Source of the DNA: Gammaproteobacteria bacterium
GTDB lineage: Bacteria > Pseudomonadota > Gammaproteobacteria > GCA-001735895
Direction: 5' to 3'
Length of the DNA stretch: 35,751 nucleotides
NCBI GenBank assembly: GCA_029864185.1
Contig: JAOTTY010000005.1
Coordinates: 1 to 35,751 of the forward strand
The position numbers and the translations under genes were made by a program. Shown in pieces: positions 1 through 35,751 of the stretch; positions within the stretch are counted from its first letter, which is position 1, and every line of letters starts with the position of its first letter. The notes below the pieces were generated by a model, which worked only from the letters and a program-made list of their open reading frames with translations, was not told where the DNA came from and did no database searches.

Positions 1-512
1 TTTAGCTGCCGCCACGCGGCACCGTTGACCGTGATCACGCACAAACCCCCGGGCGCCGCGCAAGCGATGACGTGGTGCAGGTCGGAAATCCCGGGGACGC
101 CGAAAGCGAACAGGCCGACGCAGATCAGCGCGTCGTAGAGTGTTTCGAGTGGCTTCGGCGTGGTGAAATCGTGCTGCCACAGGGCCCGGTAAACTTGTCG
201 CTGTTCGGCGCGAGCGAGCATGTCACGCGAGAAATCGGCGCCGTCGACTCGCTCGTAACCGCTCGCGCGCAGGTACTCGCCGACGAGACCGGTGCCGCAG
301 GCCACGTCGAGCACGCTACCCCTGCGATCTTCGAAGTTCGCGACAAATATGTCGCCGGCGGCGCGGTAGGCGACGTAGTCGAGGTCGTCGACCAGGTCGG
401 TTTCGTAGCTGTCCGCCCAGTCGTCGTAGTGCCGTTGCTTGTCCTGTCGGCGGCCGTAGGTCTTTGCCAGGCGCGAATCGAACCGGTCGAGATCGATGTG
501 CTTGTCGCTCAT
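1..512 (-). CDS. SAM-dependent class I methyltransferase, 3' end cut by window edge
   Basis: The frame opens with ATG at 512-510 behind a GTGGAG ribosome site and stays open to the window edge, giving about 170 residues without a stop. The protein shows the class I SAM-binding motif LDVACGTGLVGEYL near residues 80-93, then a GADFSRDML segment that fits motif post-I, and a hydrophobic strand near DALICVGLFAFG. An N-terminal RQDKQRHYDDWADSYE stretch is typical of UbiE/Methyltransf_11-type small-molecule methyltransferases, which move a methyl group from SAM to an unknown acceptor. It is divergent from the dehydrogenase at 715. The substrate cannot be read from the sequence. Confidence 0.8.
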   Translation of the reverse strand, partial: MSDKHIDLDRFDSRLAKTYGRRQDKQRHYDDWADSYETDLVDDLDYVAYRAAGDIFVANFEDRRGSVLDVACGTGLVGEYLRASGYERVDGADFSRDMLARAEQRQVYRALWQHDFTTPKPLETLYDALICVGLFAFGVPGISDLHHVIACAAPGGLCVITVNGAAWRQL

Positions 513-714
513 GTTGTGCTCCACTGGCAGGATCAGGCGTCAGGTTTAGCACATATCGGGCATACCATCCATGGTGGCAGCCGAAAAACGCTGGTGCCGG
601 TAACAGACTCCGCCATGGACTGTGTCCGCAACTGTGATTATTCTTGGCCGCAAGGTTTCTCGACGACATCGCTGAAGTCGCGAAGCCAGTCTGGCAGGCC
701 TGTGGAGGAGAAGC

Positions 715-1692
715 ATGAAACCGGTCGTGGTCGTACAGGGTGTGGAAAAGGTCGACGAAGTACCGGGGCTGGACGCGTTGAGCGATCAGGCTCGATTCCG
801 GTTTGCGACGACGGTGGACGAATTGCGCGGTGCGTTACCGGGCGCCGAGGTCCTGCTCGGCTGGAACTTTCGCGCCGACAACCTGCGCGCCGCGTGGGGC
901 AGCGCCCGCGACCTGCGCTGGATCCACTGGGGCGGTGCCGGCGTCGACGCCGCGATGTTTCCCGAGCTGGTGAGCAGCGCTGTCGAACTGACGAACGCGC
1001 GTGGCGTTTTCGATCAGCCGATGGCGGAATGGACGCTTGGCGTCATCCTCTGTTTCGCCAAGCAGTTCCCGCAAACCCTCGAATACCAGGCAAAGGCCGA
1101 ATGGAATTACCGGCTTTCCGAAACCATCAACGGCAAACGGGCGCTGGTGGTCGGTGTCGGATCGATCGGCCGCGCGGTGGGCCGGCTGCTGCAGGCGGCG
1201 GGCATGCGGGTCGACGCCATCGGCCGCAGCGCGCGCGACGGTGCCCCGGATTTCGGCCAGATTCATGCGATCGGCGACCTGCACGCGCAGCTGCCAGAAG
1301 CCGATTACGTCATCCTGGTTACCCCGTTGACCGCAGATACCCGTAACCTGTTCGGCGCCGCCGAGTTTGCCGCGATGGGCAGCCATGCGCGATTCATCAA
1401 CATCGGACGAGGAGCGCTCGTCGTCGAGGACGACCTGCTGCGGGCGCTGCAAGATGGCCAGATCGCGGGCGCTGCACTCGACGTATTCGTCGAAGAGCCG
1501 TTGCCGGCGGACAGCCCGTTCTGGCATGCGCCGAACTGTATCGTGTCGCCGCACATTTCCGGTGACTATGTTGGCTTCGAGGATGCGATTGCGCGTCAGT
1601 TTATCGATAACTGGAAACGCTACCTGGCAGGCGAGCCACTCGCCAATATCGTCGACAAGCAGCTCGGTTTCGCCGCGGCGGAGAGCGCCTGA
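715..1692 (+). CDS. D-2-hydroxyacid dehydrogenase (GhrA/SerA-like family)
   Basis: A 325-residue NAD(P)-dependent D-isomer-specific 2-hydroxyacid dehydrogenase that would reversibly reduce a 2-keto acid such as glyoxylate or hydroxypyruvate in the cytoplasm. The Rossmann motif GVGSIG lies at 147-152. The family's catalytic triad is visible: Arg232 in NIGRGALV, Glu261 in VEEPLP and His280 in SPHISG. Length is normal for the family. The ATG at 715 follows a strong GGAGGAGA ribosome site. It stands alone, divergent from the methyltransferase. The exact substrate is not decided by these motifs. Confidence 0.88.
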   Translation: MKPVVVVQGVEKVDEVPGLDALSDQARFRFATTVDELRGALPGAEVLLGWNFRADNLRAAWGSARDLRWIHWGGAGVDAAMFPELVSSAVELTNARGVFDQPMAEWTLGVILCFAKQFPQTLEYQAKAEWNYRLSETINGKRALVVGVGSIGRAVGRLLQAAGMRVDAIGRSARDGAPDFGQIHAIGDLHAQLPEADYVILVTPLTADTRNLFGAAEFAAMGSHARFINIGRGALVVEDDLLRALQDGQIAGAALDVFVEEPLPADSPFWHAPNCIVSPHISGDYVGFEDAIARQFIDNWKRYLAGEPLANIVDKQLGFAAAESA

Positions 1693-1741
1693 ACGCGCGT
1701 CGTATCCACTCGAAGCGCCGCAGGGTTAGGCCGAGAATCCG

Positions 1742-2003
1742 GTAGCGAACGCTATTTGCCCCTGTCAATCGTCTTGATATATGCCTGGCCGGCCTGAGCA
1801 AGCTCGATATCGATTTCCACGCCGCCGACACCGATTTCGGCGGGGTGATCGACGCCGGCCATTCGATGGCCGATTCGGCGCACCCGGCGGGCATCATCAT
1901 CAACGTGGTGCGCGACCCGAACGACGGTTGGGAGCTCGGCGGTGCCAGGAATGCCGGGCGCTGGTGGTGCGCCTGGACAGGTAGAGCGCCAGGAGCTGTA
2001 TCG
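1742..2003 (+). other. Intergenic stretch with a possible gene relic
   Basis: The 411 bases between the dehydrogenase and the desaturase hold no convincing complete gene. One plus frame from 1743 to about 1965 has high GC at third positions and reads LDIDFHAADTDFGGVIDAGH followed later by IIINVVRDPNDGWELGG. It has no good start or ribosome site and ends in low-complexity sequence at a stop near 2046. It could be the leftover of a decayed gene. I do not recognise the family. Confidence 0.2.
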
Positions 2004-2033
2004 AAAAGGGGTGGTTTTACTACCTCTTTTTTT
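2004..2033 (+). terminator. Rho-independent terminator (possibly bidirectional)
   Basis: AAAAGGGGTGGT pairs with ACTACCTCTTTT across a TTT loop: 12 pairs including two G-T pairs. The T tract continues to 2033. The A run on the 5' side means the hairpin could also work on the minus strand. It isolates the desaturase gene from anything upstream. Confidence 0.6.
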
Positions 2034-2103
2034 ATCGGCGCGCGATAATTGCCATTCGAATTCAACCCGTCGACGAATAAACGACAGGATATTGAACAGG
2101 ATT

Positions 2104-3108
2104 ATGGAGCAGGCTCCCCGCACCAACGCGGCATCCTCAGGGCTCGAAGTCGAGCGCAGGGTGCTCAAATCGCTGATGCGGCGCAGCGACCGGCCCGGTT
2201 TGATCTGGTTAGCCAAATGGTTGCTGTTGTTGGCCGTTTCGGGCTATGCGCTGCACCTGTCTAGCGGCAGCCTGTGGGTCGTGCCGGCGATGATCTGGTA
2301 CGGATTCGTGCTGATGCTGCCGATGTATTCGCTGTCGCACGAATGCGCGCACGGCACCGCGTTTCGTACCCGCTGGCTGAACGAACTGATGTTCTGGCTG
2401 TCGTCGCTGGTTTACATCGAGGAGCCGCTGCACCGGCGCTACGCGCACGCTACCCATCATACCTATACCTCTATCGACGGGCTCGACGGTCAGATGGTCT
2501 TTGCCAACGCCTATACCTTCCCGGTCTGGCTCAAGGAGGTGAGCGGGCTCGGCCAGTACCTGTACGAGTTTCCATTGTTATTCCGTAACGCGATCGGGCG
2601 GTTCAGCGACGAGGTGCGCCGATATACGCCCGCGAATGAACTGCCGCGCCTGAAAAGGAACGCGCGGGCGTTCCTGCTGATCTACATCGGCGGCAGTCTC
2701 GCCGCGTGGGTCTTCGAGGCGCACTGGGTGTGGTGGTATATCGTCATTCCACGGCTGGTCGGCGGGCCGCTGATGATCGCCGTGACCCTGATTCAGCACG
2801 CCGAATCCGACGTCGGTGTTTACGACCTGAAACGGTCGACCCGGTCGGTGCGCACCAATCCGCTCGGCGAATTCCTGTACCTCAACATGAACTACCATAT
2901 CGAGCACCATGCCCACTCGGGGGTGCCTTTTTTTGCGCTGCCGCAACTGAATCGCCAGTTGCGCGACAGTCTGCCCGAACCCGATCCGGGCATTATTCGC
3001 ACCAATCTGGAGGTGCTCTGGGTTGTGGTCAAGCGATCACTGGGTCTCGATCCGCGCGCTCCGAGCATTCGCCAGGGTGTTTCGATGTTATCGCGTCAGC
3101 TAAATTAG
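2104..3108 (+). CDS. Membrane fatty acid desaturase
   Basis: A 334-residue integral membrane di-iron desaturase (FA_desaturase fold) that would insert a double bond, or possibly a hydroxyl, in an acyl chain. The three histidine boxes are present: HECAH at 79-83, HATHH at 115-119 and HIEHH at 265-269, with an extra HAESD at 232. Hydrophobic segments near 33-50, 58-76, 190-205 and 208-230 fit four membrane passes. The ATG at 2104 is preferred because upstream codons in this frame read through the terminator. An AGGA site precedes it. The HECAHGTAF and NMNYHIEHHAHSGVPFF signatures recall RtxC-like desaturases, but that subfamily is a guess. Confidence 0.85.
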   Translation: MEQAPRTNAASSGLEVERRVLKSLMRRSDRPGLIWLAKWLLLLAVSGYALHLSSGSLWVVPAMIWYGFVLMLPMYSLSHECAHGTAFRTRWLNELMFWLSSLVYIEEPLHRRYAHATHHTYTSIDGLDGQMVFANAYTFPVWLKEVSGLGQYLYEFPLLFRNAIGRFSDEVRRYTPANELPRLKRNARAFLLIYIGGSLAAWVFEAHWVWWYIVIPRLVGGPLMIAVTLIQHAESDVGVYDLKRSTRSVRTNPLGEFLYLNMNYHIEHHAHSGVPFFALPQLNRQLRDSLPEPDPGIIRTNLEVLWVVVKRSLGLDPRAPSIRQGVSMLSRQLN

Positions 3109-3138
3109 CCCGGCTAAAACGGGGCCATGCGAGCCGGG
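3109..3138 (+). terminator. Weak hairpin after the desaturase stop
   Basis: CCCGGCT at 3109-3115 pairs with AGCCGGG at 3132-3138 directly after the desaturase stop codon. The loop is 16 bases and no clear T tract follows, so this is at best a weak terminator between the convergent desaturase and hspQ genes. Confidence 0.3.
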
Positions 3139-3155
3139 ATTGTTATCGCGAGGGA

Positions 3156-3485
3156 TTAGTTGCGATAGCAGTCGGGCAGGGCGTAGCGATGCCCCAGGAA
3201 CTCCCCGAATACCTCGGCCACCTGTGGATGATTGACGGGTTCGCCGGTATCGTCGATCAGCAGGTTCTGTTCGGATACGTAGGCCTCGTAGGCCGTGGTT
3301 TCGTTTTCGGCAAGCAGGTGGTAAAAGGGCTGGTCCTTGCGTGGACGCACCGCCTCGGGGATTGCGAGCCACCATTCCTCGTCGTTACTGAACTCGGGAT
3401 CGACATCGACGATGACGCCGCGGAACTCGTAGATACGGTGCCTGACTACCTGCCCGATCGCGAACTGTGTGCTGGTTACGCTCAT
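3156..3485 (-). CDS. hspQ: Heat shock protein HspQ
   Basis: A 109-residue protein of the HspQ/YccV family (hemimethylated-DNA-binding domain fold). In enterobacteria HspQ acts as a small heat-shock protein and an adaptor that enhances Lon protease. The start FAIGQVVRHRIYEFRGVIVDVDPEFS matches the family's conserved core, and the middle QPFYHLL and EAYVSEQNL segments and the C-terminal arginine-asparagine end also fit. Length is close to the family norm of about 105. It is the last gene of a minus-strand run after the BKACE gene but probably has its own promoter. No Shine-Dalgarno sequence is visible before the ATG at 3485. Confidence 0.85.
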   Translation of the reverse strand: MSVTSTQFAIGQVVRHRIYEFRGVIVDVDPEFSNDEEWWLAIPEAVRPRKDQPFYHLLAENETTAYEAYVSEQNLLIDDTGEPVNHPQVAEVFGEFLGHRYALPDCYRN

Positions 3486-3491
3486 GATACG

Positions 3492-3519
3492 GATATAGTT
3501 GCAAATACAATTAAATCAA
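3492..3519 (-). promoter_or_regulatory. Possible hspQ promoter very close to the start codon
   Basis: On the minus strand TTGATT (3519-3514) is followed 16 bases later by TATATC (3497-3492). Transcription would start close to the ATG at 3485, implying a very short or leaderless mRNA. I found no sigma-32-like CTTGAAA/CCCCAT pair here. Confidence 0.3.
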
Positions 3520-3559
3520 ACACTTTTTGACGGCCCTTCGAACTGCTTCACAGAGCCGT

Positions 3560-4435
3560 CTACTTCAAACCGATCAGCGCGCGCGCCTCGTCGGGGCCGA
3601 CAACCCGGGCGCCGAGACGCTCGATAATCTCGCCGGCGCGTTCCACCAGCATGCCGTTGCTGGCGAGCACGCCGCGATCGAGGTAGATATTGTCCTCGAG
3701 ACCCACACGCACGTTACCGCCGAGTAGCACCGCCTGCGCCACCATCGGCATTTGCATGCGCGAGATACCGAATCCGGCCCAGATCGAGTCCGCCGGCAGC
3801 GCCTGTTTCATCGCCGCCATGGTTGCGGTATCGGCTCCGGCTCCCCAGGGGATGCCGAGGCACAGCTGGAACATCGGCGGCGCATCGATGAGGCCGTCCT
3901 GGATCAGGTCGCGCGCGAGCCGGATCTGGCCGAGATCGAAGACCTCCAGCTCCGGCTTGACGCGGTACTCCTGGACAATCTTCGCCATGGTGCGCAGGTA
4001 CGGCGGGGTGTTGATATAGGTATAGTTGCAGCCGAAGTTCATCGTGCCGCAATCGAGGCTGCAGATGTCGGGTTTGCACTCGATCACGTGCGCGAGCCGC
4101 TCCTCGGGCCCGATCATGTCGGTTCCGGGACCCGGTAACGACGGATCGTCGGCGCTCGGTACCCAGTCGCCCCCCATACCGGCGGTCAGATTGACGATAA
4201 CATCGGTATCGCTGGCGCGAATCAGGTCGACCGTTTCCCTGAACAGCGCCGGATCGCGCGATCCCTGGCCGGTTTCCGGATCGCGCACGTGCACGTGGAC
4301 CACCGCGGCCCCGGCCTCGGCCGCCTCGATCGCGGCGTCGGCGATCTGCCTCGGCGTAATCGGCACCAGCTTGCTGCGGCTGGTGGTGTCGCCGGCACCG
4401 GTGACGGCGCAGGTAATGATGACGTCGTAATTCAT
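3560..4435 (-). CDS. BKACE-family beta-keto acid cleavage enzyme, likely dehydrocarnitine-type
   Basis: A 291-residue TIM-barrel zinc enzyme of the BKACE (DUF849, Kce) family. These condense a beta-keto acid with acetyl-CoA to give acetoacetate and a new CoA ester. Zinc ligands expected in the family are visible as His47 and His49 in VVHVHVRDP and Glu247 in GLEDNIY. The start [13 protein letters not shown] and the region [14 protein letters not shown] look closer to dehydrocarnitine cleavage enzymes (CdhC-like, yielding betainyl-CoA and acetoacetate) than to the lysine-fermentation Kce branch. That assignment is from memory of the families, not a search. Its ATG overlaps the stop of the upstream dehydrogenase pseudogene by four bases (ATGA), so the two were once a coupled operon. 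Confidence 0.85.
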
Positions 4436-4785
4436 GCGGAAGTCTCTCCCCGTTTATCTGCCTTTTGTAGCTGTCTGCGTTTCAGCTCGGCGATTTCGAC
4501 CAGGCCGTCGGTCATTTTCTGCTCAGGGTCGCGAAATCCTGGTCCCGGGTCATGTCGATACACCCGTCGACCAACGCCTTTCCGAGTTCCGCGGTAAGCT
4601 CCGGCGCGATCAGCCGGGGTCGCGCAGCTGGCCTGGATATCGGTCATCGACAGGCCCGAGGCGTTCGACGCGATGACGACGCTGACGTCGACGATGTCGC
4701 CCAGCGTCTGGTACAGTCCCTGTCTCAGTTCGAGCACCTTGGGTACGCTTTGGGATCGACACGGGCCTGATGATATAAATTCCAT
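4432..4785 (-). pseudogene. Decayed 3-hydroxyacyl-CoA / carnitine dehydrogenase-like gene
   Basis: Fragments of a 3HCDH-type dehydrogenase remain. Reading on the minus strand, KVLELRQGLYQTLGD and VIASNASGLSMTDIQA match the middle of the NAD-binding domain, but the N-terminal GxGxxG Rossmann loop is absent. After about 4635 the frame jumps: in another frame LIAPELTAELGKALVDGC then IDMTRDQDFATLSRK ends at TGA near 4514. Then MTDGLVEIAELKRRQ resumes in the first frame up to the stop at 4432. So the gene has lost its N-terminus and a large central part and carries at least two frame breaks. Its old stop overlaps the BKACE start, fitting a former carnitine or 3-hydroxy acid dehydrogenase plus cleavage-enzyme operon. 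Confidence 0.75.
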
Positions 4786-4818
4786 TATTGAACGATGCTT
4801 CGGGATTTTGTTATCACC

Positions 4819-5010
4819 TTACTGTTGATGCTGATTCTTTTGTTTCCATTTTTCAAAACCCTCGAGGCCACAACAATGAACCAGGTAGTCGGTTGCCTCA
4901 AAACTCCCGGCCTCGTCTATCGGAACCTCATTCAGGCAATTATCGCAGGTAACATATTCAGGCTCTTCAGGGTCAGTTTTTTCAGGTATAACAACAATTT
5001 CCTTCGCCAT
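4819..5010 (-). CDS. Small CxxC/CC putative zinc-binding protein (DUF3330-like)
   Basis: A 63-residue protein from the ATG at 5010: an acidic N-terminus, then VTCDNCLNEVP with a CxxC pair, and about 20 residues later VHCCGLEGFEKW with two adjacent cysteines. This pattern resembles DUF3330-type small zinc-ribbon-like proteins. An in-frame GTG at 5082 would add 24 residues, but those lack family-like features and a ribosome site. The start is therefore uncertain. The coding sequence is more AT-rich than its neighbours. Its function is unknown. The opposite-strand frame from 4795 is hydrophobic but looks like a shadow. Confidence 0.6.
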   Translation of the reverse strand: MAKEIVVIPEKTDPEEPEYVTCDNCLNEVPIDEAGSFEATDYLVHCCGLEGFEKWKQKNQHQQ

Positions 5011-5272
5011 TACCAAAAAATCATTATCAGTCTTCTTTTCGCCGGTTTCATTGATCCCCGGCAATAAGCGGTAGTTAAGCACGAGTACTTGATCGGAACT
5101 GCATATCTATTCGTTGTATTACAAACCCTGGAGAAGGCCTCATCTTGGATTGTTGCGAGACGTTAGTTCGAAGAAGGGGTGTATTTTTCCATTATGCTGA
5201 CGCCGAGAAGCGTTTATTAAGTTTCGAAAAACGATCCCTGCCGGTAACCGGCATAGGCCATGACTAAATATA

Positions 5273-5303
5273 TTGCGTTTCCGTTTGCGCCCTCTTGTAT
5301 AAT
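5273..5303 (+). promoter_or_regulatory. Likely sigma-70 promoter for the 5341 gene
   Basis: A perfect TATAAT lies at 5298-5303, preceded by TG, with TTGCGT at 5273-5278 at a long 19-base spacing. The transcript would start about 30 bases before the ATG at 5341. The AT-rich surroundings stand out from the GC-rich neighbours. Confidence 0.45.
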
Positions 5304-5340
5304 TTTACTGTCATTTTTTTCTCTCTGAAATCGAAAAATT

Positions 5341-5886
5341 ATGAGAACAATTATCGTTGCGCTGATCACGGGAAGCTTATTCTTCAATAATGTCTGGGCT
5401 GATCACGAGGCTGATCATCGCTATAACATCCGGGGTTACGTGCTCGATGCTGATCGGAAGGGTATCCATAATTTAACGGTTCAGGCGTTTGCGGATGGCG
5501 TGGTACTGGGCACTGGCAAGACCGGCGCCGATGGGTACTACTCGTTGCATTTACACCTGCACAATTCGGATTATCACCGAATCCTAAAACTTCGGGCAGG
5601 ATCGCAGGAAGCCGAGGTCAGAGTCACGTTCGATCGTGAGGACGATACTTCTGCACGAATACACGAGGCAAATTTTGTCGGGGGTGAACTGATCGAAGGC
5701 GATCTCGGTCGCTTTCGTATTCCGGCATGGAGCTATGTTGTCGGAGGCCTGCTGTTGTTCCTGACGGTCCTGGTTTTCCTCGAGAAACGCCGTAAAAAGA
5801 AAATCAGGCTGGCGAAGTTCGGCACATCCGAAATGCATACCCAGTCAGGACACAGGGCGAAAAAGTCACGCCGCAGGAAGCATTAG
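5341..5886 (+). CDS. Secreted/anchored protein with carboxypeptidase-regulatory-like domain
   Basis: A 181-residue hypothetical protein. Residues 1-20 form a signal peptide ending at VWA. Residues about 28-110 look like a beta-sandwich of the CarboxypepD_reg/Cna-B kind: YNIRGYVLDADRKGIHNLTV, then GKTGADGYYSLHLHLHN. One membrane helix follows near 130-147 (SYVVGGLLLFLTVLVFL), then a strongly basic tail (KRRKKKIR and KKSRRRKH). The topology is an extracytoplasmic domain with a short cytoplasmic positive tail. There is no obvious ribosome site, but the promoter upstream is good. No function can be assigned; a role in cell-envelope binding is only a guess. Confidence 0.65.
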   Translation: MRTIIVALITGSLFFNNVWADHEADHRYNIRGYVLDADRKGIHNLTVQAFADGVVLGTGKTGADGYYSLHLHLHNSDYHRILKLRAGSQEAEVRVTFDREDDTSARIHEANFVGGELIEGDLGRFRIPAWSYVVGGLLLFLTVLVFLEKRRKKKIRLAKFGTSEMHTQSGHRAKKSRRRKH

Positions 5887-6135
5887 ACCTTGGCTGAAAT
5901 GATCTGGTCTCTAGTCTCTGGCCGAGCCGATACTGATCGAGTCTGCGCGGATATTGCGGCGACAAGTCCGTCCGGATAATAATGGGGCGCAGCCTGGTGC
6001 GTAAAAAAACGAATCTTCCGCAAAAAATATGCCCGGTCTGCAAGCTTAGCTTTACCAGGCGGACGCGTTGTCGCAACAACTGGTACAGCGTCAAGTACTG
6101 TTCGAGGTGTTGTGCCTCGGCAGGGATCTAAGCAC

Positions 6136-7374
6136 TTGAAATCACTGCAGCGCAATGTTCAGCTCTACCCCTGGTTTCGGGCCGCGTCCGACGGTCACGC
6201 CTGGATCACGGTGTTTTTCCTGTATATGAGTCAGCGACTGCCGCTGGACCAGGTGATCGAACTATCCGCGGTTTATTACCTGTCGGTTTTCGCACTCGAG
6301 GTGCCGTCGGGATATTTTTCCGACCGCATCGGCCGGCGTAGCACGCTGCTGCTCTCCGCGACCTCGCTAATTCTGTCCTACTGCTGTTTCATCGTCGGAG
6401 CGGGTTTCTGGTGGTTCGCCGCCGGCCAGTTTTTGCTGGCCACCGGGATCGCGATGCAGTCGGGCACGGATACCGCGTTCCTTTACGATACCCTTAAAGC
6501 GCAGGGACGCGAAAGCGAATATGCGCAGCGCGAAGCGAACGCCGAACAGTGGGGCATGATCATGCTCGCGGTCGCGACGCTGTCGGGTGGATTACTGGGA
6601 CTCGTCGATTTAAGGTTGGCCTACGTGTTTTCGCTGTGCAGCGCCGTTACCATGGCATTGCTGGCCTGGCGTTTCGTCGAACCGGTCCATGCCGACGAGG
6701 CCGGCAGGCTGCCGCAAAGTTTTACCACGGTTTTACTCGGCTGTTTCGCGCGCCTGCGCGAACCGGTGCTCGGGTGGATATTTGCGATCGTTATCCTGCT
6801 GTACGCGATGGCGCATATCGTGTTCGAGTTTTATCAGCCCTACATCAGCCTGCTGGATCTGCCCGTGTTCGAGGCGTCCGCTTACGCGCCGCTGATTTCG
6901 GGCCTCGTGATTTCGGTTTCGATGTTCGGCGGTGCCCTCGGCGCCCGGGCCAGTGTCGCCTGGGAGGCCAGGCTCGGGCTGGTCGGATTGCTCGCGGTCG
7001 CGATGTTTATCCAGCTGGGAATCGTCGCGGCAATGGCTATCGCGATCAACCCGGTCGTGCTGGTGCTCGTCTGCGCGCGCAATTTTCCGATGTCGCTGGT
7101 GATCGCGCCGGTCAGATCGGCGATCGCGCCGCGTATCACGCGCGCGCAGCGTGCGACCTACCTGTCGCTGCAGGGATTGTCGGAACGGCTGGTGTTTGCA
7201 TTGCTGCTGCTCGGACTGGCTTCCGGGATAGAGAAGGGCGTACCGGTGAACGCGCCGACGCTGCTGAGCCTGTTGACGTCGACCCTGTGGATTGGCCTCG
7301 TCACGGCCGCGGTCGCGTTCGTTTTCTCGGGCAGGGTTCGACATTTGCTGAAAACGACAGCCGCGGCCGGATGA
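6136..7374 (+). CDS. Major facilitator superfamily permease
   Basis: A 412-residue polytopic membrane protein with about twelve hydrophobic segments. The MFS loop 2-3 signature is visible as GYFSDRIGRRSTLL, and the segment GTDTAFLYDTLKAQGRESEY resembles MFS members annotated as multidrug or unknown-solute exporters. I chose TTG at 6136 because AGGGA lies nine bases upstream. A GTG at 6112 would add eight residues but has a poorly spaced GAGG. The stop overlaps the start of the FAD enzyme (ATGA at 7371-7374), so the two form an operon. The solute is unknown. Confidence 0.82.
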   Translation: MKSLQRNVQLYPWFRAASDGHAWITVFFLYMSQRLPLDQVIELSAVYYLSVFALEVPSGYFSDRIGRRSTLLLSATSLILSYCCFIVGAGFWWFAAGQFLLATGIAMQSGTDTAFLYDTLKAQGRESEYAQREANAEQWGMIMLAVATLSGGLLGLVDLRLAYVFSLCSAVTMALLAWRFVEPVHADEAGRLPQSFTTVLLGCFARLREPVLGWIFAIVILLYAMAHIVFEFYQPYISLLDLPVFEASAYAPLISGLVISVSMFGGALGARASVAWEARLGLVGLLAVAMFIQLGIVAAMAIAINPVVLVLVCARNFPMSLVIAPVRSAIAPRITRAQRATYLSLQGLSERLVFALLLLGLASGIEKGVPVNAPTLLSLLTSTLWIGLVTAAVAFVFSGRVRHLLKTTAAAG

Positions 7375-8354
7375 AGCGAATCGCGGTTATTGGTGCGGGC
7401 ATCGCCGGGTTGACCCTCGCGCGCGAGCTGCGCGGGCTGGCCGAAGTCGAGGTATTCGAAAAGTCGCGTGGCAGCGGCGGCCGCATGGCGACGCGGCGCG
7501 CCGACCCTTACCAGTTCGATCACGGCGCGCAGTTTTTCAGCGCCAGGTCGGAGAATTTCGAACGTTTCCTGGAACCATTAATCGATGCCGGGGACGTGGC
7601 CCGATGGGATGCCGATTTCGTCGAGATCGATTCGGGCGGGATCGTCTCGGAACGCTCGTGGCGAGACGGGCCGGCGCATTATGTCGCCGTGCCGGGGATG
7701 AGCGCGCTGTCGAAAAGAATGGCCGAGGGGCTCGCTGTCACGCTCGAGACCCAGATAACCCTGATCATCCGCGAAGGCCTGCGCTGGCGGCTGCTGGATC
7801 AGAACCAGGCCAGCCGGGGCGGGTTCGACTGGGTGATTAGCGCGATTCCGGCGCAGCAGGCGCGCGCATTGTTGCCAGAAACCTTTGCCCCTTACGCCGC
7901 CCTGGCGGGCAGGAGAATGCTCGGCTGCTACTCGTTGATGCTTGGTTTTGCGAAGCCGCTGGATATCGGCTGGCAGGCTGCATTCGTCGGCGGCGCCGAT
8001 ATTAGCTGGATATCGAACGACAACAGCAAGCCGGGCAGGCCGGACTCTTATACCCTGCTGGTGCACTCGACCAACCGCTGGGCCGAGGAAAATATCGAAG
8101 CCGAGGCGGACTGGGTCAGCGCGTATCTGCTCGCCGAACTGGCGCGGGTCATCCGTTACGACCTGCCGCCCGCTGACCACAGCGCGCTGCATCGCTGGCG
8201 CTACGCCAACATCGAAAAGCAGGCCGGCGCGCGTTACTATCTGGACCGGGAACAGCGGCTCGCCGCAATCGGCGACTGGTGTATCCAGGGTCGCGTCGAA
8301 TCAGCCTACCAGAGCGCTTTCGAGCTGGCGCTGGAGCTGAATACGCTGATCTGA
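7371..8354 (+). CDS. Renalase-like FAD-dependent oxidoreductase
   Basis: A 327-residue flavoprotein with an N-terminal FAD-binding Rossmann motif, AVIGAGIAGLTLAREL (GAGIAG at 8-13). Then come SRGSGGRMATRR and FDHGAQFFSAR, signatures of the renalase/amine-oxidase-like group. Bacterial renalases oxidise abnormal dihydronicotinamide isomers. Others in this superfamily oxidise amines, so the substrate is open. The C-terminal AIGDWCIQGRVESAYQSAFE is the usual second FAD contact. The start ATG overlaps the stop of the MFS gene. A longer frame that continues upstream inside the MFS gene is not real coding sequence. Confidence 0.8.
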   Translation: MKRIAVIGAGIAGLTLARELRGLAEVEVFEKSRGSGGRMATRRADPYQFDHGAQFFSARSENFERFLEPLIDAGDVARWDADFVEIDSGGIVSERSWRDGPAHYVAVPGMSALSKRMAEGLAVTLETQITLIIREGLRWRLLDQNQASRGGFDWVISAIPAQQARALLPETFAPYAALAGRRMLGCYSLMLGFAKPLDIGWQAAFVGGADISWISNDNSKPGRPDSYTLLVHSTNRWAEENIEAEADWVSAYLLAELARVIRYDLPPADHSALHRWRYANIEKQAGARYYLDREQRLAAIGDWCIQGRVESAYQSAFELALELNTLI

Positions 8355-8386
8355 CGCAGGCGTAATCAGCGCGACCTTCTCCGGCA

Positions 8387-9073
8387 CTAGCCCTGGAGGG
8401 AGTTTTCCGTAATCGGCACCAGCGACAGCTCGACGCGGCGATTCTGGCTTCTGCCTGCCTCGGTAGAATTGTCTGCTATCGGATGGCTTTCGCCGAAGCC
8501 GACGGATTCTATACGTGCGGCAACGACGCCTTTTGCCAGCAGGTATTGCGCCACCGAATTAGCGCGGCGCTCCGACAAACCCTGGTTATATTCGTTCGAA
8601 CCCCTGCTATCGGTGTGCCCGGCGACGACGATGATGGTCTGGTTGAATTCCTGTAATACGAGGATGACCGAATCCAGGACCTGATTGAAATCTGCGTTCA
8701 GATCATGTCCCGCGGTAACGAAGGTAATGTTGCCCGGCATGATCAGGTTGATGTTGTCGCCGTCGCGTTCTACGCTGACCCCGCTATCGCGCAGGGTTTT
8801 CCTCAGTTTCGCTTCCTGGCTGTCCATGTAGTAACCGATGCCGCCGCCGGCGACCGCGCCGATACCGGCTGCCTGTAGCATCTTCTTCTTGCGCTCCTTG
8901 CTGGGCTCGTCCTTGTTTCTCAAGTAGGCGATGACTGCGCCGACTCCGGCGCCGATGCCCGCGCCCTTCGCGGTGCTGGAAACTTTCTTCTCGCCGGTGT
9001 AAGCGTCGAAAGTCTCGCAACCCGAAAGCGCGCCGAGGCTTGCAACGATAAATATGATGAGTAGTTTTTTCAT
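8387..9073 (-). CDS. OmpA-family lipoprotein with glycine-zipper segment
   Basis: A 228-residue outer-membrane-type lipoprotein. MKKLLIIFIVASLGALSGC is a lipoprotein signal with Cys19 as the lipidation site. Residues about 32-80 contain two glycine-rich stretches, GAGIGAGVGAVIAYL and AAGIGAVAGGGIGYYMD, like glycine-zipper proteins. The last 120 residues are an OmpA/MotB peptidoglycan-binding domain: VVAGHTDSRGSNEYNQGLSERRA and GFGESHPIADN. The ATG at 9073 follows GGAAAG and gives a perfect signal peptide, so upstream in-frame codons are not used. It probably links the outer membrane to peptidoglycan. It converges with the FAD gene. Confidence 0.88.
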   Translation of the reverse strand: MKKLLIIFIVASLGALSGCETFDAYTGEKKVSSTAKGAGIGAGVGAVIAYLRNKDEPSKERKKKMLQAAGIGAVAGGGIGYYMDSQEAKLRKTLRDSGVSVERDGDNINLIMPGNITFVTAGHDLNADFNQVLDSVILVLQEFNQTIIVVAGHTDSRGSNEYNQGLSERRANSVAQYLLAKGVVAARIESVGFGESHPIADNSTEAGRSQNRRVELSLVPITENSLQG

Positions 9074-9183
9074 TATCTTTCCGGTTAATGTTGATGTTCG
9101 TTGTTGAGGCTGAAAGTCGAGTATAGACAATAAGACCGAATGGATAGTTAATAATATTTCACAACAAAAGCAGATGCGAGCGA

Positions 9184-9507
9184 TCATTCGGAATCCGGAA
9201 GCTTATAAGGTTCCAGGCTGATCGATTTCAGGTTCATGCCCTCCATGACCAGCCGCCCCTGGTAGCGTTGATCGCCGGTCGACGCAAACTCGAACTGGTA
9301 GCTGCGCCGGAACACCAGCCGCCCAGCGGCGCGCACCGGCCAGAAACCGACGATGACCATGCTTTGATCGAGCAGCTGTAAACCCAGTTGACTGCAGTGC
9401 GTGGTCGCGAGGTCGCGGGCCCTGCCCTTGTACAGGCCGCTCTGCCACCAGTAGAGGGCGAGCATTGCGGCCAGTACCAGCCACAGCAGTTTATCGAGGC
9501 CGAACAT
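9184..9507 (-). CDS. DUF3301 membrane-anchored protein
   Basis: A 107-residue protein with one N-terminal membrane helix (LLWLVLAAMLALYWW), followed by the pattern seen in DUF3301 proteins of gammaproteobacteria: ARDLATTHCSQLGLQLLDQSMV, then RRSYQFEFASTGDQRYQGRL and a final MEGMNLKSISLEPY. It probably sits in the inner membrane with a soluble domain of unknown role. It lies between trpA and the OmpA-like gene on the same strand. Confidence 0.75.
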   Translation of the reverse strand: MFGLDKLLWLVLAAMLALYWWQSGLYKGRARDLATTHCSQLGLQLLDQSMVIVGFWPVRAAGRLVFRRSYQFEFASTGDQRYQGRLVMEGMNLKSISLEPYKLPDSE

Positions 9508-9557
9508 CCCGGGTCATCCCATGGAGTAGCGGTCGGGAAGTTCCCAAGTCTCGCCGG

Positions 9558-10322
9558 CTAGGCCGCGGCGATGGTCTGGATGATCGATTTCATCTTGTCC
9601 GCGGCAATGTCGCTGCCGTTGTCGCGCTGCCATTCGATGTACTGCGAGCAGAAGGCGGCGACCTCGGCCTTGCCGTTCAGCGCGGCGAGGTCATCGCTGC
9701 TGCGCACGCCGAAGCCGACCGCGAGCGGCAGGTCGGTGTGCTTACGGATCCCGGCGATGTAATTCTCGAATTTTTCGCCCCATTGTGTTTCGTGCCCGGT
9801 GACCCCCATGCGCGAGACCACGTAAATCATGCCGCGCGACGCGCGCACGATTTTTTCGATGCGTTGCGGCGCGGTATTGGGCGTTACCATCAATATCGGC
9901 GCCAGCCCCAGTGCATCGAGTTTCGGCAGCCAGGGCTCGATTTCCTCGACCGGCCAGTCGGGCACGATCATGCCCCTGATGCCGGCCGCAGCGGCTTGTT
10001 CGAACAGTTCCTCGAGACCAAAGCGGTATAGCGGGTTCAGGTAGCTCATCAGGATAAAAGTCACCTCTGGGTGACGCACGCAGACCTTTGTCGCCAGGTC
10101 CAGCGTTGCCCTGACCGAGCCGCCGTGTTTGAGTGCCTCGTAGCAGGCGTTGACCAGCGTATGGCCATCCGCAACCGGATCGCTGAAAGGGACCTGCAGC
10201 TCGATCAGTTTCACACCGGCGTCGGCAAGCCCGGCGATCGCTTTTTCGTTTTCTTCGAGGCTGGGAAAGCCAACCACGGCATGCGACATGATTTGCAGTT
10301 TATCGAATTGTGCTGGGAACAT
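9558..10322 (-). CDS. trpA: Tryptophan synthase alpha chain (divergent)
   Basis: A 254-residue TIM-barrel subunit that cleaves indole-3-glycerol phosphate and passes indole to TrpB. Catalytic Glu41 (LIELQVPFSDP) and Asp52 (PVADG) are present, as are YLNPLYRFG, VSRMGVTG and the phosphate-binding GFGV. Unusual points: the N-terminal HAVVGFP replaces the common TAGDP, and the loop PDWP replaces PDLP. The ATG at 10322 begins just past the trpB stop at 10327-10325 with a two-base gap, so the pair is translationally linked. The sequence looks further from typical proteobacterial TrpA than expected. Confidence 0.9.
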   Translation of the reverse strand: MFPAQFDKLQIMSHAVVGFPSLEENEKAIAGLADAGVKLIELQVPFSDPVADGHTLVNACYEALKHGGSVRATLDLATKVCVRHPEVTFILMSYLNPLYRFGLEELFEQAAAAGIRGMIVPDWPVEEIEPWLPKLDALGLAPILMVTPNTAPQRIEKIVRASRGMIYVVSRMGVTGHETQWGEKFENYIAGIRKHTDLPLAVGFGVRSSDDLAALNGKAEVAAFCSQYIEWQRDNGSDIAADKMKSIIQTIAAA

Positions 10323-10324
10323 GT

Positions 10325-11584
10325 TCAGTGTCCTCTGTTCTGGGCCAGTAACTCGGTCGAGCGGGCCGCTTCTCGCTGCAGGAACTCGGTCCATTCGCGC
10401 TGCGGAAAAGCGCGCGCGATGTTGAAGATGTCCTTGTCACCGCGCCCGCTCAGGTTGATGACGACATGCTGATCCGGCCGCATCTGCCTTGCGCGCTTGA
10501 AGCCGCCGGCAAGGCCGTGGGCCGATTCGAGCGCTGGGATGATGCCCTCGGTTTTCATCAGCAGGCTGAATGCCTCGGTTACCTCGTCGTCGGTGGCGGA
10601 TTCCGGAATGACACGGCCCTGTTGCGACAGGTAGGCCAGTATCGGCGATACCCCGACGTAGTCGAGCCCGGCAGCGATGCTGTGCGTGTCGCCGAGCTGC
10701 CCGTCGGCGTTCTGCAGGAACAGGGTCTTGTATCCCTGCGCGATGCCGGTCTCGCCGGTGTTATGCGACAGGCGAACCGAGTGTTTGCCGTCTTCGAAAC
10801 TGATGCCCCCGGCCTCGATTCCAACCAGGGTTACCTCGTGGTTGTCGAGAAACGCGCCGAAGGCGCCCATCGCGTTCGAGCCGCCGCCGACGCAGGCGAC
10901 GATTTCGTCGGGCAGGCGCCCCATCTGGCGCATCGACTGCTCCTTGATTTCATCGCTGATTATACTCTGGAAGTATGATACCAGCTCCGGGAAGGGCGCC
11001 GGGCCACAGGCGGTGCCGAGCACGTAATGGGTTGTTTCGACAGTTGCCGCCCAGTCGCGCAGGGCCTCGTCCAGCGCTTCCTTGAGCGTTTTCGCGCCGG
11101 TCTCGACAGCGACGACGTTCGCGCCGAGCTGGCGCATCCAGAACACGTTGGAATACTGCCGTTCGATATCCTCGGCGCCCATGTAAATGGTTGCCTCGAG
11201 CCCGAGACGCGCCGCCATGATCGCGGTCGCAAGGCCGTGCTGACCGGCCCCGGTTTCGGCGATCACGCGCTTTTTTTCCATGCGCTGAACCAGCAGCCCC
11301 TGGCCCAGTACGTTATTGATTTTATGTGCGCCCGAATGGTTGAGGTCCTCACGCTTGAGCCAGATCTGCGCCCCGCCCAGCAGCGTCGACAGGCGCCGCA
11401 GCGGCGTCAACGGCGTGGGGCGCCCGCTGAACTCCTGGCACAGCGTGACATATTCCTGCCAGAAATCCGGATCGTCGCGCAGGCTGAAGAACAGGTCTTC
11501 GAGTTCGGTCAGGGCTGGCAGCAGTATTTCGGGGACGAAACGTCCGCCGAATTCACCAAAATAACCATTGTCGCTGCGAATCAT
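10325..11584 (-). CDS. trpB: Tryptophan synthase beta chain
   Basis: A 419-residue PLP enzyme that joins indole and serine to tryptophan. Lys88 in HSGAHKINN binds PLP, Glu110 in AETGAGQHG is the catalytic acid, and CVGGGSNAMG and NLSGRGDKD bind the phosphate and serine sites. It runs as trpB then trpA, without trpF or other trp genes nearby. Its promoter holds a palindrome identical to that of the tetR gene at 12993, suggesting direct control by that repressor. No leader peptide with repeated Trp codons was seen in the 63 bases between the likely start site and the ATG. Confidence 0.93.
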   Translation of the reverse strand: MIRSDNGYFGEFGGRFVPEILLPALTELEDLFFSLRDDPDFWQEYVTLCQEFSGRPTPLTPLRRLSTLLGGAQIWLKREDLNHSGAHKINNVLGQGLLVQRMEKKRVIAETGAGQHGLATAIMAARLGLEATIYMGAEDIERQYSNVFWMRQLGANVVAVETGAKTLKEALDEALRDWAATVETTHYVLGTACGPAPFPELVSYFQSIISDEIKEQSMRQMGRLPDEIVACVGGGSNAMGAFGAFLDNHEVTLVGIEAGGISFEDGKHSVRLSHNTGETGIAQGYKTLFLQNADGQLGDTHSIAAGLDYVGVSPILAYLSQQGRVIPESATDDEVTEAFSLLMKTEGIIPALESAHGLAGGFKRARQMRPDQHVVINLSGRGDKDIFNIARAFPQREWTEFLQREAARSTELLAQNRGH

Positions 11585-11624
11585 CGTGGCCTCCGGGCAC
11601 AGAATGCGCCGTTCTAAAGGTATT

Positions 11625-11647
11625 AACTAAACGGTTTAGTATAGTTT
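11625..11647. promoter_or_regulatory. Operator copy 1 (trpBA), identical to the tetR operator
   Basis: The 23 bases here are identical to 12940-12962. The core ACTAAACGGTTTAGT (11626-11640) is a perfect 7-1-7 inverted repeat, the size and symmetry expected for a TetR-family dimer. On the minus strand it overlaps the TATACT -10 element of trpB, so bound repressor would block transcription. Confidence 0.75.
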
Positions 11648-11666
11648 GCATAGAACTATGCATAAA
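11638..11666 (-). promoter_or_regulatory. Likely trpBA promoter
   Basis: Minus-strand -10 TATACT (11643-11638) lies 17 bases after a poor -35, TTTATG (11666-11661). A better TTGATT sits 21 bases away. The -10 lies inside the shared operator element. Confidence 0.45.
11647..11662. promoter_or_regulatory. Second palindrome in the trpBA promoter spacer
   Basis: TGCATAGAACTATGCA is a perfect 7-2-7 inverted repeat in the spacer between the proposed -35 and -10 of trpB. It is absent from the tetR promoter, so it may bind a different regulator. It does not contain the CTAG core of known enterobacterial TrpR operators. Confidence 0.4.
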
Positions 11667-11729
11667 TCAACCCCGCCATGACGCCCGCATCGGAACAGAG
11701 CCAGATAGTGGGGTCGCTGAAAGCGGGAT

Positions 11730-12689
11730 CTAGATGAAGAAGGACGAAGCCACGGTACCGACGATCAGCGTGAGACCAAAGCCGAGATGAAGTTGCGCCG
11801 AGAGTTGATCGGCGCAGGTGAGCCTGGCATCGTCCGGCCCGGTGCTTGCCAGCATGTTGCGCAGCGCTTCGAAGGCCGGTTTGAGGGTAAGCAGAACCAG
11901 TAAGGAGCCGAGAGGCAGCAGCTTTACCGCGGCAGACCCGACCACCGCGACATAGGCAAGAATAACGAGGGCCGCATAATAAAGCCTGGAAATCCTGAAG
12001 CCCATTACTCCGGCGACGGTGTAGGAATTAGCCCGCCTGTCGCGCACTATGTCTCGCGTATTGTTGGCGTGGAGTATACCGATAACGAGTAATGCCAGCG
12101 GCAGCGATGCCGGGAAAATGAACATCGTATCGGTGTTCCCGGTCAGACAATAATAGGAGCCGAACACCATCAGGGGTCCAAACAGCATACCGACGAACAC
12201 ATCGCCGAGGGCAATGTACTTATACCCCTTCGGCCCTCCGCAATAGCAATAGCCTCCGAGCAGTCCGATCCCGCCGAGCACCGCGGCAAACATTCCCCTG
12301 CTGATAACGAAGGAGATGCCGAGAAGGGTACCTAGCGCGAGCAGCAGGAGACCGGCCCGGTAAACCTGCACCGGCTGCAGGAGGCCCTGCACGAGCACTC
12401 CGCTGGATCCCCGGGTGTCTTGCGTATCGACGCCGTACTTGAAGTCGAAGTAATCGCTGATCAGGTTCGATCCTGCATGGTACAGCAATCCGCATGCAAG
12501 AATCAGGGGCAGGAAGAACCACTGGATGTGATCGACGATACCGATCTGTTGATTATGATAGGAAAGCGCGGCCCCCAGCAGCATCGGGGTGGTGGATGCG
12601 GTAAACGAGAACGGTCGCACCGCCTGTAGCCAGAGTTGCAGGCCGGCAGGTGCCGTGGAATCGGGCGTGGTCTTCTCTACCTGTCGCAT
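11730..12689 (-). CDS. UbiA-superfamily prenyltransferase (MenA-like)
   Basis: A 319-residue polytopic membrane prenyltransferase. Two aspartate-rich motifs are visible: NLISDYFDFKYGVDTQD near 75-91 and NNTRDIVRDRRAN near 207-219. The magnesium-diphosphate sites of UbiA enzymes lie here. The arrangement resembles 1,4-dihydroxy-2-naphthoate prenyltransferase (MenA), but the aromatic acceptor cannot be told from the motifs. I prefer the ATG at 12689, preceded by GGAACAGGAAC, over an in-frame ATG at 12719. It is upstream of trpBA on the same strand and divergent from tetR. No terminator is evident between it and trpB, so read-through into trpBA is possible. Confidence 0.8.
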   Translation of the reverse strand: MRQVEKTTPDSTAPAGLQLWLQAVRPFSFTASTTPMLLGAALSYHNQQIGIVDHIQWFFLPLILACGLLYHAGSNLISDYFDFKYGVDTQDTRGSSGVLVQGLLQPVQVYRAGLLLLALGTLLGISFVISRGMFAAVLGGIGLLGGYCYCGGPKGYKYIALGDVFVGMLFGPLMVFGSYYCLTGNTDTMFIFPASLPLALLVIGILHANNTRDIVRDRRANSYTVAGVMGFRISRLYYAALVILAYVAVVGSAAVKLLPLGSLLVLLTLKPAFEALRNMLASTGPDDARLTCADQLSAQLHLGFGLTLIVGTVASSFFI

Positions 12690-12931
12690 GTTCCTGTTCC
12701 GTGTTCGAGGGACAGTCATCCAAGTGGCTATTTATACCGCTAAAGAATCATTGTTCTGGCCTGCATGCAGCGACAATCGAAGTCGGGTGCCATTGCTATA
12801 GTCTGAGCTTGCAATAAAAGTCACAGGATATCTTTCATTATGTCCTTAGGCGAAATGTTTACGGTGGATCTGGATTGTAAAATGCAGTCGCCGTTCAATC
12901 CCATTCCGCGCGCACGACGCGAATCCGGATA

Positions 12932-12960
12932 ATGACAGAAACTAAACGGTTTAGTATAGT
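12932..12960 (+). promoter_or_regulatory. tetR promoter
   Basis: ATGACA (12932-12937, five of six to consensus) and TATAGT (12955-12960) are 17 bases apart. The start site would be near 12967, leaving a leader of about 26 bases with AGGA before the ATG at 12993. The operator palindrome fills the spacer. Confidence 0.65.
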
Positions 12961-12962
12961 TT
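12940..12962. promoter_or_regulatory. Operator copy 2 (tetR autoregulation)
   Basis: Identical over 23 bases to 11625-11647. The palindrome ACTAAACGGTTTAGT (12941-12955) lies between the -35 and -10 boxes of tetR, the classical position for autorepression. It might also affect the divergent prenyltransferase gene. Confidence 0.78.
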
Positions 12963-12992
12963 CGGTTATCCATTCGCATTGTCAGGACGGGC

Positions 12993-13454
12993 ATGGCGCA
13001 GCAATCCAAGAAAGACCATATCGCAGCATCCGCACTCCCCCTGTTTCTGGAACATGGCTTCAAAGGCACCTCGATCGACATGGTGGTCCGGGCCAGCGGG
13101 GTGTCGAAGCCGACCGTTTACAATCATTTTCCGGACAAGTCGGCGTTGATACTGGCCGTATTGACTCGCTGGATTGAGCACCACAAGCCGCTGATTCAAC
13201 AGCCAGGAAGCATGGCGGAGCTCGAATCGTTCATGCGCAGCCATTGGCTGACCGACGAAGCAGTGAGGATTTACGCGATCGTCATCGGTGAAGGCTGGCG
13301 CTTTCCGGAAGCCCGGCAGCTGTTCTGGGAGCAATTCGACCGGCTGTGGCGCGTCGCCTTCTGCTACCTCAGCGACCGATCACCGAATCTCGAGCGCTCG
13401 GACATCGATCGGCAACTGGATCGACACCTGATCGAACGACTCCGGACCCAATGA
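12993..13454 (+). CDS. TetR/AcrR-family transcriptional regulator
   Basis: A 153-residue regulator. Residues 6-55 form a standard TetR helix-turn-helix domain: KDHIAASALPLFLEHGFKGT, then VVRASGVSKPTVYNHFPDKSAL. The C-terminal ligand domain is short, making the protein about 40 residues smaller than usual. No frameshift continuation is obvious downstream, so it may be a naturally short member. The ATG at 12993 follows AGGACGG. Its own promoter and the trpBA promoter share an identical palindrome, which makes trpBA its best target candidate. The ligand is unknown; an indole or tryptophan-related compound is a guess from the target. Confidence 0.85.
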   Translation: MAQQSKKDHIAASALPLFLEHGFKGTSIDMVVRASGVSKPTVYNHFPDKSALILAVLTRWIEHHKPLIQQPGSMAELESFMRSHWLTDEAVRIYAIVIGEGWRFPEARQLFWEQFDRLWRVAFCYLSDRSPNLERSDIDRQLDRHLIERLRTQ

Positions 13455-13720
13455 ATGGAATGAGGTAACAGCCAGCAGCATTCCTGGTAGTGGATGTCGG
13501 CTACTCGATTATATCTGCTATTTTTCGGGTCTGCTGGCCGAGCCCGCGCATGACGACAGCGTCTCATCAGGTTACCGGGATCGGGTGGCCTCGGTTTCCG
13601 GACAGCAGCTGATCGAGGTCAACACGGCAGGGTTCCGGCCCCGGTTATTATCGAAGCCGGTTATCAAACGGAATAAATCATCCGGGCGAAAACATGCGAA
13701 TCTGGCGACAGGCAGGCGCG

Positions 13721-14995
13721 ATGGCGGCGCAGACCCCGCAACAGCGGAATCGATATGTCGATTTCCTGCGAGCGGTGTCGATTCTGATCGTCATCGTGGG
13801 ACATTGGCTGATGACTACCGTCTATTACTACGACAGTTCGCTGACCACGGAGCACCTGTTTCAAATACAGCCATGGACGCAATGGCTGACTTGGATTTTC
13901 CAGGTGATGCCGATCTTCTTTATCGTCGGCGGCTTTTCCAACGCCGTATCGATCGAGAGCGCACGCCGTCGCGGAATCGGGTATGGCGCCTGGCTGTCGC
14001 TGCGGCTGAATCGGCTGGCGATACCGTTGCTCGCGTTAATGCTGGCCTGGGCCGCGATCGCGGCCATCATGTACGCACTCGATGTCAGCCCCGGGGTGAT
14101 TCAGCTGGCCTCGCGTGCTTCGCTGATTCCGACCTGGTTTCTGGCTATCTATATCATGGTGGTCATTCTGGCGCCGGCGATGCACCGTGTCTGGCGGCGC
14201 CTCGGATTCCTGTCATTCTGGCTGCTGGTCGCGATCGCCATGCTGATGGATCTGGTTTTTTTTGGCGCGGACCTGCACTGGCCCAGCTGGAGCAGTTATT
14301 TCTGGGTTTGGCTCGCGATACACAACCTCGGCTTCGCGTGGCAGCAGGGTCGCCTGCCGAGCCCGTCGCGTCTGGTTATATATGCGGGGCTGGCGCTGGT
14401 TGTGCTATGGCTGCTCGTTTTTTACGGACCCTATCCGCTGGCGATGGTCGGATCTCCGGATCAGAATCTGTCCAATACCACGCCGCCAAAGATTACCCTG
14501 CTCGCGCTCGCAGTGTTTCAGTTCGGTTTGCTGATGGCGGTGGAGCGGCCGATGCGCCGCGCGCTGACGAACCTGCGCCTGTGGACGGCGACCGTGCTGG
14601 TGAACAGCATGATCATGACGATCTACCTCTGGCATCTCACCCTGATGATTGTCTTCATCGGCCTGCTTTACCGCACCGGCGGGACGGGGCTGGATTTCGA
14701 ACCGGGCACGGCGATCTGGTGGATTACGCGACCCCTGTGGATTGCCATACTGGTGATCCTGCTGGTGCCCCTGGCACTGCTGCTGTCGCCGCTGGAACGG
14801 TTAGCGCGCAGAGCCGATGCGCCGGCCTTATCCCCGTTACGCCAGGTGTGCGGCGCAATGATGCTGTGCCTCGGCATCGCGCTGCTGGCGCTGTTCGGAT
14901 TCGGCGGGGGTACACTGCCGGTCCAGGACGCTGCCTCCGTCGCGTTGATTGTCGTCGGTGCCGCCGTGGGCGGACTGCTGCCGGGATTCAGGTGA
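13721..14995 (+). CDS. Acyltransferase 3 family membrane protein
   Basis: A roughly 424-residue integral membrane acyltransferase with about ten or eleven hydrophobic segments. The family start is clear: RNRYVDFLRAVSILIVIVGH, where the Arg and His are conserved, followed by QVMPIFFIVGGF and a later IYLWHLTLM. Members O-acylate sugars, lipids or peptidoglycan precursors at the membrane. I chose the ATG at 13721, preceded by AGGCGCG. An ATG at 13694 would add nine residues without a ribosome site. It stands alone, so the acceptor is not known. Confidence 0.82.
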   Translation: MAAQTPQQRNRYVDFLRAVSILIVIVGHWLMTTVYYYDSSLTTEHLFQIQPWTQWLTWIFQVMPIFFIVGGFSNAVSIESARRRGIGYGAWLSLRLNRLAIPLLALMLAWAAIAAIMYALDVSPGVIQLASRASLIPTWFLAIYIMVVILAPAMHRVWRRLGFLSFWLLVAIAMLMDLVFFGADLHWPSWSSYFWVWLAIHNLGFAWQQGRLPSPSRLVIYAGLALVVLWLLVFYGPYPLAMVGSPDQNLSNTTPPKITLLALAVFQFGLLMAVERPMRRALTNLRLWTATVLVNSMIMTIYLWHLTLMIVFIGLLYRTGGTGLDFEPGTAIWWITRPLWIAILVILLVPLALLLSPLERLARRADAPALSPLRQVCGAMMLCLGIALLALFGFGGGTLPVQDAASVALIVVGAAVGGLLPGFR

Positions 14996-15234
14996 ATCCA
15001 AAATTCCGGCATGCACGCGTTCGAGGCTAGGGAACCAAGGGTCCACGCTGAAAGCCCTGGTCGAAGAGACGTTAGCTGCCATTTCCGCGAAAGGGAACCC
15101 GGGTTGTCGGCGCAGCCACCGAGACGGCGCGAAGCGGCTGAAAACACCCTGGTATATTCCCGGGAAACTCAATCGAGAAATCGACCGAAGCTGCACAGGA
15201 CCCTGGCAGTAACGGAACCGAATCCAGGACCCGG

Positions 15235-16941
15235 CTACAGGTTTACGACTTTTCTCTGAACGGTGGCCTGCTCGGCAGGTTTCACCGGCAACGTGAAAAT
15301 AAAACTCGTGCCCTGGCGATTGCCTTCGGATTCGATCCCGATTTCTCCTCCATGGGCCTCGATGATCCTCCTTACCAGGGTCATGCCGATACCGGTGCCG
15401 TCGATCTCCGGATTCAGGCGCTCGAACAGATCGAAAATCCGTTCGTGATATTCCGGATCTATACCGATTCCATTGTCGTGGATCTCGCAGACAATTTTAT
15501 CGCCATTTTCGGTCGCGCTTATCTCGATGCGAGGGGCAGGTTGGTCACCCATGAACTTGACCGCGTTCTCGATCAGGTTTTGAAAAACTTCCAGCAGCCG
15601 CAGCCGGTCACCCCAGTAGTCAGGCATATTGTCGGTTCTAACGATTTCGATACCACGTTCGCCGATCTCGCTTGCGACGTTTTCGATAGCCTGGTCGACA
15701 AGCCGGTCCAGCGAGCCGGATTCAGGTGGATTTACGATACGACCGATCTGGCTGAGTTCGAGCAGCCCGCTCAGCAGGTCTCCCATCGTGTCTGCTGCCT
15801 TGTTGATTTTCTGCAAATCGTTATTGATCCGGTCGACATCGTTGTCGTCGATATCCTTTTGCAACAGGCCGATAAATCCCTTGATCGTCACCAGCGGGGA
15901 ACGTAAATCGTGTGATACGGTATAAACGAAACGCTCCAGCTCTGCGTTCCTCGTTTCCAGTTCGCGGGTGAGGATTTCCTGCTCCCTGCGAATCGTTTCC
16001 TGCTCCGTGACGTCTTCGCACAGGGACGATATTCCAATCGTTCTGCCCTGATCGTCCAGGATGGGAGTGTTGTACCATTCGCATACGATGGTTCTGCCAT
16101 CTTTGGTCCTGTTTTCGTTAATATTGCGCGTTCCTCCTTTTTGCGCCTTGAGCGAATCCAGCACCTCAAATACTTCCTGTTTTTCATGGTCGGGGATCAC
16201 CAGTTTCGATAAATCCTCGCCCAGTACCTCGTCGGCGCTGTAGCCAAATATTTTTTCCGCCGCCCGATTCCACTGCGTACAGCGATACTCGTTGTCCAGC
16301 GACATCGCGGCCAGCGGCGTGTACTGCAGGTGGCGAGACAGCCTCGCCTCGCTTTCCCTGAGCGCGGATTCGGTTTTGAAGCGGTTGTCGATATCGACCA
16401 GCAGCAATCCCAGAAAGGCGGTTGCCGGGGTGAAGGTGATAATCATCGGCAGGGCTACCGTGTCCATAACGCGCTGGACCACTTCCGCCGGTAACTGGGT
16501 AAACAGCGCTACCTCGATTACATGAACGACGAATCCAAATACCAGGAGCTGCCAGGGCCCGATCTTGACCCAGTCTTTGTGCTGGGCGTAGCGGTATGCC
16601 AGGCCAAGCGAGGTGCAGGCGACGATGACCGCGACGCCGACGTATACACCGCCGCCGCCGATCCAGATGCGGTAAACGGCGGCGATGACCGCGCTGATCG
16701 CCGCCACGATGGCGCCGCCGAACAGACCGGCCATGCTGAGGATGACCGAGCGCGGATCGAAGATGACGCCTGGTGTCACTTCTATCGGTAGCATCATGCC
16801 GACGACGCAGATCCCGCCGAACAGCAGACCCGAGAGGATATGCTCGACCGTCTTGTTCTTGCGCCAGAAGCGAACGATAAAACCCTGCAGCAGGCTCAGC
16901 GCGAGCAAAATCGATACGGCCTTGATCAGTTCAAGAATCAT
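15235..16941 (-). CDS. Orphan sensor histidine kinase with LytS-type membrane receptor and PAS
   Basis: A 568-residue kinase. Residues 1-185 form a 5TM receptor of the LytS/YhcK kind (TPGVIFDPRSVILSMAGLFG, then VYRIWIGGGGVY). A PAS domain follows near 198-315 with WNRAAEKIFGYSADEVLGED, then a short coiled coil at 317-337. HisKA has phospho-acceptor His344 in VSHDLRSPL. The ATPase domain shows QNLIENAVKF (454-463), DNGIGI (489-494) and GTGIGM (515-520). All catalytic boxes look intact. No response regulator is adjacent, so its partner lies elsewhere. The signal is unknown. Confidence 0.9.
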   Translation of the reverse strand: MILELIKAVSILLALSLLQGFIVRFWRKNKTVEHILSGLLFGGICVVGMMLPIEVTPGVIFDPRSVILSMAGLFGGAIVAAISAVIAAVYRIWIGGGGVYVGVAVIVACTSLGLAYRYAQHKDWVKIGPWQLLVFGFVVHVIEVALFTQLPAEVVQRVMDTVALPMIITFTPATAFLGLLLVDIDNRFKTESALRESEARLSRHLQYTPLAAMSLDNEYRCTQWNRAAEKIFGYSADEVLGEDLSKLVIPDHEKQEVFEVLDSLKAQKGGTRNINENRTKDGRTIVCEWYNTPILDDQGRTIGISSLCEDVTEQETIRREQEILTRELETRNAELERFVYTVSHDLRSPLVTIKGFIGLLQKDIDDNDVDRINNDLQKINKAADTMGDLLSGLLELSQIGRIVNPPESGSLDRLVDQAIENVASEIGERGIEIVRTDNMPDYWGDRLRLLEVFQNLIENAVKFMGDQPAPRIEISATENGDKIVCEIHDNGIGIDPEYHERIFDLFERLNPEIDGTGIGMTLVRRIIEAHGGEIGIESEGNRQGTSFIFTLPVKPAEQATVQRKVVNL

Positions 16942-17248
16942 TGGAACCCCGGGTTATTCCAGCGAGAAAATAGTATAGATGATGGCGATCGAAATAAAGG
17001 CATTTACACTGGTTGGCAACGATCCCCGCCGGTGAGACCCATGGGCCGGTAACCGTCGGCGATTGTCGGCAAAGGGTATATCCACAACCACCACCGACAG
17101 CGACGCGCGCTGCGATGACCCTGACTGGTGACATGGTCGAAAACCGGGGGTGCGCAGACTTTCTCTCGCATCGATAGCCACGAAAACTGGCAGCTGATTC
17201 GTCGTAATCGTTATACTTGACGCTAACCCGAAATTCGAGGTTACCCTA
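16942..17248. other. Divergent intergenic region, no gene seen
   Basis: These 307 bases between the kinase and the Ldh-family gene carry no frame that I would call coding. GAGG at about 17239 may serve the TTG start at 17249. I saw no convincing promoter or palindrome. Confidence 0.4.
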
Positions 17249-18316
17249 TTGAGCGATCAGGTTAAGGTGCGCAGCAAACTCGAACTCAGCGATGAGCGGG
17301 CAGTGATTCCCGTGGCGGAGATCATCGATCTGGTTAGCCTGATATTCGAAAACATCGGCTGTAGCCCGGAGATTTCCCGACAGGTGGCGGGGCATCTGGC
17401 CGATGCCAACCTGTGCGGCATGGAGTCACATGGACTGATGCGCACCCTGCAGTATGTCGAGCAATTCGAATCGGGCTACATGCGCCCCGACGTGGAACCC
17501 GAAATCACGACCACCGAACGCGGTGCGACGGTCGTCGACGGCAACGGCGGTATCGGCATTCCGGCGATGCGCCTTGCGAACGACGAGGGCTGCAGGCTGG
17601 CGCGGGAGCAGGGCGTCTCGGCGGTCGCGATTCGCAATGTCGGCCACACCGGCAGGCTCGGTGCGTTTACCGAGGCGGCTGCTTATCGTGGATTTCTGAG
17701 CATCTGTTTCGGCGGCGGCGGACGGGAGAAGTGGCGCCAGGTCGCTCCCTATGGCGGTCGCAAGGCGATGTTGCCGACCAACCCCTACAGTATCGCCGTG
17801 CCGGGCGGCGAACGCGGGCCAATGATGTTCGATTTCGCGACTTCGAAAATCGCCGGCGGCTGGATTTACGCGGCGCGCAGCGCCGGTGCGCGCCTGCCGG
17901 ACAATGTTTTGATGAACAGCCAGGGTGTGGTGACGCGCGACCCCGAGGATTATTTTCGCGGCGGTGCGATCATGCCCTCCGGCGGCCACAAGGGCTACGC
18001 GCTGGCGCTAGCCGCCGAGATCGTTGCCGAGGCCATGCTGGGCCCTACCGAAACCGAGGGTAGCTGGCTGCTGTTGACGCTGGATACCTCGCGTTACCGG
18101 GAAGCAACGACGATGCAGCGCATCGCCGAGGAAATTCTCGACGAGCTGCGCAACTGCCCGCCGGCGCCGGGCTTCGAGCGCGTCGAAATTCCCGGTGAGC
18201 GCGAACGCGAGCACCGCGACAGGACCGTCGGCAGCGGTATCGCGCTGCCGCGGCAGACCTGGCAGCAGATCAGGGCGCTCGCCGAAAGACTCGGAAACGA
18301 CAGACGCGCTACTTGA
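17249..18316 (+). CDS. Ldh-family (malate/L-lactate/ureidoglycolate-type) NAD(P) dehydrogenase
   Basis: A 355-residue member of the Ldh_2 family, unrelated to Rossmann lactate dehydrogenases, which oxidises 2-hydroxy acids or reduces imines such as delta-1-piperideine-2-carboxylate. Signatures are MESHGLMRTLQYVEQ with the catalytic His, VRNVGHTGRLGAF-like IRNVGHTGRLG, PTNPYSIAVPG, MFDFATSKIA and PSGGHKGYALAL. The start is TTG at 17249 with GAGG ten bases upstream. A GTG six codons on is possible. The 3' end overlaps the convergent OsmC gene by eight bases. The substrate is not determined. Confidence 0.87.
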   Translation: MSDQVKVRSKLELSDERAVIPVAEIIDLVSLIFENIGCSPEISRQVAGHLADANLCGMESHGLMRTLQYVEQFESGYMRPDVEPEITTTERGATVVDGNGGIGIPAMRLANDEGCRLAREQGVSAVAIRNVGHTGRLGAFTEAAAYRGFLSICFGGGGREKWRQVAPYGGRKAMLPTNPYSIAVPGGERGPMMFDFATSKIAGGWIYAARSAGARLPDNVLMNSQGVVTRDPEDYFRGGAIMPSGGHKGYALALAAEIVAEAMLGPTETEGSWLLLTLDTSRYREATTMQRIAEEILDELRNCPPAPGFERVEIPGEREREHRDRTVGSGIALPRQTWQQIRALAERLGNDRRAT

Positions 18317-18728
18317 AATTCAGCGCGACATGGTAGTCGGGCGGCTCCATGATGTTGATCGACACCGGGCAATGGCGCATGCGACGCCTGATATAAGCGA
18401 TCGATTCCCTGTCGGCGCTGCCCTCGCGTAGCACCGCGTCGATCGTTATCTTGACACGCTTTAGTTTCCAGTCGCCGTCCGCCCTCAATTCCATGGTTTC
18501 GTCGGCGCGTTCGAGTTGCAGGCCGCGTTCGGTGCTGTTGGCGTGGAAATAAGTATGCTGGCAGATGAAAAACGAGTAGACGAAAAGCAGAAAGCCGGGT
18601 GATTTGACGCCGAGTTTGAGCGGGATCCAGCCCTCGTCGGTCAGCAGTTCGACCTCGAGCCGAGCCAGCTTGTTTTCCTCTCCCCTGTAATTAAAGGATG
18701 CGCGTAAACTAAACCGATGCTCTGCCAT
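18309..18728 (-). CDS. OsmC-family protein
   Basis: A 139-residue OsmC/Ohr-like protein. The two cysteines expected of the thiol peroxidase site are visible: one in GFLLFVYSFFICQHTYFHA near residue 55 and one in MRHCPVSINI near 121. The strand ERGLQLERADETMELRADGD fits the family sheet. Most OsmC proteins reduce organic hydroperoxides. The sequence around the first Cys is unusual (FICQHT rather than AACTA), so a related role is possible. The ATG at 18728 follows GGAGC. It converges on and overlaps the Ldh-family gene. Confidence 0.72.
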   Translation of the reverse strand: MAEHRFSLRASFNYRGEENKLARLEVELLTDEGWIPLKLGVKSPGFLLFVYSFFICQHTYFHANSTERGLQLERADETMELRADGDWKLKRVKITIDAVLREGSADRESIAYIRRRMRHCPVSINIMEPPDYHVALNFK

Positions 18729-18879
18729 GGTTGCTCCGTTACGGTTGTCGTCACTGCTTCCACGGGTCGCGGTCTTGCACGCAGTGACAGGGCTGACAGC
18801 ATATCACGCGGCCTAAAAATTCAAATATCAATTCGGTTATATAAACGTCTTTCTGTCGATGCCGCCGTCGGGATTCCGG

Positions 18880-20715
18880 TCAGACGGTTTCGGCCGACCG
18901 GGCGTCGGTCACGGCAGGGCGGGGGTATTGTGCAACAATCCGTATCAGGTCCTCACCATAGAGGTCGAGCTTGCGTTCGCCGATGCCGGGTATCGCGGCG
19001 AGATGGTCGATGCTGTCAGGGCGCAGATCGCAGATCGCGTACAGCGTTTTATCGTGCAGGATGACGTAGGGCGGTACGCCCTGCTGCTGCGCCAGCTCGG
19101 TGCGATGAAGGCGCAGCGCCTCGAACAGGGCCGCGTCGGCATTGCGTAACTGCGGCTTGACCTTGCTGGCCGCCAGCTTTGCCGGTTTTATCGCTTTATG
19201 GAACTTGCGCAGTTTCAGTTGCTGTTCGCCTTGCAGCAGCGGCCGGGCTGACGGTGTCATCTTCAGCGCACCGTAATTGTCGATATCGCTGTCGAGGTAT
19301 CCGAGCGCGATCAATTGCCGGAACAGGCTGCGCCATTCGTTGGTGTCGAGATTGCCGATGCCAAAAGTGCTGAGCCGATCGTGGCCATTTTGCAGGATGC
19401 GCTCCCGGGCATGGCCCATCAGCACGTCGATGACGTAGTTGACGCCGAAGCGCTGGCCGGTGCGGTATACACAGGATAACGCCATGCGCGCGGCCTCGGT
19501 CGCATCCCAGGTTTGCGGCGGCTCCACGCAGTTATCGCAATTACCGCAGGGCTTGTCCATCGATTCGCCGAAATACCCGAGCAGGGTCTGGCGCCGGCAG
19601 CCCGTCTGTTCGCACAGGCCCAGCATCGCTTCCATCTTGTGATAGAGCACGCGTTTGTACTGCTCGTCGGCATCGCTTTGCGCCATCATCTGGCGCAGCG
19701 AAATGATATCCTGCAGTCCGTACGCCATCCAGGCGTTCGCGGGATCGCCGTCGCGCCCGGCGCGGCCGGTTTCCTGGTAGTAGGCTTCGATATTTTTCGG
19801 CAGGCTCAGGTGCGCGACGAAGCGCACGTCGGGCTTGTCTATCCCCATGCCGAAGGCGATCGTCGCAACGATGATTACGCCTTCCTGCTGCAGAAAACTA
19901 CGCTGGTTCTCGGCGCGCGTGTCCTTATCGAGACCGGCGTGATAGGGCAGCGCGACGCGCCCCTGCTGGCGCAGCCATGCGGCCGTTTCGTCGACCTTCT
20001 TGCGCGACAGGCAATAAACGATCCCGGCATCTCCGGGGTGATTTTCGTCGATGAAATGCCAAAGCCGTTGCCGACTGTTGTCGCCCTGGGAGATGCGATA
20101 AAAGATATTGGGACGGTCGAAACTGTGGATGAAATTCTCGGCCTGCTGCAGCTGTAACTGCTGTTCGATCTCGCGCAGCGTGCGCCGGTCCGCGGTAGCG
20201 GTCAGCGCGACGCGCGGAATTTCCGGGAAACGCTCGTGCAGGCGGCTCAGTTGCTGATAATCCGGTCTGAAATCGTGGCCCCATTGCGACACGCAGTGGG
20301 CCTCATCGATGGCGAACAGCGCTATCCTGCAGCCTTCCAGCAGCTGCAGAAAATCTTCGCCGACGGCACGCTCGGGCGCGACGTAGAGTAAATCGATATC
20401 GCCGGCGCGCAGACGCTGTTTGATCTGCCGCTGCTGTTCTGCTGTCTGCGTCGAATTCAGGTAGGCTGCGCTGACGCCGTTCTGTCCAAGCGCGTCGACC
20501 TGGTCCTGCATCAGCGCGATCAACGGTGAAATAATGATGCCGACCCCCGTGCGCTGGATCGAGGGAATCTGGTAACAAACTGATTTGCCGCCGCCGGTCG
20601 GCATCAGCACCAGCGCGTCGCGGCCCGCGATCAGCGTGTCGACGATTTGCCGTTGCTGAAAGCGAAACTGTTCGTAGCCAAAGCGGCTACGCAGAATATC
20701 GAGTGCCCGGGACAT
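18880..20715 (-). CDS. recQ: ATP-dependent DNA helicase RecQ
   Basis: A 611-residue 3'-to-5' helicase for recombination and repair. It has the family's Q-motif region (FRFQQRQ), Walker [10 protein letters not shown] at 37-45 and DEAH at 137-140 followed by [13 protein letters not shown]. Helicase motifs IV-VI include YHAGLD and [10 protein letters not shown]. The RecQ-C-terminal zinc site shows [10 protein letters not shown] and CGNCDNC near residues 372-398. The last 90 residues are an HRDC domain. All parts are present and length matches E. coli RecQ. It is divergent from ychJ with a 31-base gap. Confidence 0.95.
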
Positions 20716-20746
20716 GGTGATATAGTCATCCTTTTGTCGGTTGTTT

Positions 20747-21199
20747 ATGAACTGTCCTTGTCGGTCTGGCCTGCAATTCGACCAGTGTTGCGCGCCATTT
20801 ATATCACATGACAGGCTGCCTGAAAACGCGGAGCAACTGATGCGCTCCCGTTTCAGCGCCTACGCGCTGGGAAACCTCGAGTACCTGGAGTCGACCTGGC
20901 ATCCCGACTACAGGCCGAAGCCGCTGTCTGTCGAGGCCGCGGTGCGCTGGATCGGCCTCGAAATCATCGCTGTCGATCAGCGCGAACTGCAGGCGACGGT
21001 GGAATTCGAGGCGCGGTTTCTGGCAGGCGGCAGGGTAGACGCGCTGCGCGAAAGCAGCGATTTCGTGCTGCAGCGGGACCGATGGCTGTATACCAGCGGC
21101 CGGCAACTGGCGCCTGGCTTTACGCCGTGGAAGCCGGGACGCAATGAAAATTGCCCCTGCGGCAGCGGCAAAAAATTCAAGCGCTGTTGCGCCGCCTGA
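20747..21199 (+). CDS. ychJ: YchJ-family protein with SEC-C metal-binding motifs
   Basis: A 150-residue UPF0225/YchJ protein. The N-terminal [15 protein letters not shown] and C-terminal [16 protein letters not shown] are two SEC-C-type zinc motifs. Between them is an NTF2-like domain ([28 protein letters not shown]). The ATG at 20747 is chosen over an in-frame TTG six bases earlier. The molecular role of YchJ is not established. Confidence 0.85.
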
Positions 21200-21231
21200 T
21201 ACCTGCGCGGCGGTGCAAGCGCGACCACGCC

Positions 21232-22158
21232 TCAGGCGGTCAGAGTCTGCGGCGGGTAGGCCGGGTGTGTCCAGGGTCTGAACAGGTAGCGCCAGGCGAT
21301 CGTCCAGTAACCCGGATAGGCGTAATTGCCGTTTTGCTCCAGCGCTTCCTCGCGCTGCGCGCGGGCAGCTGCCGGAATCCGGTACCAGGCGAGCTCCGGG
21401 CGGTGATGGTGGATCCAGTGGTAGTTGTTATTCAAGAACAGCAGGCGCGTTAGCGGGCAGCCATCGACCAGCACGGTGCGATGCGCCTCGTCGGGATCGT
21501 AGCGGTGCTCGAGAAACGATCGGGTCATCATCATGCTGGTGCCGGGCCATGCAAACGCCAGCAGGTACAGGTATAGCGGCATGTTGCAAACCGCAAGCAC
21601 CCAGTAAAGCACTGCGGCGACGCTGATGGCATGCCTGATTAAAGCCTTAGCGTGGCTATAGTCGCGTTTGTGCAACAGCGTAAATTCGTTCTGCAGCGTT
21701 CCTCCTGCCGCGAGCCAGGGCCCGATTAACATGCGGCCGGCGAAGGTATTGTTGAACAGTAAGATCCACTGGCGCCAGCGCGGTAATTTCTGCCATTTTT
21801 CCAGTTTGACGAAAAACGATTCCGGATCCAGGTCCGGGTTGGTCAGTTCGTTGCGGTGATGGCGCAGATGATTTTCGTGGTAGAACTCGACCGGCAGCCA
21901 TAACAGCAATGGCGGCCACACCAGCGCCAGGTTGAAACGCGGATTCCGCGTAGGGTGTCCATGAATCGCTTCATGCTGCAACGAGCTATGCAGGGTTGTC
22001 GTGTAACCGCCGAGTATCCAGATCGCCCAGCCGGGGATCGATTCCCAGTTCAGTGTCAGCGCAATCCAGGCGGTATAGGTGACGACCAGTAAAATCCAGG
22101 TTGGCCATTCGATTTTCGCGGATAAAATTTCGGTATCGCGCGAGGGGCTGGATTGCAT
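21232..22158 (-). CDS. Second membrane fatty acid desaturase
   Basis: A 308-residue di-iron membrane desaturase only distantly like the one at 2104. Histidine boxes are HEAIH at 62-66, HENHLRHH at 94-101 and HWIHHH at 247-252. Four hydrophobic stretches lie near 20-36, 43-60, 78-92 and 178-205. The gene is divergent from an XRE regulator across a 154-base AT-rich gap. That suggests control of this desaturase by the regulator, perhaps to adjust membrane unsaturation. This link is inferred from position only. Confidence 0.85.
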   Translation of the reverse strand: MQSSPSRDTEILSAKIEWPTWILLVVTYTAWIALTLNWESIPGWAIWILGGYTTTLHSSLQHEAIHGHPTRNPRFNLALVWPPLLLWLPVEFYHENHLRHHRNELTNPDLDPESFFVKLEKWQKLPRWRQWILLFNNTFAGRMLIGPWLAAGGTLQNEFTLLHKRDYSHAKALIRHAISVAAVLYWVLAVCNMPLYLYLLAFAWPGTSMMMTRSFLEHRYDPDEAHRTVLVDGCPLTRLLFLNNNYHWIHHHRPELAWYRIPAAARAQREEALEQNGNYAYPGYWTIAWRYLFRPWTHPAYPPQTLTA

Positions 22159-22312
22159 AAATTGATAACACCTATAAATAGTGGGGCTTGGGGCTTTGTA
22201 TTCTTGGATCGATGTGTTGTTTTGTCTAGGTTTTTATTGTAAGCATTAAATAAATAGTGTTTCTTAAATAATAAATATGTAGTATTTGCAAAACAATATT
22301 GAGATTGTTGTC
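22159..22312. promoter_or_regulatory. AT-rich divergent promoter region, desaturase / XRE regulator
   Basis: The gap is far more AT-rich than the flanking genes and contains repeated AAATAAATA / AAATAATAAATA runs at about 22246-22278. CAATATTG, a short perfect palindrome, lies at about 22294-22301 near the regulator start. Both genes must be transcribed from here. Exact -35/-10 boxes are ambiguous because of the base composition. Confidence 0.45.
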
Positions 22313-23155
22313 ATGAACAAGCAGGAAATCGTGTCCGTTTTTCGCAAACGCCTGCTCGAATCGATGCAGGAACGCGACCTGAGCCAGTCGCAATTGTCGC
22401 GCGATACCGGCGTCGATCGCTCGACGCTGTCGCAGCTACTGGCGCAGGATAACCTGCGCATGCCGCGCGCCGACACCGTCGCGGCGCTGGCGCGGTCGCT
22501 GCAGGTCAGCACCGACTGGCTGCTCGGATTGAGCCAGGACAGCCGCTTCGGCGCCGAGATTCTGCGCCAGTCGTTCGAGGTCGCGCCGCACGAGCCGAGC
22601 CCGGCCGACGATAACCTCAAACGCTGGTACCAGGAGGCGGAAGGGCTGAAGATACGCTACGTGCCGGTGCAGTTACCCGACATCGTCAAGACCGACCAGG
22701 TGCTCGAATACGAGTACGGCGAAGTCGTCGAGCGTCCGGTCAGCCGCGCCAAGGAGCAGGCGCGCTACCACCTCAATTTTTCGCGGGGGCCGGATAACGA
22801 TCTCGAGATCTGTATGCCCGTCGAAAACCTGGTCGGCTTTTGCCGCGGCGAAGGCCTGTGGCGAGATCTCGGCAAGGCCGTGCGCCATGAGCAGGTCGAA
22901 TTCATGCTGGCGACGCTGGACGAACTCTACCCCAGCGTGCGGCTTTACCTGTACGACGGGCGCAAGCGATACTCGGTACCCTATACCATTTTCGGCGCGC
23001 GGCGCGCGGCCGTTTACGTCGGGCAAATGTATTTCGCCTTCAACACCACCGAGTACGTGCGTATCCTGGTGCGGCACTTCGACAACCTGGTGCGCAACGC
23101 CGCGGTGCACGCGCACGAGTCGGTCCAGTTTCTGAAATCACAGGCCATTGTCTGA
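22313..23155 (+). CDS. XRE-family transcriptional regulator with large C-terminal domain
   Basis: A 280-residue regulator. Residues about 14-72 are a lambda-repressor-like HTH: RDLSQSQLSRDTGVDRSTLS, then ADTVAALARSLQVSTDWLLG. The remaining 200 residues form a domain I do not recognise, starting with NLKRWYQEAEGLKIRYVPVQ, ending with an aromatic-rich FNTTEYVRILVRHFDNLVRN. It is likely an effector or dimer domain. The ATG at 22313 is preferred to an in-frame TTG at 22286. Its best candidate target is the divergent desaturase. Confidence 0.8.
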   Translation: MNKQEIVSVFRKRLLESMQERDLSQSQLSRDTGVDRSTLSQLLAQDNLRMPRADTVAALARSLQVSTDWLLGLSQDSRFGAEILRQSFEVAPHEPSPADDNLKRWYQEAEGLKIRYVPVQLPDIVKTDQVLEYEYGEVVERPVSRAKEQARYHLNFSRGPDNDLEICMPVENLVGFCRGEGLWRDLGKAVRHEQVEFMLATLDELYPSVRLYLYDGRKRYSVPYTIFGARRAAVYVGQMYFAFNTTEYVRILVRHFDNLVRNAAVHAHESVQFLKSQAIV

Positions 23156-23392
23156 GCCATGCCCGAAGGCGATGTCCTGTCCTTAAATTGCAGTCGGTCG
23201 TCGCGCGAGGATTCATCGATTACCAACCGGATAGCTATCAAGGGCTGAAATTTGGCGGGCTACGAGGCAGGGTGATCGAGAGGAAGTCGGTCCCTGTGCC
23301 TTGGGTTCTGGCGATTTCGCCAGAGGCCAGGCCTGTTACAGGCGCGCATCGTTCCGGAACGGGAAACCGGGTAATATCCTGAATATTTGAGT

Positions 23393-23421
23393 GCGACCGC
23401 CCGGTTACAGCAGGCGGTCGC
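23393..23421 (-). terminator. Perfect 9-bp stem-loop spanning the stop codon of the CBS gene
   Basis: GCGACCGCC (23393-23401) and GGCGGTCGC (23413-23421) pair perfectly around an 11-base loop that contains the TAA stop of the CBS gene. No T tract follows on the minus strand, so it may be a Rho-assisted end or an mRNA 3' stabiliser instead of a classical terminator. Confidence 0.5.
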
Positions 23422-23815
23422 GTACGCCGTCCAGCACGATGTCGGTGTAGCCGATGATGCCGACGACCTTTTTGTTTTCGACCACCGGCGCCCGTCCCAG
23501 ACCAAAATTTTCGAACAACCGGGTGCAGTAGCGGATATCCATGTCCGGGTCCACGGCTATCACCGGCTTGGACATAATTTCGTAAATGTTGACCCGATCG
23601 GGCGACTTGTTGTTGGCGAGCACCTTCTTGGCGATATCGGACAACAGCACGATGCCGTACTCGTCGTCATCATGCCGGATGTTGACGATGAAGCACTTGG
23701 TTTGCGGGTACTTCGAATTTCTTAAAACGTCGGCCACGGTGTCCATGCCCTCTACCATGTCGAACTCCGTTTTCATGACATCGCGTACGCGCACAATGTT
23801 TTTTCTATCATTCAT
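23405..23815 (-). CDS. Two-CBS-domain (Bateman module) protein
   Basis: A 136-residue soluble protein of two CBS repeats: VRVRDVMKTEFDMVEGMDTV with TKCFIVNIRHDDDEYGIVLL, and YEIMSKPVIAVDPDMDIRYC with GRAPVVENKKVVGIIGYTDI. CBS pairs bind adenine nucleotides such as AMP, ATP or SAM in other proteins and gate attached transporters or enzymes. Here it is a stand-alone module, last in the DUF1538 operon. Its ATG overlaps the stop of the PII-like gene by four bases (ATGA). The context says it senses nucleotide state for the DUF1538 membrane pair, which is inference. Confidence 0.88.
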   Translation of the reverse strand: MNDRKNIVRVRDVMKTEFDMVEGMDTVADVLRNSKYPQTKCFIVNIRHDDDEYGIVLLSDIAKKVLANNKSPDRVNIYEIMSKPVIAVDPDMDIRYCTRLFENFGLGRAPVVENKKVVGIIGYTDIVLDGVRDRLL

Positions 23816-24162
23816 ATCTCTTCCTCGACTATTTCGGTTAACTGGCTGACCTGGTGTGATATGCCGACCGCGTCCTCGACATCGACGCTGAAGGCGATGC
23901 CGGATCCAGGGCTCGCGTCGAACTTTCCCGCAAGCGCAATGGTTTCGAGTATGTCGCGGCACAGGTGTTCTTCGACCAGCATCAAAACTACGTCACGCTG
24001 GGCCTCGAGGCTCAGGCCCAGGAAGGTCTTCGCAGCCTGTAGCCCCTCTCCGCGCGCACTGGAAATAACGGTCGAACCGGTGGCGCCTTTCTCCCTGGCG
24101 GCCTCGACAATCTTGTCGGTGATCGAATCCTCGGTTAACGCGATGATTAATTTAAAGTGCAT
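23812..24162 (-). CDS. PII-like signalling protein with short T-loop
   Basis: A 116-residue protein with the PII ferredoxin-like fold. FKLIIALTEDSITDKIVEAA is the first beta-alpha unit, then GATGSTVISSARGEG. A shortened T-loop region (about 37-54) lacks the GlnB/GlnK uridylylation tyrosine. RDVVLMLVEEHLCRDILETI is the second unit, and AGKFDASPGSGIAFSVDVED takes the place of the nucleotide-binding B-loop. The ATG at 24162 has GAGG nine bases before it; an upstream GTG at 24174 is less likely. It lies eight bases after the second DUF1538 gene and overlaps the CBS gene. PII-like proteins commonly dock on membrane transporters, so the DUF1538 proteins are the likely partner. Confidence 0.85.
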   Translation of the reverse strand: MHFKLIIALTEDSITDKIVEAAREKGATGSTVISSARGEGLQAAKTFLGLSLEAQRDVVLMLVEEHLCRDILETIALAGKFDASPGSGIAFSVDVEDAVGISHQVSQLTEIVEEEI

Positions 24163-24170
24163 GATAAACC

Positions 24171-24953
24171 TCACTGGGCTTTTGTATTAATGCTGCGCTT
24201 GCCTAACCACGCCGATAACTGGGCGTAGGCGAGCACGGACATGATTGGAAACAGGCTGGCAAAGGCGATAAGGCCAAAGCCGTCGAGCACGGGATTGCGG
24301 CCCGGTACGGTACTGGCAAGACCCAGGCCCAGCGCCGCAACCAGCGGCACGGTAACCGTCGACGTGGTGACGCCGCCGGAATCGTAGGCGAGCGCGATGA
24401 TCATGCGTGGTGCGAACATGGTTTGCAGCAGTACGAAAACGTATCCGCTAATGATATACCAGTAGAGTGGGGTGCCGGTGATAATGCGATATACGCCCAA
24501 CGCAATGCCGATCGCGACGCCGATGGCAACCGCGATGCGTAATCCCCAGATGCCGATACTGCCGGCCGAAACCTGGTTGGCCTTGATCGCGACCGCGAGC
24601 AGCGATGGTTCCGCGATCGTCGTCGAAAACCCGATGGCGAAGGCGAACAGGTAAACCCAATGGTAGTCCCGCCAGTCGAGAACCCTGCCGATTTGATCGC
24701 CGGCAACAAAACCCGGGTCGGTCAGCTGTTGCGCCATCAGGCGACCAAGCGGGAATAGCGCGGCTTCGAGACCTTCGAGGAAGAATCCGAGGCCGAGTAA
24801 TACCAGCACAAAGCCGGTAGCGATTTTTTTTAGGTTGGGGATCGGTTTACGCAGGATAACCAGTTGAAAACCGAATATAACCAGCACGATAGGCGCCACG
24901 TCCCAGACGGTATAGGCAATGGTGAAAAGCAGCTCTTCGAAAATGTGGACCAT
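24171..24953 (-). CDS. DUF1538 membrane protein, second copy
   Basis: A 260-residue polytopic membrane protein with roughly seven hydrophobic segments. It shares the DUF1538 landmarks with the gene at 24960: GFQLVILRKPIPN near 28-40, GFSTTIAEPSLLAV at 108-121 and [16 protein letters not shown] at 190-205, then [17 protein letters not shown]. The two TT motifs (TTIAEP and TTSTVTVP) sit in the middle and the second half, like the matched broken-helix motifs of transporters with internal repeats. The solute is unknown. It starts six bases after the first copy and leads into the PII-like gene. Confidence 0.85.
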   Translation of the reverse strand: MVHIFEELLFTIAYTVWDVAPIVLVIFGFQLVILRKPIPNLKKIATGFVLVLLGLGFFLEGLEAALFPLGRLMAQQLTDPGFVAGDQIGRVLDWRDYHWVYLFAFAIGFSTTIAEPSLLAVAIKANQVSAGSIGIWGLRIAVAIGVAIGIALGVYRIITGTPLYWYIISGYVFVLLQTMFAPRMIIALAYDSGGVTTSTVTVPLVAALGLGLASTVPGRNPVLDGFGLIAFASLFPIMSVLAYAQLSAWLGKRSINTKAQ

Positions 24954-24959
24954 GGCCGG

Positions 24960-25697
24960 TTATATCACCATGCCGTAACCCATGACGAAAATCATCGGCG
25001 TCAATGAAGCAAAGGCGATCAGTCCGAAGCCGTCGATTAGCGGGTTGCGTCCCTTGATCGAGCTGGCCAGGCCGACCCCGAGCGCGGTTACCAGCGGCAC
25101 CGTGATCGTGGATGTCGTAACCCCGCCGGAGTCATAGGCGATGCCTACGATTTCGTGCGGCGCAAAGAAGGTCATGACAACGACGCCGGTGTACCCGACC
25201 ACGATCAGGTATTGGATGGGCCAGCCCATGACAATGCGAAAAACACCGATAACGATGGCAAACCCGACCGAAAACGCGACGGTAAACCGCAATCCGAGTG
25301 CGTAGGACGCCATCGATTGTTCGTCTTTTTCGATCATCTTGCCGTCCGCGGCGACCAGCGCGGCCTCATTGGCGACCGCGGTCAACGCCGGCTCCGCGAT
25401 GGTGGTGCCAAAGCCGAGGGCAAACGCGAAACACAGCAACCAGAAGATATTGCCTTTGCTGGCGAACGCGTAGGCCATGGCTTCTCCGATCGGGAACAGA
25501 CCCAGGTTGAGGCCCTGCACGAACAGGGTTAAGCCGATGACGACGAATACGATGCCGAGCGCGATCTCTCCGAAGTTCGGAATGGGCTGCTGCAGCACCG
25601 CAAGCTGAAAAAATCCGATGACGACGATGATCGGGAGCAGATCGCGCAAACTTTCGAATAATGCCGACCAGATCGCCTTTAAAGACTTCATTAACAT
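24960..25697 (-). CDS. DUF1538 membrane protein, first copy
   Basis: A 245-residue paralogue of the next gene in the operon. Shared blocks: [28 protein letters not shown] at 95-108, [16 protein letters not shown] at 188-203, [18 protein letters not shown] polar insert at about 112-128 ([17 protein letters not shown]) between the halves is charged and differs from the second copy. Two adjacent, similar-sized, non-identical copies suggest a heterodimer. It is the first gene of the four-gene operon. ATG codons at 25697 and 25691 are both possible and neither has a good ribosome site. Confidence 0.85.
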
Positions 25698-25721
25698 CTA
25701 TGGATATATTGATTCGAAACG

Positions 25722-25753
25722 ATAATATCAGCAGGGTCGTGGCAGGCCCACGA
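25722..25753 (-). promoter_or_regulatory. Likely DUF1538 operon promoter with inverted repeat
   Basis: On the minus strand TGATATTAT (25730-25722) is an extended -10. The plus-strand repeat TCGTGG-CAGGC-CCACGA (25737-25753) covers the -35 position and is a perfect 6-bp inverted repeat. It could be an operator. The region is separated from the ABC operon by the terminator at 25761-25787. Confidence 0.4.
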
Positions 25754-25760
25754 TAAAACC

Positions 25761-25787
25761 CAAAAAAAAGCCCGCCTTGAGGCGGGC
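25761..25787 (-). terminator. Strong Rho-independent terminator of the ABC importer operon
   Basis: On the minus strand GCCCGCC pairs with GGCGGGC around a four-base loop, and eight T residues follow at 25769-25762. It ends the importer transcript and insulates the DUF1538 operon. Confidence 0.92.
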
Positions 25788-25826
25788 CTGATCGTGATAG
25801 TAAACCTGGGCTTGAACCGACCTGGT

Positions 25827-27485
25827 CTACTTATGTTTTTCCCTCGCTGCTTCGCCGATGTCATCGACACCGCGTTCTTCGAGCAGTGTCGTTAACCAGT
25901 CCGGATCCATTTCGGGCACCGAGGATAACAGCAGGTCGGTGTACTCATGATGCGGGGGTGTGAACATTTCATCCTTGGGCCCCTGCTCGACGACCTTGCC
26001 GTACTGCATCACCACGACTTCGTCAGCGATGGAACGCACCGTTGCCAGGTCATGGGTGATAAACATGTAGGACAGGTTCAACTCTTTTTGCAGCTTGTCG
26101 AGTAACCGCAGAATACCTTCGGCAACCAGTTGATCGAGCGCGCTGGTCACCTCGTCGCAAATGATAAAGGTGGGGCCTGCCGCCAGCGAACGGGCGATGC
26201 CGATGCGTTGTTTCTGGCCGCCGGAAAGCTCTGGCGGATAACGGTTGTAATACTGCGATGGATCCAGTTCGATCAGGTCGAGCAATTCGTCGACACGACT
26301 TTTGAGATCCGGCCCATGCAGGCCGCTGTAGAACTGGGCCGGTCGTCCGATGATTTCGCTGATCTTTACCTTTGGATTCAGCGCCGTATCCGCCATTTGA
26401 TAGATCATCTGGGCCTGGCGCAATTGATCCTTGGTGCGATTTCGATAATCCGGTGGCAGAGCCTGTCCCTTGAACAGAATCTCCCCGCTGGTCGGTGGCA
26501 GCAAACCGGTTATGCAGCGGGCTGTCGTCGACTTGCCCGAACCTGATTCACCGACGACGGCCACGGTCATCCCCTCGAAAATATCAAACGATACATCGTG
26601 CAATACCGGGGTGTCGCCATAGGATGCGTCGACATTCTTGACCGAAATCAGCGGCACGCCTTGGGTTGGCCTCGGTTTCTGTTCGCGTTTGAATTCACGC
26701 ACCGCCCACAACGACTTGGTGTATTCGTTCTTGGGATTCTCCAGCATGGTCCGGGTATCGGCTTCCTCTACCTCGTCGCCCTTGAGCAGAACCTTGATGA
26801 CGTTGGCCATCTGTGCCACCACCGCGAGGTCATGGGTAATATAGATCGCCGCGGTGTTGAACTGGTCGACGATATCGCGTATGGCCGATAACACCTCGAT
26901 CTGCGTGGTCACATCTAGCGCGGTGGTCGGTTCGTCGAAAATGATCAGATCGGGCCGACAGGCCATCGCCATGGCGGTCATCGCGCGCTGCAGCTGACCA
27001 CCAGATACCTGGTGCGGGTAGCGAAAACCGATTTCGCGCGGATTCGGCAGGCGCAGGCGCTCGTACAGCTCCATAGCGTCTTCCTGGCTTTCCAGACGCT
27101 TCTTGATTCGGTATTGAACCGGCGCCTCGGTATGCTGGTCGATCAGTTTATGTGCCGGGTTGAACGACGCCGCTGCCGATTGCGCGACGTAGGCGATCCG
27201 TGCGCCGCGCAAGCACTGCAGGTCTGATGCCGGCGTCGTGGTTAATTCCATGCCGTCGAATTCGATCGAGGAACCCTCGGAGATGCGGCAGCCATCGCGG
27301 GTAAAGCCCATGGCCGCAAGCCCGATGGTCGATTTGCCGGCGCCGGATTCACCGATCAGGCCCATGACTTCGCCGCGGTGCAGCGTCAGGTCGATACCGT
27401 GAACGATTTCGATCCATTTTTCATCCGAGTATCCTTCGATACGCAGATTCCTAATTTTAAGCAATACGCTTTTGTCTGCACTCAT
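25827..27485 (-). CDS. Fused double ATPase of a Dpp/Opp-type ABC importer
   Basis: A 552-residue protein with two full ABC ATPase domains, equal to DppD and DppF joined. Domain 1 has Walker A GESGAGKST at 45-53, signature VSGGQLQR and Walker B FDEPTTALD. Domain 2 has GESGSGKST near 315-323, LSGGQKQR and CDEVTSALD. Each domain has its H-loop histidine (ITHDLA). The C-terminal HHEYTDLLLSSVPEMD is typical of oligopeptide-ATPase tails. It drives uptake through the permeases encoded just upstream. Its ribosome site, GGAG, sits within the last codons of the previous gene. The strong terminator follows. Confidence 0.92.
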   Translation of the reverse strand: MSADKSVLLKIRNLRIEGYSDEKWIEIVHGIDLTLHRGEVMGLIGESGAGKSTIGLAAMGFTRDGCRISEGSSIEFDGMELTTTPASDLQCLRGARIAYVAQSAAASFNPAHKLIDQHTEAPVQYRIKKRLESQEDAMELYERLRLPNPREIGFRYPHQVSGGQLQRAMTAMAMACRPDLIIFDEPTTALDVTTQIEVLSAIRDIVDQFNTAAIYITHDLAVVAQMANVIKVLLKGDEVEEADTRTMLENPKNEYTKSLWAVREFKREQKPRPTQGVPLISVKNVDASYGDTPVLHDVSFDIFEGMTVAVVGESGSGKSTTARCITGLLPPTSGEILFKGQALPPDYRNRTKDQLRQAQMIYQMADTALNPKVKISEIIGRPAQFYSGLHGPDLKSRVDELLDLIELDPSQYYNRYPPELSGGQKQRIGIARSLAAGPTFIICDEVTSALDQLVAEGILRLLDKLQKELNLSYMFITHDLATVRSIADEVVVMQYGKVVEQGPKDEMFTPPHHEYTDLLLSSVPEMDPDWLTTLLEERGVDDIGEAAREKHK

Positions 27486-27490
27486 TTCGA

Positions 27491-28552
27491 TTACTCCTTC
27501 AGGCCGGACGACCGGTAAAGCATCCAGTCGACCACAAAGTTAACCGCCACCGTAAGCAAGGCTATCGCTGCCGCCGGTATCAGGGGGGTGATTTCGCCAA
27601 AGGAGATGAGCGTTGCATTCTCCCGCACCATCGAACCCCAGTCCGCGGTCGGCGGCTGGATGCCGAGTCCGAGGAACGACAGGCCGGCTACCAGCAGAAA
27701 TACGAAACAGAACTCGAGACCGAACTCTGCAATCAGGGGTGCCATCGAGTTGGGTAGTATCTCCTTGCGAATCAGGTACCAGGTGCCTTCGCCCCGGAGC
27801 TTGGCGGCTTCGATGTAGTCCATTACCACGACGTTGCCGCCAACCGATCTCGCCAGACGGAACACCCGCGGCGCGTAAATGATGGCGATGACGATGATCA
27901 GCGTAGTCGTATTCGTGCCAAAAATACTCAACAACAGCAGGGAAAAGATCAACGACGGAATCGACATGACCACATCCACCACCCGGCCGAGTAACTGGTC
28001 GAGCTTGCCGCCCTTGGTGGCCGCGTACAATCCTGCGGTAGCGCCCATCAAAAAGGCCAGAATGGTCGCCAGCAGCGCCAGGCCGACCGTGTTGCGGGCG
28101 CCGTAAATGATTCGGCTGAACATGTCCCGGCCCAGCTGGTCGGCGCCGAGCAGCATGTTTTCATCGGCAGGCGCAAACGCGGACGAAATTACCTCGGCCT
28201 CACCATAGGGGGCGATAATCGGCGCAAAGATACCGGAAATTGCGTAGGTGAAGATAACGAACAACCCGAACCCGGCCGTCAGCGGTGCGGTGCGCACTTC
28301 CTTGGCCATGTCTGTTGGCAGGATAATCACCAGGAATTCGCGGAACGAGTAGGAAACACCCGCGGAAAAGGCAATCAACCCGGCAAGCAGGGTAACCGCC
28401 CACAGCATCGCCTCCCCTCCGACAATCCCCATCACGAAGGAAACCAGGGTCAGCGAAAACAGCAGAATGAACGGGGTGCGCTTCTGATAGAAAGCGGCCA
28501 GCGATGAAGCGCCGATCAGGAGTGCGTAAAATCCAATGATAAAATAGTTCAT
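27491..28552 (-). CDS. ABC importer permease, DppC-type with N-terminal membrane extension
   Basis: A 353-residue permease. Residues from about 130 on are a standard BPD_transp_1 domain with the EAA loop YIEAAKLRGEGTWYLIRKEI. DppC proteins usually run to about 300 residues with one helix before the domain. Here residues 1-75 add roughly three hydrophobic segments (FIIGFYALLIGASSLAAFY, ILLFSLTLVSFVMGIVGG, LLAGLIAFSAGVSY) ahead of the normal first helix. The role of the extension is unknown. It is tightly packed with the permease and ATPase genes. Confidence 0.88.
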   Translation of the reverse strand: MNYFIIGFYALLIGASSLAAFYQKRTPFILLFSLTLVSFVMGIVGGEAMLWAVTLLAGLIAFSAGVSYSFREFLVIILPTDMAKEVRTAPLTAGFGLFVIFTYAISGIFAPIIAPYGEAEVISSAFAPADENMLLGADQLGRDMFSRIIYGARNTVGLALLATILAFLMGATAGLYAATKGGKLDQLLGRVVDVVMSIPSLIFSLLLLSIFGTNTTTLIIVIAIIYAPRVFRLARSVGGNVVVMDYIEAAKLRGEGTWYLIRKEILPNSMAPLIAEFGLEFCFVFLLVAGLSFLGLGIQPPTADWGSMVRENATLISFGEITPLIPAAAIALLTVAVNFVVDWMLYRSSGLKE

Positions 28553-28562
28553 GATTCAGCCC

Positions 28563-29528
28563 TCACTTCGGATGACGCAAGCGCGGGTTGGTCAGAATCG
28601 ACCCCACGTCGGCTGCCAGGTTTAGCAGGATGAAGGTTGCCGCGAATATCAGGCAGCAGGCCTGCACCACCGGAAAATCTCGCTTGGTTACGGCGTCTAC
28701 CAGCAATTGACCGATACCCGGGTAAACAAACACGACCTCGACCAGCACCACCCCGGTTACCAGGTAGGCAAGGTTCAGGGCGATGACGTTGATGACCGGC
28801 GCCCAGGCGTTCGGCAGCGTATGCTTGACGATTACCTTCCACGCGGGCACACCCTTGAGGCGTGCCATCTCCACGTATGGAGAGGCCAGCAGGTTGATGA
28901 TCGACGCCCGGGTCATCCGCATCATGTGTGCCACTACCACCAGTACCATGGTCAAGGCGGGCAGGAAGGTGCGATTGAGCTTGTCGAGCAGGCTCATGTC
29001 ATCGTCTATCTTGGCGATGGCTGGAAAAAATCCGCCTTTGACCGCGATGAACAGAATCAGCACGTAGCCGAGGAAAAATTCCGGTGACGATATCGACGTC
29101 AGGGTCAGTACATTGGCAACCCGGTCGAATACCGAATTCCTGAACAGCGCCACCGCGACGCCGAGGAATATGGCGACTGGAACCGCGATCAGTGCGGCAT
29201 AGACGGCCAGGAACAGCGTATTACCAAAGCGGGTACCGATGGCTTCCGACACGGGTGTTTTGGAAATCAGGGAATTGCCGAAATCACCTTGGATGGCATT
29301 GAACAACCACTCGAAGTAACGAACCGGAGCTGCCCGATCGAGACCGAGCTCCGTGCGCAGCGCCGCGAGGTTATCCTCGGTGGCACCCTGTCCCAGTACC
29401 GCCTGGGCAATATCGCCGGGTAGCAGTTCTACCGCGCCGAAGATGATGACCGAGATGACCAGGAGCGTGATGAATCCCAGCCCCAGTCTTTTCAAGACTA
29501 TTGATACAATATCGCCCATTGCAGGCAT
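28563..29528 (-). CDS. ABC importer permease, DppB-type
   Basis: A 321-residue integral membrane subunit. The N-terminus LKRLGLGFITLLVISVIIFG and LLPGDIAQAVLGQG are typical of DppB/OppB, and the EAA loop is EMARLKGVPAWKVIVKHTLP. About six membrane helices are visible, the last before DVGSILTNPRLRHPK. The ATG at 29528 has GAGGGG close before it; an ATG three codons later is also possible. It follows the binding-protein gene after a 127-base gap with a hairpin, and lies ten bases before the second permease. Confidence 0.92.
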   Translation of the reverse strand: MPAMGDIVSIVLKRLGLGFITLLVISVIIFGAVELLPGDIAQAVLGQGATEDNLAALRTELGLDRAAPVRYFEWLFNAIQGDFGNSLISKTPVSEAIGTRFGNTLFLAVYAALIAVPVAIFLGVAVALFRNSVFDRVANVLTLTSISSPEFFLGYVLILFIAVKGGFFPAIAKIDDDMSLLDKLNRTFLPALTMVLVVVAHMMRMTRASIINLLASPYVEMARLKGVPAWKVIVKHTLPNAWAPVINVIALNLAYLVTGVVLVEVVFVYPGIGQLLVDAVTKRDFPVVQACCLIFAATFILLNLAADVGSILTNPRLRHPK

Positions 29529-29585
29529 CCCCCCTCGAGTGGCATCAATTTAGTGACGCACTTTGTTATGTTATCCAGACAAGCC

Positions 29586-29612
29586 GCGTACCCCGATCGT
29601 GCCGGGGTACGC
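29586..29612 (-). other. Intercistronic hairpin between binding protein and permease genes
   Basis: GCGTACCCC (29586-29594) and GGGGTACGC (29604-29612) form a perfect 9-bp stem with a nine-base loop. There is no T tract. Such hairpins after binding-protein genes often protect the upstream mRNA and lower permease expression relative to the binding protein. That role here is inferred. Confidence 0.5.
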
Positions 29613-29655
29613 AGTTCAGACTGCATTTAATGAAACATGCACTCGGCCCGCCGGC

Positions 29656-31266
29656 TTATGCGAACCACCAGCGATGGTAGCCACGCCCGCCATCGAGCTC
29701 CCAGCTCGATGCCAGGCTGGGCCCGTGTTGCACCTTCTTGTTTCGCGCATATACAAAATTCACGAAAATCGGAATGACGGTACCGCCGTCGTCCCGCGCC
29801 AGCTGGCACATTTCGCGATACTGCTCGGCGCGCCGCTGCTCATCGAGTTCCGCCTTGGCGATCAGCAGCAGTTCATTGAAACGCTTGTTCTGCCAGTGCG
29901 ACTCGTTCCATGCGGCATCATCCTTGTAAGCCAGCGTAAACATGTTGTCGGGTGTCGGGCGCGCGCCCCACTTGACGAATGTCCATGGTTTTTTCAACCA
30001 GACATCCGACCAGTAGCCGTCGTTGGCTTCGCGCTTGACGTCGATCTGAATGCCCGCCTTTTTGGCATGTTCGCTGTAAAGCACGCACATGTCGACCGCG
30101 CCTGGCAGAATGCTGTCGGCCGCCGACAGGCTAACCTTGAGCGAACTCACCCCGGCTTTCTTCAGGTGAAACTTGGCCTTGTCGGGATCATAGACCCGCT
30201 GGGGAATATCCTTGGGAAAATAGGGCATGCCGGGAGAAACGTGAAAATCGTTACCAGGGGTCGCGGTGCCAAACATGATTTTCTCGACTATATCCTTGCG
30301 GTCGACGGCGAGTTTGAGCGCCATTCTTACATCCACGTTGTCAAAAGGTGCGACATCGCAAAACATCGGCATCGTAATCGCGGATCCGCTGGGTACGTTA
30401 TCCACCTCGATATTGGGATTGCGGCCGAGCAGGGCTACCGTTTTCAGGTCGACCGAGGTAATCGCATCGACATCGCCGGTAATCAGCGCGGTCTGGCGCG
30501 CGTTCGGGTCGTTGAGGCCCAGCATTTCGATTTCGTCGAAATAGGCGCCCTCTCGATGCCAGCCGCCGTGCCGCTCGAGCGTGGTGCTAATGCCGGGCTT
30601 GTGATTGGTAATCGCGTAAGGGCCTGCGCCGGTCTGGCTTTGCCAGTCAGCCGTGCCGTCGGATTTGGCCGGCAGCATGACCAGGTGGTAGTCCGTCATG
30701 ACCCAGGGCAGGTCGGCAAATCCCTGGTTGAGTTCGATCACGATGGTATGGTCGTCTTTCGCCTTGATATCGGTGACGGTGGTCAGCAATGCCTTGGCCG
30801 CCGAAGTCGATTTTTCGCCGCGGTGATGGTTCAGCGATGCAATGGCGTCGGCGGAGGTAAATTTCTTGCCATTATGGAAAGTCGCGTTCTTGTTGAGCTC
30901 GAAGGTCCAGACCTTGGCATCGGGCGATGCGCTCCAGGAATCCGCCATGTCGGGCCCCAATCCGTTTTCAGGGGTAATTTCGGTAAGGTAACTGCGGTGG
31001 GTATGCGCGAGCTGAATCATGCCGACACTCTGGTAGGTGCCTGGATCAAAGGTATCGGAGGTATTCACATCGTGTACCCCGACCCTGAATTTGCCGCCCT
31101 TTTTAGGAGTTGCCGCGGCCACTTCGCTGGTCCACAGACCGGAAGCGAGGGGCACGGACATGCCTGCAGCGACGGCAAATCGCATGAAATCGCGTCGCCC
31201 CAGCTTGCCGTTTTTGGCATCGCGAGTCAGCAACTCTTTGAATTCTTTCTTGGAACTATCGGACAT
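29656..31266 (-). CDS. Periplasmic solute-binding protein (family 5) with Tat signal
   Basis: A 536-residue DppA/OppA-type binding protein. The N-terminus has a twin-arginine motif, LGRRDFMRF at 22-30, then AVAAGMSVPLASG and a likely cleavage near SEVAAA (47-52). Thus it is exported folded by the Tat system. The family 5 body shows LTEITPENGLGPDMADSWSA, KNATFHNGKKFTSADAIASL and RMALKLAVDRKDIVEKIMFG. It delivers the solute to the permeases. Family 5 proteins bind peptides, nickel, opines and amide compounds, so the ligand is open. It follows the M24 gene on the same strand. Confidence 0.92.
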   Translation of the reverse strand: MSDSSKKEFKELLTRDAKNGKLGRRDFMRFAVAAGMSVPLASGLWTSEVAAATPKKGGKFRVGVHDVNTSDTFDPGTYQSVGMIQLAHTHRSYLTEITPENGLGPDMADSWSASPDAKVWTFELNKNATFHNGKKFTSADAIASLNHHRGEKSTSAAKALLTTVTDIKAKDDHTIVIELNQGFADLPWVMTDYHLVMLPAKSDGTADWQSQTGAGPYAITNHKPGISTTLERHGGWHREGAYFDEIEMLGLNDPNARQTALITGDVDAITSVDLKTVALLGRNPNIEVDNVPSGSAITMPMFCDVAPFDNVDVRMALKLAVDRKDIVEKIMFGTATPGNDFHVSPGMPYFPKDIPQRVYDPDKAKFHLKKAGVSSLKVSLSAADSILPGAVDMCVLYSEHAKKAGIQIDVKREANDGYWSDVWLKKPWTFVKWGARPTPDNMFTLAYKDDAAWNESHWQNKRFNELLLIAKAELDEQRRAEQYREMCQLARDDGGTVIPIFVNFVYARNKKVQHGPSLASSWELDGGRGYHRWWFA

Positions 31267-31309
31267 CAGAATATCTCTCCTCGGTTTTATCTAGTTGTTA
31301 GAATTCCAA

Positions 31310-31325
31310 ATACAACAGGTTGTAT
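31310..31325. promoter_or_regulatory. Perfect palindrome upstream of the importer operon
   Basis: ATACAACAGGTTGTAT is a perfect 7-2-7 inverted repeat 44 bases upstream of the binding-protein start. It is a plausible repressor or activator site. A second imperfect repeat, ATTAC-CCGT-GTAAT, lies at 31332-31345. No regulator gene is adjacent. Confidence 0.5.
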
Positions 31326-31430
31326 AAGGTTATTACCCGTGTAATGGTACCTGATTGTCATCAATTATTCGACCCATGTGGATAAATCAAATCTATAACA
31401 GTGCGTCGAATCAGGGTTAGGGACAGGATC

Positions 31431-31445
31431 GCCCGGTGTCCGGGC
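31431..31445 (-). other. Short GC-rich hairpin after the M24 gene
   Basis: GCCCGG and CCGGGC pair around a TGT loop just past the M24 stop. No T run follows, so it is a weak terminator or pause site. It may partly separate the M24 gene from the importer operon. Confidence 0.35.
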
Positions 31446-31453
31446 TAAAGACG

Positions 31454-32614
31454 CTAGCGAACGATCAGGGTCTGCGGCGTATTGCTGGTCAGGTTGACCG
31501 CGCCGCCGTCGGTCAGCATTACGGTATTCGAGATAAAGTAATCGACCACGTCGGTGTTGGTAAACCAGGAATGCGCGTGAAAGGTCATACCGACCTTAAT
31601 TTCGCGCGTGCTGCCGGGTTGCAGGCTCGTCACCATGCTGCCGCCGGTCCAGCTGGGCGGAAAGCCGATGCCGACCATGTAGCCGCAGTGGTGCCGGTGA
31701 TAATCGACAAGCCCGGCGCTGTCGGCCACGTCTTTCCAGGCCTGGTAGACTTCGCCCGCCGTCGCGCCAGGCCTGAGCGCATCGCAGATAGCCTGCATGC
31801 CGCGAATCGCGAGCGCTGCCGATTCTTCTGCACCCTTCGGCGCGGCGCCGACGTAAACCAGCCGGCCCATCGGCGCCTGGTACTTGCGATAGGCGCCGCC
31901 GATTTCGAGAAACACGGCATCCCCGTTGTGAAACACGTCGCCGCGCCAGGTGGTATGTTCTTCGCCGAGGCGGGTGGTCGGGCGAATAAACGGCCCGAAT
32001 CCCGGGTACTCGCTGCCGGCAAGGATCATCGCACGGTTGCATTCGGCGGCTATTTCGTAGTCGCTCGCGCCGTCGCGAATCGCGTCGATTGCCGCCAGCG
32101 TGCCGGCATCTGCCGCGGCCGCGGCCCTGCGCGTGTAGTCCTGCTCGAGCGGAGATTTAACCAGCCGCAACTCGTCGATGATGCCCGAGCCATCCGACCA
32201 GTCCGCCTTGGGAGCGCCCGCGATTATCAATTCGTAGATGCGCGGCGTCATGAACAGGCTGCGCTTTTCGATACCGAGCCGGGCCCGGGACAGGCCCCGG
32301 TCGGCGAGCATCTTCAGCACGTAGTCGGACAGCTCCTCGGTATCGGCATGGCCGTAAAACTCGGCGTTTCCGACCTGGTTTTCGACGGTGATGCGTTCCA
32401 TCGCGCGGCAGGCGAGCGCAAGCGTTCCTTCGACAGGTACCACCAGTACGTGGCAGGCAAAAAATCCCCAGTGATCGAGACCGGTAAGATAATAGATATT
32501 CTCGGGCACGGAGACCACGAGCGCATCGATGCCACGGACTTTCATCACAGCTCTGACCCTGTCCAGTCGCTGACGTAGTTCCGATTCGGAGAACACTTCC
32601 TGGCGCGTCACCAC
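31454..32614 (-). CDS. Creatinase/ectoine-hydrolase-like M24 (pita-bread) enzyme without usual metal ligands
   Basis: A 386-residue protein of the M24 fold. Residues 8-140 form the creatinase N-terminal domain (GIDALVVSVPENIYYLTGLD), and 155-386 the pita-bread catalytic domain. The five ligands of metallo M24 peptidases appear lost: the first Asp is Glu237 (FLEIGG), the second falls in YQAPMGR, the His motif reads HHCGYMVGIG, and the Glu sites read MTFHAHSW and FISNTV. The same pattern, FLEIxGxYRxY, is seen in ectoine hydrolase (DoeA) and creatinase-like enzymes, which cleave C-N bonds in small osmolytes without two metals. Position upstream of the binding-protein gene suggests that it processes the imported compound. 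Confidence 0.85.
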   Translation of the reverse strand: MVTRQEVFSESELRQRLDRVRAVMKVRGIDALVVSVPENIYYLTGLDHWGFFACHVLVVPVEGTLALACRAMERITVENQVGNAEFYGHADTEELSDYVLKMLADRGLSRARLGIEKRSLFMTPRIYELIIAGAPKADWSDGSGIIDELRLVKSPLEQDYTRRAAAAADAGTLAAIDAIRDGASDYEIAAECNRAMILAGSEYPGFGPFIRPTTRLGEEHTTWRGDVFHNGDAVFLEIGGAYRKYQAPMGRLVYVGAAPKGAEESAALAIRGMQAICDALRPGATAGEVYQAWKDVADSAGLVDYHRHHCGYMVGIGFPPSWTGGSMVTSLQPGSTREIKVGMTFHAHSWFTNTDVVDYFISNTVMLTDGGAVNLTSNTPQTLIVR

Positions 32615-32979
32615 GATAGACCTCGTGTTGTATCTGTAAGGACCGCTTCTGCGCGAACTATATCAGGCCGGTGCGCGCGGGCAAATCAATGGCTTGCAAT
32701 CCGGGAGTCGCAATTCCGGGTAAAGCTATTCTGACTACTATACTTTTCGGTGGACATGAATCCAGGCCTTGTCGACAGGTCTAAGGGCTGCCCCGGTTGA
32801 TATATGTCAAGCAAACAACGATTAAACGGGGGATTATCTTAAATAAAAAAAATTTATCGGGCGGCAGGGTGGATGATGACTTGAGCAAATCGACTCGGAA
32901 CGAATACTTAGCTCGAGAGGCATTGTTCCGCGCCGATGCGATCTTTGACTAACCATCGTCTTAACCTGAGGAGAGTAAT
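32615..32979. other. Divergent intergenic region between M24 and cytochrome c genes
   Basis: These 365 bases contain no convincing gene. An AT-rich block at about 32819-32857 with an A8-type run may belong to the cytochrome promoter. GAGGAGA at about 32967-32973 is the ribosome site of the cytochrome gene. TATACT occurs at about 32740 without a good -35. Confidence 0.4.
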
Positions 32980-33714
32980 ATGAAAATGGGTAAATTAATT
33001 TTGGCCGCGCTTGCTTTAACGCTTGCATCGCCGATGACCGCAGTTGCGGATGACAATCCGCAGGTATCCGATTTCTGGCATACCTTGCAGGGAGGTCAGC
33101 TGTATGATAACTGGGCAAAATTACTGTTCAAAAAAGCACCGGAGCAAACGCATCCTTCCTATCCCGCAAAAGGAAAACAGAAAGGCGCGGGCACCTGGCG
33201 CTGCAAGGAATGCCATGGCTGGGACTATCGAGGAGCCGAGGGTGCCTACGCCAAGGGATCGCACTATAGCGGTATCAAGGGAATACGCGACTGGGTCGGA
33301 GCTTCGATATCGGATATCGAGAAAATTATTCGCAACGATACACATCGTTATACCAGCGAAATGATCCCCGACGAGGCGGTCAGGAGCCTGGCGTTGTTCG
33401 TCAGTCGAGGGCAGGTCGATATGCCGCAGTATATCGATTATGCAACCAAGAAAGCTCGCGGGGACGCGACGAGAGGGGCGCGTTTCTACCAGGCGATCTG
33501 CTCCGTGTGCCATGGCTTCGACGGAAAAACGATCAATTTCAAAACCGCCGAGAAGCCAGAATATATTGGCACCGTCGCACAGGAGAACCCTCAGGAAACA
33601 ATGCACAAGGCGCGTAACGGGCAGCCAGGGGTCCCCATGGTGGCTTTGGGCGTTCTCGATATACAGGACATCGTTGATATCATCGCTTATGCACAAACCC
33701 TGTCGGCAAAATAA
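32980..33714 (+). CDS. Periplasmic diheme cytochrome c
   Basis: A 244-residue secreted protein. Residues 1-23 are a signal peptide ending at TAVA before DDN. Two heme-binding motifs are present: CKECH at 75-79 and CSVCH at 174-178. Candidate axial methionines lie at 128 (SEMIPDEA) and near 214 (GVPMVALG). The first half has an unusual long lead (WHTLQGGQLYDNWAKLLFKK) before its heme. It probably shuttles electrons, or is the electron-accepting partner of an unlinked enzyme. The ATG follows GAGGAGA. It is a single-gene unit ended by the hairpin at 33725. The partner is unknown. Confidence 0.88.
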   Translation: MKMGKLILAALALTLASPMTAVADDNPQVSDFWHTLQGGQLYDNWAKLLFKKAPEQTHPSYPAKGKQKGAGTWRCKECHGWDYRGAEGAYAKGSHYSGIKGIRDWVGASISDIEKIIRNDTHRYTSEMIPDEAVRSLALFVSRGQVDMPQYIDYATKKARGDATRGARFYQAICSVCHGFDGKTINFKTAEKPEYIGTVAQENPQETMHKARNGQPGVPMVALGVLDIQDIVDIIAYAQTLSAK

Positions 33715-33724
33715 TAGCGAGTAG

Positions 33725-33758
33725 ACAGGGGGCAGCAAGTCCTGTCCCCTGTTTATTT
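33725..33758 (+). terminator. Rho-independent terminator of the cytochrome c gene
   Basis: ACAGGGGGCAG (33725-33735) pairs with CTGTCCCCTGT (33742-33752), 11 pairs with one G-T, loop of six, followed by TTATTT. It lies just past the cytochrome stop codon. Confidence 0.8.
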
Positions 33759-33897
33759 AACATCGGGCTGGTTCGTCATTATGCCTGCGCTGCATGACTG
33801 CTTGAATACGCATCATGGCGAGGCAAGGCATCGTAGGCAACAAGGCGTTGTTACATTACCTTCCCGGCAGGAATGACGATCGAATCGTCCTCTTTCA

Positions 33898-34809
33898 CTA
33901 TTGTTGCGTAACCGTCAGGGTTCTCGAGTTCTTTCGGTTGAGAAAATCGATCGCCCTGTTTTCGGCATCATCCCCGAACAAGAACATGGTCATGTGTCCG
34001 CGCCAGTTGTGCAGGTATAGCTCGGTTTCGACGCCGCGTTGTTTCAGCGCCTCGTAATAGTCGGTCGCCTGGTCGTCGGTGACCAGAAAATCGAGTTCGC
34101 CATGGTAGAGGAATACCGGAGGATCGTCGGCGGAGATATGGTAGACCGGTGATGCCTGCGCGTAGCGATCGGGCATTTCATCGCGGTCGCCACCCATGAA
34201 ACGCGTGACGACGGGGCTGCCGCTGTATTTGCGCAGGTCCGACGGAATACCGCCGGCGACCACGGCCCTGACGCGTGGCAGGGAATCCCCGCCGCCAGCC
34301 GGCGGTCCGACCGAGTCGATACTGGCAACCAGCGCCGCCAGGTGGGCGCCGGAAGAATAGCCCCAGGTGTTGACGCGGTCCGTATCGAAATTAAAGCGAT
34401 CCGCGTTTTGCGAAATCCACGCCAGCGCCTGCTGCAGGTCCTGCAGCTGTGCGGGGAAGGTAAAGCGTGGTGCAAACCGGTAACTGACGTTCATTACCGC
34501 GTAACCGTGCCGCACCAGTTTGCGACTGACGTCGACCATGTCGTCGCGGCTGCGATTCGCCCAGCCACCGCCATGTATCACCAGCACGACGGGATGCGGA
34601 CCGCGCTTGCGCGGCAGGTACAGATCCGCGCGCAGCGGTTGCGGCCATGATTCTTCGGTATAGACGATGTTTTCGACGGTACGCTCGAGCGTGTAGGCGG
34701 CATCGGCTGGCGGCTCCTGGTTGTGGTCGCGCAGGTGCGTATAGCAGCCCGACAGCATCGCGCACAGGAGTAAAAGGAGCGAGCCTTGCGGCAAACGGGA
34801 ACGAATCAT
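33898..34809 (-). CDS. Lipoprotein alpha/beta hydrolase (BD-FAE/esterase type)
   Basis: A 303-residue lipid-anchored serine hydrolase. MIRSRLPQGSLLLLLCAML leads to the lipobox LSGC with Cys22. The catalytic domain has the oxyanion HGGGW (IHGGGWANRS), nucleophile GYSSGAH, acid in GELDFLVTDDQ and His in NWRGHMTMF. It resembles esterase/acetylxylan or kynurenine-formamidase-like enzymes; the ester substrate is unknown. I chose the ATG at 34809 because it gives a standard signal peptide; ATG at 34848 is possible. It is a single gene, facing the cytochrome unit. Confidence 0.83.
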   Translation of the reverse strand: MIRSRLPQGSLLLLLCAMLSGCYTHLRDHNQEPPADAAYTLERTVENIVYTEESWPQPLRADLYLPRKRGPHPVVLVIHGGGWANRSRDDMVDVSRKLVRHGYAVMNVSYRFAPRFTFPAQLQDLQQALAWISQNADRFNFDTDRVNTWGYSSGAHLAALVASIDSVGPPAGGGDSLPRVRAVVAGGIPSDLRKYSGSPVVTRFMGGDRDEMPDRYAQASPVYHISADDPPVFLYHGELDFLVTDDQATDYYEALKQRGVETELYLHNWRGHMTMFLFGDDAENRAIDFLNRKNSRTLTVTQQ

Positions 34810-35138
34810 GGCAGGGGCCGACGGTTTACTTGCTTGAACATTTGGCATTGTATACGCGAGCACATAGATCCTGGATCAGGCAGCACGCCTGGAAAACGCC
34901 GGTTTGCGGGTCGGTTCAATTCAGAAACTTGCCGCGAACAGGCTGCCCGGGAGTGAGCCCGACGAAGAGGCGGCCGATCCGATGCGTGGCAGCTGCTAGG
35001 GTGAGGGCTGGCGGCCGCGCTGGATCACCGGGAATGGTGCACCGGGCGCGGTAGCCGCACGACGATCTAATCGGCGACGAAATCTCACAATCGCTGCTGT
35101 ACCTGTGCGCTTTGACCGATGAATATTAAGCCGGTCGA
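34810..35138. other. Intergenic region, no gene seen
   Basis: About 330 bases between the esterase and the partial permease, both on the minus strand. No frame shows family-like content, and no clear terminator or palindrome stands out. Confidence 0.35.
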
Positions 35139-35751
35139 TTATCCGGTGTGCCGCCTGGCGGCTGCGGTAACGCGTTCGCGCCAGGCGGTAATCACCCCTG
35201 CCGAGCCGATCAATGTCATACCGATAATGGCCTCGCGGGTGGGCCACTGATCGAAGATGGCGCGACTCCACATCGCCGCGAATATCAGGTAGGTGAAATC
35301 CATCGGCGCGAGCCAGCTCGCGTCCGCGGTCTGGTAGGCGCGGCTGATGCAGATATTGCCCGTCAGGTTCAGCACCGATGCGAATAGCGCAAAACCGGCG
35401 ACCAGCAGGGTCAGTTCGGGCCAGCCGATAGCAACGAAAGGAATCGCGGCCCTGGTCTCCGCGGAGGGCGGGAACATGGACAGCAGCAGGATGCCGAGAA
35501 CTCCCGAAACGACGAAGGCGACGCCGACCGCGAAAGCGAGCGCGAGCGGACTCTCGTTGCGGCAGGCGCGCCGCACGGTCAGAATATTGGTGGCATAAAA
35601 AAAGCCGGCGATAATCGGCAATATCTGCACCGCCGAGAAGTCATCCTGCCACGGGCTGAGTACGAAGGCGGCGCCGATGGCGCCGAGGATCAGCGCGCCG
35701 ACTCGCCATGGACCCACCGCTTCGCCGAGCACCGGGCCCGCCAGCAACGAC
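35139..35751 (-). CDS. EamA/DMT-family permease, 5' end cut by window edge
   Basis: The last 203 residues of a drug/metabolite-transporter superfamily permease. At least five hydrophobic segments remain, including VGALILGAIGAAFVLSPW and LAFAVGVAFVVSGVLGILLL. The end of the second EamA repeat shows the conserved pattern AYQTADASWLAPMDFTYLIF and MTLIGSAGVITAWRER. The upstream half is outside the window. The solute is unknown. Confidence 0.85.
   Translation of the reverse strand, partial: SLLAGPVLGEAVGPWRVGALILGAIGAAFVLSPWQDDFSAVQILPIIAGFFYATNILTVRRACRNESPLALAFAVGVAFVVSGVLGILLLSMFPPSAETRAAIPFVAIGWPELTLLVAGFALFASVLNLTGNICISRAYQTADASWLAPMDFTYLIFAAMWSRAIFDQWPTREAIIGMTLIGSAGVITAWRERVTAAARRHTG

Follow-up and report, generated by a model that had tools for sequence, protein, structure and literature searches.

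A short TetR-family protein of 153 residues most probably acts as a local, autoregulated repressor of the tryptophan synthase genes trpBA, recognising a palindromic operator and, in the genome analysed here, working in trans; on the strength of sequence comparisons we give this reading a probability of about 85%. In the mechanism that we propose, a TetR dimer would bind a palindrome of 15 bp, ACTAAACNGTTTAGT. Ancestrally, a single operator between the divergent tetR and trpBA genes would block both promoters. In the present genome, tetR and trpBA are split and each has its own operator, which would place trpBA under control in trans. Derepression would probably follow a signal of tryptophan supply.

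The window, that is, the whole stretch of 35,751 nucleotides that was analysed, contains in order trpA (-), trpB (-), operator copy 1, a UbiA/MenA-like gene (-), operator copy 2 and tetR (+), followed by genes for an acyltransferase and a histidine kinase (Table 1). The TrpB and TrpA proteins both exceed the equivalog cut-offs of TIGR00263 and TIGR00262, and the true start of trpA is probably the ATG at 10322. Each of the two genes is present as a single copy in its own genome. Genes for trpC and trpF are located elsewhere in that genome; the pathway to indoleglycerol phosphate therefore exists and can feed TrpBA.

Table 1. Features of the tetR-trpBA region, in window coordinates.
Feature	Position	Strand	Details
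trpA, tryptophan synthase alpha chain	9558..10394	-	TIGR00262, 181.5 bits
trpB, tryptophan synthase beta chain	10325..11584	-	TIGR00263, 558 bits
Operator copy 1	11625..11647	.	Core palindrome 11626-11640; 42 bp upstream of trpB start
Remnant of ancestral tetR leader, trpB side	11641..11680	+	40 nt, ends in ATG 11678-11680
UbiA/MenA-like prenyltransferase gene, between the two operators	11730..12719	-	PF01040, 96.5 bits
tetR promoter, sigma-70-type, predicted	12932..12960	+	ATGACA - 17 nt - TATAGT
Operator copy 2	12940..12962	.	Core 12941-12955; 52 bp upstream of tetR start
tetR, short (153 aa) TetR-family regulator	12993..13454	+	PF00440, 51.1 bits

The two operator copies are identical over 23 bp (AACTAAACGGTTTAGTATAGTTT) and share the core ACTAAACGGTTTAGT, a palindrome about one central base. 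The sequence-only reading had located both copies and their palindromic core correctly; it had also proposed a genome-wide search, reasoning that a palindrome found at many unrelated places would speak against its case. The search returned two perfect copies of the core in 4.35 Mb, one before trpBA and one before tetR, and no site with one or two mismatches. The level of three mismatches is background, with 26 matches in total against 109 for a reversed control pattern. Chance alone would yield, by simple arithmetic, about 0.016 exact matches to 14 fixed letters in 4.35 Mb. Within the window there is no third match to the core with up to three mismatches. A chance repeat was rejected because the exact sites are unique to these two places genome-wide. 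The spacing from copy 1 to trpB equals that in three relatives (L016-L018), and the spacing from copy 2 to tetR likewise equals that in relatives.

At the tetR end, a promoter scan placed the predicted -35 and -10 hexamers around the core, which fills the spacer between them just as had been described earlier, and the TGACA of this -35 is kept in nearly all closer relatives. From its position in the spacer, bound TetR should block the tetR promoter. In front of trpB, where the earlier reading had the operator overlap the -10, the promoter is less certain: a TATACT hexamer resembling a -10 element (minus strand, 11643-11638) overlaps the core of copy 1, yet no acceptable -35/-10 pair for trpB emerged from the scan; without a good -35 the trpB promoter is not settled, and occlusion there is assumed. 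The missing -35 would also fit a promoter that needs help, and the divergent architecture is that of trpI-trpBA in Pseudomonas, so that TetR might instead activate trpBA, or repress itself and activate trpBA, in the manner of TrpI. We consider this improbable: a site that overlaps the likely trpB -10 and sits in the tetR spacer is typical of repression and, as is generally known, most TetR-family proteins are repressors. TetR-family activators do exist.

The arrangement is conserved in relatives. When about 85,000 genomes were screened with the 153-residue TetR as query, clear orthologues emerged at 26 loci (L016-L041; about 46-78% identical in the best-matching segment), all from gammaproteobacteria: Hahella, Reinekea, Balneatrix, Sedimenticola, and uncultured marine species or MAGs including the Olavius algarvensis Gamma 3 symbiont. 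The palindrome lies upstream of tetR at every locus, perfect in 24 cases and with one mismatch in two. At 25 of the 26, tetR is divergent from trpBA with one palindrome between them; together with the scarcity or absence of other exact sites, this strongly supports the proposal of the sequence-only reading that TetR would control its own gene and trpBA. In an alignment of 24 genomes, the operator columns are 98.9% identical, as opposed to 55% and 66% in the 30 flanking columns on each side. When 25 genomes were scanned with up to one mismatch allowed, exact sites numbered one in 22 genomes, two in one (G016) and none in two, and the last two carry a one-mismatch version at the locus. A wider regulon was rejected, since there are no further exact sites in the genome of the window and almost none in the genomes scanned. 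Only trpA, trpB and tetR are common to the locus in all distant lineages. Moreover, the divergences of TetR are correlated with those of TrpB (Mantel rho 0.75, a value reached in 0 of 2000 permutations), which is the pattern of genes moving as a unit; shared ancestry of the host lineages would contribute to it too.

Loci at which tetR and trpBA have come apart bear on the link most directly. In Reinekea sp. G2M2-21, tetR and the only trpB lie 22 kb apart, and the genome contains exactly two perfect sites, one before each gene; this case is the strongest single test of the connection between TetR, operator and trpB. The window itself represents a derived state, in which the UbiA/MenA-like gene splits tetR from trpBA and each half has an operator. 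The ancestral intergenic order runs from the trpB leader through TGACA, the operator, ATAGTTTGCATA and about 25 nt to the tetR ATG. On the trpB side of the window, the leader remnant has the length of the tetR leaders in relatives and resembles them in sequence; the core of copy 1 is intact, the tetR -35 is lost and the rest of the remnant has diverged. Copy 2 retains an intact tetR -35 and an intact core, with decay on its trpB side. A sister genome, G411, whose TrpB is 97% identical, shows the same copy-1 remnant with a perfect core and different adjoining sequence; its trpB copy is separated as well, with no UbiA gene adjoining. The operator was therefore kept at both ends when regulator and target were pulled apart, in two lineages, which, with the absence of the site from relatives that lack both genes, adds to the strong support for the earlier proposal of TetR control over trpBA.

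Target-site duplication by a simple 23-bp insertion was also considered as the origin of the two copies, and was rejected because homology to the ancestral intergenic region extends beyond 23 bp, to the 40-nt tetR leader at copy 1 and the TGACA -35 at copy 2. This flanking homology is better explained if a larger segment was duplicated or translocated and then decayed.

The same remnant invites another explanation, namely that TetR is autoregulated and has its own gene or a neighbour (here the UbiA-like gene) as target, the site before trpB being a decaying leftover. Copy 1 does still stand next to a dead tetR leader and its ATG, so that the region is partly leftover, and in genome G401 tetR stands without trpBA. 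However, the core on the trpB side is perfect while the remnant around it, including the tetR -35, has diverged, in the window as in G411, and Reinekea sp. G2M2-21 has a perfect copy before trpB with tetR 22 kb away; a UbiA-like gene was found at the locus in no other relative examined, which argues against it as the target. We thus regard this explanation as very unlikely. G401 has kept tetR and a perfect operator but lost the linked trpBA, and its single trpB belongs to a canonical trpFBA; the regulator can therefore serve something else, or it is a relic there. At this locus (L146, 1504-3284) tetR is divergent from a gene for a thiamine-diphosphate enzyme that, by eye, resembles sulfopyruvate or phosphonopyruvate decarboxylase.

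The UbiA-like gene of the window lies between operators that the sequence-only reading had right, and was left unmentioned there. Against MenA models its product scores below their cut-offs. With a start about 220 bp away from operator copy 2, the gene might also be under TetR control.

Within the family, the site follows the regulator and its partner. Of 41 family genomes, 20 yielded a tetR, and these 20 belong to a single genus. In the 21 genomes without a detected tetR, the sole perfect palindrome is the one before the trpB of G411, which belongs to the TetR-linked clade; G416 also has a trpB of this clade, and its contig ends inside the operator. At 81% and 66%, the assemblies of G411 and G416 are incomplete, which may be the whole reason why no tetR was seen in them. 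The other tetR-less genomes of the family carry TrpB of different types or gave no full match, and no family relative lacking both tetR and its trpB clade contains the exact palindrome. That another transcription factor binds the palindrome is conceivable insofar as TetR binding is itself deduced from sequence, and yet highly improbable, as the site stays with tetR and with the associated trpB clade even where the two are separated, does not occur in exact form in relatives without both, has no further exact copies in the scanned genomes, and has a related counterpart, ACTAAACCGCTCAGT, upstream of a distant TetR homologue (L127).

The proposed repressor is a reduced member of its family. Its TetR_N helix-turn-helix domain (PF00440) scores well above the cut-off of 24 bits, and the C-terminal part matches no Pfam family. 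An AlphaFold model (mean pLDDT 92.8) consists of eight helices with an all-helical C-terminal domain, and its nearest fold is NalC (8ke8, TM-score 0.70). Regulators of the NalC/FrrA/AefR group (nearest structures 8ke8, 6g8h and 3cdl) share the fold and the helix-turn-helix and are among the best sequence and structure matches, but the window protein is 40-60 residues shorter and its C-terminal domain is reduced, leaving an unusually short ligand domain, a point that counts against the repressor reading. NalC, FrrA and AefR respond to phenolics, flavonoids or drugs and are mostly efflux-related. In an alignment of 25 orthologues, the recognition-helix region SK-TVYNHFPDK is invariant. Conserved aromatic and charged residues of the C-terminal domain (W60, W85, Y94, E100, R103, F111 and D116) could, as a conjecture, form a ligand pocket. 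The distant homologue at L127 (genome G144, 1345-2150) is 32% identical and has an AefR-like C-terminal domain; it lies near a gene that by eye resembles an RND-type efflux adaptor, on the opposite strand. This hints that the helix-turn-helix type and the operator derive from an efflux regulator.

As to the signal, we infer by analogy to TrpI of Pseudomonas and from the usual logic of TetR regulators that indoleglycerol phosphate or indole would be the inducer, an assignment to which we give roughly even odds. The main alternative, tryptophan acting as a co-repressor, seems distinctly less probable, and some other ligand less probable again.

The closest known system is the divergent trpI-trpBA pair of Pseudomonas, in which TrpI is a LysR-type activator of trpBA with indoleglycerol phosphate as inducer (PMC9105386). 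Both systems place a dedicated regulator gene divergent from a stand-alone trpBA, with the control sites in between. Unlike TrpI, the protein studied here is short, belongs to the TetR family, goes with a palindrome of 15 bp and is probably a repressor; it has a TetR_N domain only and does not belong to the LysR type. PMC9105386 in turn cites Chang and Crawford (1990).

The sequence-only reading had further stated that the system follows neither the usual TrpR scheme nor attenuation, and both statements held up. TrpR (PF01371) has no match in the genome of the window; in the 22 genomes searched it occurs only in four Reinekea genomes, where TrpR and the TetR system are both present. No known leader RNA was matched in the window at Rfam gathering scores, and the room for a leader between operator core and trpB start is only 41 nt. 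In the accessible text of PMC5343134, the core targets of TrpR are trpR and trpE in enterobacteria and relatives, and the regulator table contains no TetR-family regulator for tryptophan. The present system resembles the TrpR regulon in its autoregulated transcriptional control of tryptophan synthesis genes, whereas TrpR is of a different family. A search of the open-access literature, with subscription papers outside its scope, returned neither a TetR regulator of trpBA nor a relevant paper with the palindrome. The system would thus be a further case of a local regulator of a stand-alone trpBA, with a regulator family for which this role is unreported in the open-access literature searched.

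The enzymes form a group of their own. TetR-linked TrpB proteins make up one clade (support 100/98), apart from the canonical TrpFBA-type TrpB. In Hahella, Balneatrix and Sedimenticola, the TetR-linked trpB stands as a second copy beside a canonical trpFBA; Reinekea and the genome of the window have no other trpB. In the TetR-linked TrpA proteins, compared with an E. coli TrpA reference sequence, the catalytic Glu49 and Asp60 are kept, as are Thr183, Gly184 and Ser235, and the retained catalytic residues suggest that the enzymes are likely active. The phosphate-binding Gly234 (E. coli numbering) is replaced by Cys throughout the clade; all other TrpA proteins examined have Gly there, as far as they cover the position.

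An evolutionary scenario may be put forward tentatively, at slightly less than even odds: tetR, operator and trpBA would form a self-contained and portable cassette that entered several gammaproteobacterial lineages as a second copy and displaced the canonical trpBA in some (Reinekea and the genus of the window), with the short TetR as a new sensor of indole, indoleglycerol phosphate or tryptophan. If TetR control holds, the TetR family would join TrpR, attenuation, TRAP and TrpI in the control of tryptophan synthase, with a regulon of essentially two promoters and a defined operator, open to testing in Hahella and Reinekea, which are in culture. If the small TetR does sense an indole compound, it would also be a useful biosensor part.

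Other family members show further trpB diversity. Extra trpB genes without a detected adjoining trpA occur at L168, L169, L171-L176 and L178 and include at least one divergent clade, with 42-53% identity to the TrpB of the window. In sister species (L159, L160 and L162, from genomes G386, G412 and G413), trpBA follows a gene for a GntR/UTRA regulator, which reaches or overlaps the trpB frame; the TrpB is about 58% identical. L161 has the same TrpB type, and an intact regulator ORF is not evident there. Like the TetR-linked genes, those of L159, L160 and L162 have their own local regulator directly before trpBA, and their TrpB forms a sister clade; unlike in the TetR system, the regulator is of the GntR type and points in the same direction as trpBA, and there is no ACTAAAC palindrome. 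With GntR/UTRA, the types of local trpBA regulator within one genus number three.

Follow-up and report, generated by a model that had tools for sequence, protein, structure and literature searches.

The window, the 35,751-nucleotide stretch of DNA analysed here, encodes a predicted M24-fold hydrolase that has lost its metal ligands and, just downstream, a complete ABC importer. We consider it slightly better than an even bet that the protein is a metal-free hydrolase of the DoeA/EutD type whose substrate, an N-methylated, ectoine-like cyclic amidine, enters through its own importer. The evidence computed here comprises the loss of the metal site, the DoeA-type residues, the fold, the separate clade of the protein and the recurrent linkage of that clade to importers, ectoine genes and sarcosine oxidase.

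An M24 protein without a metal site

The 386-aa protein is encoded on the reverse strand at positions 31454-32614, as defined by its open reading frame, Pfam and NCBIfam models and structure comparison. Its start codon is GTG and its first codons are uncertain; Pfam recognises Creatinase_N and Peptidase_M24 domains. Is it a peptidase? We take the metal ligands of Pyrococcus furiosus prolidase to be D209, D220, E313 and E327, and assume by homology to MetAP and aminopeptidase P that the histidine ligand is H284. In the alignment, D209, D220, H284, E313 and E327 correspond to E237, P248, Y312, H348 and S362, so that the Asp, Asp, His, Glu, Glu set of the M24 metallopeptidases (prolidase, aminopeptidase P) is absent and the predicted loss of all usual ligands is borne out at five of five positions. 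A metal-dependent Xaa-Pro peptidase fed by a peptide importer would agree with the two Pfam domains and with the automatic annotation of relatives, but all five ligands are replaced and none of the NCBIfam peptidase models attains its cut-off; we rejected this reading on the ligands and regard it as very improbable. Judged by its sequence, the window protein is not a peptidase.

At the same five sites, DoeA (PDB 6twk) aligns with E, P, Y, M and T. Furthermore, E255, H238 and Y263 of DoeA are retained as E237, H220 and Y245 in all 27 members of the clade to which the window protein belongs; Glu255 is presumably the catalytic residue. For creatinase, we take the catalytic residues to be His232, Glu262, Glu358 and Arg335, in a numbering checked against the 1chm sequence. 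Only the histidine is retained, as H220, while E262, E358 and R335 align with G250, H348 and G325. The original prediction had likened the ligand loss to that of ectoine hydrolase or creatinase; the first likeness stands and the second falls, the aligned active-site residues being DoeA-like, not creatinase-like.

Sequence and fold searches both lead to DoeA. The closest solved structure by sequence is 6twk (phmmer 3e-43), and none of the close relatives encountered is a known peptidase. The predicted model (pLDDT 90.1) has the pita-bread fold and the creatinase N-terminal domain, with Z of 33-43 to M24 structures. Its closest fold is again 6twk (Foldseek E 3.9e-33, TM 0.90), for which the VIA Z is 43.5; the best prolidase reaches 38.2 and creatinase 1chm 38.0.

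The window protein is nevertheless only 27-29% identical to DoeA-type proteins, and it misses the cut-offs of both NCBIfam DoeA models by far (NF038259, 214 of 575 bits; TIGR02993, 186.3 of 613). In a tree computed without the paralogue L006 from the same genome and without L005, whose frame is doubtful, it falls into a separate clade of 27 rows (support 100/99) outside the DoeA clade. The sister grouping, DoeA plus M24b, comprises 12 rows (100/99), and the branch joining the two is weak (88/52). Relatives of the window protein carry the automatic annotation 'Xaa-Pro peptidase family protein'. The clade has DHWGFFACH where DoeA has DGWSFY.., PSWTGG where DoeA has PDW-GER, and the motif RHHCGY. 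These differences are invariant and lie in conserved motifs, as would be expected if the substrate differs.

The importer operon

Four genes follow on the same reverse strand: a Tat-type family-5 extracellular solute-binding protein of 536 aa (29656-31266; open reading frame, Pfam SBP_bac_5 and motif alignment), a DppB/OppB-like permease of 321 aa (28563-29528), a DppC/OppC-like permease of 353 aa with an N-terminal extension (27491-28552) and a fused double ATP-binding subunit of 552 aa with two ABC_tran domains (25827-27485). The last three were assigned from open reading frames, Pfam (BPD_transp_1 for the permeases) and recurrence in other loci. From the M24 gene onwards the gaps measure 187, 127, 10 and 5 nt. 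The two shortest indicate tight coupling of the permeases and the ATPase, and the two longest may give the M24 and binding-protein genes promoters of their own. A terminator-like hairpin with a T run, read by eye from the gap sequence on the reverse strand (25762-25787), lies after the ATPase gene and before umpA. It suggests that the importer transcript ends there, and umpA and umpB were left out of the operon because of it. Upstream of the M24 gene, a BD-FAE alpha/beta-hydrolase (33898-34863, reverse strand; open reading frame, Pfam, recurrence), presumably with a lipoprotein-like N-terminus (lipobox), may also be part of the system; its gene lies upstream of M24 in 6 of 23 loci, immediately adjacent in 5.

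The SBP_bac_5 protein, two BPD_transp_1 permeases and oligo_HPY ATPase place the importer in family 5 (Opp/Dpp/Nik). The twin arginines R24 and R25, with F27 (GRRDFM), are conserved without exception in the 12 binding proteins aligned; we take this to be the Tat-export motif. Both the complete importer operon and its Tat dependence had been predicted; the operon runs past the range originally noted, as far as 25827. What is imported? Binding proteins of family 5 typically recognise peptides, opines or metal chelates. This one scores far under every NCBIfam equivalog cut-off, and its best solved matches are AgaA, AapF and NikA-like proteins. Its predicted model is poor (pLDDT 53) and the fold was set aside.

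Recurrence of the linkage

The M24 gene is followed by a binding-protein gene of a window-type family-5 importer in 12 of 23 genome loci, one of which (L020) is alphaproteobacterial; the linkage is not due to chance. Other clade members have EhuABCD nearby, annotated as an ectoine/hydroxyectoine importer (L018, immediately upstream of M24, and L057), or a DctP-type binding protein (L021), and some lineages have no recognised importer near M24. The closest solved relative of the DctP-type protein is 4mco; it reaches only 52 bits against 2vpn, which we take to be TeaA-type, and we claim no ectoine specificity for it. Wider sampling added few members: 2 among 385 alphaproteobacteria and 1 among 369 gammaproteobacteria, each count including the centre genome, and 1 of 5 genomes in the family of the SAR116 genome.

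Could the two halves be neighbours through operon economy only, the importer serving peptides, an opine or a metal chelate and the enzyme an internally made compound? Such ligands are the usual ones for family-5 importers and would suit the AgaA, AapF and NikA-like matches; moreover, the same M24 occurs elsewhere with Ehu, with a DctP-type protein or with no recognised importer, and the 187-nt gap could hold a separate promoter. Against this, the M24-binding protein order is kept in 12 of 23 loci across two bacterial classes, and in L020 the small gene that rhizobia carry after M24 is present as a decayed copy, with the importer following it and M24. We consider such a coincidence rather unlikely. 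The comparison instead supports the predicted pairing of a metal-free hydrolase with an importer for an amide or osmolyte, in that DoeA is nearest and the linkage recurs; neither of the two outcomes named beforehand as refuting it turned up.

Ectoine genes and sarcosine oxidase

Ectoine-type genes accompany the clade in several lineages. EutB, EutC and DoeA-like genes occur in L030 and L026, a DoeA-like gene adjoins M24 in L022, L057 combines DoeA-like, EhuABCD and EutB genes with M24, and L020 has a EutA-like gene. Several observations count against our preferred reading. Of the 12 loci that do not belong to the window's own group, 5 (L017, L019, L021, L025 and L029) have no recognised ectoine gene near M24, and in the window neither an ectoine gene nor a sarcosine-oxidase gene stands beside M24. 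The window's own genome also has a second locus elsewhere, with DoeA-like, DoeB-like, EutB and EutC genes (the DoeA-like protein was identified by the tree and by the DoeB-like and EutC-like genes around it), which could leave the window enzyme as a spare. All 31 genomes of the window genus contain sarcosine-oxidase homologues; with every genome positive, genus-wide co-occurrence was uninformative as a test.

On rhizobial plasmids, EhuABCD and SoxB/SoxA flank M24 in 16 of 16 loci, 3 of which additionally carry EutB-EutC-DoeA-DoeB-PurU. After M24 come sarcosine oxidase, an aldolase-like PLP enzyme, a Ser/Thr dehydratase and a formyl-THF deformylase. By analogy, the sarcosine oxidase points to N-demethylation. 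Taken alone, these clusters are also compatible with a substrate that releases sarcosine, such as creatine or another N-methyl guanidino compound, the sarcosine then passing to sarcosine oxidase and the one-carbon genes. Creatinase is likewise a metal-free M24 protein, and the rhizobial genes after M24 fit a path from sarcosine to glycine. This reading is improbable all the same, since the presumed catalytic residues E262, E358 and R335 are replaced, DoeA is nearer in sequence and fold, and M24 is flanked by ectoine-synthesis genes in cyanobacteria and by EutBC or DoeA in several lineages.

A further ectoine or hydroxyectoine hydrolase, sharing DoeA's substrate and differing in importer or regulation, is unlikely but harder to set aside. 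The DoeA-type active-site residues are retained, EhuABCD adjoins M24 in every rhizobial locus, and DoeA and EutBC are among the neighbours. However, the scores lie far under the DoeA models and the clade departs invariantly from DoeA within conserved motifs. Loci L022, L026, L030, L057, L068-L070 and L095 also hold a DoeA-like gene, which would make a second ectoine hydrolase redundant, and ectoine requires neither a sarcosine oxidase nor a methyltransferase.

A possible biosynthetic counterpart

In the cyanobacteria Hydrocoleum and Okeania, M24 lies next to EctB, an EctC::formyltransferase fusion and a methyltransferase. EctB and EctC score as such; EctA was not found in either genome (G057, G058) in a search whose control gave EctA. 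A Tyr replaces an iron-ligand His in the Hydrocoleum EctC domain, and the reading frame of the Okeania formyltransferase is broken. Of 386 cyanobacteria sampled, 1 had the M24, the centre genome itself, and a third genome (G1280) has EctC with an adjacent formyltransferase and lacks M24; the cyanobacterial link comes from one lineage. N-methyl ectoine, desmethyl ectoine, an EctC-formyltransferase and a combination of ectoine with sarcosine oxidase all go unmentioned in the literature excerpts retrieved, including those from PMC2996178 and PMC8471394.

Proposed function

From these patterns we infer an activity in which the M24 enzyme would act on a cyclic amidine that resembles ectoine but is a different compound, opening its ring. 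This substrate would most likely be N-methylated, with a ring carbon derived from a formyl group. The N-methylation is suggested by analogy with other lineages, and gene linkage is what would assign this solute to the importer. The Tat-exported binding protein and its ABC importer would take the solute up, replacing the EhuABCD of other lineages. By analogy with the rhizobial clusters, an amidase might then remove the acyl group, sarcosine oxidase would demethylate the product oxidatively, with the methyl group passing to tetrahydrofolate, and the products would enter diaminobutyrate/aspartate metabolism.

More tentatively, and with the chances against it, there may be an undescribed natural compatible solute, an N-methylated 2-desmethyl-ectoine, made by cyanobacteria and consumed through the M24 clade. 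The filamentous marine genera Okeania and Hydrocoleum would make it from diaminobutyrate with EctB, a formyltransferase instead of the EctA acetyltransferase, EctC and the methyltransferase. Its consumers would be marine gammaproteobacteria (the window genus, with uptake by the dedicated family-5 importer), SAR116, other alphaproteobacteria and nodule rhizobia. The mono-N-methyl compound is isomeric with ectoine (C6H10N2O2) and could have passed as ectoine in mass-spectrometry surveys. If these proposals are right, clade proteins annotated as Xaa-Pro peptidases mark the first catabolic step for an ectoine-like solute, in a route common to marine gammaproteobacteria, SAR116, cyanobacteria and rhizobial symbiotic plasmids. 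They would also point to a corresponding set of biosynthetic genes in which a formyltransferase takes EctA's place, so that the existence of the new osmolyte could be tested directly, and a family-5 importer otherwise annotated as a peptide or nickel transporter would gain a substrate class.

Comparison with known systems

Relative to ectABC ectoine synthesis, the cyanobacterial loci share EctB and EctC and differ in the formyltransferase, fused to EctC (adjacent in G1280), in the methyltransferase and in EctA, not found in G057/G058. With creatinase (1chm), the window protein shares a metal-free M24 fold, and its clade is linked to sarcosine oxidase in rhizobia; it lacks the presumed catalytic Glu262, Glu358 and Arg335 and is farther in sequence and fold. 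The importer has the SBP_bac_5, BPD_transp_1 and oligo_HPY components of Opp/Dpp/Nik systems, but differs in its Tat signal, fused ATPases, linked ectoine-type hydrolase and missed equivalog cut-offs. As in Ehu-Eut/Doe clusters, an uptake system adjoins a metal-free M24 gene and the importer type differs by lineage; the window has a Tat-exported binding protein of the peptide/nickel type, and rhizobia add sarcosine oxidase. The closest counterpart is DoeA/EutD (6twj, 6twk, 6yo9), with the same pita-bread fold, replacement of all metal ligands and Glu/His/Tyr site, often encoded with EhuABCD, EutB/C or DoeB. From it the window protein is set apart by its low identity, its separate supported clade and its loop motifs RHHCGY and PSWTGG.

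Active site of M24

In the alignment with Pyrococcus prolidase, whose metal-binding His we assigned through presumed homology with MetAP and aminopeptidase P, all five metal ligands are replaced in the window M24 (E237, P248, Y312, H348 and S362). DoeA (6twk) carries E, P, Y, M and T at the same positions. DoeA E255, which Mais et al. reportedly described as catalytic in 2020, aligns with E237, and DoeA H238 and Y263 align with H220 and Y245; the three window residues are identical in 27 of 27 clade members. At creatinase E262, E358 and R335, which we take to be catalytic, the window has G250, H348 and G325. Thus, where the original prediction had the ligands lost as in ectoine hydrolase or creatinase relatives, the loss and the DoeA-like site hold, and the creatinase likeness falls away.

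M24 and the linked importer

Downstream of the M24 gene (31454-32614, minus strand), on the same strand, lie genes for a binding protein of family 5 (29656-31266), a pair of permeases (28563-29528 and 27491-28552) and then a fused double ATPase (25827-27485), with intergenic gaps of 187, 127, 10 and 5 nt. The binding protein bears what we take to be a twin-arginine motif, and its two Arg show no change across the aligned relatives (12 of 12). The Tat-type importer operon originally predicted is present. A terminator-like hairpin lies 3' of the ATPase gene, ahead of umpA. Past it is a UmpA/UmpB-like DUF1538 pair (24171-25697) whose matches to Na,Li,K/H antiporter models stay under the cut-off; these same neighbors are present in L009 and L012. 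A lipoprotein-like BD-FAE esterase gene (33898-34863) has counterparts adjoining M24 upstream in L010-L014, and a cytochrome c gene separates the two in the window and L008.

Does this gene order recur, as had been proposed for a neighborhood survey? The binding-protein gene comes next after M24 in 12 of 23 genome loci (L008-L016, L020, L027 and L028), spanning two classes. Permeases and ATPase also follow in L009, L010, L012, L015, L016, L020 and L027; in the remaining five, the contig stops early or inside the importer. The linkage crosses classes because L020, with a window-type importer after M24, is an alphaproteobacterium (Neomegalonema). Within the window's genus M24 itself is patchy, occurring in 13 of 57 genomes of the relatives set, all 13 from that genus. 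The binding-protein gene of L012 (10346-11653) is split into three frames with the remaining operon intact, reflecting decay or assembly error. L020 also has, on the opposite strand, a second family-5 binding protein (3083-4651; 45% identical to the window's) near choline-dehydrogenase-like and glutamate-dehydrogenase-like genes.

Ectoine-type genes around M24

In L018, the ectoine importer genes EhuBCDA lie directly upstream of M24, and its EhuB is nearest to 2q88, which we take to be EhuB. The M24 clade thus pairs with Ehu in rhizobia and L018; in L020 and the window's genus its partner is the family-5 importer. Because the same clade is coupled to both, we infer, from position only, that the two importers share a substrate class. 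Ectoine catabolic genes accompany M24 elsewhere: a DoeA-like gene, EhuBCDA and EutB in L057 (M24 50% identical); in L026 and L030, at a distance of some kilobases, EutB, EutC and a DoeA-like gene, with EutA and DoeB also in L026; and a DoeA-like gene directly downstream in L022. Upstream of M24 in L020 lies a EutA-like gene, scoring 198.7 of 318 bits. No ectoine gene was recognized near M24 in L017, L019, L021, L025 or L029.

By tblastn, 16 rhizobial plasmid records contain an M24 homolog, flanked in all 16 by EhuB-C-D-A and sarcosine oxidase SoxB/SoxA. In nine (~69% identity), aspartate dehydrogenase and ehuABCD diverge from M24, which is followed by a 71-aa protein, an AtzE-like amidase, SoxBDAG and an aldolase-like PLP enzyme; next come a Ser/Thr dehydratase (nearest threo-3-hydroxyaspartate ammonia-lyase) and PurU, whose positions in L093 fall outside the stretch covered. 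FolD and RidA occur in two of the nine. A remnant of the 71-aa protein, with no clear start (38% over 68 residues), sits between M24 and importer in L020. Six loci (~50%) have a DoeA-like M24b ahead of M24; three of the six, each from Sinorhizobium, go on with EutB-EutC-DoeA-DoeB-PurU. In the sixteenth (38%), Sox and Ehu are joined by a gene annotated as DoeA. Read alone, these clusters would also fit a substrate that yields sarcosine, and for that reason we retain, as an unlikely alternative, a creatinase-type enzyme acting on creatine or another N-methyl guanidino compound. Two Mesorhizobium plasmids (L072:4799-7720, L074:4811-7691) carry genes for a Rieske-type ferredoxin (MocE in L072), a sterol-desaturase-type protein and an FAD oxidoreductase beside the M24/Ehu/Sox cluster; these presumably resemble rhizopine mocDEF.

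In the cyanobacteria Hydrocoleum (L023) and Okeania (L024), EctB, an EctC-formyltransferase fusion, a small methyltransferase and M24 (62%) follow on one strand. The L023 EctB scores 621 bits (cut-off 552) and the EctC domain 161 (cut-off 128). An EctA query from the canonical cyanobacterial ect cluster L058 found no match in the Hydrocoleum or Okeania genome but did find one in its own. The formyltransferase domain, whose reading frame is interrupted in Okeania, retains an N..H..D pattern that we take to be catalytic, and it seems to take the place of EctA. One of the two EctC domains has Tyr at an iron-ligand His named in PMC6344544. A third cyanobacterium, G1280, has EctC and formyltransferase as adjacent separate genes near EctD and EctB, and no M24. 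Formyltransferase fused to or beside EctC, with a methyltransferase or EctD-like gene, spans L023:4067-7434, L024:978-4560 and L079:9280-14196. With EctC-formyltransferase present in 3 of the 61 genomes of that family and M24 in 1 of 386 sampled cyanobacteria, their meeting within ~1 kb is hardly chance, although the cyanobacterial evidence comes from a single lineage. The clusters are candidates for a pathway to 2-desmethyl-ectoines.

Proposed pathway

What might the substrate be? The Tat-exported binding protein, together with its ABC importer, would take up a solute whose ring metal-free M24 would open using E237 and H220; loss of an N-acyl (formyl) group and of the N-methyl group would follow, the latter through sarcosine oxidase with tetrahydrofolate. 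The rhizobial cluster would supply amidase, sarcosine oxidase and one-carbon enzymes for the later steps. The cyanobacterial cluster would run the opposite way, with formyl transfer, closure of the ring and transfer of the methyl group. In our analysis, both clusters, independently of each other, point to a formyl-derived, N-methylated ectoine, the N-methyl idea being drawn from lineages other than the window's. By our arithmetic, mono-N-methyl 2-desmethyl-ectoine has the formula of ectoine itself.

Genes for the later steps are absent from the window locus. Elsewhere, its genome has a DoeA-like/DoeB-like/EutB/EutC locus (contig C404) and M24b with an SSADH-type aldehyde dehydrogenase and a class-III aminotransferase (C293). 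Every genome of the genus (31 of 31) has sarcosine-oxidase homologs, so their presence does not discriminate between readings.

PMC5924519 and PMC6344544 give the role of orphan EctC as unknown, with substrates related to acetyl-diaminobutyrate possible, and according to PMC2996178 the only other report of a natural tetrahydropyrimidinium ring was in the sponge alkaloid N-methylmanzacidin C. Our literature search, mostly of freely accessible journals, met no N-methyl or desmethyl ectoine pathway.

Relationship to DoeA

The closest solved chain by sequence is DoeA (3e-43); prolidase 1pv9 reaches 5e-22 and creatinase 6e-9. The confidently predicted model (pLDDT 90.1) matches DoeA best (TM 0.90; Z 43.5), ahead of creatinase (Z 38.0) and the best prolidase (Z 38.2). 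In a 45-row tree with long branches flagged by the program itself, the window M24 falls in a 27-row clade (100/99) whose neighbor is a 12-row clade of DoeA and M24b (100/99), and the join between them is weak (88/52). Twenty positions separate the two groups; among other changes, the M24 clade has DHWGFFACH for DGWSFY.., RHHCGY, which brings two extra His, and PSWTGG for PDW-GER. The model is least certain at the PSWTGG loop (320-326, pLDDT <50). Scores against both NCBIfam DoeA models fall far short of the cut-offs (214 of 575 and 186 of 613 bits). Because it falls below the family cut-offs and outside the DoeA clade, we do not class M24 as DoeA. In sequence, fold and site, it is of the ectoine-hydrolase kind, and it is predicted to work like DoeA.
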